DNA of 64,000 nt from an uncultured Tenacibaculum sp. (GCF_947498805.1 NZ_CANMLT010000002.1:62001-126000); one strand, 5' to 3'. Counted from the first letter of the stretch, positions 1 to 64,000 are shown. Notes: a model not told the origin generated them from the letters alone. Numbers and translations: made by a program.

Positions 1-1
1 A

Positions 2-124
2 TTGAGGCATATTTATGATAACGCACCCAAAAGAGTTTATTTAGATGATCTGATTGATATCCCCCTTCTTTCAGCAGAATCAAATCATACTTTTTTTAAT
101 TTTACATTATCCTACAAAATATAA
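2..124 (+). CDS. 3' end of a truncated CDS entering from the left edge (…LRHIYDNAPKRVYLDDLIDIPLLSAESNHTFFNFTLSYKI*), family not identified
   Basis: Frame open from the window edge to a TAA at 122-124; only 40 codons visible. Confidence 0.35.
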   Translation: MRHIYDNAPKRVYLDDLIDIPLLSAESNHTFFNFTLSYKI

Positions 125-135
125 AAATAACTTCG

Positions 136-143
136 TATATTTG
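136..143 (+). promoter_or_regulatory. Bacteroidota -7 element (TATATTTG) upstream of rpsF
   Basis: Matches TAnnTTTG 34 nt before the rpsF ATG; no clear -33 TTG. Confidence 0.5.
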
Positions 144-176
144 CACGCTTAAAATTAATATTTTAAATAAACAATT

Positions 177-518
177 ATGAATCATTACGAAACTGTTTTC
201 ATTTTGAATCCCGTTTTATCTGAAACTCAGATAAAGGAAGCAGTACAAAAGTTTCAGGACTTATTGACTAGCAAGGGTGCCGAAATGATCCACAAAGAAA
301 ATTGGGGCTTAAAGAAATTAGCTTACCCAATTGAAAAGAAAAAAAGTGGTTTTTATCACTTATTCGAGTTCAAAGCATCAGGTGAGGCTGTAGCTCCGTT
401 TGAATTAGAGTTTAGACGTGACGATAGCGTTATGCGTTATTTAACTGTAAAGTTAGACAAGCACGCGGCTGCTTGGGCAGAGAAGAGAAGAAACCGTGTT
501 AAATCTGAAAAAAAGTAA
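177..518 (+). CDS. rpsF: 30S ribosomal protein S6
   Basis: ORF with S6 sequence (MNHYETVFILNPVLSE…); followed by rpsR and rplI. Confidence 0.97.
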   Translation: MNHYETVFILNPVLSETQIKEAVQKFQDLLTSKGAEMIHKENWGLKKLAYPIEKKKSGFYHLFEFKASGEAVAPFELEFRRDDSVMRYLTVKLDKHAAAWAEKRRNRVKSEKK

Positions 519-521
519 GAA

Positions 522-818
522 ATGGCATCAATTGATCAACAAGCAGGAGCAGGAAAACAAGGAGATGTAAGATACTTAACTCCTTTAGACATTGAAACTA
601 AAAAAGAAGCAAAATACTGTCGTTTTAAGAAAAACGGTATTAAGTACATCGATTATAAAGATGCTGACTTCTTAATGTATTTAGTAAACGAGCAAGGTAA
701 AATTTTACCTCGTCGTTTAACAGGAACATCTTTAAAATACCAACGTAAAGTGGCTCAAGCTATTAAAAGAGCACGTCACTTAGCTTTAATGCCATACGTA
801 GGTGATATGTTAAAATAA
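522..818 (+). CDS. rpsR: 30S ribosomal protein S18
   Basis: S18 core ([17 protein letters not shown]…[29 protein letters not shown]). Confidence 0.97.
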
Positions 819-833
819 TAAAACAGTACGATT

Positions 834-1283
834 ATGGAATTGATATTAAAGCAAGACGTAGAAAACTTAGGTTTTAAAGACGATATCGTAACTGTTAAGA
901 ATGGTTATGGTCGTAACTACTTAATCCCACAAGGATATGCAATTTTAGCTACTTCTTCTGCAAAGAAAGTATTAGCTGAAAACTTAAAACAACGTGCTTA
1001 TAAAGAAGCTAAATTAATAGAAGACGCTACTAAATTAGCTGAAACTGTTAAAGGTTATGAGTTAAAGATTGCTTCTAAAGTAGGATCTGGAGATAAATTA
1101 TTTGGTTCTGTTAACAACATTAATGTTGCAGAAGCTTTAGCTAAAGCAGGAACAGAAGTAGATAAGAAGTTTATCAAAGTTACTGGAGGTAACGTAAAGA
1201 GATTAGGAAAATACAACGCTGCTGTACGTTTACACAGAACTGTTGTAGCTGACATCGTATTTGAAGTAGTTGCTGAGAAGTAA
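834..1283 (+). CDS. rplI: 50S ribosomal protein L9
   Basis: L9 N-terminus (MELILKQDVENLGFKDDIVTVKNGYGRNYLIPQG). Confidence 0.97.
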   Translation: MELILKQDVENLGFKDDIVTVKNGYGRNYLIPQGYAILATSSAKKVLAENLKQRAYKEAKLIEDATKLAETVKGYELKIASKVGSGDKLFGSVNNINVAEALAKAGTEVDKKFIKVTGGNVKRLGKYNAAVRLHRTVVADIVFEVVAEK

Positions 1284-1313
1284 AACTTGTTAAATACTTG
1301 TTAATAAAAGATT

Positions 1314-1339
1314 AACCCGCTTATTAAAGCGGGTTTTTT
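1314..1339 (+). terminator. Rho-independent terminator of the rpsF operon
   Basis: AACCCGCTT-ATTA-AAGCGGGTT then T-run. Confidence 0.85.
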
Positions 1340-1384
1340 AATTGTGTAATTTTAAGGATAACAAAAACTTATTATTACTCAATT

Positions 1385-4300
1385 ATGAAAAAATTATTAA
1401 CTTTTTCTTTTTTCTTAATGTTTTTAACCGCTGGTATAGCGCAGGTTACTACATCTAAGATTAAAGGGGTTGTTACAGATAATGAAGGGGAACCATTATT
1501 TGGGGCAAACATTGTGGTACTACATGTACCAACAGGAACAGTATCAGGAGCAGTAGCTCAGGATAACGGAAAGTATACAATTCCGAACCTTAGGGTGGGA
1601 GGACCTTATAAAGTAACGTTTAGTTATGTAGGGTTTAAGCCACAAGAAATCAATAATGTATTCTTAACATTAGGGAAAACTACCAATATTGATGGAAAAC
1701 TTTCTGAGGATGGTGAACAATTAGAGGAAGTTGTAATCTCAGCTTCAAAAAGCAAAGTTTTTAATAACGATAGAACAGGTGCACAGACAAGTGTTAGCGC
1801 CAATCAGTTAAAAACATTACCTACAATTTCTAGATCTGCATCAGATTTTACTCGTTTAGAACCTACAGCGAGCAATGGTTCATTTGGAGGAAGAAATGAT
1901 CAATTCAACAATTTTTCACTTGATGGATCTATTTTTAATAACCCATTTGGATTAGATGCTGCAACTCCAGGAGGACAAACAGATTCTCAACCAGTATCAT
2001 TAGACGCAATAGAACAAATATCTGTGTCCACAGCTCCTTACGATGTTACACTTTCAGGATTTACCGGAGCATCAGTAGATGCTGTAACGAAGAGTGGAAC
2101 AAATGAGTTTAAAGGAACGGTTTATGGATTCTATAGAAATGAAGATTTTACAGGAGGAAGTATAGATGGACAAAAAGTTTTTAAACCTAAATTATTACAA
2201 ACGCAATATGGAGCTAGTTTAGGAGGACCAATTATTAAAGACAAGTTGTTTTTCTTTGCAAATTTTGAGAAAGATGTGCGAGAAGATTTAGGTTCAGCTT
2301 TTGTTCCTAATACTGGTTCAGGAGCGATTAATGAATCTAGAGTTTTGGCTTCGGACTTACAATTGGTAAGTAATATTTTATCGCAAATAGATATAGGAAA
2401 CGGACAAATGTATAATCCTGGAGCTTTTCAAGGGTTTACTTTTGATTCTGAATCTACCAAGGGTATTTTTAAATTAGATTGGAATATTAATAAGAAACAC
2501 CGTTTGGCATTTATCTACAATTTCTTAAGAGCTTCAAAAGAAAAGCCAGCGCATCCAACAGCTTTAGGGTTTAGAGGACCAAGTGCAACAACATTACAAT
2601 TCCAAAATACCGGATATGAGATTAATAATAATATAAATTCATTTTTAGTAGAATTGAATTCTACGTTTAATGAAACTACTACAAATAAATTACAAGTTGG
2701 ATATACGCATTTTGATGATTTTAGGAATGCTTTATCTTCACCAGCTCCAACAATTACCATATTAGATGAAAATGCAAGTTCTAATTATATTATAGCAGGA
2801 CATGAACCATTTTCTATCAATAATAAATTAGATCAAAAAGTTTTTCAGTTAACCAATAATATGAACTTTTTTCAAGGAGATCATACTATTACAGTTGGTT
2901 TTTCTTTTGAAAAATTTATGTTCGACAATTCTTTTAATTTAGGTGCTTATGGTGCACAAGGAGTATTCTTTCCATCTGGAACGATTAATGATTTCAGGGC
3001 TACGGCAGGAGATGCTGTTGCAGAAGCTGCCTTAGTAGCAACATATCAAGCTCAATTTAATGCAGCAATAGCAGCAAACAATTCATTATCTAGCAATGGT
3101 ACTGGAAATGCAGGTGGATGGGCGTTGGCAGAAACGAATGTTGGTCAATTAGCTTTTTATACACAAGATGAATGGGAAGTTAATGATAATTTGAAATTAA
3201 CTTTTGGTATTCGTTTCGACAAACCATTGTTTTTTGATTCTGCAGAGAAGGCACAAGATGTAATTGATAACGCATGTTGTTTTGCTCCAAATATTCCGTA
3301 TCATAATCCGAATACAAATGAAACAGTATTCTTAGATAACAGAAAGATGCCTACAAACGAATGGTTAATTTCACCTAGATTTGGATTTAATTGGGATGTT
3401 AATGGAGAAAAGAAGTTGCAAGTAAGAGGAGGAACAGGTCTATTTACAGGACGTTTACCATTTGTTTGGTTAGGAAATCAAATTGCAAATCCGAATGTAT
3501 TCTTCTATCAAATGGTAGATCCAGATTTTCAATTTCCACAAGTATGGAGAACAAATATTGGAGCAGACTACAAGTTTGAAAATGGTTTTGTAGTCACTGG
3601 AGATATTGCTTATACAAAAGATATTAATGGAGCTCATGTGCAAAATTGGGGATTAAGAAGCCCTACAGGAACTTTAAATGGAAACGGTGATAATAGAGCC
3701 GTTTATTTACCGGGTGATGTAGGAAATAATGCCTATGTCTTTACAAATTCTGATAAAGGAAGAATTTTTAATGCATCTTTAAAAATTGAAAAGTCATTTG
3801 AAAATGGACTCTATGCTAATATTGCTTATAGTTACTTGAATTCAAAAGATGTAAATTCAATTGAGGCAGAAATTACAGGAGATGCATTTGCTTTTAATCC
3901 AGTAGTTGGAAATGCAAATAATGATGTATTAGCATTTTCTAGATATGGAGATACTCATAGAGTTATTGGAGTGGCTTCTAAAAAGTTTAATTATGGAGGA
4001 GATAAGTTTGCAACTACCATTTCTACCTTTTTCGAATATGCAAAAGGAGGTAGGTTTAATTATACCTATGGAGGAGATATCAATAATGATGGCTCTATCT
4101 TAAATGACCTTTTATATGTTCCTACAGATGCTGAAATAGATCAAATGAACTTCGATCCAGCAAACAACCCTGTTACCACTCAAAGAGAGGGATTAAAGCA
4201 ATATATTGCTCAGGATGAATATTTAAGTGGAAGAAGAGGGCAATACGTGGAAAGATATGGAGCATTGGCACCGTGGAGAGGCCGTTGGGATGTGAAAATA

Positions 4301-4567
4301 TTACAAGATTTTAATATTAATGTTGCTGAAGGAAAACAAAATACCATTCAGGTAAGTTTAGATATCTTAAATTTTGGAAACCTACTAAATTCTGAATGGG
4401 GTGTAGTGCAACAAGTTGGTAATGTACAACCGTTAGGAGTATCTGTAGATCAAAATACATTGACTCCAACATATACATTTGATCCAAGTTTGACATCTAC
4501 TTTTGTGCCAGACACAAGTTTACAATCTCGTTGGCAAATGCAGTTAGGATTACGTTATATTTTCTAA
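1385..4567 (+). CDS. TonB-dependent receptor with N-terminal carboxypeptidase-regulatory-like domain (Oar-like)
   Basis: Signal peptide, CarboxypepD_reg-like segment (KGVVTDNEGEPLFGANIVV), plug-like region, C-terminal barrel ending LGLRYIF. Confidence 0.9.
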   Translation: MKKLLTFSFFLMFLTAGIAQVTTSKIKGVVTDNEGEPLFGANIVVLHVPTGTVSGAVAQDNGKYTIPNLRVGGPYKVTFSYVGFKPQEINNVFLTLGKTTNIDGKLSEDGEQLEEVVISASKSKVFNNDRTGAQTSVSANQLKTLPTISRSASDFTRLEPTASNGSFGGRNDQFNNFSLDGSIFNNPFGLDAATPGGQTDSQPVSLDAIEQISVSTAPYDVTLSGFTGASVDAVTKSGTNEFKGTVYGFYRNEDFTGGSIDGQKVFKPKLLQTQYGASLGGPIIKDKLFFFANFEKDVREDLGSAFVPNTGSGAINESRVLASDLQLVSNILSQIDIGNGQMYNPGAFQGFTFDSESTKGIFKLDWNINKKHRLAFIYNFLRASKEKPAHPTALGFRGPSATTLQFQNTGYEINNNINSFLVELNSTFNETTTNKLQVGYTHFDDFRNALSSPAPTITILDENASSNYIIAGHEPFSINNKLDQKVFQLTNNMNFFQGDHTITVGFSFEKFMFDNSFNLGAYGAQGVFFPSGTINDFRATAGDAVAEAALVATYQAQFNAAIAANNSLSSNGTGNAGGWALAETNVGQLAFYTQDEWEVNDNLKLTFGIRFDKPLFFDSAEKAQDVIDNACCFAPNIPYHNPNTNETVFLDNRKMPTNEWLISPRFGFNWDVNGEKKLQVRGGTGLFTGRLPFVWLGNQIANPNVFFYQMVDPDFQFPQVWRTNIGADYKFENGFVVTGDIAYTKDINGAHVQNWGLRSPTGTLNGNGDNRAVYLPGDVGNNAYVFTNSDKGRIFNASLKIEKSFENGLYANIAYSYLNSKDVNSIEAEITGDAFAFNPVVGNANNDVLAFSRYGDTHRVIGVASKKFNYGGDKFATTISTFFEYAKGGRFNYTYGGDINNDGSILNDLLYVPTDAEIDQMNFDPANNPVTTQREGLKQYIAQDEYLSGRRGQYVERYGALAPWRGRWDVKILQDFNINVAEGKQNTIQVSLDILNFGNLLNSEWGVVQQVGNVQPLGVSVDQNTLTPTYTFDPSLTSTFVPDTSLQSRWQMQLGLRYIF

Positions 4568-4591
4568 AAAACAACTTACAATTGTTAATAA

Positions 4592-4617
4592 AAAACTACT
4601 CTTTTTAGGGTAGTTTT
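4592..4617 (+). terminator. Terminator after the TonB-dependent receptor gene
   Basis: AAAACTACTC-TTTTTA-GGGTAGTTTT hairpin. Confidence 0.6.
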
Positions 4618-4630
4618 TAGGTTTTTAGCC

Positions 4631-4760
4631 AAATAAAGGGGGATTTTCCTTATAAAAACTTAAAAATAATAGAGATATTTGTTAAAGTAAATAAAGATAG
4701 GGGACTTTATTACGAACGTTTAAAATATAATCTTTGAGGGGTTGGTTATATTTTAAAAAA
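4631..4760 (+). ncRNA. Candidate structured intergenic element, copy 1
   Basis: Similar to 6109-6235; hairpins 4687-4713 (loop ATAGGGGA) and 4719-4757 (14-bp stem, loop TTTGAGGGGTT); terminator hairpin directly after on + strand. Confidence 0.5.
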
Positions 4761-4790
4761 AACTCTGACTTACCCAAGTCAGAGTTTTTG
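4759..4790. terminator. Bidirectional terminator (lysA on minus; candidate element on plus)
   Basis: AAACTCTGACTT-ACCC-AAGTCAGAGTTT with A-run before and T-run after. Confidence 0.8.
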
Positions 4791-4794
4791 TTTT

Positions 4795-6000
4795 TTAAAG
4801 AGAAACTTCGATTTGATTTTTTATAATGTCATCGAACGTTTCTCTTTTTCTTATTAGATAATCTTTTCCATTATAAAGCATTACTTCCGCAGGTCTATAT
4901 CTTGAGTTATAGTTGGAAGCCATAGAATAACAATATGCACCTGCATTATGGAAGCATAAAACATCATCTTCCGCTATTTCATTGATTCTTCGATTCGAAC
5001 CAAAAGTGTCAGTTTCACAAATATATCCTACAATGCTATAATAACGTTCTCGTCCTTTTGGATTCGATAGGTTTTCTATTTGATGGTATGAATTGTAAAA
5101 CATTGGTCGTATTAAGTGATTTAAACCTGAATCTATTCCTGCAAATACCGTTGAAGTGGTTTGCTTAATCACATTAACCTTTGCTAAAAAGTATCCAGAT
5201 TGACTTACTAAAAATTTACCTGGCTCAAACATCAAGGTTAGTTCTTTACCATATTCTTTGCAAAACTCATTAAATCTCTTAGAAAGTTTTGTACCTAACT
5301 CTTCGATATTAGTAGATATATCTCCTGTTTTATAAGGAACTTTAAATCCGCTACCAAAATCAATAAAGTCAATATTGTCAAATTGTTTAGCTACTTCGAA
5401 TAAGATTTCTGATGCGCGTAAAAAAGTATCTATATCTAAGATATCTGAACCAGTATGCATGTGAATTCCGTTAATTCTCATTCCAGTATTTTCTACCACT
5501 CTTTTTATATGTGGTACTTGGTGTATAGAGATACCAAACTTAGAATCGATATGTCCTACCGATATTTTACTATTCCCACCGGCCATAATATGTGGGTTAA
5601 TACGAATACAAACCGGTATTTTAGGATTGTTTTGTCCGAATAATTCTAAAATAGATAAGTTATCTATATTAATTTGTACCCCAAGTTTCGCAACGTCTTC
5701 AATTTCTTTTAAAGAAACTCCATTAGGCGTATAAATGATGTTTTTAGGATCAAAGCCAGCTAATAGACCTAACTTGACCTCTTGTATAGAAACTGTGTCT
5801 AAACCGCTTTTTAAAGAGTTAAAAACCTTTAAGATATTGATGTTTGATAGAGCTTTGGCGGCATAGTTTATTTTAACACGTTTGACCTTTGAAAATGCAG
5901 AAGTAATTTTTTTATACTGACCTTTTATTATATCAGTATCATAAACATACAACGGACTTCCATAAGTCTCTGTCAATTTCAATAATTTGTTTCTATCCAT
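4795..6000 (-). CDS. lysA: Diaminopimelate decarboxylase
   Basis: PLP decarboxylase signature (YGSPLYVYD…KINYAAKALSN…GSGFKVPY…EPGKFLVSQSG). Confidence 0.92.
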   Translation of the reverse strand: MDRNKLLKLTETYGSPLYVYDTDIIKGQYKKITSAFSKVKRVKINYAAKALSNINILKVFNSLKSGLDTVSIQEVKLGLLAGFDPKNIIYTPNGVSLKEIEDVAKLGVQINIDNLSILELFGQNNPKIPVCIRINPHIMAGGNSKISVGHIDSKFGISIHQVPHIKRVVENTGMRINGIHMHTGSDILDIDTFLRASEILFEVAKQFDNIDFIDFGSGFKVPYKTGDISTNIEELGTKLSKRFNEFCKEYGKELTLMFEPGKFLVSQSGYFLAKVNVIKQTTSTVFAGIDSGLNHLIRPMFYNSYHQIENLSNPKGRERYYSIVGYICETDTFGSNRRINEIAEDDVLCFHNAGAYCYSMASNYNSRYRPAEVMLYNGKDYLIRKRETFDDIIKNQIEVSL

Positions 6001-6108
6001 TTTTTTAGTATTTGGGCAGTAAAAGTAGGATGGAGGCCTTATTGAGACAATTAAATTAAAGAAATAAACAAATCGATTTTTTTTGTGAAATAAAGATGTT
6101 TATACCCT

Positions 6109-6235
6109 CTATAAAGGGGAAATAACCTATTGCATAATTTTAGAAAGTAGAGATATTTGTAACGAAATAAAAATAAGGGGATTTATTTCAAACATTATGA
6201 TGTTTTCTTTTAGGGGTGGAAAATGTCATAAAAAA
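6109..6235 (+). ncRNA. Candidate structured intergenic element, copy 2
   Basis: Shares TAGAGATATTTGT and AGGGG loops with 4631-4760; hairpins 6164-6189 and 6195-6231 have different stem sequence but preserved pairing. Confidence 0.5.
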
Positions 6236-6236
6236 T

Positions 6237-6264
6237 AAAGCACTGGGTGTACACCAGTGCTTTT
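6237..6264. terminator. Bidirectional terminator (pepT on minus; candidate element on plus)
   Basis: AAAGCACTGG-GTGTACA-CCAGTGCTTT. Confidence 0.75.
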
Positions 6265-6291
6265 AATATTATCATATAATTTGGAAGTAAA

Positions 6292-7530
6292 TTATTTAAA
6301 TTTCCCCCCTACTTTTTGAGCAATTCCAACAATAACTTCACTTGCCTTTACAATACTTTCTGCAGGTACGTATTCATAACGACCGTGGAAGTTATGTCCT
6401 CCAGCAAAAATATTCGGACAAGGTAATCCTTTATAAGAAAGCTGAGAACCGTCTGTTCCTCCTCTAATAGGCTTAATTAAAGGTGTAATTCCCATATCCT
6501 TCATCACTTCTTCAGCAATATCTACAATATGCATTACAGGTGTTACTTTCTCTTTCATATTGAAGTATTGATCTTTAATTTCAACAGAAACTAACTTCTT
6601 ACCTTGCTTTGCATTTAATACTTCTGCTAAGTCTAGAACGGCTTTTTTACGGTTATTAAATTGCTCCATATCGTGATCACGAATAATGTAATGTAGCTTT
6701 GTTTGTTCTACTTTACCTTCCATGTGATGTAAGTGGAAGAAACCTTCATAACCAGTAGTTCTTTCAGGAACTTCATCCTCAGGTAAAGCGTTTATAAACT
6801 CGCTCGCAATTAACATAGAGTTAATCATTTTCCCTTTAGCATATCCAGGATGTACAATTTTTCCATCGATTGTAACGGTTGCACCAGCGGCATTAAAGTT
6901 TTCATACTCTAATTCACCGATTTGACTACCATCCATGGTATAGGCCCATTCAGCACCAAACTTTTCAACATCAAATAAATGTGCTCCTTTTCCTACTTCT
7001 TCATCAGGAGTAAAGCAGATTCTGATTTTACCATGCTTAATTTCTGGATTCTGAATTAAATATTCCATTGCAGAAACTATTTCAGTAACCCCAGCTTTAT
7101 CATCTGCACCTAATAGGGTAGTACCATCGGTAGTGATAATTGTTTGTCCTTTATATTGTAATAAATCCTCGAAATAATCTGGAGACAATACGATATTTTG
7201 CTCTTCATTAAGCATAATATCTTTTCCATCATAGTTTTCATGAACTTGAGGCTTTACATTTGCTCCTGTAAAATCAGGACTTGTATCAATATGCGCTACA
7301 AATCCAATGGTTGGTACTTCGTAATCTAAATTACTTGGTAAGGTTGCCATTAAATAGCAATTTTCATCCAATTCAACATCCTCCATTCCAATTTCCTTTA
7401 GTTCTTGCTCTAAAACACGAGCTAAGTCCCATTGTTTTGCAGTACTTGGAAACGCAGGATTGTTAGGATCACTTTCAGTATCTATGGTAACGTATTTGAT
7501 AAACCTATCAATAATATGTTGTTGATTCAT
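6292..7530 (-). CDS. pepT: Peptidase T (tripeptide aminopeptidase)
   Basis: M20 family motifs (GFVAHIDTSPD, GTTLLGADDKAGV, CFTPDEEVGKGA, RGGTDGSQLSYKGLPCPN). Confidence 0.95.
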   Translation of the reverse strand: MNQQHIIDRFIKYVTIDTESDPNNPAFPSTAKQWDLARVLEQELKEIGMEDVELDENCYLMATLPSNLDYEVPTIGFVAHIDTSPDFTGANVKPQVHENYDGKDIMLNEEQNIVLSPDYFEDLLQYKGQTIITTDGTTLLGADDKAGVTEIVSAMEYLIQNPEIKHGKIRICFTPDEEVGKGAHLFDVEKFGAEWAYTMDGSQIGELEYENFNAAGATVTIDGKIVHPGYAKGKMINSMLIASEFINALPEDEVPERTTGYEGFFHLHHMEGKVEQTKLHYIIRDHDMEQFNNRKKAVLDLAEVLNAKQGKKLVSVEIKDQYFNMKEKVTPVMHIVDIAEEVMKDMGITPLIKPIRGGTDGSQLSYKGLPCPNIFAGGHNFHGRYEYVPAESIVKASEVIVGIAQKVGGKFK

Positions 7531-7571
7531 TATAATAAATTTTGGAGCTCAAAAATAGCTAATTTTATGTA

Positions 7572-8645
7572 TTATAGTGTTTGTTTTTCAAAATAAGCTA
7601 TCAACAAATCTACCACATAACTGTACGATTTTATCCCTTGAGATTGATTATTGGCTTTTAAATAAGAATTATACCCTTTTTTTAAATATGGTTCTATTGG
7701 GTTTTCGAATTGTTTCCAATGTAAATAACTATCTCTAAAGTCTTTATAGATACCTATATGAACCGTCTTTTTAATTGTGTCAGCTGTAGTTTTATCTCGT
7801 TTAGAAAGTTCTATAATACAGTATCTATAGGCCATTCTATATCCTGAATATTGAAAATACACATCTGAATTATGAGTACAGGCTAAAAAACTAACAAAAT
7901 TAGCGTCGTTTTCGGCAGACCAACCAATTTGATGTCCCATTTCATGACAAGTAGTTGCTGGGTACCCTGTTTTAGGAATCATATCATTAATCTGTGCTTC
8001 TCCAGTAATGGGATTAATATAACCTGAGGTTCCATTATAAGATTGAAATAAACTGACCAATGAGCTTTTAATAGAAGAGAAATTATATGCGAATTGAGGA
8101 AGCTTTTTTGACATGTTGTTGAAACCGTTGGGAGCAAGTTTGTAGATTTCCTTTACACTATAAGGTACTTCAACTTTTAGGGTGTCATTTTGGGTTATTT
8201 GCAATTGAAGAGCGTTTAATTTTTCAACGATACTTTGCGTGGTTTGAATCAGTTGTTCATTAGTGTATGCTCCTTGTGTTAACCCTAAATTTTTAGCCAA
8301 AGGTTCTCTAAAGTAATTCAATCCCCAAAAAGTATAAAAGCAGCAGTAGATGATGGACAAAATACTTGTGAATTTTAGTAATTGTGCTATAAAATTCTTA
8401 CCTTTAGTTATAATCAATTTATAAATTGCCTTCAGTAAAAGAAAAAGGAGTACGAGACCCAATGCGTCTCCAAAAGAAAAAGGAATCCAACCAAGTATTA
8501 GACGAAAAGCACTTGAAATATAAGGATATAGTCCATTACTGTAGTAATGTTCAATTAAGTGCGACTTTTGGCTTAAAAATTGCACAACTAGAACCTGGAT
8601 AGGAAGTAATAAACTTAAAAAAAGGTGTTTTTTAGAGTATCGCAT
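7572..8645 (-). CDS. DUF3810-like membrane protein with zinc-protease-like HEMGH motif
   Basis: N-terminal TM segments; TTCHEMGHQIGWSAENDANFVSFLAC. Confidence 0.75.
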   Translation of the reverse strand: MRYSKKHLFLSLLLPIQVLVVQFLSQKSHLIEHYYSNGLYPYISSAFRLILGWIPFSFGDALGLVLLFLLLKAIYKLIITKGKNFIAQLLKFTSILSIIYCCFYTFWGLNYFREPLAKNLGLTQGAYTNEQLIQTTQSIVEKLNALQLQITQNDTLKVEVPYSVKEIYKLAPNGFNNMSKKLPQFAYNFSSIKSSLVSLFQSYNGTSGYINPITGEAQINDMIPKTGYPATTCHEMGHQIGWSAENDANFVSFLACTHNSDVYFQYSGYRMAYRYCIIELSKRDKTTADTIKKTVHIGIYKDFRDSYLHWKQFENPIEPYLKKGYNSYLKANNQSQGIKSYSYVVDLLIAYFEKQTL

Positions 8646-8772
8646 AAAGCCAAAAATAAGAAAGTATAAACGTTATCAACAAGTTAATAACATTTTTATT
8701 TACATAAAATGTGCAAAATAAAAAGCAGGGTAGCTCCTATAAATATCATCATAAAAAATTACATTTGCTGTT

Positions 8773-10290
8773 ATGGAGAGAACACAATCTATTAGGGGAA
8801 CAAAAATTGACAAATCAAAAATAATTAGCTTAGAAAAAGGAAAACTACCACCACAGGCTTTAGATTTAGAAGAAGCGGTTTTGGGAGCTATGATGATTGA
8901 TAAAAAGGGGATTGATGAAGTGATTGATATTCTGCATCCAGATGCATTTTATGATAAGCGTCATCAAGAGATTTATGAGGCTGTATACATGCTATTTCAA
9001 AACTCAGAACCTATTGATTTATTATCGGTTTCTAATCAGCTAAAGAAGAATGGTAAGTTAGATATTGCCGGTGGAGATTTTTATCTAATTGGATTAACTC
9101 AAAAGGTAGCTTCGTCTGCTCATATTGAATTTCACTCGCGTGTAATTCTTCAAAAATATATTCAAAGAAAATTAATTACCATCTCCTCTGAAATTATTGA
9201 AAATGCCTATGATGAAACCGTAGATGTTTTTGACTTGCTAGATGACGCCGAAGGTAAATTATTTGAAGTAACGCAGGGTAATTTAAAGAAAGGAGCCGAA
9301 AGAGCAGATTCGTTAGTTCAGCAATCGATTAATAAAATTCAGGAGATTTCGACAAAAGAAGGAATGAGTGGTTTAGCAACAGGTTTTACCAAGTTAGATG
9401 CGCTTACCTCTGGTTGGCAACCTTCTGATTTAATTATTATTGCAGCACGTCCTGGTATGGGTAAAACGGCATTCGTAATTTCGATGGCGAAGAATATGGC
9501 TATTGACTTTAATCATGCAGTAGCTGTTTTCTCTCTGGAGATGTCATCAGTACAGTTAATTACGCGTATGATTTCTTCTGAAACAGGATTGACTTCTGAA
9601 AAATTAAGAAAAGGAAATTTAGAACCACATGAATGGGAGCAGTTAAATGTTAAAGTTAAAAAACTTTCTGATGCACCTATTTTTATTGACGATACACCAG
9701 CACTTTCTATTTTTGATTTGCGTGCAAAGGCACGTCGTTTGGTATCACAACACGGAGTTAAAATATTAATTATTGATTACCTACAGTTAATGACAGCAGG
9801 TGGAGCAGGAGGAAACCGTGAACAGGAAATTTCTACCATTTCTCGTAACTTAAAAGCTTTAGGTAAAGAATTAGATATACCAGTAATTGCATTATCTCAG
9901 TTATCACGTTCGGTAGAGACTCGTGGAGGAAGTAAACGTCCTTTATTATCGGATCTTCGTGAATCTGGAGCGATTGAGCAGGATGCCGATATTGTATCGT
10001 TTATTTTCCGTCCGGAATACTATGGTATGACAGAATGGGATGATGATGATCATTCACCATGTGAAGGACAAGGAGAATTTATCGTAGCAAAACACCGTAA
10101 TGGAGGATTGGATAATATTCGTTTAAAGTTTACTGGACACTTAGCAAAATTCTCAGATTTAGAAGAAGGATTTAGTAGCGAATTTCAATCAAGTATGAAC
10201 TCAGGGTTTAATGATGAAGCTTCTTCTAGTAACTTTACTTCACCAGAAGATGCATTTGGACCTATGGGTGGAGATGATGTACCATTTTAG
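8773..10290 (+). CDS. dnaB: Replicative DNA helicase
   Basis: DnaB core (PPQALDLEEAVLGAMM…AARPGMGKTAFVISMAKN…IIDYLQLM…LRESGAIEQDADIVSFIFRPEYYG). Confidence 0.97.
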   Translation: MERTQSIRGTKIDKSKIISLEKGKLPPQALDLEEAVLGAMMIDKKGIDEVIDILHPDAFYDKRHQEIYEAVYMLFQNSEPIDLLSVSNQLKKNGKLDIAGGDFYLIGLTQKVASSAHIEFHSRVILQKYIQRKLITISSEIIENAYDETVDVFDLLDDAEGKLFEVTQGNLKKGAERADSLVQQSINKIQEISTKEGMSGLATGFTKLDALTSGWQPSDLIIIAARPGMGKTAFVISMAKNMAIDFNHAVAVFSLEMSSVQLITRMISSETGLTSEKLRKGNLEPHEWEQLNVKVKKLSDAPIFIDDTPALSIFDLRAKARRLVSQHGVKILIIDYLQLMTAGGAGGNREQEISTISRNLKALGKELDIPVIALSQLSRSVETRGGSKRPLLSDLRESGAIEQDADIVSFIFRPEYYGMTEWDDDDHSPCEGQGEFIVAKHRNGGLDNIRLKFTGHLAKFSDLEEGFSSEFQSSMNSGFNDEASSSNFTSPEDAFGPMGGDDVPF

Positions 10291-10356
10291 GGTTTAAATA
10301 AATCATAAAAAATATAAAATACACAATTACATTCGAGTAATTGTGTATTTTAGTTT

Positions 10357-11622
10357 TTGATTATGAGAAATATACTATATACACTACTGTTTTTACTTTC
10401 TTCAAATACCATTTGGGCATCTTTTATTTATGTTCCAATGAGTCATGATAATCAAAAAAATCATTTAAAGGCATATGGAATTGTGTATTACGCATTACAA
10501 AATGGTTTGAAGGCAAAATGGTTGTTGAATTATGATGGGGGGGCGTTTTTGATTGAGAATAATCAATCTGTAGAAAATGAGTGTAAAATTAGAGGAGTTT
10601 CCTATCAGGTAATTTCTGATACAAGATCTAAGCTAATTTTAGAAGAAATTTCTTCACCTTCTAAAAATCAAGAAGCGGTAACTTTAGAAAAGGCACCAAA
10701 GATAGCCGTATATTCTCCAAAAGATAAAATGCCTTGGGATGACGCTGTAACTATGGTATTAACGTATGCTGAGATACCTTTTGATGTGATTTATGATGAG
10801 GAAGTATTAAATGATAAGTTGTTATTGTATGAATGGCTACACTTACATCATGAAGATTTTACTGGACAGTATGGACGTTTTTATGGAGCGTTTAGAACAG
10901 CACCTTGGTATATTCAACAAAAGAAAGATGCAGAGGCTTTAGCTACAAAATTAGGCTATTCTAAAGTATCTACAGAAAAGGGAGCTGTAGCTAAAAAGAT
11001 ACGAGACTATGTAATTGGAGGTGGATTTATGTTTGCGATGTGTTCGGCAACGGATAGTTTTGATATTGCGTTAGCAGCAGATGGTGTTGATATTTGTGAA
11101 ACCATGTTTGATGGTGACCCTTCAGAACCAAATTATCAATCAAAAATAGATTACAGTAAAACGTTAGCTTTTAAAGATTTTGAATTGATTAGAAATCCAA
11201 CTACATATGAATTTTCTTCTATAGATATGACAAGAAAAAGAAGAATTAAAAAAGAGTCGGATTATTTTTCTTTAAAAGAATTTTCAGCAAAATGGGATCA
11301 AGTTCCAACAATGCTGACTCAGAATCATACTTTATTAGTAAAAGCTTTTATGGGACAAACTACTTCGTTTGATCCAAATACCATTAAGTCGACCATAATT
11401 GTTTTAGGAGAAAATAAAAACAATGGAGAAGGACGCTATATACATGGTACTAAAGGAAAAGGAATGTTTACTTTTTATGGAGGACATGATCCTGAAGACT
11501 ATCAGCATAGAGTAGGAGATCCAAAAACAGAACTAGATTTACATCCTACTTCACCAGGATATCGTTTGATTTTAAATAACGTTTTATTTCCTGCTGCAAA
11601 GAAGAAAAAGCAAAAAACTTAA
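10357..11622 (+). CDS. Secreted/periplasmic protein of the family often labelled 'asparagine synthetase B' in Bacteroidota; function uncertain
   Basis: Signal peptide; ASFIYVPMSHDNQKNHLKAYGI; amidotransferase-like GGGFMFAMCSATD; no recognisable AsnB ATP-pyrophosphatase motif. Confidence 0.6.
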   Translation: MIMRNILYTLLFLLSSNTIWASFIYVPMSHDNQKNHLKAYGIVYYALQNGLKAKWLLNYDGGAFLIENNQSVENECKIRGVSYQVISDTRSKLILEEISSPSKNQEAVTLEKAPKIAVYSPKDKMPWDDAVTMVLTYAEIPFDVIYDEEVLNDKLLLYEWLHLHHEDFTGQYGRFYGAFRTAPWYIQQKKDAEALATKLGYSKVSTEKGAVAKKIRDYVIGGGFMFAMCSATDSFDIALAADGVDICETMFDGDPSEPNYQSKIDYSKTLAFKDFELIRNPTTYEFSSIDMTRKRRIKKESDYFSLKEFSAKWDQVPTMLTQNHTLLVKAFMGQTTSFDPNTIKSTIIVLGENKNNGEGRYIHGTKGKGMFTFYGGHDPEDYQHRVGDPKTELDLHPTSPGYRLILNNVLFPAAKKKKQKT

Positions 11623-11663
11623 GCTTATATGTAGCCTTCATATTAGCTACAAAAACTCTAAAT

Positions 11664-11699
11664 AAAAAAGGTTAAAGCATCATAGCTTTAACCTTTTTT
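11664..11699. terminator. Bidirectional terminator between convergent genes
   Basis: AAAAAAGGTTAAAGC-ATCATA-GCTTTAACCTTTTTT. Confidence 0.85.
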
Positions 11700-11721
11700 C
11701 ATTTGTGATCTATCTAAAATA

Positions 11722-14700
11722 TTATTTAATATCTTTTAGCATTTCAGATACAGATCGTTCTAATTGCTCATCACGACCATTATCTATCATTCCTGGCATA
11801 TTTTTTACTTTAATCATAGGTTCAGTTTGATTATTCTCCATCCATCTTCCAGACTTATCTTTAGCACTTACAGGTACAACTCCCCAGTAACTTCCATTCG
11901 GCAAGCCTTCCCATCCTGCAAAGCTACAAGTACCAGGTACTGGCATTCCAACAGTTTTTCCAATTTTGAGGTCTGTATATCCCGAAGCATAACAATGTCC
12001 GTCTGAGTACATACTTTCATTAAAAATTGATAAGGTTGGTTTAGTCCAACGAGAAGTAGGCTCACCTCCAACTACTTTAGCTTCTGTTTCATAAGAAATA
12101 AAAGGAACTCCTGTAAAGAACATAGCTAAGTCAGCAACTAAATCACCACCACCATTAAAGCGTGTATCGATAATAATTCCTTTGCGTTCAGAAAATTTAC
12201 CCATAATATCTTTATAAATACTTCTATAAGGACCATCACTCATTCCAGGAATGTGAACATATCCTAACTTTCCATTACTTAATTTATCTACTTCCTTTTC
12301 ATTAATCTTAACCCATCTTTTATATAGCAAACGTCCTTCTTCACCTAGAGAAATGGGTTTTACAGTTATGGTTTGTTTTTCCTTAGTTTTAGAGTCTGTA
12401 ATTTCAAGCAAAACAAATTTTCCTACTTTTCTATTTAAGTACTTAGCAATGTCTTCGTCTTTATCTACCGTAACACCATCAATTTTTTCAATTAGCATGC
12501 CTGCTTTAATATCAAAAGAAGATTTATCTAGTGGTCCTCCTTTAATAATCTCATCAATTAAAATTCCATTGCCTTTATGATCATAATTCATAAAAATACC
12601 AAGCGAAGCAGTTGCATCTGCATTTTTAATCCTTGTACGATAACCAGCTCCTGCGTGAGATACATTTAATTCTCCTAACATTTCAGAAAGCATTTCAGAG
12701 AATTCAAAAGAGTTTCCAATAGAAGGTAAGTACTTTTGGTATTCTTTTTTCATCTTCTTCCAGTCAATTCCATGAAAATCTGGATGGTAAAAAATAGCAT
12801 TGGTTCTTATCCATACGTGATTAAACATAGCTTCTCTTTCAGCATGAGTGTTTAACATCATCTCACCACTAATCTTCACCGGCTTTTTACTCTTCTTAGT
12901 AGGCACTATTTTAGAAATTTTTCCTCCACTTAAAAGATATAAGTTTTTCATTTTTTTATCCCATTGTAAAGATCCAAAATTGGCATTTAACTTCATTACC
13001 ATTTTAGTTTCCTTCGTACGTAAATTAGTACTCCAAAGGTTCATTTTTCCTTCAAAACGAGCTAAATAGTATAAAACATCTCCTTTTTTAGAAAGTACTG
13101 CATCACCAAGGCTAGAAGAGTGTATGGTTAATCGTTTTGTTCGATCTTTCATACTATCCCAATCAAAAGTAAGTGGTTTTACTTTCTTCTTGTCTTTATC
13201 TTTTTTCTTGCCTTTTTTATCCTTCTTATCAGCGTCCTTTTTCTTTTTCTCCTTTTTTTCTAAAGCTTTGATAGTTTCCATTAACTTAAACTCTTCATCA
13301 CTAAGGTTAAATTCATCCCAAGCCTTTTGTGTAAAGAACATACTATAAACATCGGTTTGAGATCGCCCGCTAGTAGCATAAGATTTTAATCCATTCCTAT
13401 TACTAAACCACAACATTTGTTTCCCTCCATTAATCCATTTGGGAGCATAATCACTATATCCACTTTCTGTTAAGTTTATTCGCTTAGAACCATCTGCCGC
13501 CATTAACAAAACTTCATTATTACTTAACGTTTTACTCCATCCAACTAATAACCATTTACTATCTGGACTCCATGTAAAATATTTGTCTCCATCGCTCATA
13601 TGGAATAAATCTTTAGGAGTTAATAAAGTAACCTGCTTTTTAGTTTTTAGATCCATAACCTTTAATGTACGTCTTCCTTCAACAAAAGCTATTTTAGAAC
13701 TATCTGGAGAGAATTCAGGTAAATAATTATCAAGCTTATTTTCAATAACAGGAGATTCTTTAACTAAGGTAGCTGCAAAAAAGAAAGGCTCTTCTTTTCT
13801 TACTTTTTCAGTTTTATAAATACTCCACTTTCCATTTCTTTCACTACTATACACTACTGATTTTCCATCAGGTGTCCAGGTTACAAAACGCTCTCTTTCT
13901 GGTGTGTTGGTTAATCTTTTAGTAAAAGATTCATTTACAGAGGTAACAAATACTTCTCCTCTAGAAATAAAAGCGATTTCTTTTCCATTTGGAGATATTG
14001 CCATTTCATTAACGCCTCCGTTAATAGATACAAATTTATCGTTGTTATCTTTGCTTTGAGTTCTTATAATAACATTCACTTTTGAAGGCTTTTCACCTTC
14101 TTTCATGGTGTATAATTCACCGTCATATCCGAAACTCAAGATATTATTTCCCATACTTAGAAAGCGCACAGGGTGTAATTTGAAATTGGTTAACTGCTCA
14201 TCTTGATTAGAATTACTAATATTCATTTTATGAACATTAAACGTTCCACTTTTTTCGCTTAAATAATACATGCTTTTTTCATCTTGTGAAAATATAGGAT
14301 GTCTATCTTCTCCTTCGAAAGAAGTAATCATTTTATGAGTATTACTCTTAGTGTCATAACTCCAAATATCTCTAGTAATAGATGATTTATGGTGTTTACG
14401 CCATTCATTTTCACCACCTTTTTTATCATGATACAACATTGTACCACCATTTTTAGATACTTGAACATATTCTGCTGGTAGTGTTAATAATTGACTAACA
14501 CGTCCTGCCGATGTTGGTACACTATATAGTTCTGGCTGTGATTTTGTAGGGTATTGTCTATGTTTTACATCATCTTGTCGTTGTGCTCCGAAAATAACAT
14601 TTTGATTGTCTGCTGAAAAAGAAAATGGAATTTCATCATTAGAGTGAAATGTTAACCTTTTCGCTTCACCACCTCTAGCATCCATTATATATACATCAAA

Positions 14701-14955
14701 ATTTCCATAACGATTAGAGGCAAATGCAATTGTTTTACTGTCTTTACTCCAAATGGCTTTATAATCGTGAGCCGTATGAAAAGTCAATTGAGTTGCATTA
14801 CCACCAGCTGAAGGAACTTTATATAAATCACCTTTATAGGTGAAAACTATCTCTTTTCCATCGGGGGATATTGAGGAGTGTCTCAGCCAATTAGGATTCT
14901 CTTGAGAGAAGAGCTGAAATGTTAAAAATGTAAATAATATTGATAGGTGTTTCAT
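11722..14955 (-). CDS. Tricorn-like S41 family peptidase (beta-propeller + PDZ + S41 domain)
   Basis: Signal peptide, TolB/PD40 repeats (SPDGKEIVFTYKGDLYKVP), PDZ region, S41 region (GIIIDTRFNGGGDLVADLAMFF), Lys/Asp-rich linker. Confidence 0.9.
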   Translation of the reverse strand: MKHLSILFTFLTFQLFSQENPNWLRHSSISPDGKEIVFTYKGDLYKVPSAGGNATQLTFHTAHDYKAIWSKDSKTIAFASNRYGNFDVYIMDARGGEAKRLTFHSNDEIPFSFSADNQNVIFGAQRQDDVKHRQYPTKSQPELYSVPTSAGRVSQLLTLPAEYVQVSKNGGTMLYHDKKGGENEWRKHHKSSITRDIWSYDTKSNTHKMITSFEGEDRHPIFSQDEKSMYYLSEKSGTFNVHKMNISNSNQDEQLTNFKLHPVRFLSMGNNILSFGYDGELYTMKEGEKPSKVNVIIRTQSKDNNDKFVSINGGVNEMAISPNGKEIAFISRGEVFVTSVNESFTKRLTNTPERERFVTWTPDGKSVVYSSERNGKWSIYKTEKVRKEEPFFFAATLVKESPVIENKLDNYLPEFSPDSSKIAFVEGRRTLKVMDLKTKKQVTLLTPKDLFHMSDGDKYFTWSPDSKWLLVGWSKTLSNNEVLLMAADGSKRINLTESGYSDYAPKWINGGKQMLWFSNRNGLKSYATSGRSQTDVYSMFFTQKAWDEFNLSDEEFKLMETIKALEKKEKKKKDADKKDKKGKKKDKDKKKVKPLTFDWDSMKDRTKRLTIHSSSLGDAVLSKKGDVLYYLARFEGKMNLWSTNLRTKETKMVMKLNANFGSLQWDKKMKNLYLLSGGKISKIVPTKKSKKPVKISGEMMLNTHAEREAMFNHVWIRTNAIFYHPDFHGIDWKKMKKEYQKYLPSIGNSFEFSEMLSEMLGELNVSHAGAGYRTRIKNADATASLGIFMNYDHKGNGILIDEIIKGGPLDKSSFDIKAGMLIEKIDGVTVDKDEDIAKYLNRKVGKFVLLEITDSKTKEKQTITVKPISLGEEGRLLYKRWVKINEKEVDKLSNGKLGYVHIPGMSDGPYRSIYKDIMGKFSERKGIIIDTRFNGGGDLVADLAMFFTGVPFISYETEAKVVGGEPTSRWTKPTLSIFNESMYSDGHCYASGYTDLKIGKTVGMPVPGTCSFAGWEGLPNGSYWGVVPVSAKDKSGRWMENNQTEPMIKVKNMPGMIDNGRDEQLERSVSEMLKDIK

Positions 14956-15275
14956 TCTGATAAATTTTTGAGCAATCTACTAAATTGCAAAATCTAATTA
15001 TGTTAATATAAGTTAAAATGAAACTTGATTTTTTTTCTTTTGTAAGAAGATTAAAAAGGCTTTGATTTATAGTTGGTTAGATGTTTTTATAACTCTGTTT
15101 TCATAAAAGTCGACTAAAATATTTTGTTTTATTGGGTAACAAATGGGGCTTTGGGGCACGTATTTGAAAAAGGGTTCGATATAACTTATAGTAAAGAAAA
15201 CAAACGAAGGGAAAATTTGAACGAAAAAGAAAATTTTTAATATTTGAACCCTTTTCTTTTTTATTAAAAAAGTAA

Positions 15276-15306
15276 TTGGCAATTGTTTTATAAACTGTTA
15301 CTTTTG
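15276..15306 (+). promoter_or_regulatory. Bacteroidota promoter for transketolase N-subunit gene
   Basis: TTG (15276-15278) -20 nt- TACTTTTG (15299-15306). Confidence 0.6.
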
Positions 15307-15327
15307 TCGGTATAAAATGAAATAAAA

Positions 15328-16173
15328 ATGCCAACAACACAACAACTACAAGATTTTACACAACAAGTTCGTAGAGATATCGTACGTATGGTACATGCTG
15401 TAAATTCAGGACATCCAGGAGGTTCTTTAGGATGTGCAGAGTTTTTAACATGTTTATATCAAGATATAATGAGTTATTCTACTGATTTTGATATGGATGG
15501 TAAAAATGAAGATGTATTCTTTTTATCAAATGGTCATATTTCACCAGTATTTTATAGTGTTTTATCTCGTAGTGGATATTTTCCAGTAGCAGAATTAGCA
15601 ACTTTTAGGAAATTAGATTCTCGTTTACAAGGACACCCAACAACGCATGAACACTTACCAGGAATTAGAATTGCATCGGGTTCTTTAGGACAAGGAATGA
15701 GTGTAGCTATAGGAACTGCGGAAGCAAAGAAGTTAAATGGAGATGATAAAATTGTATATTCTTTACACGGAGATGGAGAATTACAAGAAGGTCAAATTTG
15801 GGAGGCAGCAATGTATGCTTCAGCAAAGAAAGTAGATAACTTAATTGCAACTGTTGATTTAAACGAAAAGCAAATTGATGGTACTACAGATGAAGTATTA
15901 GCAATGGGTAGCTTAAGAGCAAAGTTTGAGGCTTTTGGTTGGGATGTTTTAGATATTAAAGAAGGAAATGATATAGATGCTGTTTTAAAGGGAATGGCAG
16001 AGGCAAAAGCTAAAACAGGAAAAGGAAAACCAGTATGTGTGTTATTACATACAGAAATGGGAAATGGAGTTGATTTTATGATGCATACTCATGCTTGGCA
16101 TGGTAAGGCACCAAATGATGAACAATTAGAAGAAGCCTTAGCTCAAAATCCTGAAACGTTAGGAGATTACTAA
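15328..16173 (+). CDS. Transketolase, N-terminal (TPP-binding) subunit
   Basis: 281 aa; HAVNSGHPGGSLGCAEFL…GSLGQGMSVAIG…GDGELQEGQIWEAAMYA; ends before pyrimidine-binding/C-terminal domains. Confidence 0.92.
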   Translation: MPTTQQLQDFTQQVRRDIVRMVHAVNSGHPGGSLGCAEFLTCLYQDIMSYSTDFDMDGKNEDVFFLSNGHISPVFYSVLSRSGYFPVAELATFRKLDSRLQGHPTTHEHLPGIRIASGSLGQGMSVAIGTAEAKKLNGDDKIVYSLHGDGELQEGQIWEAAMYASAKKVDNLIATVDLNEKQIDGTTDEVLAMGSLRAKFEAFGWDVLDIKEGNDIDAVLKGMAEAKAKTGKGKPVCVLLHTEMGNGVDFMMHTHAWHGKAPNDEQLEEALAQNPETLGDY

Positions 16174-16192
16174 GAATCAAATAGATAAATAT

Positions 16193-16218
16193 AAATCCCA
16201 CCTCGGTGGGATTTTTTT
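16193..16218 (+). terminator. Rho-independent terminator
   Basis: AAATCCCACC-TC-GGTGGGATTT then T-run. Confidence 0.85.
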
Positions 16219-16293
16219 ATGATTTTATTCACATTTAAGCGTAAGTAATACAGTAAATTTACGTCAGTAACCTTAATAAATTTAGAAAGAAAT

Positions 16294-17424
16294 ATGAAAA
16301 TAGGTATTGTATGTTATCCTACTTTTGGAGGTAGTGGAGTAGTAGCTACCGAATTAGGAATGGCTTTGGCGGATAAAGGTCATGAAGTACATTTTATAAC
16401 CTATAATCAACCTGTTAGATTAGATTTCTTTTCTCACCGATTACATTTTCATGAAGTAGTTTTAGAAGAATATCCACTATTTCAATACCAACCTTATGAA
16501 TTGGCCCTATCCAGTAAAATGGTAGAAGTAGCAGAAAAGCATGGACTAGAAATATTACATGTACACTATGCTATTCCGCATGCTTATGCAGCCTATATGG
16601 CGAAACAAATGTTAAAGGAAAAAGGGATTAATATTAAGGTTATTACTACACTACATGGTACAGATATTACCTTAGTAGGAAGTCATCCTACTTATAAGAC
16701 AGCGGTTGAATTTAGTATTAATAATTCAGATGAAGTAACTACGGTATCAAACAGCTTAAAAGAAGATACGTTACGTCTTTTTAATATTAAGAAAGAAATT
16801 AAAGTAGTGTATAATTTTATTGATGGAGAAAAGTATGAAAAGGCACATCAAGCAGAATGTAAAAGAATTGGTTTAGCGCAACCTGAAGAACGAATTTTAA
16901 CGCACATAAGTAATTTTAGACCGGTTAAAAGAACAGAAGATGTTGTTAGAATATTTAATAGGGTTCAAAAGGAAATACCTTCTAAACTTTTAATGGTAGG
17001 AGATGGACCAGATCGTTTAAAAACAGAAAATTTAGTAAAAGAACTTGGAATTGAAGATAAAGTGTTGTTTTTAGGAAATAGTACAGAAGTAGCTAAAATC
17101 TTATGTTATTCTGATGTTTTCTTATTACCATCTGAAACTGAAAGTTTTGGTTTAGCAGCTTTAGAAGCAATGGCAGCTAGTACACCTGTTATTTCTACAA
17201 ATGCAGGAGGTTTATCTGAAGTAAATGTAGGCGGGAAAACAGGGTACTTAAGTAATGTAGGAGAGGTAGAGGAAATGGCCGATAATGCCATTAAAATATT
17301 AAAGAATGATGAAACTCTTGAGTCTTTTAAGAGACGAGCTAAAGAGCACATAAAATTATTTACTTTAGAAAACATCTTACCAGTATACGAAGAGATTTAT
17401 AAAATTTGTTCACCGACTTATTAA
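16294..17424 (+). CDS. bshA: N-acetyl-alpha-D-glucosaminyl L-malate synthase (bacillithiol biosynthesis GT4)
   Basis: MKIGIVCYPTFGGSGVVATELGMALADKGHEVHFI…HVHYAIPHA…ESFGLAALEAMA. Confidence 0.92.
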   Translation: MKIGIVCYPTFGGSGVVATELGMALADKGHEVHFITYNQPVRLDFFSHRLHFHEVVLEEYPLFQYQPYELALSSKMVEVAEKHGLEILHVHYAIPHAYAAYMAKQMLKEKGINIKVITTLHGTDITLVGSHPTYKTAVEFSINNSDEVTTVSNSLKEDTLRLFNIKKEIKVVYNFIDGEKYEKAHQAECKRIGLAQPEERILTHISNFRPVKRTEDVVRIFNRVQKEIPSKLLMVGDGPDRLKTENLVKELGIEDKVLFLGNSTEVAKILCYSDVFLLPSETESFGLAALEAMAASTPVISTNAGGLSEVNVGGKTGYLSNVGEVEEMADNAIKILKNDETLESFKRRAKEHIKLFTLENILPVYEEIYKICSPTY

Positions 17425-17463
17425 TTAGTAAAATAATTCACTAATTAAAATATAGTATATTGC

Positions 17464-17495
17464 AAACCGTTCGAATCATCGAGCGGTTTTTTTTT
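17464..17495 (+). terminator. Rho-independent terminator after bshA
   Basis: AACCGTTCG-AATCAT-CGAGCGGTT then T-run. Confidence 0.8.
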
Positions 17496-17507
17496 GAAAT
17501 CAATAGT

Positions 17508-18803
17508 ATGTATAAAATAGGAGATAAAAAGTTAATCAATGCTTGGGCATTTTATGATTGGGCAAACTCAGTATATTCGTTAGTAATCAGTACAGCAGTT
17601 TTTCCATTGTATTATAGTGCTGTTACTGAAGGGAAATCAGTTCAATTTTTAGGGATGGAATGGGAACACCCCGATAGTTTGTACAGTTATGCATTGTCAT
17701 TCTCATTTTTAGTGGTTGCATTTATTTCTCCAATTTTATCTGGTATTGCTGATTATACTGGTAGTAAAAAGAAATTTTTAAAGTTTTTCTGCTGGTTAGG
17801 AGGACTATCAGTAATGAGCTTGTACTTTTTTGACGGAATTGATACGGTTTGGATAGGAATCTGGTTTACTATATTGGCTAGTATAGGTTTTTGGGCGAGT
17901 TGGGTGTTTTATAATGCATATCTACCAGAAATAGCTTTGCCAGAACAGCAAGATAGAGCTAGTGCTAAAGGATTTATTTATGGTTATGTAGGATCTGTAA
18001 TATTATTATTGATCAATTTAGGAATGATTATGTTTCCAGAGGCATTAGGGATTACTAAAGGTATGGCTTCTCGTATTTCTTTTGTAATGGTGGGAGTTTG
18101 GTGGATTGGTTTTGCACAAATTACTTTTAGACGTTTACCAGGAAACATTTACAATAAAAAACCTGAAGCAGATTATATCTGGAAAGGATATAAAGAATTA
18201 CAAATAGTATTTAAAGAAGTACTAAATTATCCTACGCTTAAGCGTTATTTAGTGGCTTTTTTCTTGTTGAGTATTGGAGTACAGACCATTATTTTAATGG
18301 CGGCAATCTTTGGTTCTTCTGAATTAGGACTGTCTTCTACGAGTTTAATTGTAACAATCTTATTGGTACAAATAGTTGCTATTGCAGGTGCATATTTCTT
18401 TTCAAGATTATCTGATAAGTATGGTAACTTTACAGCTTTAAAAATTACCATTGCCATATGGATGTTAGTATGTTTTACAGCGTTTTTATTAGATAAAAAC
18501 CAAGAGAATGTAGCAACGTATTTTTATGGGTTAGGAGGGCTTCTAGGACTTGTACAAGGGGCTATTCAATCTTTATCAAGATCTACGTACTCTAAATTAT
18601 TGCCAGAAACAGAAGATCATGCAACATATTTCAGTTTTTATGATGTAACAGAGAAAATTGCAATTGTACTTGGAACAGCTGTTTATGGGCTATTATATGC
18701 AATTACAGATTCAATGCAATGGAGTGTACTATGTTTAGCTGTATTCTTTTTAGCTTCTTTTATTATCTTAAGTACATTAAAGAAAACAAAATATGTGGAA
18801 TAG
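17508..18803 (+). CDS. MFS transporter, UMF1-type
   Basis: 12-TM protein; INAWAFYDWANSVYSLVISTAVFP; ATG at 17508 preferred because the upstream TTG start lies inside the bshA terminator. Confidence 0.88.
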   Translation: MYKIGDKKLINAWAFYDWANSVYSLVISTAVFPLYYSAVTEGKSVQFLGMEWEHPDSLYSYALSFSFLVVAFISPILSGIADYTGSKKKFLKFFCWLGGLSVMSLYFFDGIDTVWIGIWFTILASIGFWASWVFYNAYLPEIALPEQQDRASAKGFIYGYVGSVILLLINLGMIMFPEALGITKGMASRISFVMVGVWWIGFAQITFRRLPGNIYNKKPEADYIWKGYKELQIVFKEVLNYPTLKRYLVAFFLLSIGVQTIILMAAIFGSSELGLSSTSLIVTILLVQIVAIAGAYFFSRLSDKYGNFTALKITIAIWMLVCFTAFLLDKNQENVATYFYGLGGLLGLVQGAIQSLSRSTYSKLLPETEDHATYFSFYDVTEKIAIVLGTAVYGLLYAITDSMQWSVLCLAVFFLASFIILSTLKKTKYVE

Positions 18804-18806
18804 AAA

Positions 18807-19538
18807 CTAGTGTTGATAGTTTCTAATATCGAAAATAGCGCCTGAATCTAAGTAATTTGTAGTATCTATTGTGTAAATAGTATTTGCAACATATTCGGGA
18901 GTATATAGCTCATTGTTTTCTTTTAAATCAATAAAGCGTTGTAGGTTTTTAAAGTCAGCTTTATCTGTACTTCGAATTTGAGTTTGCATATTGGTGTCAA
19001 CTACTCCTGGATATAACGAAACGCATTTTACACCATTTTCTAAATCGTTTTGTTCGGCTGCTATTGCTTTTGTCATCATATCGATTGCAGCTTTAGAAGT
19101 ACAATAAATACTCCAACCTTCATAGGGGTTGGTAGCCGCTCCAGATGAAATATTGATAATTTGTTTTTTACAGGATAATTTTTGAGTAAGTTTTATAAAC
19201 AAACTATTTAAAACTAGGGGGGTAGTGGTGTTTAATTGTATGGTTTTGGCTATGTCATCTGTGGCAATATTCTCTAGGTTAGAAATAGTACCCAATCTAC
19301 CTGCATTATTTACCAATGTAATTGAGCTTATTTCAATAGTATCTAACTCATCAAATAACATTTTAAAAGCATGGTGTGTTGCCTTTACATCTGATAAATC
19401 AACGGAAATCTGAGTAACATTTTCAATGTCTGTAATACTTCTAGAAATTGAATATACTTTATGGCCTTCAGCGGCATATTTTTTTACCAATCCTAAACCG
19501 ATTCCTTTGCTTCCTCCAGTAATAAAAATGATGTTCAT
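18807..19538 (-). CDS. SDR family oxidoreductase
   Basis: MNIIFITGGSKGIGLGLVKKYA (Rossmann), NNAG, YCTSKAAIDMM; start re-set to 19538. Confidence 0.9.
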   Translation of the reverse strand: MNIIFITGGSKGIGLGLVKKYAAEGHKVYSISRSITDIENVTQISVDLSDVKATHHAFKMLFDELDTIEISSITLVNNAGRLGTISNLENIATDDIAKTIQLNTTTPLVLNSLFIKLTQKLSCKKQIINISSGAATNPYEGWSIYCTSKAAIDMMTKAIAAEQNDLENGVKCVSLYPGVVDTNMQTQIRSTDKADFKNLQRFIDLKENNELYTPEYVANTIYTIDTTNYLDSGAIFDIRNYQH

Positions 19539-19590
19539 AAAAGCAAAAATAAGAAATAAGATGCCATAGAGAAGGATAATAAATGGAAGG

Positions 19591-19739
19591 TTATTTGAAA
19601 AACTTCTTCGAATTTTCCAATTTGATGCTATTCGAAAAACTTCTTCGAATTTTCCCAATTTGATGTTATTTGAAAAATTCTATTCAATTTTCAATTTAAA
19701 CTATTTGAAAAATTTCTTCGAATTTTTCTAATTTGATGT
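19591..19739. repeat. Tandem array of four ~38-bp units derived from the mazG 3' end
   Basis: Units 19591-19628, 19629-19666, 19667-19701 (degenerate), 19702-19739, continuing into the mazG terminus from 19740. Confidence 0.85.
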
Positions 19740-20518
19740 TATTTGAAAAACTTCTTCGAATTTTCCCAATGAACATCCATTTCAACAAGGGACATTTCAG
19801 AAAGTTCTTTACCTTCTTTTTTGGCCGCCTCTTCTAAGTATTGGAAGCGATTGATGAATTTTTTGTTTGTTTTTTCTAAGGCATTTTCTGGATTTACACC
19901 AATAAATCGAGCGTAGTTAATCATTGAAAAAAGTACGTCTCCAAACTCTTTTTCAATCTTTTCTTGATCGTTGTTTTTAATTTCAGAGTTTAATTCTTCT
20001 AACTCTTCTTGAACCTTTTCCCAAACTTGGTGAGGCTCTTCCCAATCAAAACCAACTCCAGCAACTTTATCTTGAATTCGGTTAGCTTTTACCATAGCGG
20101 GTAAGCTTTTAGGAACTCCTTCTAAAACAGACTTTTTTCCTTCCTTTAGTTTTAATTTTTCCCAATTTTGTTTTACTTCTTCTTCATTAGCTACTTCAAC
20201 ATCACCATAAATATGAGGATGGCGATCTATAAGTTTTTCTGAAATACTATTGGCAACATCTGCAATATCGAAAGCCTTTTTCTCACTTCCAATTTTAGCA
20301 TAAAAAACGATGTGCAAAAGCACATCGCCTAATTCTTTTTTTATTTCGCTTAAGTCATCCTCAAGGATGGCATCCGCTAACTCGTAAGTTTCTTCAATAG
20401 TTAAGTGTCTTAAACTTTGTAAAGTTTGTTTTTTATCCCATGGGCACTTCTCACGAAGTTCATCCATAATATCTAACAAACGATTAAATGCTTCTAACTG
20501 TTGCTTACGAGTATTCAT
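19739..20518 (-). CDS. mazG: Nucleoside triphosphate pyrophosphohydrolase
   Basis: LREKCPWDKKQTLQSLRHLTIEETYEL…ELGDVLLHIVFYAKIG; two MazG halves. Confidence 0.95.
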   Translation of the reverse strand: MNTRKQQLEAFNRLLDIMDELREKCPWDKKQTLQSLRHLTIEETYELADAILEDDLSEIKKELGDVLLHIVFYAKIGSEKKAFDIADVANSISEKLIDRHPHIYGDVEVANEEEVKQNWEKLKLKEGKKSVLEGVPKSLPAMVKANRIQDKVAGVGFDWEEPHQVWEKVQEELEELNSEIKNNDQEKIEKEFGDVLFSMINYARFIGVNPENALEKTNKKFINRFQYLEEAAKKEGKELSEMSLVEMDVHWENSKKFFK

Positions 20519-20522
20519 GTTT

Positions 20523-20942
20523 TTATTCTTCAGTTTCAGCTTCAGTAGCTAATTCGATAGTAGAAAAATCGAAACCAGCATTCACTAAAATGTTATACCA
20601 CTGAACTACTTTTTTAATGTTTGAAGTATATACTCTTTCATCGTCGTAGTTTGGTAAAACCTCTCCAAAATAAGCTTGTAATTTGTTTCCGCTTTCTTTA
20701 TGAGAAATAGCTTCTTTACCACCTTCCTTTTCAGCGATGTTTTTGAACACTTGTCCTAAAGGTACCTCTTCTTCGTAAGTGTAGATAGCAATATTATCTA
20801 ATAAACTTACATTGTGAGTTGCAGTAATAGGAAAACGCTTTCCATCTACAATAGACTTAACGATTACTCCTGTTTTTGTTTGTGATAAAATCTCGTATAA
20901 ACCTGGCTTACCTGTTACGGCTATAATTTTACTAAATTCCAT
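20523..20942 (-). CDS. DUF5606-like protein
   Basis: MEFSKIIAVTGKPGLYEILSQTKTGVIVKSI; adjacent to mazG and def. Confidence 0.75.
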   Translation of the reverse strand: MEFSKIIAVTGKPGLYEILSQTKTGVIVKSIVDGKRFPITATHNVSLLDNIAIYTYEEEVPLGQVFKNIAEKEGGKEAISHKESGNKLQAYFGEVLPNYDDERVYTSNIKKVVQWYNILVNAGFDFSTIELATEAETEE

Positions 20943-20981
20943 ATGTTAATGTTTTAATCTTGATGTTATATCAAGTTGTTA

Positions 20982-21569
20982 TTATCTTTTTTTTGCATTA
21001 GGAAAACGCATCCTGTAAGGAGCAGTTATTTTTCCTTTTGAAATGTTTTCTAACTTCTTTTTGATCAATCTCTTTTTTAAAGAAGATAACTTATCTGTAA
21101 ATAATACTCCTTCTATATGATCATATTCATGTTGAAAAACACGAGCAGCCATTCCGCTTAAAACCTCTGTATGTTTTTCAAAGTTTTCATCTTGATACTC
21201 AATCGTGATGGTTTCTTGACGAAATACGTCTTCATTAATATTAGGAATACTTAAACACCCTTCATTAAAAGCCCATTCGTCTCCTTCTTCTTTTACGATC
21301 TTTGGATTTATAAAAACTCTATTAAAGTTTTCTAATACTTTACGTTCTTCCTCATCCAAATCTTCGTCATCAGCAAATGGAGTAGCATCAACCAAGAATA
21401 AACGAATCGCTCGTCCAATTTGAGGTGCTGCTAAACCTACACCGTTGGCGTTATACATAGTCTCCTTCATATTAGCAATTAACTTGCTTAATTCAGGATA
21501 ATCAGCGTCAATTTCTTTTCCTACTTTACGTAACACAGGGTCTCCGTAAGCAACAATAGGTAAAATCAT
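20982..21569 (-). CDS. def: Peptide deformylase
   Basis: GVGLAAPQIG, EGCLSIP, QHEYDHIEGVLF. Confidence 0.96.
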   Translation of the reverse strand: MILPIVAYGDPVLRKVGKEIDADYPELSKLIANMKETMYNANGVGLAAPQIGRAIRLFLVDATPFADDEDLDEEERKVLENFNRVFINPKIVKEEGDEWAFNEGCLSIPNINEDVFRQETITIEYQDENFEKHTEVLSGMAARVFQHEYDHIEGVLFTDKLSSLKKRLIKKKLENISKGKITAPYRMRFPNAKKR

Positions 21570-21651
21570 TTAGTACTATTTTTATTTTAGTGGTTCGCAA
21601 AAGTACAAAATTAACGATAAGCCAATTTGTAAATTGCCAAGAATTTATTCA

Positions 21652-22062
21652 CTATTGGTTATATAAATAGCTTTGTAAGATAATTGTGGCGCTAATTTCA
21701 TCAACTAATGCCTTGTTTTGGCGTTGTTTCTTTTTTAATCCACTATCAATCATTGTTTGAAAAGCCATTTTAGAGGTAAAGCGCTCATCAACTCTTTTAT
21801 AAGGGATAGAAGGGATTTCTTTTTCTAATTTCGTTATAAATGGAGCAATTAATTGTTCACTTTCACTATCGGTGTTATCCATTTGTTTGGGTTTACCAAT
21901 AACAAACAATTCAACATTTTCTTTGGCTATGTATTCTTTTAAAAAAGGAATTAAATTATTGGTATCAACAGTGGTAAGTCCAGATGCAATAATCTTGAGT
22001 TCATCTGTAATTGCAATTCCTGTTCTTTTTTTACCAAAATCAATAGCTAAAATTCTACCCAT
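21652..22062 (-). CDS. ruvX: Holliday junction resolvase RuvX/YqgF
   Basis: MGRILAIDFGKKRTGIAITDELKIIASGLTTV…VDERFTSKMA. Confidence 0.95.
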   Translation of the reverse strand: MGRILAIDFGKKRTGIAITDELKIIASGLTTVDTNNLIPFLKEYIAKENVELFVIGKPKQMDNTDSESEQLIAPFITKLEKEIPSIPYKRVDERFTSKMAFQTMIDSGLKKKQRQNKALVDEISATIILQSYLYNQ

Positions 22063-22181
22063 ATAAAAACTTTTGGCAAAGGTAATTGAAATTAAACAAG
22101 GAGTAAAAATCTGTTTAAAAAATGTATCTTCGCGATAAATATTGAATGCAATTTTATTTTTGCTGAAAATTTATTTTAAAA

Positions 22182-22997
22182 ATGACAGAATTACAATCAA
22201 TTATAGAAAAAGCTTGGGATAATAGAGAGCTTTTAAAAGAAGAAACTACTATAAATGCTATTAGAGAAGTAGTAAATTTACTTGATGCGGGTGAGTTACG
22301 TGTTGCAGAACCAGTAAATGACGGATGGCAAGTAAATGAATGGGTAAAGAAAGCGGTAGTCTTATATTTCCCAATTCAAAAAATGGAAACTTTAGAAGCA
22401 GGAATCTTTGAATACCATGATAAAATTCCATTAAAACGTGGTTATGAAGCAAAAGGAATTAGAGTTGTTCCAAATGCAGTAGCACGTCACGGAGCATATA
22501 TTTCTGCAGGTACTATTTTAATGCCTAGTTATGTTAATATTGGGGCATATGTAGATGAAGGTACCATGGTAGATACATGGGCAACCGTAGGATCTTGTGC
22601 ACAAATTGGAAAAAATGTACACTTATCAGGAGGAGTTGGTATTGGAGGAGTTTTAGAGCCTTTACAAGCAGCTCCAGTGATTATCGAAGATGGTGCTTTT
22701 ATTGGATCTCGTTGTATTGTAGTAGAAGGAGTAAGAGTAGAGAAGGAGGCAGTATTAGGTGCTAATGTAGTATTAACTATGAGTACTAAAATTATTGATG
22801 TTACCGGTGATGAGCCAGTGGAGATGAAAGGATTGGTTCCTGCACGTTCAGTAGTGATTCCAGGAAGTTATACAAAGAAATTTGCAGCTGGAGAATATCA
22901 AGTTCCTTGTGCATTAATTATTGGTAAAAGAAAAGAAAGCACCAATAAGAAAACTTCATTAAACGATGCTCTTAGAGAGTACGATGTAGCTGTTTAA
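22182..22997 (+). CDS. dapD: 2,3,4,5-tetrahydropyridine-2,6-dicarboxylate N-succinyltransferase
   Basis: Left-handed beta-helix acyltransferase with DapD N-terminus; GAYVDEGTMVDTWATVGSCAQIGKNVHLSGGVGIGGVLEPLQA. Confidence 0.96.
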   Translation: MTELQSIIEKAWDNRELLKEETTINAIREVVNLLDAGELRVAEPVNDGWQVNEWVKKAVVLYFPIQKMETLEAGIFEYHDKIPLKRGYEAKGIRVVPNAVARHGAYISAGTILMPSYVNIGAYVDEGTMVDTWATVGSCAQIGKNVHLSGGVGIGGVLEPLQAAPVIIEDGAFIGSRCIVVEGVRVEKEAVLGANVVLTMSTKIIDVTGDEPVEMKGLVPARSVVIPGSYTKKFAAGEYQVPCALIIGKRKESTNKKTSLNDALREYDVAV

Positions 22998-23011
22998 AAA
23001 ACTATTGTTTT

Positions 23012-23941
23012 ATGCAAATAGATGCTGTAGTCTTATGGGTAGATGGTGGTGATGTGAATCATCAGAAGAAAATGATGAAGTACTTGGGTAAAGATGTAGA
23101 TGTTACCTCTAGAAAAGTACAAGATCGATTTAATCAGGTAGAGGAAATTGAGTTTACCATAAAGTCTATTATTAAGAATGCTCCTTATATAGAGAACATT
23201 TACTTGGTAACAGATAATCAAACGCCTACTTTTTTAAAGAAGGAAGAACTACCTAAGGTTAAGTTAATTGATCACATGGATATTTTTGGTAGTTATCAAA
23301 AGTATTTACCAACATTTAACTGTTTACCCATAGAAACAGTAATGGCTAATATTCCAAACCTTTCAGAACATTTTATATATTTCAATGATGACTGTTTCTT
23401 GATTAATAAGACGAAAGAAACAGATTTTTTTGTTGAAGGAAATCCAGTATTGAGAGGTAAATGGACAAAATTTTATGAAGATATCTGGATTAGAGAATTC
23501 TTCAATAAAGTATTAAAAAAGAAAAAGAGAGTATACGGTTATAAATTAGGGCAACAGAACATAGCCAAGAGTTTAGGTTTCAAAAAATACTTTAAGTTCG
23601 ATCATACTCCACATCCACTTAGGAAGTCAACGATAAAAAAGTATTTTGAAGAGCATCCAGATATGGAAGAACTGAATGTAAAACATAGATTTAGACATCC
23701 AGATCAGTTTACCTTACAAGGATTGGCTAATCATATAGAGATAAAGAATAAGACCTGTGTGTTAAAGAACGATTATCAATTACTTTACATTCAGTCTTAT
23801 AAGAAAGCTTTGTTATATTATAAAATGTTATTCTTTTTAAAGAGAAGGAAAGCATTGTTTATGTGTTTGCAGAGTTTAGATAAAGCGGCACCCAATAAGC
23901 TAGCTTTTTTTAAGGAACAACTTACCAAAATAATCAAATAA
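23012..23941 (+). CDS. Stealth family protein (capsule/sugar-phosphate transferase-like)
   Basis: IDAVVLWVDGGD (CR1), YLVTDNQTP and HFIYFNDDCFL (CR2), HTPHPLRKS. Confidence 0.85.
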   Translation: MQIDAVVLWVDGGDVNHQKKMMKYLGKDVDVTSRKVQDRFNQVEEIEFTIKSIIKNAPYIENIYLVTDNQTPTFLKKEELPKVKLIDHMDIFGSYQKYLPTFNCLPIETVMANIPNLSEHFIYFNDDCFLINKTKETDFFVEGNPVLRGKWTKFYEDIWIREFFNKVLKKKKRVYGYKLGQQNIAKSLGFKKYFKFDHTPHPLRKSTIKKYFEEHPDMEELNVKHRFRHPDQFTLQGLANHIEIKNKTCVLKNDYQLLYIQSYKKALLYYKMLFFLKRRKALFMCLQSLDKAAPNKLAFFKEQLTKIIK

Positions 23942-23999
23942 GAAGTTAGTTATTGTTTACACTAACGGAATAAATTAGTAATAAAAATATCAGAGAACA

Positions 24000-25199
24000 A
24001 TGAAAGTTTTAATTTGGAACGATTTTATCTTGAAGGCTAGAAAAGGTGGCCCAACAACGTATTTATATAACCTTCGAGAATCTGTTAAAGCCAATAAGAT
24101 AGATAATGTTACTTTTTTAAATAATAAAGAAGCTAAGGAGAAGCTAGTTAGTTCCCCAAAATTTACTAATTTTTACAAAAAACATATTGTAAGTAATCTA
24201 TTTAGACTTTTAAAAGGAAAAGACTTTGAAGCTCAAAATAGAAAGGAAAAAATTATAAGACGTCGTACGAGTCATGGTAAATTGCCAGCTGAAATAAATC
24301 TAGACGATTATACGCATATTCATTTTCATACGACTTCTGCATTTTATAAAAATGCTCATTTACTAAAAGACTTTAAAGGAAAAACCCTTTTAACTTCTCA
24401 CTCTCCAAAAGCGACGCATATGGAGGTTATTGAGGAGTTTTTATCAGGAATTGAATTAAACGAAGATGAAAAGCAAAAATTTGAGGAAGTAGATAGATTT
24501 TCTTTTGAAAATGCAGATTATGTAGTATTCCCGTGTAAAGAAGCGCAAGAACCTTATTTTAATTCTTGGGATAAGTACAAGGATATTACTTTAAAAAATG
24601 ATGTAAAAGAGTTTTTAACCTGTACGTTAGAATCTAAAATTACTTTAAGTAGAGAAGAGGTTTTTGCTAAATATAATATTCCTGAAGATGCTTTTGTTAT
24701 TACGTATTTTGGACGTCATAATGAAGTAAAAGGGTATGACATTTTAAAAGCTTTGGGAGAACGAATATTACCAAAACATAAGAATGTCTATTTCTTGTTG
24801 GCAGGAAAAGAAGCCCCGATAGTAGGATTAAATCATGAAAGATGGATTGAAGTAGGATGGACGCAAGATCCGCATTCCATTGTTGGAGCTTCTGATTTAT
24901 ATATTTTGCCAAATAGAGAAACATTTTTTGATTTAGCTTTACTAGAAGTTTTATCAATTGGTACCGTTAGTTTGGTAAGTAATACTGGAGGAAACAAATA
25001 CTTTAAAAGATTACCAGAGGAAGAAACAAAAGGAATGTTGTTTTTTGATCAAAACGATTTAAATGATTTGGAAGCTAAATTTAATCAAGTTTATTCTGGA
25101 TCGTACAGTAAAGAGTGGAACAAAGAATTATTTGAAAAGTATTTTAACAATTCACATTTTGCACCGAATTATTTAAAAATGATTGGTGAATTAAAATAG
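24000..25199 (+). CDS. Glycosyltransferase family 4
   Basis: KVLIWNDFILKARKGGPTTYLYNL; ITYFGRHNEVKGYDIL; GWTQDPHSIVGASDLYILPNRETFFDLALLEVLSIG. Confidence 0.85.
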   Translation: MKVLIWNDFILKARKGGPTTYLYNLRESVKANKIDNVTFLNNKEAKEKLVSSPKFTNFYKKHIVSNLFRLLKGKDFEAQNRKEKIIRRRTSHGKLPAEINLDDYTHIHFHTTSAFYKNAHLLKDFKGKTLLTSHSPKATHMEVIEEFLSGIELNEDEKQKFEEVDRFSFENADYVVFPCKEAQEPYFNSWDKYKDITLKNDVKEFLTCTLESKITLSREEVFAKYNIPEDAFVITYFGRHNEVKGYDILKALGERILPKHKNVYFLLAGKEAPIVGLNHERWIEVGWTQDPHSIVGASDLYILPNRETFFDLALLEVLSIGTVSLVSNTGGNKYFKRLPEEETKGMLFFDQNDLNDLEAKFNQVYSGSYSKEWNKELFEKYFNNSHFAPNYLKMIGELK

Positions 25200-25203
25200 A
25201 ACT

Positions 25204-26313
25204 ATGATGTCTAAAAAATATGATTACCTAATTGTAGGAGCAGGTTTATATGGAAGCGTTTTTGCACATGAAGCTACTAAGAAAGGAAAGAAGTGCTTAG
25301 TAATTGATAAAAGAACGCACAGAGGAGGTAATGTTTATTGTGAAAATAAAAACGGAATAAATGTTCATAAGTATGGAGCACATATTTTTCATACAAATGA
25401 TAAAGAAATTTGGGATTATTTAAATCAGTTTGCTGAATTTAATAATTATATAAACTCACCCGTAAGTATTTCAAAAGGAAAATTATACAATCTCCCTTTT
25501 AATATGAATACTTTTAATCAATTATGGGGAGTTACCAAACCAAGTGAGGCAAAGCAAATTATTGACGAGCAAGTTGCTAAATATGGTGTTAAGAAGCCAC
25601 AAAACCTAGAGGAACAAGCATTGTCATTGGTTGGTAAAGATGTATATGAAGCTTTAATAAAGGAATATACAGAAAAGCAATGGGGAAGAAAAGCTACGGA
25701 GTTACCTGCTTTTATCATTAAAAGATTACCTCTAAGATTTACGTTTAATAACAATTATTTTAGAGATAAGTACCAAGGAATTCCAGTAGGAGGATATAAT
25801 GTAATTATTGAAGGACTTCTTAAAGATATTGAAGTTAAGCTGAATGTAGATTTTTTTGAAGATAGAGAAGAATTAGAAAAGTTAGCAGATAAAGTTGTTT
25901 TCACCGGTAAGATTGATGAATATTTTGACTACCAATATGGTGAGTTAGAATATAGATCATTACGTTTTGAGCATGAAGAATTGGAAATGGATAATTACCA
26001 AGGAAATGCAGTAGTGAATTATAATGATTTAGAATATAAGTTTACTAGGATTATAGAGCATAAGCATTTTGAGTTTGGTACTCAAAAAAACACAATTGTT
26101 ACTAGAGAATATCCAGAAAAATGGGATAGATCTAAAGAAGCGTATTATCCAGTAAATGATACAAAAAATTCAGAATTATATAATCAATACAAAAAGCTAT
26201 CTGAAACTAAAGGGAATGTGATTTTTGGAGGTAGATTGGCTGAGTATAAGTATTATGATATGCACCAGGTTGTGGGAGCTTCATTGGCAAGAGTAAAAAA
26301 AGAATTGGCATAA
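25204..26313 (+). CDS. glf: UDP-galactopyranose mutase
   Basis: YDYLIVGAGLYGSVFAHEATKKGKKCLVIDKRTHRGGNVYCE; YTEKQWG; YPVND. Confidence 0.95.
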   Translation: MMSKKYDYLIVGAGLYGSVFAHEATKKGKKCLVIDKRTHRGGNVYCENKNGINVHKYGAHIFHTNDKEIWDYLNQFAEFNNYINSPVSISKGKLYNLPFNMNTFNQLWGVTKPSEAKQIIDEQVAKYGVKKPQNLEEQALSLVGKDVYEALIKEYTEKQWGRKATELPAFIIKRLPLRFTFNNNYFRDKYQGIPVGGYNVIIEGLLKDIEVKLNVDFFEDREELEKLADKVVFTGKIDEYFDYQYGELEYRSLRFEHEELEMDNYQGNAVVNYNDLEYKFTRIIEHKHFEFGTQKNTIVTREYPEKWDRSKEAYYPVNDTKNSELYNQYKKLSETKGNVIFGGRLAEYKYYDMHQVVGASLARVKKELA

Positions 26314-26871
26314 ATGGAAAATGTTTTAGCTGATCTTCAGCAAGTTTTACATGATGGAAAAACAATTCTATATCCTACCGATACGGTTTGGGGTTTAGGG
26401 TGTGATGCTACGAATAAAGAAGCGGTTCAAAAGATTTATTCGATAAAAAATAGAGAAGAATCTAAGAGTTTAATTATTCTAGTAAGTTCTATTGCTATGC
26501 TAAAAGAATTTGTTTCTGAGATTCCTGTAAAAGCTTTGAATATTTTAGAATCAGCTACAAAGCCAACTACTATAATCTATCATAATCCGAAAGGATTGGC
26601 ATCAAATACGATAGCGTCTGACAATACTATTGCTATTAGAATTCCTGATAGCGAGTTTTGTATTGAAATGATTGACTTGTTTGGAAAGCCCATTGTTTCA
26701 ACTTCTGCAAATATTAGTGGAGAACCAACTCCAAAGTCTTTTTCAGAAATAAGTGAGGCTATTTTAAATAGTGTAGATTATGTGGTAAATTTGCAGCAGG
26801 ATAAAGTAAATGAAAAGTCATCTACCATCTTAAAAATAGATGGAGATGATATTATTGTGATTAGAGAATAA
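26314..26871 (+). CDS. L-threonylcarbamoyladenylate synthase (Sua5/YciO/YrdC)
   Basis: GKTILYPTDTVWGLGCDATN…KNREESKSLIIL…STSANISGEPTP. Confidence 0.93.
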   Translation: MENVLADLQQVLHDGKTILYPTDTVWGLGCDATNKEAVQKIYSIKNREESKSLIILVSSIAMLKEFVSEIPVKALNILESATKPTTIIYHNPKGLASNTIASDNTIAIRIPDSEFCIEMIDLFGKPIVSTSANISGEPTPKSFSEISEAILNSVDYVVNLQQDKVNEKSSTILKIDGDDIIVIRE

Positions 26872-26874
26872 TAT

Positions 26875-28296
26875 ATGCAGCAATATTTTAAAGAAGCTAT
26901 TTCTAACGAAATATTTGAATATATAACAAAAGCATCAACTGAATTAGGGCTTGAATCTTATGTAATTGGAGGTTTTGTAAGAGACTACATTTTACAAAGA
27001 GGAAGCGCTAAAGATATTGATGTTGTTACTATTGGAAGTGGTATTGAATTGGCACAAAAAGTAGCCGAGTTACTTCCAAATAAACCAAAAGTACAGGTTT
27101 TTAAAACCTATGGTACGGCAATGCTACGTTTTAAGGAAATTGAAATTGAATTTGTAGGTGCTCGTAAAGAATCTTATACCGAAGATAGTAGAAATCCTGA
27201 GGTGTCAGAAGGAACTTTACAAGATGATCAAAACAGAAGAGATTTTACCATAAATGCATTGGCTTTAAGTTTAAATGAAGGTAATTTAGGAGCTTTATTA
27301 GATCCTTTTGGAGGGATTTCAGACTTAGAGAACAAAATCATTAAAACTCCTTTAAATCCGGATATAACTTATTCTGATGATCCTTTAAGAATGTTAAGGG
27401 CTATTCGTTTTGCTACACAATTAAATTTTATAATCGAAGAAGAATCTTTAGAAGCCATTACCAGAAACGCTCATAGGATTGAGATTATTACCAAAGAACG
27501 AATTGTTGTAGAATTGAATAAGATTTTAGCTTCTCCAAAACCTTCAATTGGCTTTTTACTATTGGAAAAAACAGGTTTGTTAAAACGAATTATACCTGAA
27601 CTTACCGATTTAAAAGGAGTAGAAGATGTTGAAGGACAAAAACATAAAGATAATTTTTATCACACGTTAGAGGTAGTAGATAATATTTCTGAGAATACAG
27701 AAGATGTTTGGTTGCGTTGGGCGGCTTTATTGCATGATATAGGAAAGGCGCCAACGAAAAAGTACCATCCAAAAATAGGGTGGACCTTTCATTCTCATGA
27801 ATTTGTAGGTTCTAAAATGACATACAAGCTTTTTAAGAGGCTACGTTTACCATTGAATAATAAGATGAAGTTTGTACAAAAGATGGTATTGTTAAGTTCA
27901 AGACCTATAGTACTAGCTTCAGAAGTTACGGATTCTGCAGTAAGAAGATTGGTCTTTGATGCTGGAGATGATGTAGAAAGTTTAATGACTTTATGTGAAG
28001 CGGATATTACAACGAAGAATCCAAAGAAGTTTAAACGTTATCATAAAAACTTCGAGATTGTACGTAAGAAAATAAAAGAAGTAGAAGAACGAGATAGAGT
28101 ACGTAATTTTCAACCACCAATTACAGGAGAGGAAATTATGAAAACTTTTAATTTAACACCTTGTAGAGAAATTGGTCAGATAAAAGAAGCTATTAAAGAA
28201 GCTATTTTAGATGGTAAAATTCCTAATGAATATGAAGCGTCTTATCAATTCATGATAGAAAAAGGAAAGAAGTTAGGATTAAAAATAGAAGCATAA
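26875..28296 (+). CDS. CCA tRNA nucleotidyltransferase with HD domain
   Basis: YVIGGFVRDYILQRGSAKDIDVV; RRDFTINALAL; LHDIGKAPTKKYH. Confidence 0.94.
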   Translation: MQQYFKEAISNEIFEYITKASTELGLESYVIGGFVRDYILQRGSAKDIDVVTIGSGIELAQKVAELLPNKPKVQVFKTYGTAMLRFKEIEIEFVGARKESYTEDSRNPEVSEGTLQDDQNRRDFTINALALSLNEGNLGALLDPFGGISDLENKIIKTPLNPDITYSDDPLRMLRAIRFATQLNFIIEEESLEAITRNAHRIEIITKERIVVELNKILASPKPSIGFLLLEKTGLLKRIIPELTDLKGVEDVEGQKHKDNFYHTLEVVDNISENTEDVWLRWAALLHDIGKAPTKKYHPKIGWTFHSHEFVGSKMTYKLFKRLRLPLNNKMKFVQKMVLLSSRPIVLASEVTDSAVRRLVFDAGDDVESLMTLCEADITTKNPKKFKRYHKNFEIVRKKIKEVEERDRVRNFQPPITGEEIMKTFNLTPCREIGQIKEAIKEAILDGKIPNEYEASYQFMIEKGKKLGLKIEA

Positions 28297-28326
28297 AAAA
28301 AGAGAAGTTTTAAACTTCTCTTTTTT
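28295..28326. terminator. Bidirectional terminator between convergent genes
   Basis: AAAAAAGAGAAGTTT-TA-AACTTCTCTTTTTT. Confidence 0.85.
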
Positions 28327-28338
28327 ATTTATAATACT

Positions 28339-30165
28339 TTATAAAGATTGCATCTCTACTAATTTTTTATAAGTTCCGCTTTTAGCTAACAGTTCACTGT
28401 GCGTTCCTTGCTCAACGATTTTTCCTTTTTGCATCACTACAATGAGATCTGCCTTTTGAATGGTTGATAAACGATGCGCAATAACTACTGAAGTTCTGTT
28501 TTGCATCATTTTTTCTAAAGCTTCTTGCACTAATTTTTCTGATTCTGTATCTAAAGCTGAAGTTGCTTCATCTAAAATCATAATTGGTGGATTCTTTAAA
28601 ACGGCACGTGCAATACTTAAACGCTGTTTTTGTCCACCTGATAATTTACCACCACCATCTCCTATATTTGTATCATATTGATTTGGTAAACCTTCAATAA
28701 ACTCATGTGCATTAGCCACTTTGGCAGCAGCAATAATTTCTTCATTTGTTTTATTGTCCAGTCCAAGCGTAATATTATTCTTTACACTATCGTTAAACAA
28801 TATAGAATCTTGAGTAACTAAACCTTCTAATTGTCTTAAGGAGTGTTTTTTAATATTTTTAATATCAATCCCATCAATTTTAATACTTCCTTCATTGACA
28901 TCGTAAAAACGAGTTAACAAGTTAGCAATGGTAGATTTTCCACTTCCAGATTGTCCTACTAATGCAACCATCTTCCCTTTAGGGATGGTCAATGAAAAGT
29001 CTTTTAAGACATAATCGTCTGCATATTTAAAAGAAATATTGTCTAAATGAATATCTGAGTTAAAATCCTTTTTGTCAATAGCATTCTCAGCATCTTCTAA
29101 AGGATTTGGAGTTTCAAGAACTTCCAAAACTCTTTCTGCTGCTGCATTTCCTTTTTTAATATTGTAGTTTGCTTTAGAAATTGCTTTTGCTGGCGTTAAA
29201 ATATTATAGGCTAATCCTAAGAAAACAATAAACGTGTTTCCAGTGATACTTTTTTCTACCAATACTAAGTTTCCTCCATACCAAAGTAGAACTCCAAAAA
29301 CCATAATACCCAAAAATTCACTAGTTGGACTAGCTAGGTTTGTTCTATTTAGCAATGAATTAAGGAATTTCTCAAATCTACTAGTGGAATCAGAAAATTT
29401 CCCTTGAAATTCATTTTCGGCATTAAAGGCTTTGATAACCTTTAAACCACTTAAGGTCTCTTCTAATAAGGACAAAAAATATCCTTGCTCTTTTTGAACA
29501 TTATCAGATTGTCTTTTTAAGCTTTTTCCAATTCTTGAGATTACTAGCCCAGCTATTGGTATGAAAACAAAAATGAAAATGGTCAATTTTGGACTTAAAA
29601 AGAGCATATATAGCACTGTGAAAATAATAGTTAAAGGTTCTCTAACTAATAGTTCAAGCATAGATAGGAAAGAATGCTGTATTTCTAAAACATCGGTACC
29701 TATACGAGCCATCATATCTCCTTTTCTTTTCTCAGAAAAATAGGAAACAGGTAACTCTATAGTTTTTTTATATAAATCATTTCTAATATCCTTTAAAATT
29801 CCGTTTCTAAGAAAAGTAATATTGTAAAGAGCTAAATAGTTAAATAAATTTTTCAGTAAGAAAACAACCGATATAAGAATAATTACAGCAAGTAATGCTT
29901 TAGATGGGTCTTCTCCTAATAATCGTTGAACTTGATAAGTAAATAAATCATTGATGAATTTACCTGTGTTTTCGTAATTTTTAAGTAACGGCTCAACTGT
30001 AATAATTTCAGCTTCTTTTGGTTGAAATATTACTTTTAATAAGGGCATTAAGACAATAAATGATAACCCTGAAAATATGGCATATAATATATTGAAGAAA
30101 ATATTAAGTATTCCGTATTTTTTATAGGGTTTGGCGTATTTTATTATCTTTTTAAAATATTCCAT
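28339..30165 (-). CDS. ABC transporter, permease/ATP-binding (MsbA-like)
   Basis: ABC TM domain; Walker A GQSGSGKST; LSGGQKQRLSIARA; ILDEATSALD. Confidence 0.93.
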   Translation of the reverse strand: MEYFKKIIKYAKPYKKYGILNIFFNILYAIFSGLSFIVLMPLLKVIFQPKEAEIITVEPLLKNYENTGKFINDLFTYQVQRLLGEDPSKALLAVIILISVVFLLKNLFNYLALYNITFLRNGILKDIRNDLYKKTIELPVSYFSEKRKGDMMARIGTDVLEIQHSFLSMLELLVREPLTIIFTVLYMLFLSPKLTIFIFVFIPIAGLVISRIGKSLKRQSDNVQKEQGYFLSLLEETLSGLKVIKAFNAENEFQGKFSDSTSRFEKFLNSLLNRTNLASPTSEFLGIMVFGVLLWYGGNLVLVEKSITGNTFIVFLGLAYNILTPAKAISKANYNIKKGNAAAERVLEVLETPNPLEDAENAIDKKDFNSDIHLDNISFKYADDYVLKDFSLTIPKGKMVALVGQSGSGKSTIANLLTRFYDVNEGSIKIDGIDIKNIKKHSLRQLEGLVTQDSILFNDSVKNNITLGLDNKTNEEIIAAAKVANAHEFIEGLPNQYDTNIGDGGGKLSGGQKQRLSIARAVLKNPPIMILDEATSALDTESEKLVQEALEKMMQNRTSVVIAHRLSTIQKADLIVVMQKGKIVEQGTHSELLAKSGTYKKLVEMQSL

Positions 30166-31875
30166 TTATAAATTTAATTCTTTAATTATGCGTTGAATTT
30201 TAGCATCTAAATTAGTTTCTACTTCTTTTGCATTTTCAATAGAATCTAAGGCATTATTTACACTAAAATAAAACTTAATTTTAGGCTCTGTTCCACTTGG
30301 ACGCGCCGCTATTTTAGTTCCATCTTCAGTATGATAAATCAATACATTCGACTTAGGAACATCAATGGTATTTTCTTCTCCTGTTAGTAAGTGTTTCTTA
30401 GTTGAAGATTGATAGTCGTATAAAAATTCTACTTTAGAACCATCTATTTCTGTTAATGGGTTTTGACGCAAGTCAATCATCATTTGCTTAATTTGCTCCG
30501 CACCATCCATTCCTTTTTTTACCAAAGAAATTAAATGCTCTTTGTAAAAAGAATGTCTTGTATAAAGGGCCAATAACTCTTGATAAAATGAACTATTATG
30601 TGCTTTAGCGTTAGCTGCAATTTCACAAGCTAATAGGGCAGAGGTAACAGCATCTTTATCACGAACAAAATCACCTACCATATATCCAAAACTCTCTTCA
30701 CCACCACCAATAAATTCTAGTTCAGGGAAATCTTTGATGTTCTTTGCAATCCATTTAAATCCTGTTAGTCCTACTTTAGTTTCAACACCATATGAATCGG
30801 CAATATTATTTACTAAATTAGAAGAAACAATTGTTGAACCAACAAATTGCTTACCGTTTAATTTTCCTTGTTTTTTCCAGTCATTTATTAAGAAATCAGT
30901 CATCATACTCATGGTTTGATTTCCGTTTAATAATTTCATATTGCCATCAGTATCACGTACAGCAATTCCAATTCTATCAGAATCAGGATCGGTACCTAAA
31001 ACAATATCAGCACCAATTTTATTTGCTAAATCAACAGCCATTTGTAAAGCTTCTGGCTCTTCTGGGTTTGGAGATTCTACAGTTGAAAAATCACCATCAG
31101 GTATCGCTTGTTCTTCTACTAGAGATACTTGGGTATATCCTGCACGTTTTAAAACTTCAGGAATCAATTTAATTGAAGTACCGTGTAATGAAGTGAAAAC
31201 AACTTTTAAATCTTCTCTTCCTTGAATATCAAAAGTTCCATTCTTTAATGAAGCTTTCCAGAAAGATTCATCAATTTCACTTCCTATTAATTCAATTAAA
31301 TCAGATTTAGAGTCAAAGTTTATTTCAGAGAAATCTAAACGATTTACTTCATTAATAATTTCTTGGTCTTGAGGAGGAACTATTTGTCCACCATCATTCC
31401 AATAAACTTTATATCCGTTATATTCAGGAGGGTTATGTGAAGCGGTCAATACAATTCCAACATCACAACCTAAATGGTTTACCGCAAAAGATAGCTCTGG
31501 AGTAGGGCGCATGTCTTCAAATAAATACACCTTTATGTTGTTTGCAGAAAGCACTCCGGCAACTACATCTGCCAACCACTTACTATCATGACGGCAATCA
31601 TAACCTATGGCCGCTTTTAGTTCTTTATTAGGAAAGCTTTGATGTAAATAATTACTTAAACCTTGAGTAGCTTTACCTAAAGTATATTTGTTAATTCGAT
31701 TAGTACCAACACCTACAACACCGCGCATACCACCAGTACCAAATTCTAAATTTTTATAAAAACTCTCAGTTAGTTCTTCTGAGTGGGTATCAATTAATTG
31801 TTGAACCTTATGTTGTGTTTCTGAATCAAAAGAATCAGAAAGCCATTGTTTTGCTTTGTTTAAAATCTCTTTCAT
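30166..31875 (-). CDS. Phospho-sugar mutase (phosphoglucomutase/phosphomannomutase)
   Basis: GTGGMRG; TASHNPPEYNGYKVYW; DPDSDRIGIAV; RPSGTEPKIKFY. Confidence 0.94.
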   Translation of the reverse strand: MKEILNKAKQWLSDSFDSETQHKVQQLIDTHSEELTESFYKNLEFGTGGMRGVVGVGTNRINKYTLGKATQGLSNYLHQSFPNKELKAAIGYDCRHDSKWLADVVAGVLSANNIKVYLFEDMRPTPELSFAVNHLGCDVGIVLTASHNPPEYNGYKVYWNDGGQIVPPQDQEIINEVNRLDFSEINFDSKSDLIELIGSEIDESFWKASLKNGTFDIQGREDLKVVFTSLHGTSIKLIPEVLKRAGYTQVSLVEEQAIPDGDFSTVESPNPEEPEALQMAVDLANKIGADIVLGTDPDSDRIGIAVRDTDGNMKLLNGNQTMSMMTDFLINDWKKQGKLNGKQFVGSTIVSSNLVNNIADSYGVETKVGLTGFKWIAKNIKDFPELEFIGGGEESFGYMVGDFVRDKDAVTSALLACEIAANAKAHNSSFYQELLALYTRHSFYKEHLISLVKKGMDGAEQIKQMMIDLRQNPLTEIDGSKVEFLYDYQSSTKKHLLTGEENTIDVPKSNVLIYHTEDGTKIAARPSGTEPKIKFYFSVNNALDSIENAKEVETNLDAKIQRIIKELNL

Positions 31876-31908
31876 GTGTCAAATTAAAAAACGTACAAAG
31901 GTACGCGT

Positions 31909-32865
31909 TTAAAAATTGAGTTCTTCTCGTATTTTGTAATGTTTCTGTTGAGGGTTACTTTTAATAATCAATTCACCTAAGAACCCAGCTAAGAATAGAA
32001 GTGTACCCAAAATCATTGAAGTTAGGGCAATATAAAACCATGGATTACTAGTAACCAGAATAGTTTTGAGTCCATTAGATAGTTTATATAGCTTCATAAC
32101 ACCTATATAGGCAGCAGAAAAGAAACCAAAAATAAACATTAATGTTCCCCATAAACCAAAGAAGTGCATGGGTCTTTTTCCGAATTTAGAAAGGAAAGAA
32201 ATGGTAATTAAATCTAAAAAACCGTTTACAAAACGATCCATTCCAAATTTGGTAACTCCATATTTTCTGGCTTGGTGTTGAACTACCTTTTCTCCAATTT
32301 TATTAAAACCTTCATTTTTAGCTAAAACAGGAATATAGCGATGCATTTCACCACTTACTTTTACGGTTTTTACCACTTCGTTTTTATAGGCTTTTAAACC
32401 ACAATTAAAATCATGAAGTGTTAAACCAGAAGTTTTACGAGCTGCCCAATTAAATAATTTAGAAGGAATGTTTTTGGTAACGACATTGTCGTAACGTTTC
32501 TTTTTCCAACCAGAAATCAGGTCATACTCTTCCTTAATAATTAAGTTATATAGTTCGGGAATTTCATCTGGACTGTCTTGTAAATCAGCATCCATAGTAA
32601 TAACTACATCACCTTGTGCTAAGTTAAATCCGGCATCTAAAGCTTGCGATTTACCATAATTTCGTTGGAAACGGATTCCTTTAACTTGTGAATGCTTTTG
32701 TGTTAAATCTTTAATGATCTTCCAAGAAGTATCAGTACTTCCATCATCAATAAAAATAACTTCATATAAAAACTGATTGGATTGCATAACTTTTGCAATC
32801 CAATCATATAATTCTTGTAAAGATTCTTCTTCGTTAAGAAGTGGTATTACTACCGATATATCCAT
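31909..32865 (-). CDS. Glycosyltransferase family 2, polyprenol-phosphate sugar transferase type with two C-terminal TM segments
   Basis: MDISVVIPLLNEEESL; IDDGSTDTSW; VITMDADLQDSPDEIP. Confidence 0.92.
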   Translation of the reverse strand: MDISVVIPLLNEEESLQELYDWIAKVMQSNQFLYEVIFIDDGSTDTSWKIIKDLTQKHSQVKGIRFQRNYGKSQALDAGFNLAQGDVVITMDADLQDSPDEIPELYNLIIKEEYDLISGWKKKRYDNVVTKNIPSKLFNWAARKTSGLTLHDFNCGLKAYKNEVVKTVKVSGEMHRYIPVLAKNEGFNKIGEKVVQHQARKYGVTKFGMDRFVNGFLDLITISFLSKFGKRPMHFFGLWGTLMFIFGFFSAAYIGVMKLYKLSNGLKTILVTSNPWFYIALTSMILGTLLFLAGFLGELIIKSNPQQKHYKIREELNF

Positions 32866-32946
32866 GTACTATTATCTAAGTTGTTCAGATTTTCAAAGTT
32901 AAGAGTCTTTTGTTGACTTTACAACTTTTTGAATCTTAAACTCTTC

Positions 32947-33468
32947 TTAATAGTCGTTTTCTTCTGTTTTTTTCATTATCGCAGCAACTATTGCCGAAAC
33001 AATAAAACCAAAGAAAGCAGACATTCCTAAGATTAAAGCTGAAATTATCCCTGGGCTTTGAAATTTTTTCGAAGACTCAGTAAAAGATTCAATTTGTTCT
33101 TCAGTTAATCCTGCATCTGCCCAAGCTTGTTGTTGAACTTGCATAGCTAATTCTTGGAAACCAGGATCGATAACATTAGTAAAAAGTAATGTGTAAACAA
33201 GAGAAATAACACCACTAATCATGGCTATTCCCATTCCTATTTTTAATCCTTGTCCCCATGAGATAAGATCATTATTACTATTTCTATATTTTTTAATACC
33301 TATTATAATAAAGGCTATTAATCCAGCAAACCATACTAAAGTGTTAATCCAATTAAATTTTAATAATAGTCCAGAGGCCCATAAAATTAAATGAATAATA
33401 GATCCTAATAAACCTAAATAAAGTCCGTAGTTTAAAATAATACTTTTACTGTTTGTTTGATTGTCCAT
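32947..33468 (-). CDS. DUF4199-like membrane protein
   Basis: Four predicted TM helices; GLKIGMGIAMISGVISLVYTLLFTNVIDPGF. Confidence 0.75.
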   Translation of the reverse strand: MDNQTNSKSIILNYGLYLGLLGSIIHLILWASGLLLKFNWINTLVWFAGLIAFIIIGIKKYRNSNNDLISWGQGLKIGMGIAMISGVISLVYTLLFTNVIDPGFQELAMQVQQQAWADAGLTEEQIESFTESSKKFQSPGIISALILGMSAFFGFIVSAIVAAIMKKTEENDY

Positions 33469-33605
33469 TGTGTAATTTTAGTTAGTTATACAAATATATT
33501 CTTTTTTAATGTTGAACACTTTTTAAAAGATAAACTTGAAAAAAAATTCATAACAATCAATTAGTATTCAAAAACTTAGAAATGTTACAGTTTTTTTATA
33601 CTTTT

Positions 33606-33642
33606 TTTGTTTGTTTTTTAGGAAAAAATGGTTGTATCTTTG
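33606..33642 (+). promoter_or_regulatory. Promoter of the SRP RNA gene
   Basis: TTTG (33606-33613 region) and TATCTTTG (33635-33642) just before the RNA 5' end. Confidence 0.65.
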
Positions 33643-33646
33643 CAGC

Positions 33647-33740
33647 GGCGAGTTCTACACAACCAGCTCCCTTTGAATCCCCCAGGGCGGGAACGCAGCA
33701 AGGGTATTAGGTCGTAGCGGTGTGATGTAGGTAGCTCGCC
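33647..33740 (+). ncRNA. ffs: Signal recognition particle RNA, small bacterial type
   Basis: GGCGAG…CTCGCC closing stem; apical domain CCCCCAGGGCGGGAACGCAGCAAGGGTA; followed by ATTTTTTG. Confidence 0.88.
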
Positions 33741-33753
33741 ATTTTTTGTACCC

Positions 33754-34692
33754 TTATTTTTCCTTATCAATTTCATATTTTTCTTTTTCTTGTTTGGTGC
33801 TTCTAGGATGGAATTGTTCTACCGTTTTTATTAAGTGAGTTGTATCTAAATGAACATATATTTCTGTTGTGGTAATGCTTTCATGTCCAAGTAATTGTTG
33901 AATAACACGTAAATCTGCACCATTTGATAGTAAAAAGGTAGCAAATGAATGACGAAGCGTATGTGGCCCAATACTTTTTTTAATATCAGCTTTTTGGGCA
34001 TGTTCCTTCAGAATAATAAATATCATTTGACGTGTTAATCGTTTTCCGCGTCTGTTTAAAAATAAGATATCTTCTTCATCTTTTTTAGGAATGATGAGTG
34101 AACGAGTTTCACTAATGTAAAATTCTAAAAGTTGGATGGTGGATATATGAATTGGAACAAAACGATATTTATTTCCTTTTCCTAGTATTCTTATGTAACC
34201 ATCTTCAAAAAATAAATCTGAAAGTTGCAAATTGATAAGTTCACTAACACGAAGTCCGCAACTATATAAAGTTTCAATAATAGTTTTGTTTCTTTCTCCT
34301 TGAGGGTGACTTAAATCTATGGCAGCAATGATTTTATCAATTTCATCTCGACTAAGTGCATTGGGAAGTTTTCTGCCAATATTAGGGCTTTCAATTAAAT
34401 CGGTTGGATTGTCTTTTCTGTAATTTTCAAACACTAAATAGTCAAAAAAACTTCGCAATCCAGAAATTAATCTCGCTTGACTACGGGCTCCAATTTTTTT
34501 ACTTGTTTCATAAATAAATTGTTGAATGGTATCTGAATTTATATTATTAGGAGATATATCAAGTTCAGCAGCTTTTAAAAAATTAACTAGCTTTTTAATA
34601 TCTCTTTGATAGCTCTCAATTGAGTTTTGAGATAGTCCTCGTTCAATTTTTAGGTAATTTAAGTAGTCGGTTAAAGCTAGTTTCCATTTCAT
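33754..34692 (-). CDS. xerD: Tyrosine recombinase XerD
   Basis: LYSCGLRVSEL; GPHTLRHSFATFLLSNGADLRVIQQLLGHESITTTEIYVH. Confidence 0.92.
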   Translation of the reverse strand: MKWKLALTDYLNYLKIERGLSQNSIESYQRDIKKLVNFLKAAELDISPNNINSDTIQQFIYETSKKIGARSQARLISGLRSFFDYLVFENYRKDNPTDLIESPNIGRKLPNALSRDEIDKIIAAIDLSHPQGERNKTIIETLYSCGLRVSELINLQLSDLFFEDGYIRILGKGNKYRFVPIHISTIQLLEFYISETRSLIIPKKDEEDILFLNRRGKRLTRQMIFIILKEHAQKADIKKSIGPHTLRHSFATFLLSNGADLRVIQQLLGHESITTTEIYVHLDTTHLIKTVEQFHPRSTKQEKEKYEIDKEK

Positions 34693-34730
34693 AATAATAT
34701 GTTAATATACTGGTTTTAAGACTGAAAAAG

Positions 34731-34760
34731 TTGTCTAGTTTTAAAAATAGGTTAATTTTG
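34731..34760 (+). promoter_or_regulatory. Promoter for outer-membrane barrel gene 1
   Basis: TTG (34731-34733) -19 nt- TAATTTTG (34753-34760). Confidence 0.6.
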
Positions 34761-34791
34761 GTGTTAAATTTAAAACTATAAATTAAAAATT

Positions 34792-35262
34792 ATGAAAAAA
34801 TTATTGTTAGTAATTGCTATGGTAGCAATTGGATTAACTGCTCATGCGCAAGACGGAACATTTAACGTTGGAGCTAATATAGGATTACCTTCAGCAGATG
34901 CAGATACAGCTTATGATTTTGCCTTTAGTTTAGAAGCGAATTATTTATTTGAAGTATCTGATGAATTTAAAGTAGGACCTTCTTTATCATACGCTCATTA
35001 TTTTGGAGATATTAATGACGCTTCTTTTTTACCAATTGATGCAGCAGCGCGTTTTGATGCCTCAGAAAAAATTGTAATTGGTTTAAATTTAGGATATGCA
35101 GTTGGACTTAGTCCAAATGGAAATGATGGAGGTTTTCACTACAGACCATCTGTTGGATACAATATTGCTGAAAATACAACAATCCAAGCTTCTTATTCAG
35201 GAGTAAGTGTAGAAGGAGGAACTTTTGCAAATATTGGATTAGGTGTTGTTTTTGGATTGTAG
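34792..35262 (+). CDS. Small outer-membrane beta-barrel protein
   Basis: Signal peptide MKKLLLVIAMVAIGLTAHAQ; alternating beta-strand pattern; similar to 36127-36603. Confidence 0.8.
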   Translation: MKKLLLVIAMVAIGLTAHAQDGTFNVGANIGLPSADADTAYDFAFSLEANYLFEVSDEFKVGPSLSYAHYFGDINDASFLPIDAAARFDASEKIVIGLNLGYAVGLSPNGNDGGFHYRPSVGYNIAENTTIQASYSGVSVEGGTFANIGLGVVFGL

Positions 35263-35287
35263 TTTACAAACACTAAAATAGAATTAG

Positions 35288-35314
35288 AAAAGAGCTCTAG
35301 TAGCTCTTTTTTTT
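35288..35314 (+). terminator. Rho-independent terminator
   Basis: AAAAGAGCT-CTAGT-AGCTCTTTT then T-run. Confidence 0.75.
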
Positions 35315-35369
35315 ATGTGTTAAAAATGAGTCAGTTATCTTTTTTTTAAGATTTAAATGTTAAAAAAAC

Positions 35370-35400
35370 TTGTGCTTTCGTTAAAACCACTCTAAATTCG
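35370..35400 (+). promoter_or_regulatory. Promoter for outer-membrane barrel gene 2
   Basis: TTG (35370-35372) -20 nt- TAAATTCG (35393-35400). Confidence 0.5.
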
Positions 35401-35434
35401 CGTCAAATTTTAAGAAAAAATTAATTTAAAAATT

Positions 35435-35950
35435 ATGAAAAAATTATTATTAGTTGCTATGATAGCAGTAGGTATTACTGCTAAAGCTCAAGAAACTTCT
35501 TTTGGTGCTGTTGCAGGTTTTAACAGTACAACAGTAAGTGCTTCTTCAAATGGAATTTCTGCATCTACAAGTGCTTCTGGATTTTATGTAGGTTTCTTTG
35601 CAGATTTCGAGGTTAGCGATAAAATTAGTATTGTACCTGAGTTACAGTATGTTTCTGCTTCTAAAAATGGAGAATCAATAAACGAAATAGCTTTACCAAT
35701 TATGGCTAAGTATAATGTTTCTGAAAAGTTCTCTTTACAAGCAGGTCCAATGTTAGATTTAGTTGTTGATAAGACAAGTGATGAGTTTAATAAATTTGGT
35801 CTTGGTTTAGCAGCTGGTATTGGATATGATTTTACAGAGAACATTTTTGCTACATCTAGATATTCTTTTGGATTAACAAATAGAGTAGAAAACTCTAGTG
35901 TATCTACAAAAATGGGATTCTTCCAAATAGGTTTAGGATATAGATTCTAA
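35435..35950 (+). CDS. Outer-membrane beta-barrel (porin family) protein
   Basis: Signal peptide; barrel ending FQIGLGYRF; similar to 40640-41164. Confidence 0.82.
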   Translation: MKKLLLVAMIAVGITAKAQETSFGAVAGFNSTTVSASSNGISASTSASGFYVGFFADFEVSDKISIVPELQYVSASKNGESINEIALPIMAKYNVSEKFSLQAGPMLDLVVDKTSDEFNKFGLGLAAGIGYDFTENIFATSRYSFGLTNRVENSSVSTKMGFFQIGLGYRF

Positions 35951-35969
35951 AACAAAAAAATACATAGAT

Positions 35970-36001
35970 AAAAAAGAAGGCTTTAAAAGCCTTCTTTTTT
36001 G
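35970..36001 (+). terminator. Rho-independent terminator
   Basis: AAAAAAGAAGGCTTTAAAAGCCTTCTTTTTT. Confidence 0.8.
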
Positions 36002-36061
36002 TTTAACAATTGATGATAAATCAATAAAATAAAAATTTACAAATTATTAACTAGATTAATC

Positions 36062-36092
36062 TTGTTAGAAAGGTAAAATCGGATTACATTTG
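36062..36092 (+). promoter_or_regulatory. Promoter for outer-membrane barrel gene 3
   Basis: TTG (36062-36064) -20 nt- TACATTTG (36085-36092). Confidence 0.65.
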
Positions 36093-36126
36093 CGGCTTCA
36101 AATTTTAAAAATTAAATTAAAAAATT

Positions 36127-36603
36127 ATGAAAAAATTATTATTAGTTGCTATGATGGCATTTGGTGTTGCTATGAATGCACAAGACGGAGGAGAGTTAAA
36201 CGTTGGAGGTACAATTGGTTTACCTATTGGTGATTCTAGCGAAGCTAACGTTACTGGATCTATCGAAGCTAATTACTTATTCAATGTATCTGAAGATTTT
36301 AAAGTAGGACCTGCTGTTTCTTATTTACATTTTCAACAAGAAGGAGCTGATGTTGCGTTTTTACCATTAGCAGTTGCTAGTCGTTACAGCGTTTCTGAAA
36401 AGTTCGTAATTGGAGCTGATTTAGGTTACGGATTAGGTGTAAGACCTTCTGGATTTACTCAAGATGGTTTCTATTACAGACCAGTAGTTGGATACAAAGT
36501 AACTGACAAGATTACTATCCACGCTGACTATTCTAACGTAAGCTTAGATAATGCTACAGCTTCTACAATTGGATTAGGAGGAACGTATTCTTTTTCTTTC
36601 TAA
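36127..36603 (+). CDS. Small outer-membrane beta-barrel protein
   Basis: Signal peptide MKKLLLVAMMAFGVAMNAQ; shares IEANYLFNVSEDFKVGPAVSY pattern with 34792-35262. Confidence 0.8.
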   Translation: MKKLLLVAMMAFGVAMNAQDGGELNVGGTIGLPIGDSSEANVTGSIEANYLFNVSEDFKVGPAVSYLHFQQEGADVAFLPLAVASRYSVSEKFVIGADLGYGLGVRPSGFTQDGFYYRPVVGYKVTDKITIHADYSNVSLDNATASTIGLGGTYSFSF

Positions 36604-36715
36604 TTAAAGAAAAAAATACAACAAGAAAGCAGACATATTTTGTATATGCCTGCTTTTTTGCTTTTATAGAAAGAATAAAAAAGATTAAGTTTGTTACTTT
36701 AATTTAGTTTACAAA

Positions 36716-37132
36716 ATGAAAAGAATAATAATCATTAACGGGCCTAATTTGAATTTACTAGGAAAAAGAGAACCAGAAATTTATGGATCCAATTCTTTTG
36801 AAGATTTTTTTGATAAACTTAAAGTAAAACATAATGATATTCAGCTTGAATATTTTCAATCTAATATAGAGGGAGAGCTAATAAATAAGCTACATGAGGT
36901 TGGATTCGAATATGATGGAATTATTCTAAATGCTGCGGCATATACACATACTTCGGTAGGAATAGGAGATGCTGTTAAAGGTATTGAAACCCCTGTTGTA
37001 GAGGTTCATATATCTAATATTCACGCTAGAGAAGAATTTAGACACACAAGCTTCATTGCACCTAATGCTAAAGGAGTAATTTTTGGTTTTGGACTACAAG
37101 GTTATGAATTAGCTATTGAAAGCTTTTTATAG
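36716..37132 (+). CDS. aroQ: Type II 3-dehydroquinate dehydratase
   Basis: IIINGPNLNLLGKREPEIYGS; NAAAYTHTSVGIGDA; EVHISNIHAREEFRHTS. Confidence 0.96.
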   Translation: MKRIIIINGPNLNLLGKREPEIYGSNSFEDFFDKLKVKHNDIQLEYFQSNIEGELINKLHEVGFEYDGIILNAAAYTHTSVGIGDAVKGIETPVVEVHISNIHAREEFRHTSFIAPNAKGVIFGFGLQGYELAIESFL

Positions 37133-38289
37133 AGATATACATAGCGAATAGCCAAGAATATAAATAAAGGAAGTATTGGATAGGTGAATAATTGCATTCT
37201 GGTAATCCATACAACTGGAATTAGTAGGATCAGCGTAAGTAATAAGACTACGTATTTTTTAATCCATTTTTTAGGACTTTCTTTTATCATTAGAAAAGCT
37301 ACAATCAAATTGGGTGCAAAAGCCCATAGAAAATTAAAATTATTTGGAGCCGTAGAGTGGTTTGTAAAAAACCATAAAAAAACTACTAAAAACCCAATTA
37401 TTCCAGTAATGAAAAACGTTAGAAAATCTAACCATTTCGTTCTTTTATTTTTCTTAAAGTCTCGGTAAGTTATAAAGATTCCGAATAAAGAGAGTACTAG
37501 GATAACTAAAAAAGGACTTGGTGTATCAGATTTAGACAATTTTTCTTCAAAATCTAATAGATTATTATTCTTTATTACAAGGTTTTCTTCTTTTGAATTA
37601 AGAACTACTTTAGAGTTTTTTAAAGCCAGAAACAAATAGTCTGGCAGGTATAGATACTCGCTTGGAGTGGCAATTTTATCTAACTTACTTCCAAGAGCAA
37701 TGTTTATTCCTAAACTTCCCCAAGTGTTTGGGTGAATTTCTTTATTCATTAGCTCTCTTATAGATGTATCTTTTGTTGCAAAACTTTCATTGAAAACTAA
37801 GTTATTTCCTAAAACTTTTTGAATTAAATCTCTTGGTTTTGTAGCACAATTGTCAAAAAAAGGATCATAGAAATAGCTGGCGTTCTCAGGCAACGCATTT
37901 GTTTCTAAAATATTGAATAATTGATTTTTTTGCTCTTTTGTTAAATTTAGTATTTGCTCCTTTACCCAACGTTTATCCTGTTGAGAACTTTTAAGAGCTA
38001 AATAAAAAGGATATCGAGCTAATCGATATTTCATATATCCTTTAGTAAAATCTATATAAAAATTGGGGTTGTCAAAATTGATGATGCCATAATTATAAAT
38101 TAAATCAATTTGTAGAACCGGATCTTTAACTCTAATAGCTGTATGTCCAAATTTTTCATATAATTCATTTCCAGGACCAGAAGTGATGATGCTAATTTGT
38201 GAAAGGTTTGATAGACTAAAATTAGATTGTGAAAAAACTAATTGAAAGATAAATAAACTAATAAATAAACTAATTTGTTTTTTTAGCAT
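37102..38289 (-). CDS. DUF4105-like integral membrane protein
   Basis: Signal/TM start MLKKQISLFISLF; LYEKFGHTAIRVKDP…YNYGIINF; FDNCATKPRD; C-terminal TM helices. Confidence 0.8.
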   Translation of the reverse strand: MLKKQISLFISLFIFQLVFSQSNFSLSNLSQISIITSGPGNELYEKFGHTAIRVKDPVLQIDLIYNYGIINFDNPNFYIDFTKGYMKYRLARYPFYLALKSSQQDKRWVKEQILNLTKEQKNQLFNILETNALPENASYFYDPFFDNCATKPRDLIQKVLGNNLVFNESFATKDTSIRELMNKEIHPNTWGSLGINIALGSKLDKIATPSEYLYLPDYLFLALKNSKVVLNSKEENLVIKNNNLLDFEEKLSKSDTPSPFLVILVLSLFGIFITYRDFKKNKRTKWLDFLTFFITGIIGFLVVFLWFFTNHSTAPNNFNFLWAFAPNLIVAFLMIKESPKKWIKKYVVLLLTLILLIPVVWITRMQLFTYPILPLFIFLAIRYVYLYKKLSIANS

Positions 38290-38334
38290 AATAAAGTTAA
38301 GGTCTCTAATGATTATTGAATGATTACTATTCAA

Positions 38335-39312
38335 TTACAAATTTAAAAATAAGTGTTGTTGTATAAAATTTAGAATCTGATTTTCTACCCAAATATTTTC
38401 ATTATTATTAAATGATTGTGCAAAACCAACATGTCCACCATATTTTGGGGTCATTAAATAGAAGTTCTGAAGGTTTTCCGCTTCTTTATAGGGATAGCAT
38501 TCAGGTGATAAAAAACTGTCGTCTAGTGAATTAATTAAAAGAGTCGAGTGTTTTATTTTAGAAATATAAGGCTTAGAACTTGCTTTTTCCCAATAATCTT
38601 CTGAGTCTTTAAACCCAAAAACAGGAACTGTATATTGTTTTTCTAAATGACGGAACTTTGTGGCTTTGAACAGTAAATCTCTGTTTAACTTGAACTCAGG
38701 GAATTTGTTCGCTTTTTCTAATAGTTTTAACTTCATTGTTCTTAAAAACTCCGTCATATATAACTTGTTTTTAATTTTAGTAAGTTCTGCTTGTGAAGTT
38801 GTTAAATCTACAGGAACAGATACGGTAACTCCTCCTTTTACATTTTCAGGGATTGTATCATATTCGCCTAAATACTTTAAAGTCAAATTTCCTCCTAAAC
38901 TAAATCCAACAATAACAATACTTTCATAGTTATAGTTGCTTGTTAGGTGGTTAATAATGAATTCAACATCATCAGTTTTTCCACTATGATAAGTTTCTAG
39001 TAGTAAATTGTCTTCCCCGCTGCATCCTCTTAAATTCATACAAACTACATCTATACCAGTTTGATTGAGTTTATTGGTCGTAGAAACCATATAATTCGAT
39101 TGAGAACTACCTTCTAAACCGTGAATTAAAACGGCTAAATACTTAGAATTAACCGTAGAAAAATCTAAATCAATAAAATCATTATCCCAAGTGGTAACAC
39201 GTTTTCTAGTATAGTTTACTTCGTCTTTCATAAATAAAGCTCTATAAACTGTATTAAAATGACCATTTTTAAAAGGTAGGCTTGGGTTAAAATCACATTG
39301 AATAATAGGCAT
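38335..39312 (-). CDS. Alpha/beta hydrolase, YheT-like
   Basis: LIHGLEGSSQSNYM; VGFSLGGNLTLKYLGE; GGHVGF. Confidence 0.88.
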   Translation of the reverse strand: MPIIQCDFNPSLPFKNGHFNTVYRALFMKDEVNYTRKRVTTWDNDFIDLDFSTVNSKYLAVLIHGLEGSSQSNYMVSTTNKLNQTGIDVVCMNLRGCSGEDNLLLETYHSGKTDDVEFIINHLTSNYNYESIVIVGFSLGGNLTLKYLGEYDTIPENVKGGVTVSVPVDLTTSQAELTKIKNKLYMTEFLRTMKLKLLEKANKFPEFKLNRDLLFKATKFRHLEKQYTVPVFGFKDSEDYWEKASSKPYISKIKHSTLLINSLDDSFLSPECYPYKEAENLQNFYLMTPKYGGHVGFAQSFNNNENIWVENQILNFIQQHLFLNL

Positions 39313-39418
39313 ATAGCAAATTGAGATTAAAAAATATTGTCGAAAGCAACTTAATTAGCTTGAAAATTAATAAAAAAATCATTCAATATTCCTATTTTCG
39401 TGTAAAAATGAACACGAT

Positions 39419-40159
39419 ATGAGTATTGTTAGGCATATTCCAAATTTATTAACCTTAGGTAATTTGTTCTGCGGAACTGTAGCAACGATTTTTGCTATTA
39501 AGGGGGATTTTTTCGCAACTGCATTTTTAGTAATTCTTGGAATTGGATTTGATTTCTTGGATGGATTTGCAGCTCGTTTATTAAAAGTTCAAGGAGAATT
39601 AGGAAAACAGCTAGATTCTCTGGCAGACATGGTTACAAGTGGAGTAGTACCAGGAATTGTAATGTTACAATTATTAGTAAATGCTATTGATAAAGACGCT
39701 GTTGGATACTTTGGAGTAGATGCTTATGGTAAATCGGGAAGTAACTTACCATATTTAGGAATTATATTGACTTTGGCAGCTTGTTATAGATTGGCAAAAT
39801 TTAATTTAGATGAGCGTCAAACAGATAGTTTTATTGGAGTTCCAACGCCTGCTATGAGTTTATTTGTGATTTCTTTACCACTTATTGTGGAATACACAGA
39901 TTATCATTTAGTGGTTGAATTAATCCAAAATCAATACTTTTTAATTGGGGTGATCTTATTTTTCAGCTTTATCATGAATTCTGAAATTCCTTTATTTTCA
40001 TTAAAGTTTAAAAATTTCGGACTAAAAGATAATCTAGTTAAATATGTTTTCTTAGTACTTTCAATCGTCTTGTTGGTAGTGATTAAGGTAGCGGCAATTC
40101 CAACTATAATATTATTATATATTCTGATTTCATTAGTTCAAAATATGATGAAGAAATAA
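39419..40159 (+). CDS. pssA: CDP-diacylglycerol-serine O-phosphatidyltransferase
   Basis: CDP-alcohol phosphatidyltransferase motif (FDFLDGFAARLLKVQGELGKQLDSLADMVTSGVVPG). Confidence 0.93.
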   Translation: MSIVRHIPNLLTLGNLFCGTVATIFAIKGDFFATAFLVILGIGFDFLDGFAARLLKVQGELGKQLDSLADMVTSGVVPGIVMLQLLVNAIDKDAVGYFGVDAYGKSGSNLPYLGIILTLAACYRLAKFNLDERQTDSFIGVPTPAMSLFVISLPLIVEYTDYHLVVELIQNQYFLIGVILFFSFIMNSEIPLFSLKFKNFGLKDNLVKYVFLVLSIVLLVVIKVAAIPTIILLYILISLVQNMMKK

Positions 40160-40584
40160 TGAAAATAGAAATTTGTAAGAGTAGAGAAGAAGCTCATCAA
40201 ATAGTTGACAACTTAAATAGCTACAATAAAGAAAAAGTAGATTGGATTTTATCTAACTTATATACTTCTATAGAGTTAATTGCTAGAAATGATGAAGGTA
40301 AAATTATTGGAGGAATACTTGGCGGAATAGGATATTATGCTGGTTTTTATATTAAAATCTTTTGGATTGATGAAAGCGAAAGAGGAAAAGGAGTAGGAGG
40401 AAAACTATTGCAAGAGGCTGAGAATATCGCTAGAGAAAAAGGAGCTAAGTTAGCAGTGGTAGATACGTTCTCTTTTCAGGCTGATGGCTTTTACCAACAA
40501 CATGGTTATGAAGAATATGGTCGGATAACCGATTATCCTCATAAAGGGGATTACAATGTGTTTTTTAAAAAAGAATTAAAATAG
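40159..40584 (+). CDS. GNAT family N-acetyltransferase
   Basis: IFWIDESERGKGVGGKLLQEAENIAREKGA; start codon overlaps pssA stop (TAATG). Confidence 0.88.
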   Translation: MKIEICKSREEAHQIVDNLNSYNKEKVDWILSNLYTSIELIARNDEGKIIGGILGGIGYYAGFYIKIFWIDESERGKGVGGKLLQEAENIAREKGAKLAVVDTFSFQADGFYQQHGYEEYGRITDYPHKGDYNVFFKKELK

Positions 40585-40639
40585 AAAGAAATCAACAATT
40601 TGGTTACTTTTGCCTTTTTTTAATTTATAAATAATAAGA

Positions 40640-41164
40640 ATGAAAAAAGGATTACTATTAATTGCAATGCTAGCAATAACTCTTTCAGCTAGCGCTCAAA
40701 AATTCGGTGTAAAAGGAGGTTTAAATTTTTCTAAAGTGAAAGTAAACACATTAGGTGTTTCTGCTTTTGCTGAAGGGAAAACAGGTTTTTATTTAGGAGG
40801 ATTAGTTGATTTCAAACTAAGTGAGAAGTTTCATGTGCAACCAGAAGTATTATTTTCACTTGAAGGTTCAGATAATTTAGACTTTACATTTGTTAATATC
40901 CCTGTATTAGCTAAGTATTATGTAACTGAAAAATTAAATATTCAAGCAGGTCCACATTTTGGATTTATTTTAGATTCAGATGCAAATACAGATTCTTTAA
41001 AAACTTTAAATTTAGGAGTAGACGTTGGTTTAGCTTACGAATTAGATAACGGATTGTTTTTTGATGTTCGATACAATCATGGGATTTCTAATTTAGTTAA
41101 AGACGGTGTAGGAACAGAATTTTATGAAAGAGCCTATCAATTAGGTTTAGGATATAGATTTTAA
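40640..41164 (+). CDS. Outer-membrane beta-barrel (porin family) protein
   Basis: Signal peptide; FGVKGGLNFSKVKV; LNIQAGPHFGF; C-terminus YQLGLGYRF. Confidence 0.85.
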   Translation: MKKGLLLIAMLAITLSASAQKFGVKGGLNFSKVKVNTLGVSAFAEGKTGFYLGGLVDFKLSEKFHVQPEVLFSLEGSDNLDFTFVNIPVLAKYYVTEKLNIQAGPHFGFILDSDANTDSLKTLNLGVDVGLAYELDNGLFFDVRYNHGISNLVKDGVGTEFYERAYQLGLGYRF

Positions 41165-41200
41165 ATAAAGAAGGAGGGTTTTTAACCTTCCTTTTTTGTT

Positions 41201-41674
41201 TTAAATTGCTTTTTCTTTTCTAAAACTCCCTATGATAATATTCAAAGGGAATATTAAGAATATGGTTATTGGAAAAACAAGAAAAGAAATAGTTGTACTT
41301 ATATCAACGAATGTGAGTCCATCTAGCAAAGGATGAGTATTCTTATAATAATTTCTAGGAAGATTATTATTGGTATGAAAATAAATTGAATAATATATAG
41401 CTCCCAGTGATACTAGTGTAAGAAGAACATGTATAATTGATAGAAATCGTAAGGGCTTTCTTTTAAATTTCTTAAGTAGATAATAAACTAAAGAAACAAT
41501 AAAGAAGATTGTTGAAATTAATATAGAAAAATGATAGAGTGTAAAAACGAAATAGGTATCATGCACATTAATATCTAATGTTTTATCTCCTCCAAAGAGT
41601 CCTATAAAAAATATGAAGATGCTAAGTGTTAGAAAAAATAATTCAGGAGTTCTTGAAACAGCATATTTCAACAT
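41201..41674 (-). CDS. Hypothetical membrane protein
   Basis: Four predicted TM helices; INVHDTYFVF. Confidence 0.6.
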   Translation of the reverse strand: MLKYAVSRTPELFFLTLSIFIFFIGLFGGDKTLDINVHDTYFVFTLYHFSILISTIFFIVSLVYYLLKKFKRKPLRFLSIIHVLLTLVSLGAIYYSIYFHTNNNLPRNYYKNTHPLLDGLTFVDISTTISFLVFPITIFLIFPLNIIIGSFRKEKAI

Positions 41675-42408
41675 TAAAACTTCTTTTTCTTAAGCTCAAA
41701 GTCTTTTCCTAAATACACTCTTCTTACAGTTTCGTCTGCCGCTAATTCTTCTGGAGTTCCTTCTTTTAAAATACCACCATTGTACATCAAGTAAGTTCTA
41801 TCTGTAATGGCTAATGTAGCTTGCACATCATGGTCAGTAATTAGAATACCAATGTTTTTATTTTTTAATTGTGCTACAATTCCTTGTATATCTTCAACAG
41901 CAATAGGGTCGACTCCAGCAAAAGGCTCATCAAGCAAAATAAACTTAGGATCAGAAGCTAAACAACGTGCAATTTCAGTTCTACGTCGTTCTCCTCCCGA
42001 TAACAAATCTCCTCTGTTTTTACGAACGTGTCCTAAACTAAACTCATCAATTAGTTCCTCTAAACGTTCCTTTCTTTCTGCTTTAGTCCTGTCGGTAAAT
42101 TCTAGAACAGACATGATATTGTCTTCTACAGATAGTTTTCTAAAAACTGAAGCCTCTTGTGCTAAATAACCAATTCCTTTCTGAGCACGTTTGTACATGG
42201 CATCAGTAGTAATTTCTTCATCATCTAAAAAGATATGACCATCATTAGGTTTTATCATCCCTACAATCATATAGAAAGAAGTAGTTTTTCCAGCTCCATT
42301 AGGACCTAACAACCCTATAATTTCACCTTGTTCTACTTCTAAAGAAATACCTTTTACGACTTTTCTACTACCATAGATTTTTTGTATGTCTTGTGCTCTT
42401 AATTTCAT
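41674..42408 (-). CDS. lptB: LPS export ABC transporter ATP-binding protein
   Basis: [66 protein letters not shown]. Confidence 0.96.
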
Positions 42409-42475
42409 GTAAGTTTATAAGATATTAATGCTGCTAAATTAATGTAAAACGATTCGAGTAAAGCTTAATAATTTG

Positions 42476-42823
42476 TTAACTATTTTCTTCTAAAGCTTCC
42501 CAAAATTCAACGGCACGACGTAAATGAGGGATCACAATAGTACCACCTACTAAGGTAGCAATACTCATAGTTTCCATCATTTCTTCTTTTGTAACACCAT
42601 TTTTATGAGCCGTTTCTAAATGGTATGCAATACAGTCATCACAACGTAATACTGCTGAAGCAACTAAACCTAAAAGCTCTTTAGTTTTTACTGGTAAATG
42701 CCCTTCAGCATATGCATTCGTGTCTAAATTAAAGATACGCTTGATCACCTTATTATCTGAAGATAATATCTTTTCGTTCATTTTAGAACGATAGTCGTTA
42801 AACTCTTGGACTTTTTGTGACAT
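42476..42823 (-). CDS. Carboxymuconolactone decarboxylase family protein
   Basis: ELLGLVASAVLRCDDCIAYHLETAHKNGVTKEEMMET. Confidence 0.9.
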   Translation of the reverse strand: MSQKVQEFNDYRSKMNEKILSSDNKVIKRIFNLDTNAYAEGHLPVKTKELLGLVASAVLRCDDCIAYHLETAHKNGVTKEEMMETMSIATLVGGTIVIPHLRRAVEFWEALEENS

Positions 42824-43619
42824 TTTTCTGTTGTTTTTTAATTACAAGACTAGATATATGAATACTAATCTCATATAATATCATAATTGGCACAGTAACA
42901 ATAACCTGACTAGCTACATCTGGAGGTGTAATAATAGCAGATAATATTAATACTAGTACCAAAGCATGCTTTCTGTATTTTCTTAAAAATTGTGGCGTTA
43001 CTAAGCCTATTTTTGATAAGAAAAATATAACGATAGGTAGTTCGAAAAAAACTGCAACCCCTAACAATGTATTCGTAATTAAACTAATGTATGCTTCTAA
43101 CTTAAAGTTATTAACTATAGAGTCACCAATAGAAAAATTGTAAAAGAAGTATACAGACATTGGTAAAATAACGTAGTAGCTAAATAATACTCCTAAAAAG
43201 AATAATAAAGAAGAAATAAAAATAAATCCTCTTGATTTTTTTCTTTCAGAGCTGTGTAATCCTGGAGATATAAATCTCCACATTTCCCATAATACATAAG
43301 GAAAAGCTATAACAAACCCTAAAATTAAAGAAGACCAAATCCCTGTCATTAATTGTTGTGTAGGGTTTAAAGCCTGTAAAGTTTGTTTGAATTTAATATT
43401 ACAAAAGCTACTTTCAATTCCTAGAGAGGAAAAAGCCTCGCAAAAGAAACGATATGTTGCAAAATCTGGTTTTAAATGCGCAAGTAAAAATTCATTAAAT
43501 ACAAATTCAATATTTATGAAAATAATAATTGCTAATACAAATATTGCTGAAAAGCTTCGAACTAAATGCCATCTCAATTCTTCAAGATGGTCTAAAAAAG
43601 ACATTTCCTTTTCTGCCAT
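42798..43619 (-). CDS. tatC: Twin-arginine translocase subunit TatC
   Basis: EMSFLDHLEELRWHLVRS; ALVLVLILSAIITPPDVASQ. Confidence 0.96.
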   Translation of the reverse strand: MAEKEMSFLDHLEELRWHLVRSFSAIFVLAIIIFINIEFVFNEFLLAHLKPDFATYRFFCEAFSSLGIESSFCNIKFKQTLQALNPTQQLMTGIWSSLILGFVIAFPYVLWEMWRFISPGLHSSERKKSRGFIFISSLLFFLGVLFSYYVILPMSVYFFYNFSIGDSIVNNFKLEAYISLITNTLLGVAVFFELPIVIFFLSKIGLVTPQFLRKYRKHALVLVLILSAIITPPDVASQVIVTVPIMILYEISIHISSLVIKKQQKNVTKSPRV

Positions 43620-43620
43620 C

Positions 43621-44595
43621 TTAAAATATTCCTTCTTTAATTATATCATGTAAATGTACTACTCCTACATAGTTTTGGTTTTCATCTGTAACTAAAATTT
43701 GAGTAATACTATTATTTTCTAGCATATCTAAAGCATCAACAGCCATGGCATCTACATGAATAGATTTTGGGTTTTTGCTCATGATATCGTTTGCTGTTAA
43801 TTCATCTATTTTAGTAGTTTTACTTAACATTCTTCGAATATCACCGTCAGTAATAATTCCAATAATCTTATCATTATCATCTACTACAGCGGTAACTCCT
43901 AATCGTTTTTCAGAAATCTCAATAATAACATTGGTTACTGTATCATTGATGGTTACTTTAGGTAATTGATTATTTTTAATTAAGTCCGAGACTCTTAGGT
44001 ATAAGCGTTTTCCTAAAGCTCCACCTGGATGGTATTTAGCAAAATCGCTACTTGTAAATCCTCTTAATTCTAATAAACAAACTGCCAAAGCATCTCCCAT
44101 TACCAATTGGGTTGTTGTACTTGTGGTAGGAGCTAAGTTATTAGGACAAGCTTCTTTGTCAACATGAGAATTTAATACGAAATCTGCGTTTTTCCCTAAA
44201 TAAGAATCAGGATTCCCAGTGATTGCAATAATTTTGTTGTCTGAATTTTTTATTAAAGGTACTAAGACTTTTATTTCAGGAGTATTTCCACTTTTAGAAA
44301 TACAAATAACAACATCATTTTTTTGAACAATTCCTAAATCTCCATGAATTGCATCGGCTGCGTGCATAAAAATAGCAGGTGTACCTGTTGAATTAAGGGT
44401 AGCAACTATCTTATTGGCAATATTCGCGCTTTTACCAATCCCTGTAATAATTACCCTACCATTGGCATTCAGTATGTAATTTACTGCGTCAGCAAAAGAT
44501 TCATCTATTAAGTTTGCAAGGTTAGCAACAGCTGTACTTTCTAAAAGTATTGTCTCTTTAGCTGTGTTTAAAATAACGCTTCTTGAGTCTTTCAA
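43621..44595 (-). CDS. KpsF/GutQ family sugar-phosphate isomerase (arabinose-5-phosphate isomerase)
   Basis: SIS domain (GRVIITGIGKSANIANKIVATLNSTGTPAIFMHAADAIHGDLG) plus two CBS domains. Confidence 0.95.
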   Translation of the reverse strand: MKDSRSVILNTAKETILLESTAVANLANLIDESFADAVNYILNANGRVIITGIGKSANIANKIVATLNSTGTPAIFMHAADAIHGDLGIVQKNDVVICISKSGNTPEIKVLVPLIKNSDNKIIAITGNPDSYLGKNADFVLNSHVDKEACPNNLAPTTSTTTQLVMGDALAVCLLELRGFTSSDFAKYHPGGALGKRLYLRVSDLIKNNQLPKVTINDTVTNVIIEISEKRLGVTAVVDDNDKIIGIITDGDIRRMLSKTTKIDELTANDIMSKNPKSIHVDAMAVDALDMLENNSITQILVTDENQNYVGVVHLHDIIKEGIF

Positions 44596-44735
44596 GGTTA
44601 TATTTTTTTGAGAAATTTTAAAGTGTAAAAATAGGAATATTTTAGATAGAAGTTGGTGTATAAAAAAAGAAACTTTTTCAGTTTTTATAAAAGGATTTTT
44701 TGTAACTTAGTTCGCATTTTTAATTTTTGAATTGA

Positions 44736-46934
44736 ATGATGAATAAAGAGGAGACGGATTTATACGGTTCATTAAAGAAAATTTTTGGTTTTAACCAATT
44801 TAAAGGGTTACAAGAGGACGTGGTTAGTAGTATCTTGAACAACCAAAACACATTTGTAATTATGCCTACAGGAGGTGGTAAGTCGTTATGTTACCAGCTT
44901 CCAGCGTTAATGAAAGAGGGTACAGCTATTGTTGTTTCGCCTTTAATTGCATTAATGAAAAATCAAGTAGATGCCATAAGAGGTATCTCTGAAAAACATG
45001 GTATTGCACACGTTCTAAACTCGTCACTTAACAAATCTGAAATAAATCAGGTGATGAGTGATATAGAAAACGGTATAACGAAATTATTATATGTAGCCCC
45101 AGAATCCCTTATTAAAGAAGAGTATGTTGAGTTTCTAAGGAAACAAAAAATATCATTTGTCGCGATTGATGAAGCCCACTGTATATCAGAATGGGGACAT
45201 GATTTTAGACCTGAATATAGAAATCTAAGAAACATTATTAAACAAATTGATAATGTTCCAATTATTGGACTTACTGCTACTGCTACAGAAAAAGTTCAGG
45301 AAGATATCTTAAAAACTTTAGGAATGACGGATGCTAAAGTGTTTAAAGCATCGTTTAACCGAGCGAATTTGTTTTATGAAGTAAGACCTAAAACAAAAGA
45401 GGTTGAAAAAGATATCATTCGTTTTATTAAACAGCGTCTTGGTAAATCTGGAGTAATCTATTGTTTAAGTAGAAAAAAGGTAGAAGAGATTGCACAAGTA
45501 CTTCAAGTAAATGGTATTAACGCTGTTCCATATCATGCTGGATTTGATGCTAAAACAAGAGCAAAACATCAAGATATGTTCTTAATGGAAGAATGTGATG
45601 TTGTAGTGGCGACGATAGCTTTTGGTATGGGAATTGACAAGCCAGATGTACGTTTTGTAATACATCATGACATTCCTAAGAGTTTAGAAAGTTATTATCA
45701 AGAGACAGGTAGAGCAGGAAGAGATGGTGGAGAAGGTCATTGTTTAACATTCTATTCTTATAAAGACATAGAAAAGTTAGAAAAGTTCATGGCAAACAAA
45801 CCTGTAGCAGAACAGGAGGTAGGGCATGCTTTATTACAAGAAGTCGTTGGATATGCTGAAACTTCAATGAACCGAAGAAAGTATATATTACATTATTTCG
45901 GAGAAGAATTTGATGAAGTGCATGGAGAGGGAGCAGATATGGACGATAATATGCGTAATCCTAAGAAAAAACATGAAGCTCAAGATGAAGTAGTAACACT
46001 TTTAGAGATTATTAGCAAAACTAATGAGATGTATAAACCAAAAGAATTGGTGAATACCATAATTGGTAGAGAAAATGCTTTACTAAAGTCTCATAAAACT
46101 ACAGTACAACCTTTCTTTGGAGTTGGTAAAGACAAAAATGAGCATTATTGGATGGCCTTATTACGTCAAGTATTAGTGGCAGGATATATCAGAAAAGAGA
46201 TAGAACAATATGGAGTTGTAAAGCTAACTAAAGAAGGTAAAGAGTTTAAAGCAAATCCAAGTTCATTTATGATGACCGAAAATCATGTGTATGATACAGA
46301 TGATGACGGAACGATCATTACAAATACCAAATCTGCAGGCGGTGTTGATGATAAGCTAGTAGGAATGCTTAAGGATTTACGTAAAAAGGTGGGGCAGAAA
46401 TTAGGTGTGCCACCGTATGCTGTTTTCCAAGATCCTTCTATAGACGATATGGCTTTGAAATATCCAATTAATCTTGAAGAACTTTCTAAGGTACATGGAG
46501 TTGGAGAAGGTAAAGCTAAAAAATATGGTAAAGACTTTATAAAGTTAATTGCTGACTATGTAGAAGAGAATGATATAATGCGTCCAGATGATTTAATTGT
46601 AAAAAGTACAGGAATAAACTCTGGGTTGAAATTATATATTATTCAAAATACAGATAGAAAACTTCCATTAGAGGATATTGCAAGTTCTAAAGGTCTAGAA
46701 ATGGGAGAGCTTATTAAAGAAATGGAAGCGATTGTATTCTCTGGAACAAAATTAAATATAGATTATGCAATTGATGATGTTTTAGACGAAGATCAACAAG
46801 AAGAAATTCACGAGTATTTTATGGAGTCAGATACTGATAAGATTCAGGATGCTTTAGATGAGTTTGATGGAGATTATGACGACGAAGAGTTACGATTAAT
46901 GCGTATTAAATTTACAAGTGACGTTGCTAATTAA
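44736..46934 (+). CDS. recQ: ATP-dependent DNA helicase RecQ
   Basis: MPTGGGKSLCYQLPAL; DEAHCISEWGHDFRPEY; GRAGRDG; HRDC region. Confidence 0.96.
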   Translation: MMNKEETDLYGSLKKIFGFNQFKGLQEDVVSSILNNQNTFVIMPTGGGKSLCYQLPALMKEGTAIVVSPLIALMKNQVDAIRGISEKHGIAHVLNSSLNKSEINQVMSDIENGITKLLYVAPESLIKEEYVEFLRKQKISFVAIDEAHCISEWGHDFRPEYRNLRNIIKQIDNVPIIGLTATATEKVQEDILKTLGMTDAKVFKASFNRANLFYEVRPKTKEVEKDIIRFIKQRLGKSGVIYCLSRKKVEEIAQVLQVNGINAVPYHAGFDAKTRAKHQDMFLMEECDVVVATIAFGMGIDKPDVRFVIHHDIPKSLESYYQETGRAGRDGGEGHCLTFYSYKDIEKLEKFMANKPVAEQEVGHALLQEVVGYAETSMNRRKYILHYFGEEFDEVHGEGADMDDNMRNPKKKHEAQDEVVTLLEIISKTNEMYKPKELVNTIIGRENALLKSHKTTVQPFFGVGKDKNEHYWMALLRQVLVAGYIRKEIEQYGVVKLTKEGKEFKANPSSFMMTENHVYDTDDDGTIITNTKSAGGVDDKLVGMLKDLRKKVGQKLGVPPYAVFQDPSIDDMALKYPINLEELSKVHGVGEGKAKKYGKDFIKLIADYVEENDIMRPDDLIVKSTGINSGLKLYIIQNTDRKLPLEDIASSKGLEMGELIKEMEAIVFSGTKLNIDYAIDDVLDEDQQEEIHEYFMESDTDKIQDALDEFDGDYDDEELRLMRIKFTSDVAN

Positions 46935-46936
46935 GA

Positions 46937-47530
46937 ATGAATAGTAAAGTAACAAAATATATAGAAGATAAAGATAAATGGACGCAAGAGTTAAATCTCT
47001 TGCGTTCTGTATTATCGAAATTACCTTTTGAAGAAACTATAAAATGGGGAGCACCAGTGTATGTTTACAAAGGGAAAAATATTTTAGGAATATCTGCTTT
47101 TAAAAATTATGTTGGGATATGGTTTTTTCAAGGACATTTCTTAAAAGATGAAGCTAAACTTTTAATGAATGCGCAAGAAGGAAAAACCAAAGCCATGCGT
47201 CAATGGCGTTTTGATTCTTTAGAGCAAATTGATGTAGATTTAGTAAAGACATATGCTTTAGAGGCTATAGATAATTCTGAAAAAGGATTAGAAATTAAGC
47301 CTCAAAGAAATAAAAAACCTTTGGTTATACCTTCAGAGTTAGAGGTGAAGCTAAATGAAGATGAAAAACTTAAAGCAAAATTTAATGAATTTTCTTTGAG
47401 TAAACAGAGAGAATTTGCAGAGCACATTGCTAGTGCTAAAAGAGAGGCAACAAAATTATCTCGTTTAGAAAAAATTATTCCAATGATATTGAATGGAATA
47501 GGTTTACATGATAAATATAAAAACTGTTAG
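46937..47530 (+). CDS. YdeI/DUF1801-like protein
   Basis: PFEETIKWGAPVYVYKGKNILGISAFKNYVGIWFFQG; SKQREFAEHIASAKREATKLSRLEKIIPMIL. Confidence 0.82.
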   Translation: MNSKVTKYIEDKDKWTQELNLLRSVLSKLPFEETIKWGAPVYVYKGKNILGISAFKNYVGIWFFQGHFLKDEAKLLMNAQEGKTKAMRQWRFDSLEQIDVDLVKTYALEAIDNSEKGLEIKPQRNKKPLVIPSELEVKLNEDEKLKAKFNEFSLSKQREFAEHIASAKREATKLSRLEKIIPMILNGIGLHDKYKNC

Positions 47531-47898
47531 TTTACGAATACTTTGTCTATAGTAGCAGTAGAGTCACAGCGAATCACGTAGATGTGTATTTTTTCTAAGG
47601 TTCCTTTCCCTGTTACGTAATATTCAGCACAAGGCTTTTGTCTTGGTTTACTTTTACCAAAATCAACATCAGCATTTTTTAAAAGAGATGAAATCATTGC
47701 AGTATCTATTTGATTAGATTCCATTACAGCTTTTGCTTCTTCTGAAAATAAACGTTTCTTAATACGAATGGTTTTAAGGGTACGTGCGTCCATTCCATAA
47801 TCAAAAGAAACATCTTTTTGCTTCCAAAAATAAGCCACACCAACAGAGCCTAAAGCTACTCCTATTAAATAGTATCCAAAACGTTTAAGTAATCGCAT
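47527..47898 (-). CDS. DUF4258-like protein
   Basis: N-terminal TM; KPCAEYYVTGKGTLEKIHIYVIRCDSTATIDKVF. Confidence 0.65.
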   Translation of the reverse strand: MRLLKRFGYYLIGVALGSVGVAYFWKQKDVSFDYGMDARTLKTIRIKKRLFSEEAKAVMESNQIDTAMISSLLKNADVDFGKSKPRQKPCAEYYVTGKGTLEKIHIYVIRCDSTATIDKVFVN

Positions 47899-48057
47899 GA
47901 TTTTGATTTTATGACTGCAAAAGTATTGATAAAAATGAAATCAATATAAAGAGAATATGAAAAAAGTATAAATTCTTTCAAAAGAAATAGGGTGTTTGAT
48001 TTTTTACTTGTACAACTAATAGTAAATAACACGTACAAATAAAAACACCCCTTATTC

Positions 48058-51000
48058 ATGAAAGAACAATTATTATTCTCAATACTTGGTTTTTTAACTA
48101 GTTTTTATACCTATTCTCAAACTTTTACAGAACTCAATACAGCAAACTTAACCGATCTTTCTAATAGCTCTGCGGTTTGGGGTGATTATGATAATGACGG
48201 TGACTTGGATGTCTTATTAACAGGATTAGATTCCCGTGTATCAAATAGAAAATATTCGAAAATATATACGAATAATAATGGAACTTTTATTGAGCTTGCT
48301 AATGCTAATTTAGTAGGAGTAGCATTTGGTCGTTCTGCTTGGGGCGATTATGATAATGATGGGGATTTAGATATTTTATTAACAGGTCAATCTGCCAGTG
48401 GAAATATTTCAAAAATATACACAAACACAGCAGGAACTTTTACTGAGCTTGCTACGGCTAATTTAACAGGGGTAGGAGGTAGTTCTGTAGTTTGGGGAGA
48501 TTATGACAATGATGGAGATCTAGATATACTATTAACAGGAGGTACTTCAAAAATATATACAAACAATGCAGGAACTTTTACAGAGCTTACTACTGCTAAT
48601 TTACCCAGAGTAGATAATGGTGCTGTAGTTTGGGGAGATTATGACAATGATGGGGATTTAGACATTTTGTTAACAGGATATACAGGAAGTGCTGATATTT
48701 CAAAGATATATACCAATACCAGAGGGGTTTTTACAGAACTTGTTACAGCAAATTTAATAGGAGTGTCTTATAGTGATGTTGAGTGGGGAGACTATGATAA
48801 TGATGGTGATTTAGATATATTATTAACAGGATATACAGGAAGTTCAACGGTTTCAAAAATATATACGAATACCTCTGGAAGTTTTACCGAATTAGCAACT
48901 GCTAATTTACCAGGGTTACAACATAGTTCTGCAGCTTGGGGCGATTATGACAATGATGGAGATTTAGATATCTTATTAACAGGTATAAGAGGAAGTATAG
49001 AGATTTCAAAAATATATACAAACAATGCAGGAACTTTTACAGAGTTGATTACTGCAAATTTAACTAATGTGCGTTATGGTCGTGCAACATGGGGCGATTA
49101 TGACAATGATAATGATTTAGATATTTTATTAACAGGGGAATTAACGGGAGGAAGAGTTTCAAAAATATATACCAATAATACGGTTGTTTCTAATACACCG
49201 CCTACAGCACCAACCAATCCAACCGCAATAGTAAATGGAAATGAAGTAACAATAAATTGGACAGCTAGTACAGATGCAGAAACACCAAGTAATGGATTAA
49301 GTTATAATGTATACATAAAAGAAAATCCAATAGGAATTCCTTTTTATGTAAATACTCCAATGGCACAAGAAAATAACGGTTGGCGTAAACTGCCAGCAAA
49401 GGGTAATGTAGGACAAGGTACTAGCTATACTTATAGTTTCTCAGAAGAGTGTACTAAAAATTACGTCTTTAAGATCCAAGCCATTGATCATAGTTTTGCT
49501 GGATCTCCTTTTTCTGCGGAAGGAAGTTTTCGAATTATTGATACAGTAAATCCAACAGTAGAAACGAAAAACATTACAGTATCATTAGACGCTACAGGTT
49601 ATGCAAATGTAGCTGCGACAGAGGTAGATAATGGTTCGTCCGATAATTGTGGTGTTCAGTCTATGTTGTTGACTCCCAATATATTTGATGTTACTACTTT
49701 AGGAGACAATACCGTAACACTTACAGTAACTGATATCAACGGAAATTCTAGTGCTAAAACTGCTACGGTAACAGTACAACAGGTATTTACCGAAGATACG
49801 ACAGCAAATATAATTGATGTTTATCAAAGTGATTTAGCTTGGGGAGATTATGATAACGACGGAGATTTAGACTTGTTGATTACGGGTAAAAAATCTACTG
49901 GTGTAATTTCAGACCCAGTTTCAAAAATTTACACGAATAATGGAGGTACATTTACAGAATTGACTTCTGCTAATTTAGTGGGTGTTCAATATGGAGATTC
50001 GGCCTGGGGAGATTATGATAATGATGGTGATTTGGATCTACTTATTACAGGACAAGGTGTTGGAAATACATACGTAACAAAAATCTATACAAATAATGGA
50101 GGTACTTTTACAGAGTTATCGACTCCTACTATAGCTGGAATTGTTGGAGATATCACTTGGGGAGATTATGATAATGATGGAGATTTAGATATATTGTTAG
50201 CTGGTGGTATTGGACGTTTGTCAATATCAAAAATATACACAAATGATGCAGGAACTTTTACAGAATTGACCACAGCTAATTTAATTGGGGTAAATAGTGG
50301 TGCTGTTGCCTGGGGTGATTATGATAATGATGGAGATTTGGATGTGTTATTAACTGGATACACAGGGAGTTTAGATATCTCTAAAATATATACTAACAAT
50401 AATGGTACGTTTACAGAATTGACTTCTGCAAATTTAATAGGGATATCTTATAGTTCAGTAGCTTGGGGAGATTATGATAATGATGGTGATTTGGATATAT
50501 TAATGTCTGGATACACAGGAAGTGCCGATGTAACAAAAATTTATACTAATACAAATGGAATATTTTCAGAACTTGCAACTCCACATATACGAGGTCAACA
50601 AGAAGGCTCAGTAGCTTGGGGAGATTATGATAACGACGGAGATTTAGATGTATTACTAACAGGAAGGTTAAACACTAAAATATATAGTAATAACGCAGGT
50701 GTTTTCACTCAAGTAGCTGCTGCAGATAATCTAACTCAAATAGCAGTAAGTGATGGTATTTGGGGAGATTATGATAATGATGGGGATTTAGATATAGCAT
50801 TTTCAGGTGTTACCGCCACTTCTTTCACTTCAAAAATATATACGAATAATACGATTGCTTCCAATACACCACCGACAGCGCCTAAGAATCCTACTGCCGT
50901 AGTAAATGGTAATGAAGTTACAATAAGCTGGGGAGCTAGTACAGATGTACAGACTCCTAGTAACGGATTAAGTTATAATGTATATATAAAGGAGAATCCA

Positions 51001-54000
51001 GTAGGAGTTCCAGTTTATACCAAAACCCCTATGGCACAAGAAAATAATGGTTGGCGAAAATTACCTGTCTTGGGTAATACAGGGCAAGGTACTAGTTATA
51101 TCTATAAATTTCCTGCAGCTTGTACTAAAAATTATACTTTTAAAGTTCAAGCCATTGATCATAATTTTGCAGGATCTTCTTTCTCTACAGAAGGAAGTTT
51201 TAGTACTGTAGATACTACTAACCCAACGGTTGTTACTCAAGATATTACTGTTCAATTAGATACTGCAGGAAATGTAAGTATCACACCAGCTCAAATTGAT
51301 AATGGTTCAACAGATAACTGTGGAATTCAATCAATGAGTTTAGATACTACATCTTTTGATTGTACCAATGTTGGAGCCAACACAGTGACTTTGACAGTTA
51401 CTGATGTCAATGGAAATTCAGATACCAAGACAGCTACAGTAACCGTAGAAGATAAGGTAAATCCAACAGTTGTTACTCAAGATATTACTGTTCAATTAGA
51501 TGCCACAGGAAATGCAAGTATCACACCAGCTCAAATCAATAACGGATCAACCGATAACTGTGGAATTCAATCAATGAGTTTAGATGTTACTTCTTTTGAT
51601 TGTACTAATATTGGAGCAAACACAGTGACATTAACGGTAACAGATGTAAATGGGAACTCAGATACAAAGACAGCTTCAGTAACCGTAGAAGATAAAGTAA
51701 AACCAACGGTTGTTACTCAAAACATTACCGTTCAATTAGACGCTACAGGAAATGTAAGTATCACACCAGCTCAAATCAATAACGGATCAACCGATAACTG
51801 TGGAATTCAATCAATGAGTTTAGATACTACATCTTTTGATTGTACTAATGTTGGAGCCAACACAGTGACTTTGACAGTTACTGATGTCAATGGAAATTCA
51901 GATACCAAGACAGCTACAGTAACCGTAGAAGATAAGGTAAAGCCAACAGTTGTTACTCAGGATATCTCTGTTCAATTAGCTACTACAGGAAATGTAAGTA
52001 TCACGCCAGCTCAAATTAATAACGGATCAACCGATAACTGTGGAATTCAATCAATGAGTTTAGATGTTACATCTTTTGATTGTACTAATGTTGGAGCCAA
52101 CACAGTGACATTAACGGTTACAGATGTTAATGGAAACACTAACACCAATACAGCAACCGTAACAGTAGAAGACAAGGTAAACCCAATAGTTGTAACAAAA
52201 AACATAACCGTTCAATTAGATGCTGCAGGAAATGCAAGTATCATGCCAGCTCAAATTAATAATGGCTCAACAGATAACTGTGGAATCCAATCAATGAGTT
52301 TAGATACTACATCCTTTGATTGTACGAATGTTGGAGCCAACACCGTGACTTTAACTGTTATTGATGTTAATGGAAACTCAAACACAAATACAGCAACCGT
52401 AACCATAGAAGATAAAGTAAATCCAACGGTTGTTACTCAAAACATCACTGTTCAATTAAATGTCACAGGAGATGTAAGTATCACGCCAGCTCAAATTGAT
52501 AATGGTTCAACTGATAACTGTGGAATCCAATCAATGAGCTTAGATACAACATCCTTTGATTGTACCAATGTTGGAGCTAACACCGTGACTTTAACGGTAA
52601 CAGATGTTAATGGAAACTCAGATTCTAAAACAGCTGCGGTAACCGTAGAAGATAAGGTAAATCCAATAGTTGTTATTCAAGATATTACCATTCAATTAGA
52701 CGCTACAGGAAATGCAAGTATCACCCCAGCTCAAATCAATAATGGCTCAACAGATAACTGTGGAATCCAATCAATGAGCTTAGATACTACATCTTTTGAT
52801 TGTACGAATGTTGGAGCAAACACAGTGACGTTAACGGTAACCGATGTAAATGGAAACTCAGATACCAAAACAGCTACAGTAACAGTAGAAGATAAGGTAA
52901 ATCCAACAGTTGTTACTCAAGATATTACTGTTCAATTAAACGCCACAGGAAATGTAAGTATTACACCAGCTCAAATGAATAATGGCTCAACAGATAATTG
53001 TGGAATTCAATCAATGAGTTTAGATGTTACTTCATTTGATTGTACCAGTGTAGGAACCAACACTGTGACGTTAACGGTAACAGATGTTAATGGAAACTCA
53101 GATTCTAAAACAGCTACGGTAACAGTAGAAGATAAGGTAAATCCAACGGTTGCTACTCAAAACATCACTGTTCAATTAGACACCACAGGAAATGTAAGTA
53201 TCACGCCAGCTCAAATCAATAACGGATCAACCGATAACTGTGGAATTCAATCAATGAGTTTAGATGTTACTTCTTTTGATTGTACTAATATTGGAGCCAA
53301 CACCGTGACTTTAACTGTTATTGATGTTAATGGAAACTCAGATTCTAAAACAGCTACGGTAACAGTAGAAGATAAGGTAAATCCAACGGTTGTTACTCAA
53401 GATATTACTGTTCAATTAAACGCCACAGGAAATGTAAGTATCACACCAGCTCAAATCAATAATGGTTCAACAGATAACTGTGGAATTCAATCAATGAGTT
53501 TAGATACTACATCTTTTGATTGTACGAATGTTGGAGCCAACACAGTGACTTTGACAGTTATTGATGTCAATGGAAATTCAGATACCAAGACAGCTACAGT
53601 AACCTTAGAAGATAAGGTAAAGTCAACAGTTGTTACTCAAGATATTACTGTTCAATTAAACGCCACAGGAAATGTAAGTATCACACCAGCTCAAATCAAT
53701 AATGGTTCAACAGATAACTGTGGAATTCAATCAATGAGTTTAGATACTACATCTTTTGATTGTACGAATGTTGGAGCCAACACAGTGACTTTGACAGTTA
53801 TTGATGTCAATGGAAATTCAGAAACCAAGACAGCAACGGTAACAGTAGAAGACAAGGTAAATCCAACGGTGATTACTCAAGATATTACTGTTCAATTAGA
53901 TGCCACAGGAAATGTAAGTATCACACCAATTCAAATAAACAAAGGTTCAACTGATAACTGCGGAATCCAATCAATGAGCTTGGATATCATAGCATTTGAT

Positions 54001-55716
54001 TGTACTAATGTTGGAGCAAACACAGTGACGTTAACGGTAACCGATGTAAATGGGAACTCAGAAACCAAGACAGCAACGGTAACAGTAGAAGACAAGGTAA
54101 ATCCAACGGTGATTACTCAAGATATTACTGTTCAATTAGACGCCACAGGAAATGTAAGTATCACACCAGCTCAAATTAATAATGGTTCAACTGATAACTG
54201 CGGAATCCAATCAATGAGCTTGGATATCATAGCATTTGATTGTACTAATGTTGGAGCAAACACAGTGACGTTAACGGCAACAGATGTTAACGGAAACTCA
54301 GAAACCAAGACAGCAACGGCAACAGTAGAAGACAAGGTAAATCCAACGGTGATTACTCAAGATATTAATGTTCAATTAGACGCTACAGGAAATGCAAATA
54401 TCACAGCTGCTCAAATTAATAATGGTTCAACCGATAACTGCGGAATTCAATCAATGAGTTTAGATACAACATCTTTTGATTGTACTAATGTTGGAGCCAA
54501 CACCGTGACTTTAACGGTAACAGATGGTAACGGAAACTCAGATACCAAGACAGCAACGGTAACAGTAGAAGACAAGGTAAATCCAACAGTTGTAACACAA
54601 GATATTACTGTTCAATTAGATGCCACAGGAAATACAAGTATCACGCCAGCTCAAATTAATAATGGTTCAACTGATAATTGTGGAATTCAATCAATAAGTT
54701 TAGATACTACATCTTTTGATTGTACTAATATAGGAGCAAATACAGTGACATTAACGGTAATAGATGTAAATGGGAACTCAGATACAAAGACAGCTTCAGT
54801 AACCGTAGAAGACAAGGTAAAACCAACGGTTGTTACTCAAGATATTACTGTTCAATTAGACGCTACAGGAAATGTAAGTATCACGCCAGCTCAAATTAAT
54901 AATGGTTCAACTGATAATTGTGGAATTCAATCAATGAGTTTAGATATAACTTCATTTGATTGTACCAATGTAGGAGCTAACACCGTGATTTTAACGGTAA
55001 CGGATGTTAATGGAAATTCAGATATAAAAACAGCAACGGTAACGGTAGAAGATGTAGCAATACCAATCGCTATTACTAGAGATATTATTGTGGAATTGGA
55101 TGAAAATGGGAATGCAACAATTACTCCAGAAGAAATAAACGATGGTTCTTTTGATGAATGTGGAATTGCTAGTTTACAATTGGATAAAACAGTATTCGAA
55201 TGCCCAACTTTAACTGCTCATGAAGTTGTATTAACTGTTAGAGACACGAATGGATTGACAAGTACAGCTACTGCGGAAGTAACTTTTACTTCAAATGATA
55301 TTGATAATGATTTAGTAGCAGATGTATGTGATGAAGACATGGATGGAGATGGTGTTTTAAATCAAGTAGATAATTGCCCTACTACATATAACCCTCAACA
55401 AGAAGATTTAGATAAAAATGGAATAGGTGATGTATGCGATAGATCAGATTTAGCTATACCTAAAGGGTTTTCTCCTAACGGAGATAATGTAAATGATCTA
55501 TTCATAATAGAGGGGTTACATAAATATCCAATTAATAGATTACAAATATTAAACCGTAGAGGAATTAGTGTATTTACCGCCAAAAACTATCAAAATGATT
55601 GGGCAGGTACGTTAGAGAATAATACTAAGAAACTTCCAACAGGTCCTTATTTCTATATTTTAGAAATAAATGAAGGAATGAAAGTGATTAAGGGATGGGT
55701 TTACATTAATTATTAA
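48058..55716 (+). CDS. Giant secreted T9SS type B cargo: FG-GAP/VCBS propellers, FN3-like and HYR-like repeats, TSP type 3 repeats, gliding-motility C-terminal domain
   Basis: Signal peptide; 14 x WGDYDNDGDLD; 16 near-identical 80-aa repeats plus divergent ones; DMDGDGVLNQVDNCP; C-terminal PKGFSPNGDNVNDLFIIEGL…GPYFYILEI…KGWVYINY. Confidence 0.93.
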   Translation: MKEQLLFSILGFLTSFYTYSQTFTELNTANLTDLSNSSAVWGDYDNDGDLDVLLTGLDSRVSNRKYSKIYTNNNGTFIELANANLVGVAFGRSAWGDYDNDGDLDILLTGQSASGNISKIYTNTAGTFTELATANLTGVGGSSVVWGDYDNDGDLDILLTGGTSKIYTNNAGTFTELTTANLPRVDNGAVVWGDYDNDGDLDILLTGYTGSADISKIYTNTRGVFTELVTANLIGVSYSDVEWGDYDNDGDLDILLTGYTGSSTVSKIYTNTSGSFTELATANLPGLQHSSAAWGDYDNDGDLDILLTGIRGSIEISKIYTNNAGTFTELITANLTNVRYGRATWGDYDNDNDLDILLTGELTGGRVSKIYTNNTVVSNTPPTAPTNPTAIVNGNEVTINWTASTDAETPSNGLSYNVYIKENPIGIPFYVNTPMAQENNGWRKLPAKGNVGQGTSYTYSFSEECTKNYVFKIQAIDHSFAGSPFSAEGSFRIIDTVNPTVETKNITVSLDATGYANVAATEVDNGSSDNCGVQSMLLTPNIFDVTTLGDNTVTLTVTDINGNSSAKTATVTVQQVFTEDTTANIIDVYQSDLAWGDYDNDGDLDLLITGKKSTGVISDPVSKIYTNNGGTFTELTSANLVGVQYGDSAWGDYDNDGDLDLLITGQGVGNTYVTKIYTNNGGTFTELSTPTIAGIVGDITWGDYDNDGDLDILLAGGIGRLSISKIYTNDAGTFTELTTANLIGVNSGAVAWGDYDNDGDLDVLLTGYTGSLDISKIYTNNNGTFTELTSANLIGISYSSVAWGDYDNDGDLDILMSGYTGSADVTKIYTNTNGIFSELATPHIRGQQEGSVAWGDYDNDGDLDVLLTGRLNTKIYSNNAGVFTQVAAADNLTQIAVSDGIWGDYDNDGDLDIAFSGVTATSFTSKIYTNNTIASNTPPTAPKNPTAVVNGNEVTISWGASTDVQTPSNGLSYNVYIKENPVGVPVYTKTPMAQENNGWRKLPVLGNTGQGTSYIYKFPAACTKNYTFKVQAIDHNFAGSSFSTEGSFSTVDTTNPTVVTQDITVQLDTAGNVSITPAQIDNGSTDNCGIQSMSLDTTSFDCTNVGANTVTLTVTDVNGNSDTKTATVTVEDKVNPTVVTQDITVQLDATGNASITPAQINNGSTDNCGIQSMSLDVTSFDCTNIGANTVTLTVTDVNGNSDTKTASVTVEDKVKPTVVTQNITVQLDATGNVSITPAQINNGSTDNCGIQSMSLDTTSFDCTNVGANTVTLTVTDVNGNSDTKTATVTVEDKVKPTVVTQDISVQLATTGNVSITPAQINNGSTDNCGIQSMSLDVTSFDCTNVGANTVTLTVTDVNGNTNTNTATVTVEDKVNPIVVTKNITVQLDAAGNASIMPAQINNGSTDNCGIQSMSLDTTSFDCTNVGANTVTLTVIDVNGNSNTNTATVTIEDKVNPTVVTQNITVQLNVTGDVSITPAQIDNGSTDNCGIQSMSLDTTSFDCTNVGANTVTLTVTDVNGNSDSKTAAVTVEDKVNPIVVIQDITIQLDATGNASITPAQINNGSTDNCGIQSMSLDTTSFDCTNVGANTVTLTVTDVNGNSDTKTATVTVEDKVNPTVVTQDITVQLNATGNVSITPAQMNNGSTDNCGIQSMSLDVTSFDCTSVGTNTVTLTVTDVNGNSDSKTATVTVEDKVNPTVATQNITVQLDTTGNVSITPAQINNGSTDNCGIQSMSLDVTSFDCTNIGANTVTLTVIDVNGNSDSKTATVTVEDKVNPTVVTQDITVQLNATGNVSITPAQINNGSTDNCGIQSMSLDTTSFDCTNVGANTVTLTVIDVNGNSDTKTATVTLEDKVKSTVVTQDITVQLNATGNVSITPAQINNGSTDNCGIQSMSLDTTSFDCTNVGANTVTLTVIDVNGNSETKTATVTVEDKVNPTVITQDITVQLDATGNVSITPIQINKGSTDNCGIQSMSLDIIAFDCTNVGANTVTLTVTDVNGNSETKTATVTVEDKVNPTVITQDITVQLDATGNVSITPAQINNGSTDNCGIQSMSLDIIAFDCTNVGANTVTLTATDVNGNSETKTATATVEDKVNPTVITQDINVQLDATGNANITAAQINNGSTDNCGIQSMSLDTTSFDCTNVGANTVTLTVTDGNGNSDTKTATVTVEDKVNPTVVTQDITVQLDATGNTSITPAQINNGSTDNCGIQSISLDTTSFDCTNIGANTVTLTVIDVNGNSDTKTASVTVEDKVKPTVVTQDITVQLDATGNVSITPAQINNGSTDNCGIQSMSLDITSFDCTNVGANTVILTVTDVNGNSDIKTATVTVEDVAIPIAITRDIIVELDENGNATITPEEINDGSFDECGIASLQLDKTVFECPTLTAHEVVLTVRDTNGLTSTATAEVTFTSNDIDNDLVADVCDEDMDGDGVLNQVDNCPTTYNPQQEDLDKNGIGDVCDRSDLAIPKGFSPNGDNVNDLFIIEGLHKYPINRLQILNRRGISVFTAKNYQNDWAGTLENNTKKLPTGPYFYILEINEGMKVIKGWVYINY
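51241..55080 (+). repeat. 16 x 240-bp in-frame tandem coding repeat
   Basis: Each unit begins gatattactgttcaatta or a close variant, exactly every 240 nt, no indels. Confidence 0.95.
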
Positions 55717-55726
55717 ACAAAAGAGA

Positions 55727-56674
55727 ATGAAATTTAAATTAATACTGAGCATTTTAATGATCATGATAACAATAGAAGGATATTCACAATATGAACCTTT
55801 CTATTCTCAATATAACAACAACTTTAATTTAATAAATCCAGCATATTCTGGTGCACATGATTTTTTTACATTGACAGCAAATGTAAGAAGTCAATGGGTA
55901 AATGAACCTGGTAGTCCAAAAACAGGTTTCTTGACATTACAAGGAGGAATAGGCAATAACTTGGGAGTTGGATTTTCAGCAGTTTATGATAAGGTTTATG
56001 TTTTAAATGAAAGTCATTTGTATGGAGATGTTTCTTATGCTATTAGATTGAATGAAGAATCAACGCTATCCTTCGGATTAAAAGCTGGTGGAAGTTTTAT
56101 AAATGTAGATTTACAAAGTCTAGGAATTACTAATGATTTATTGTTTAGTAGTAATATAAATGAGTTTAAATTTAACATGGGAGCTGGTGCTTTCTTTCAT
56201 ACAGATAAATTTTATGCTAGTTTTTCAACCTTGAATTTATTAGGAAATAGATATTATAGTAGAGAAGGAACTAATATCAACTCAGCGAATGAAAGTCCTA
56301 TTTTTTATGTGTCTTCAGGTTATAGATTTCAGACAGGTGATAAGATAGCATTAAAACCTTCGTTTTTGATGCGTTATGCTAATGGAGAACCAATATCTTT
56401 AGATGTATCTTTAGGAGTATTATATAATAATCAAGTAGAATTAGGTATTTCACATAGAATAAATAATTCAATAGCAGGTTTAATTCAAATAAGAATAAAT
56501 GACAACACTAAAATAGGGTATACTTATGAAAGTTATTTAGCTAGTGTAAGTCAGTATCTTGGTGGATCGCATGAAATAAGTTTGACTTTTGATCTATGGA
56601 AAGGAAGATATGGCTATAGATATAGAAACAATAGAAATAAAAATGAGCCACCGTTTTATTGGGGGTCAGAATAA
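55727..56674 (+). CDS. PorP/SprF family type IX secretion system membrane protein
   Basis: YEPFYSQYNNNFNLINPAYSGAHDFFTLTANVRSQWVNEPGSPKTGFLTLQGGIGNNLGVGFSAVYDK; directly after T9SS cargo. Confidence 0.93.
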   Translation: MKFKLILSILMIMITIEGYSQYEPFYSQYNNNFNLINPAYSGAHDFFTLTANVRSQWVNEPGSPKTGFLTLQGGIGNNLGVGFSAVYDKVYVLNESHLYGDVSYAIRLNEESTLSFGLKAGGSFINVDLQSLGITNDLLFSSNINEFKFNMGAGAFFHTDKFYASFSTLNLLGNRYYSREGTNINSANESPIFYVSSGYRFQTGDKIALKPSFLMRYANGEPISLDVSLGVLYNNQVELGISHRINNSIAGLIQIRINDNTKIGYTYESYLASVSQYLGGSHEISLTFDLWKGRYGYRYRNNRNKNEPPFYWGSE

Positions 56675-56684
56675 TATGTTTAAA

Positions 56685-56714
56685 AAGCGAAGTAATCAAA
56701 TGATTACTTCGCTT
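56685..56714. terminator. Hairpin between convergent genes
   Basis: Perfect 14-bp stem AAGCGAAGTAATCA-AA-TGATTACTTCGCTT; T-tract better on minus strand. Confidence 0.65.
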
Positions 56715-56765
56715 AAACTACTAACAAAGTTTAGTTAGCAGACATTCTCCCCCAAGAACATCTAT

Positions 56766-57479
56766 TTAAAGAGGTATAAAAGCTTGAATTTTATAAAATT
56801 CATTGGCATTTACATTATCATTAGAAATGTTAGGTCCGGCAGCAAAACGGAACCACACACCATTGTTTAGCGTAGCCTTGATATAACCTCCCAAGAATTG
56901 ATATAAGGTAACGGTATCACCTTGATCTACTCTTGTTTGCCCTAAATGTTCGTAAAAACCTCCTAGCGATACATGCTTGTTTATTTTAAAACCTGGAATT
57001 ACCCAATTCAGCATTAAATCTTGTGAATTCCCTTCACCACGTAAACTTTTGTAATAGGCAGTATAAGCTTCTAATTCAAAGTTTCCAGAATGATGTAATA
57101 AGAAGATACTAGGTATTATGCTCTCAGCAATCTTTGTACCCGCCGATTGTGATAATAACTTTCCATGACCAAATCCTAAACTAGGATTGAAGTACCATTT
57201 TTTATTTTTAGAGGTAAAACCAAGTCCTACACCGGTTTCTAAGAATAAATCCTTTCCTTGATTCCCAAAGGATGGGTTCACCCAGAATACACTATAAAAG
57301 GTTAGTTTTTTGTTAGACTCTAGTTCATATGATCCCAAAAAGACGTTATTAAAACCAGCTCCACTATTATGAATTGGCATTATAGCAAAGGTTGTTTTAG
57401 ACTCTTTTTTTTCTTGTGAAAAGGAATGAAAAGACGTGAATAAAAATGCGATTATAAATGTGAAATATATTTTTTTCAT
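56766..57479 (-). CDS. Outer-membrane/exported beta-rich protein (DUF6733-like)
   Basis: Signal peptide; TFAIMPIHNSGAGFNNVFLGSYELESNKKLTFYSVFWVNPSF. Confidence 0.55.
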   Translation of the reverse strand: MKKIYFTFIIAFLFTSFHSFSQEKKESKTTFAIMPIHNSGAGFNNVFLGSYELESNKKLTFYSVFWVNPSFGNQGKDLFLETGVGLGFTSKNKKWYFNPSLGFGHGKLLSQSAGTKIAESIIPSIFLLHHSGNFELEAYTAYYKSLRGEGNSQDLMLNWVIPGFKINKHVSLGGFYEHLGQTRVDQGDTVTLYQFLGGYIKATLNNGVWFRFAAGPNISNDNVNANEFYKIQAFIPL

Positions 57480-57490
57480 GATTAAAATTT

Positions 57491-58258
57491 TTAATGGTGA
57501 TTGTTAAATTGAGGCATTCTTTTTTCAATAAAAGCTCGCATGCCTTCTTGTTGATCTGGAGTACTGAAAAGAGAGTGAAATAACTTTCTTTCAAATACAA
57601 TTCCCGATTTAAGTCCTGTTTCTAAGGATTGATTGATGGTTTCTTTGGCTGTTTTTAAAGCAACTTTAGAATAGTTGGCAACTTTTTGTGCTTGATTAAG
57701 TACATGTTGCATAAAATCTTTTTGAGGGAAAATTTTTGAAACTAATCCTATTCTATTTGCTTCAATAGCTGAAACATCTCTACCAGTTAGAATGATATCC
57801 ATGGCTTTAGACTTTCCTACTAACTTGGTTAATCGTTGAGTACCGCCGATACCAGGAATTACTCCGAGTTTTATTTCAGGTTGTCCAAAGACGGCATTTT
57901 CTGATGCATAAATAATATCCGACATCATGGCAAGTTCACAACCTCCACCGAAAGCATAACCAGAAACAGCTGCAATAATTGGTGTTTTAAGTTTGGTTAT
58001 TCTTTCCCAATGATTGAAATAATCTTCTTCAATCATTTGTGTTGCATTTTTGCTAGCCATTTCTTTTATATCTGCACCTGCACAGAAAAAAGTATCATTA
58101 CCAGTTATAATTATGCAACCTACAGAGGAATCAACATCGTTGTTTTCCAGTCCAGTTAATAACTCATGCATGAGCTCTGTGCTTAAGGCATTTAAAGCTT
58201 TAGGTCGATTTAATTGGGCAATAAGTACCCTGCCTATTTGTTTAAATAGTACATTCAT
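57491..58258 (-). CDS. Enoyl-CoA hydratase/isomerase (crotonase) family protein
   Basis: CIIITGNDTFFCAGADIKEMA; AVSGYAFGGGCELAMMSDIIYASENAVFGQPEIKLGVIPGIGGTQRL. Confidence 0.93.
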   Translation of the reverse strand: MNVLFKQIGRVLIAQLNRPKALNALSTELMHELLTGLENNDVDSSVGCIIITGNDTFFCAGADIKEMASKNATQMIEEDYFNHWERITKLKTPIIAAVSGYAFGGGCELAMMSDIIYASENAVFGQPEIKLGVIPGIGGTQRLTKLVGKSKAMDIILTGRDVSAIEANRIGLVSKIFPQKDFMQHVLNQAQKVANYSKVALKTAKETINQSLETGLKSGIVFERKLFHSLFSTPDQQEGMRAFIEKRMPQFNNHH

Positions 58259-58285
58259 TATTTTAATATTTAGTTTTATTTTACG

Positions 58286-59599
58286 TTAAGAATCCCAAAT
58301 AGCTCCATAAGCAGGAATACCGAGATACTCCATATTATGTACTACCTTTTCGGTAAGTTTTTGATTGGATATACAGATTACTGCTTCCGCATTAAAATCT
58401 TTATAAGCCTTGTAGGTTAGTTTAACCAAATCTGGTTTTCCATTGGCGTCTGTGTCCCAAATAATGGCATTAGGTTGTACCGCTAAGATTTCATTTACTA
58501 ATTCCTTACCATATGTTTTTTCAGGATTTCTTGTAGCCCAAATAAGTAGGGAAGGAGTTTCATTTAAAAGTAAATGCGGTATACAAGGACCAATACCACT
58601 ACCTGTAGCAACCCAAATAACTTTATTAAATAGCTTATCAACATTCCCAACACCTGCAGTTGGAATTCCTTTTACCCATATTTTTTCTGGTTTATCATTG
58701 ATAAAACTTCCTGTCCAATCTCCCGCTCTGGAAATTGTAAGTCTAAACCCGTCTTTATCAGGAGCAGGAACATTCGCAAAAGAATGCCACTCTAGTAGTG
58801 GATTTCTACTTAATGCAGTAGAAGATCCTGCAAATGGAGTAACTCCGTAATTAAAAGAGGTTAAGGCTACATGATTAGAAGGTTTAACAATATCTATATC
58901 GACTTTTTTTAAACGTAACCATGGTAGTATCACACTAATGGTTAGGGTAGTAAGAATCCAAAAGTTAACACTCGAGAATATAGTGTCTATAGAATGTTGG
59001 ACTTTTAAAAACAAAATCATTTGTATCCAAAACAGTATGAGTACTGTCCAACCACCTAATCGGTGCATAGCTTCAAATTGATTATGATTTTTAGCTCTCA
59101 TTTTTGGTAATGCCGTGATTATGATAGCTATTAAAAGAACTAATATAATTGAAGTAACTATGATGATTGGTAGGTTTACTCCTTCATATCCGTTGATATA
59201 ATAATGAAACAGACTTATTACAAATATGATATACCAAAGTGTTCCCATACTTGAACTAGAGCTATGTAGACCACCAAAATGATAAATTTTGGCGCAGATT
59301 CGTCTAATAAACAAAGGCCAGTACTTAGGTGCACTTGTTGCTATTTTGAATAATAGATTAATTACATATTGTTGACGTATTAATATGGCCAATGTAAAAT
59401 TGTATAGAATTACTTCAGCAATGCTGTTTAAAGCTATATAATCAGATGAAAACCAGTTCCAAGATGTTGCTGCTTTAAATAAAATAACACTGTTTATGAT
59501 TGTTATCAGTATAAATAATCTACGGTATGGAATAAACCATGGATGTTTTCCGATTCGATACCAAAAGTTCTTCTTTGGTGGTAATTTAATTGCTTCCAT
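58286..59599 (-). CDS. Integral membrane FAD/NAD(P) oxidoreductase, TmpA-like
   Basis: N-terminal multi-TM region; WHSFANVPAPDKDGFRLTISRAGDWT (FAD-type); VIWVATGSGIGPCIPHLL (NAD-type). Confidence 0.65.
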   Translation of the reverse strand: MEAIKLPPKKNFWYRIGKHPWFIPYRRLFILITIINSVILFKAATSWNWFSSDYIALNSIAEVILYNFTLAILIRQQYVINLLFKIATSAPKYWPLFIRRICAKIYHFGGLHSSSSSMGTLWYIIFVISLFHYYINGYEGVNLPIIIVTSIILVLLIAIIITALPKMRAKNHNQFEAMHRLGGWTVLILFWIQMILFLKVQHSIDTIFSSVNFWILTTLTISVILPWLRLKKVDIDIVKPSNHVALTSFNYGVTPFAGSSTALSRNPLLEWHSFANVPAPDKDGFRLTISRAGDWTGSFINDKPEKIWVKGIPTAGVGNVDKLFNKVIWVATGSGIGPCIPHLLLNETPSLLIWATRNPEKTYGKELVNEILAVQPNAIIWDTDANGKPDLVKLTYKAYKDFNAEAVICISNQKLTEKVVHNMEYLGIPAYGAIWDS

Positions 59600-59605
59600 A
59601 GTTGT

Positions 59606-61237
59606 TTAGTTTAAAAAGTCTTTCAATTTTCTTTTATCAATTTTACCTCTAGAAGTTTTGGGTAACTCCTTTAGAAAAATGAATTCCGATGGTAAATAGT
59701 AATAAGGTAATTCTTGAGAAATAGTGTCTTTAATACCTTGTAAAAGAGGATGTTTTTCATCGGTAGTGCTACTAATAAAAGAAACCAAATAATTTTGATG
59801 TTTGATTGTTACCGCTCTAATTACCTCAGAAAAGCGTTCAATCACCTTCGAAATAGCATCTAGTTCTACTCTAAATCCTTTTATTTTTACTTGATCATCA
59901 ATCCTTCCATAATGAATTAATTCACCTTCAGAATTCCATTTTCCCAAGTCTCCTGTATTAAACATTTGGTTTCCATTGTTTAAGAAAGGATCAGGAGCAT
60001 AGCGAACTTTATTTAACTCATGGTTATTTATATACCCTTTGGTAACGCAATCCCCGCCGGCCCACATAATACCTACTTCACCAATTTTACAAGGCTCTTT
60101 GTTTTCATTTAATATATAAACGGTGTTGTTAGGTGTTGGTTTTCCAATGGAAAGTTCCTTGTTTTTGATGTCACACTTTTTCATGGTGTTAACGATAGTG
60201 GTTTCTGTGGGGCCGCAAGAATTGTAAAAGTTAGATACTTTAGCCCATTGATTTGCTAAAATTTCTGGACAAGGTTCTCCTGCAACGGCAACAGTTTCTA
60301 TGTCTTTGCATTTTTTTAAATCGATAGCGGTAAGTATAGTAGGTGTAGCGATTATTACATTTGCTTTTTGAGCAGTTTCTTCAATATTTTTTCCTCTAAT
60401 AAGTAGTGTTCCACCATTTCCTAAACATCCTAATACTTCCCAGGCTGCCATATCAAAAGAGATATTGAGTATTTGGGCAACTTTGGTGCCTGGTTTAATG
60501 TTTAAATCACCTGGGGAGTTGTATAAAATATTGCATAAATTTTTATGCGATACTTGTACACCATTTGGAGTACCCGTTGTACCAGAGGTAAATAGGATAA
60601 AACAAGTAGCTTCTGGAGAGGTACTTTTTTGACTAATAAGTTTAACATTACCGTATAAATTTCTATAAATATCTCTCGATAACTCCTTATCAATAAAAAT
60701 GATTTCTTTATTGTTACCAAAGTTTGTTTGGGAAGAATAATCAGATAATGTAAGAGTGATAGAAGCTTTACTCAAGTCATAAATTGTATTGAGCATTTGC
60801 TTAGGTACAATTCTAGGATCTTGTGGTACATAGCTAGCTCCTAATTTGAGACAAGCAATAATACCGATAATCATTTCTAAAGATCGATGTGTGTAAAGCG
60901 CTACCGTATTTCCAGCGGTTATTCCTTTTTGTTTAAGAATTAAAGCAAGTATAGTGGCTTCATTATCTAAACTTTTGTAAGTAAGCCTATTTTCTAAGTG
61001 GCTTACTGCTATATTATTTGGGTTTTTACTAACCCAATACTCGAAAGCATTCAAAATATTTTCATGTTTCGGGGGAGTCTTCGGTGCTATTCCAAAATTC
61101 ACAAAATCTTGTTGATCTTCTAGTGATAAATTTTGAATAGCATCTTTGTTGATTAAAGAACCTATGGAATAAAGTTCTTGACTGTTACTCTCAATTTCTC
61201 CATTGAGAGCTTCATCATTTAAAGCTATTTTTTTCAT
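59606..61237 (-). CDS. Stand-alone NRPS-like adenylation (AMP-binding) protein
   Basis: A3 LFTSGTTGTPNGVQVSHKN; A5 NSCGPTETT; A7/A8 YNTGDLGKW-like and GRIDDQVKIKGFRVELDAI; A10 PKTSRGKIDKRKL; no visible carrier-protein or condensation domain. Confidence 0.9.
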   Translation of the reverse strand: MKKIALNDEALNGEIESNSQELYSIGSLINKDAIQNLSLEDQQDFVNFGIAPKTPPKHENILNAFEYWVSKNPNNIAVSHLENRLTYKSLDNEATILALILKQKGITAGNTVALYTHRSLEMIIGIIACLKLGASYVPQDPRIVPKQMLNTIYDLSKASITLTLSDYSSQTNFGNNKEIIFIDKELSRDIYRNLYGNVKLISQKSTSPEATCFILFTSGTTGTPNGVQVSHKNLCNILYNSPGDLNIKPGTKVAQILNISFDMAAWEVLGCLGNGGTLLIRGKNIEETAQKANVIIATPTILTAIDLKKCKDIETVAVAGEPCPEILANQWAKVSNFYNSCGPTETTIVNTMKKCDIKNKELSIGKPTPNNTVYILNENKEPCKIGEVGIMWAGGDCVTKGYINNHELNKVRYAPDPFLNNGNQMFNTGDLGKWNSEGELIHYGRIDDQVKIKGFRVELDAISKVIERFSEVIRAVTIKHQNYLVSFISSTTDEKHPLLQGIKDTISQELPYYYLPSEFIFLKELPKTSRGKIDKRKLKDFLN

Positions 61238-61308
61238 AATTTAATAATTGAATTATTCATAAAATTTAGCTGCAGCTTTTTATAATGATGTAAAGAACTA
61301 GCTATAGT

Positions 61309-61352
61309 ATCACAGAAATATCACAAAAAAATCATTTTTAAATCACAAGATA
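61309..61352. promoter_or_regulatory. Four 11-bp-phased direct repeats, putative OmpR/PhoB-type response-regulator operator
   Basis: ATCACAGAAAT / ATCACAAAAAA / ATCATTTTTAA / ATCACAAGATA at 61309, 61320, 61331, 61342. Confidence 0.6.
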
Positions 61353-61358
61353 TTTTTA

Positions 61359-61366
61359 TAAGTTCG
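61359..61366 (+). promoter_or_regulatory. -7 element (TAAGTTCG) of the response regulator gene
   Basis: TAnnTTCG variant 30 nt before ATG; no clear -33, the phased repeats occupy that position. Confidence 0.5.
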
Positions 61367-61395
61367 CCTTTAAGAACCCCGAAAATCTATTAAAA

Positions 61396-62145
61396 ATGAA
61401 AAATATACTTATCATTGAAGATGATATTGCAGTATCTAAACTCCTAGAATTTAATTTAAAAGCTGAGAATTTTTACACCAAAACAAGTACCGATGGAAAG
61501 GTAGGTTTGGATCTAGCCCTTAAAGAAGATTTTTCTCTTATAATTTTAGATCTTACATTACCTGGTTTAAATGGTATAGAGGTTTGTAAATCGATTAGAA
61601 AAGTAAAGAACACTCCAATTTTAATGCTAACAGCTAAAAGTAACGAGATTGATAAAGTACTTGGATTAGAGATAGGAGCAGATGATTATATGACCAAACC
61701 TTTTAGTGTAAGAGAGCTACTAGCTAGAGTCAATGCTTTAATTAGAAGAAATTTAATTGTTAAACGAAAAGAATCTGAAAATAAATTATATAAAAATATA
61801 TCATTTGATGAGCTTTCAATAGATATAGAAATGAGAAAAGTAACACTAAATACTCAAAGGATAAATCTATCACCTAAGGAGTTTGAACTGTTAGTGTTAA
61901 TGGCTTCAACACCGGGAAAAGTATATAGTAGGGATTCTTTATTGAAAATCATATGGGGGTATGATTTTGAAGGGTATAGGCATACAGTTAATTCACATAT
62001 TAACAGATTGCGAAATAAAATTGAGAGTAATTCAGAGGAACCTAAATTTATACTAACTTCTTGGGGTGTTGGTTATAGATTTAATGAAGAATTAAAAATC
62101 CCTTCCCGTGACCTCAAACAAAACTATTTCAAACAAGTTAATTAA
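61396..62145 (+). CDS. OmpR/PhoB-family response regulator
   Basis: Receiver domain (LIIEDDIAVSKLLEFNL…LIILDLTLPGLNGIEVC…TAKSNEIDKVLGLEIGADDYMTKPF); winged-helix C-terminus. Confidence 0.96.
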   Translation: MKNILIIEDDIAVSKLLEFNLKAENFYTKTSTDGKVGLDLALKEDFSLIILDLTLPGLNGIEVCKSIRKVKNTPILMLTAKSNEIDKVLGLEIGADDYMTKPFSVRELLARVNALIRRNLIVKRKESENKLYKNISFDELSIDIEMRKVTLNTQRINLSPKEFELLVLMASTPGKVYSRDSLLKIIWGYDFEGYRHTVNSHINRLRNKIESNSEEPKFILTSWGVGYRFNEELKIPSRDLKQNYFKQVN

Positions 62146-63643
62146 AAAGTTAAGTGTATCTTTTTTAGTTATTATTTTAATCATTGGTGTTGTTTACATA
62201 TGTACAACCTATTACTTGATAAAACAATTTTACAGTGAAACTTCACAACACCTAAATGCCAATGTGGCAAATCATTTAGTTGAAGAAAAGTTTAGAAATG
62301 CATCTCCATATTTAGAAAATGGCAAAGTAAATAAAGAATTATTTGATGATTTAATGCACGATATGATGGCAGTAAACCGTGCTATTGAAGTGTATTTATT
62401 AAATGATGAAGGAGGAATTGTATATTCGGTTGTTTTAGATCATTCAGACCCTAAAAGTCCGATGACGATGATCGATTTAAACCCTATTAATAAGTTTATA
62501 AGTAATAATCAGGCTTATGTTTTAGGAGACGATCCAAGAGATAAGAACAATAAAAAGATATTCTCAGCAGCCTATTTTGAGAAAGAAAATCATTCAGGTT
62601 ACATCTATATAATTTTGGCCAGTGAAAAGTATCAAGAGGTTTGTAATTCCCTGTTCTCAAGTTTTTTTTTGAATCTGGGACTTACAACCTCTTTAATAAC
62701 AATGTTTTCTGCCTTACTTTTAGGTTTATTAAGTATTTGGTTTTTGACTAAAAGTTTACGAAGTATAATTTATCACGTAAATAAATTTAAAGAAGGGAAT
62801 TTAAAGAGTAGGATTCCCAATCCTGAAAAATCTGATTTATCAATCTTAGCGGTAACATTCAATCAAATGGCAGAAACAATTGCTGCCAATATTAAAGAGA
62901 TCAACGCAGTAAATCAGTTTAGGAAAGATTTAATAGCGAATGTTTCACATGACTTAAGATTACCATTAACTTCTATTAAAGGTTATGTAGAAACGCTGCG
63001 TTTAAAGGGTAGGGTGATGGCAATCGATGATAAAACAGAATTTATGAATATCATTGAAAAGAGCGCAGAATATCTTGGTAATATGATTAATCAACTCTTT
63101 GACTATTCAAAGTTGGATGCTAAGAATATTAAAATATGTAAAGAACCGGTTGATATAATAACGTTATTATTAGAAATAAAGAAACGATATATAATTCTTG
63201 CAAAAACAAAGAATATCATATTAGAAATTAATGGAGCTAAAGAAGCTCCGTTAGTTTTAGCCGATAGCACGCTTATTGAAAGAGTGATTCAAAATATTAT
63301 AGACAACGCAATAAAATTCACTCCAGAAAAAGGTAAGGTAGTCGTAACTGTGTTAGTCAAAAAAACTCTAGTAACTATTCAAATAAAAGATTCTGGTTTT
63401 GGTATGAGTGAATTGAATAAACAGTTAGTTTATAACAACGAAAACCAACAGAGAGAAATAGATTATTATGAACAGGGAATGGGCCTAGGACTAGCAATCG
63501 TAAAAAAAATGATAGAACTACACAATTCCAAATTGAAAATAAAAAGTAAACCAAATGAAGGTACTCTTTTTGAGTTTTCACTGCCTATTTATGAAGAAAA
63601 CTGTTTGCTATATAATCAGCAAATTAATATCTCTATACGGTAA
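62108..63643 (+). CDS. Sensor histidine kinase
   Basis: Two TM helices, HAMP, NVSHDLRLPLTSIKGYVE, N-box and GLGLAIVKK; GTG start inside the response regulator gene. Confidence 0.93.
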   Translation: MTSNKTISNKLIKKLSVSFLVIILIIGVVYICTTYYLIKQFYSETSQHLNANVANHLVEEKFRNASPYLENGKVNKELFDDLMHDMMAVNRAIEVYLLNDEGGIVYSVVLDHSDPKSPMTMIDLNPINKFISNNQAYVLGDDPRDKNNKKIFSAAYFEKENHSGYIYIILASEKYQEVCNSLFSSFFLNLGLTTSLITMFSALLLGLLSIWFLTKSLRSIIYHVNKFKEGNLKSRIPNPEKSDLSILAVTFNQMAETIAANIKEINAVNQFRKDLIANVSHDLRLPLTSIKGYVETLRLKGRVMAIDDKTEFMNIIEKSAEYLGNMINQLFDYSKLDAKNIKICKEPVDIITLLLEIKKRYIILAKTKNIILEINGAKEAPLVLADSTLIERVIQNIIDNAIKFTPEKGKVVVTVLVKKTLVTIQIKDSGFGMSELNKQLVYNNENQQREIDYYEQGMGLGLAIVKKMIELHNSKLKIKSKPNEGTLFEFSLPIYEENCLLYNQQINISIR

Positions 63644-64000
63644 ATCAAACCAGTCAGCAACAGTTTTATTTGTTAAGATACCATGGTAAAAATACATTCC
63701 ATTTCGTAAACTTTTATCAAACCGAGCTGCGTTTTCAAAACCTCCTTCTTCTGCAATATCCAATAAGTACGGAGTAAATATATTGCTTATAGAAACAGAA
63801 GCAGTACGAGAATATCGAGAAGGGATGTTAGGTACACAATAATGAATAACACCATGTTCGGTAAATGTTGGTTGACTGTGTGTGGTGACTTTTGAAGTTT
63901 CAAAGCATCCGCCTCTATCAATACTTACATCAACTATAACAGCTCCTTCTTTCATTTGTTCAATCATACCTTCTGTTACAATAACGGGAGAGCGATCTTT
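63608..64000 (-). CDS. ald: Alanine dehydrogenase, C-terminal part (continues past right edge)
   Basis: Frame open to window end (…DRSPVIVTEGMIEQMKEGAVIVDVSIDRGGCFETSKVTTHSQPTFTEHGVIHYCVPNIPSRYSRTAS). Confidence 0.88.
   Translation of the reverse strand, partial: KDRSPVIVTEGMIEQMKEGAVIVDVSIDRGGCFETSKVTTHSQPTFTEHGVIHYCVPNIPSRYSRTASVSISNIFTPYLLDIAEEGGFENAARFDKSLRNGMYFYHGILTNKTVADWFDLPYRDINLLII

Follow-up and report, generated by a model that had tools for sequence, protein, structure and literature searches.

A bacterial gene module of probable TmpL type in Tenacibaculum with a probable role in small-molecule biosynthesis

A gene island in the window (the whole 64,000-nucleotide stretch of DNA that was analysed) appears to be a bacterial, mostly split form of the fungal TmpL-type module, i.e. 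an accessory, self-regulated unit for the biosynthesis of a small molecule, with a dedicated enoyl-CoA hydratase. We put the probability of this reading at about 70%, a figure that does not extend to the detailed chemistry. Fungal TmpL and TmpB consist of an adenylation (A) domain fused to a TmpA-like flavoprotein; normal conidiation depends on tmpB, and redox balance and virulence on tmpL (PMC2766074, PMC4804170). The cited literature gives neither an enzymatic reaction nor a product for these proteins. In culturable bacteria, an operon of four genes that brings its own regulator, a probable exporter and a near-invariant substrate pocket would open the question of the TmpL product to deletion, expression and metabolomics.

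The named relatives of the window's Bacteroidota genome are Tenacibaculum. The island in this genus comprises six genes (Table 1): the core trio (adenylation protein, flavoprotein and crotonase) and a DUF6733 gene on one strand, and a divergent two-component system. The gaps are 6 nt between adenylation protein and flavoprotein, 27 nt between flavoprotein and crotonase, and 11 nt between crotonase and DUF6733. The first-pass annotation had described three same-strand genes with 6- and 27-nt gaps, and the open reading frames coincide exactly with the positions it gave; it overlooked the fourth gene of the operon (DUF6733) and the divergent two-component system (61396–63643). A promoter scan of the operon gave 29 sites, compared with 22 ± 5 in shuffled sequence. 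With PADLOC, the core genes match no defence family; the sole match, of the histidine-kinase ATPase type, is to the kinase.

Table 1. Features of the island in the window (positions counted from the first nucleotide of the window)
Feature	Position	Strand	Basis
Adenylation protein, stand-alone, NRPS-type, 543 aa	59606..61237	-	ORF call, Pfam/NCBIfam
TmpA-like membrane flavoprotein, 437 aa, six TM helices + FAD/NAD(P) domain	58286..59599	-	Motifs, AF2 model
Enoyl-CoA hydratase-type crotonase, 255 aa, cassette-specific clade	57491..58258	-	Pfam, alignment, tree
DUF6733 outer-membrane protein, 237 aa, porin-like, signal peptide + 12 predicted strands	56766..57479	-	
Four direct repeats, 11-bp spacing, ATCACA/TGTGAT type, putative response-regulator operator	61309..61347	.	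Divergent promoter
OmpR-family response regulator, Response_reg + Trans_reg_C	61396..62145	+	
Membrane histidine kinase, HAMP + HisKA + HATPase_c	62108..63643	+	

The adenylation protein matches Pfam AMP-binding (1.5e-60), and its best NCBIfam model is AA-adenyl-dom (3.3e-90). No carrier or condensation domain was detected in it with Pfam or NCBIfam, in agreement with its earlier description as an NRPS-type protein lacking both, and it is not a canonical NRPS. The pocket residues in the window are D262, M263, W266, I296, A317, A319, S340, I348, V349 and K532. Across the 80 sequences that cover these positions the pocket reads D-M-W-I-A-A-[SACG]-I-[VI]-K and is near-invariant, although the domain as a whole diverges: six of the ten positions are fixed, two hold only Val or Ile, one holds Ala or Ile, and one a small residue. 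A pocket Asp of the Asp235 type marks an alpha-amino acid substrate, and this residue is invariant here. The residues at the W239, A301 and I330 positions resemble Phe-type codes (PheA code). Because of the Asp together with these Phe-type-like positions, the substrate is likely to be one hydrophobic alpha-amino acid that resembles Phe. Activation as the predicted role of this protein is well supported.

The crotonase (Pfam ECH_1, 2.4e-81) is closely similar to true hydratases. The catalytic residues Glu108 and Glu128 are found in all 76 crotonase rows that have a letter at these positions, and they support a predicted hydration step. Two loci carry a different crotonase type in the same slot, a Saprospiraceae MAG (L058, downstream of 3454) and a Nonomuraea (L095, downstream of 11254), which argues that the activity is needed. 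An ordinary beta-oxidation enzyme was considered for this gene and rejected: in all ten genomes searched the best match was the copy inside the cassette, and crotonases from cassettes group in a single clade (34 of 36 rows, node value 98), apart from the genomic paralogues.

The two glutamates and the similarity to true hydratases would also suit a catabolic, beta-oxidation-like operon, where an acyl-CoA ligase acts on a hydrophobic acid, the flavoprotein passes electrons into the membrane and the crotonase hydrates the acid for degradation. This explanation is quite improbable, however, since NRPS models outscore acyl-CoA ligase models for an adenylation protein with an invariant Asp235-type residue, and the unit has neither a thiolase nor a 3-hydroxyacyl-CoA dehydrogenase. 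The presence of an outer-membrane barrel and a dedicated two-component system, and the rarity of the cassette as an accessory island (see below), also speak against it.

The membrane flavoprotein reaches no curated Pfam or NCBIfam family: NAD_binding_1 scores 12 bits only, and the Pfam ferric reductase and FAD-binding families give no match. An AF2 model (pLDDT 90.5, pTM 0.86) displays six transmembrane helices and a C-terminal FNR-type domain, and the sequence has the motifs WHSF, GDWT and GSGIGP, the last of these in 81 of 81 sequences. This bears out the N-terminal multi-TM region and C-terminal FAD and NAD motifs of the first-pass annotation. That annotation would have been contradicted by a middle protein of an ordinary known reductase family with no A-domain co-occurrence in other genomes; the protein found here matches no curated family and recurs next to an A domain in its relatives. 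The suggested likeness to the TmpA type holds; the closest solved fold is that of an NADPH oxidase and not simply ferredoxin-NADP reductase. Foldseek places the S. pneumoniae NOX (SpNOX) at the top (E = 5.5e-12), followed by DUOX1, NOX2 and NOX5, and a sequence profile search reaches NOX2 (4.5e-6). FNR-type domains usually pass single electrons, and therefore a NOX-like role fits better than desaturation. The modelled fold and the motifs speak for a redox step at the membrane.

Histidines H107, H112, H172 and H179 are invariant in 81 close sequences. The profile search aligns H179 with NOX2 H209, the TM5 ligand of the inner haem, and H112 is at matching depth in TM3. At the outer-haem positions stand F/L126 and, in most sequences, Q193; the four-histidine set of NOX is thus incomplete. 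It appears that only the inner-haem pair (H112/H179) is kept, and this pair may bind a haem. The single-haem forms of YedZ/STEAP retain the outer haem (PMC3591440), and an inner-haem-only form would therefore be unusual. The residues at the outer-haem positions weigh against a genuine NADPH oxidase or ferric reductase, which would produce superoxide/H2O2 or reduce iron while a separate, merely co-regulated effector or cofactor would come from the adenylation protein and crotonase. Such an arrangement would be in keeping with a fold and motifs nearest to NOX, with the altered reactive-oxygen levels of fungal tmpL mutants and with the existence of solo flavoprotein homologues. We consider it unlikely, since in addition the strict NOX FAD motif HPFT reads HSFA in the window flavoprotein, and an A domain adjoins the flavoprotein in every one of the close relatives described next, in some of them as a fusion.

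A scan of 84,980 species genomes for flavoprotein relatives yielded 410. The best 80 were kept, a set that is biased to close relatives and comes from Bacteroidota, Pseudomonadota, Chloroflexota, Cyanobacteriota and Actinomycetota. Among these best 80 of 410, an adenylation domain is directly upstream of the flavoprotein in 80/80 loci, and in 18 of the 80 the two are fused in frame to form one protein of ~1000 aa. The pairing of an A domain with a TmpA-type protein, proposed from the window, is thus a recurrent unit. A crotonase is directly downstream of the flavoprotein in 76 of the same best 80 loci; two of the remaining four stop at a contig edge, and two (L096 and L106) lack a crotonase despite enough flanking sequence. 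In Micromonosporaceae all three core genes are present in each of the 12 loci checked.

Split and fused states were compared on the tree, where well-supported branches force at least two label changes. An apparent fusion of A domain and flavoprotein in Streptomyces (L115) was rejected, as the two matches are in different frames with a 125-nt gap. The flavoprotein tree follows the phyla poorly (eight changes) and the distances of the three core genes correlate, which suggests transfer as a set. The cassette is rare, found in 3 of 395 sampled Bacteroidota and with 25 strong matches in 201 Micromonosporaceae. More distant flavoprotein homologues in Pantoea (47%) and cyanobacteria (about 30%) have neither an A domain nor a crotonase; the flavoprotein can therefore act alone. 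Solo flavoprotein genes (L021:9061-10236, L022:8917-10209 and L023:8923-10215) are located on Pantoea and cyanobacterial plasmids, and those of cyanobacteria have HlyD-type proteins next downstream.

The last gene of the operon encodes a DUF6733 protein (PF20507, 265.6 bits against a cut-off of 27), for which a signal peptide and 12 strands are predicted; the nearest known protein is the NanC porin. In some gammaproteobacteria its slot is occupied by members of other outer-membrane families, Gcw_chp (L053, L071) or a Tsx channel (L100). The DUF6733 barrel is a probable exporter. Since the unit includes a barrel predicted to span the outer membrane with 12 strands, as well as its own two-component system, we infer a small secreted product, and to this extent the small-molecule product envisaged in the first-pass annotation gains support; the lipid modification also envisaged there gains none.

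The divergent promoter is 158 bp long and contains four TGTGAT-type repeats with 11-bp spacing. Scoring of 13 loci against 300 simple shuffles each showed that no shuffle reaches the pattern in 12 of them and that 6 do in the remaining one. An 11-bp spacing of repeats is typical of OmpR/PhoB-family sites, and the four repeats are likely to be the operator bound by the response regulator. Outside Tenacibaculum the two-component system is linked to the cassette in some lineages only, and of six genomes tried, three have the linked regulator as their best match; orthology there is only partial. Gene content supports export and regulation as predicted functions of the unit.

Within the genus, the order kinase-regulator / adenylation-flavoprotein-crotonase-DUF6733 is identical in 15 of the 16 loci read (the window's own included); in the sixteenth a contig end falls inside the block. 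The conservation of gene order in these 15 loci, and in nearly all of the best 80 loci from five phyla, is far above chance. Of 168 genomes of the genus, 19 have the flavoprotein, and exactly those 19 have the histidine kinase. These genomes are related, and the match thus represents co-inheritance and not 19 independent events. The identical profiles nevertheless bear on the suggestion that only the adenylation/flavoprotein pair forms a unit, with the crotonase and two-component system as functionally unlinked neighbours. That suggestion is very improbable. It would account for the two loci that lack a crotonase despite enough flanking sequence and for the patchy linkage of the two-component system outside Tenacibaculum, but not readily for a crotonase that is present in nearly all loci, has its own clade and is substituted by another crotonase in two cases, nor for the crotonase-type gene that is also present at the published fungal tmpB locus.

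The block is flanked in other Tenacibaculum genomes by alanine dehydrogenase and a 120-aa gene. In 12 cassette-free relatives these two genes adjoin each other (within 0.5 kb in 11, at ~4 kb in one), and the six genes therefore behave as one insertion. In the window, one edge of the island is marked by the end of the alanine dehydrogenase gene (63608–64000, minus strand), which overlaps that of the kinase gene. At the other side, the place of the 120-aa flanking gene of most relatives is occupied by a 2552-aa repeat protein (48058–55716) with a gliding-motility/T9SS-type C-terminal stretch, followed by a PorP/SprF-like gene (55727–56674).

Two Tenacibaculum genomes have an alternative operon at the chromosomal site of the island (L175:6120-11842 and L177:2071-7606). 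It consists of DUF4440, a PLP decarboxylase, a carrier protein, an AMP-binding enzyme, an alpha/beta hydrolase and, as its last gene, DUF6733 (44% identical). Since DUF6733 ends this operon also, it may serve as a common exporter of different products.

In the mechanism proposed for the TmpL-type module, the adenylation protein would form an aminoacyl-AMP from one hydrophobic, Phe-like alpha-amino acid. Transfer of the aminoacyl group would involve no carrier domain but probably a soluble ester, such as that of CoA; an enzyme for the step from aminoacyl-AMP to CoA is not evident. The flavoprotein would carry out a redox step on the activated acid by shuttling electrons among NAD(P)H, FAD and a single haem in the inner leaflet, and the crotonase would add or remove water at the alpha,beta position. 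Export of the product would be by way of the DUF6733 barrel, with the operon turned on by the kinase/regulator pair. An activate-redox-hydrate order resembles the start of beta-oxidation carried out on an amino acid; this is the likeliest chemistry of those that can be envisaged, but a doubtful one. A signal or effector role for the product is likely by analogy with fungal TmpB. A broader proposal, somewhat less tentative than the chemistry yet still short of even odds, is that the A domain, a single-haem NOX-derived flavoprotein and the crotonase embody a carrier-free logic new to bacteria, which spans five phyla and filamentous fungi and, with its near-invariant pocket, would make one conserved secreted molecule acting in bacterial/fungal development or interaction. 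With the cassette, the superfamily of NADPH oxidases and ferric reductases would gain a new branch, and adenylation domains a use that needs no carrier protein.

The open-access literature searched yielded no account of the bacterial system. The 2009 paper considered TmpL orthologues to be confined to filamentous fungi; in the tree of Bushley and Turgeon, stand-alone A domains from Hahella and Salinispora are nested inside the fungal NPS12/TmpL group (PMC2823734). Compared by architecture, motifs, residue positions and this published tree, the bacterial cassette probably works like TmpL and is probably its kin. TmpA alone, the parallel drawn in the first instance, is rightly called similar, but fungal TmpL/TmpB (ChNPS12 subfamily; Alternaria brassicicola, Aspergillus fumigatus, A. 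nidulans) are closer. They share with the cassette an A domain without carrier or condensation domain, and six transmembrane helices with a C-terminal FAD/NAD(P) domain that includes GSGIGP. When produced as a recombinant protein, the FAD/NAD(P)-binding portion of TmpL bound flavin (PMC2766074, PMC4804170). Fused bacterial relatives are 1001–1045 aa long and the fungal proteins 989–1025 aa. An enoyl-CoA hydratase gene is also nearby in fungi: an enoyl-CoA hydratase/isomerase gene adjoins tmpB in several Aspergilli.

At the residue level, TmpB pocket positions D238, W242, C307, I315 and K495 correspond to D, W, S, I and K in the window (4/5 match), and Cys is found at the differing position in 12 relatives. 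The G-to-K spacing is 186–190 compared with 186 in TmpB, and the D-to-G spacing 80 compared with 71. The published FAD motif RLHFD reads RLTIS in the window, with R286 and L287 invariant. Unlike the single fungal polypeptide, the protein is encoded by two separate genes in Tenacibaculum, as in most bacteria, and the Tenacibaculum cassette differs further by its outer-membrane barrel and two-component system.

A. nidulans TmpA and AfeA are similar in that a membrane flavoprotein without a fused A domain adjoins the gene of an adenylate-forming enzyme. However, AfeA is 4-coumarate ligase-like and not an NRPS-type A domain, and no crotonase is reported there in the source consulted. The NADPH oxidases of the ferric reductase domain superfamily (SpNOX, NOX2, NOX5, DUOX1) have in common with the flavoprotein the six transmembrane helices and FAD/NAD(P)H domain, the EWHxF and GDWT stretches and the aligned TM5 histidine, and differ in that the flavoprotein keeps the inner-haem-type pair only. 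NRPS-like carboxylate reductases (A-T-R) likewise couple carboxylate activation to NAD(P)H-dependent redox chemistry, whereas the cassette lacks both a thiolation domain and a reductase of the short-chain dehydrogenase type, and its redox partner is a membrane flavoprotein.
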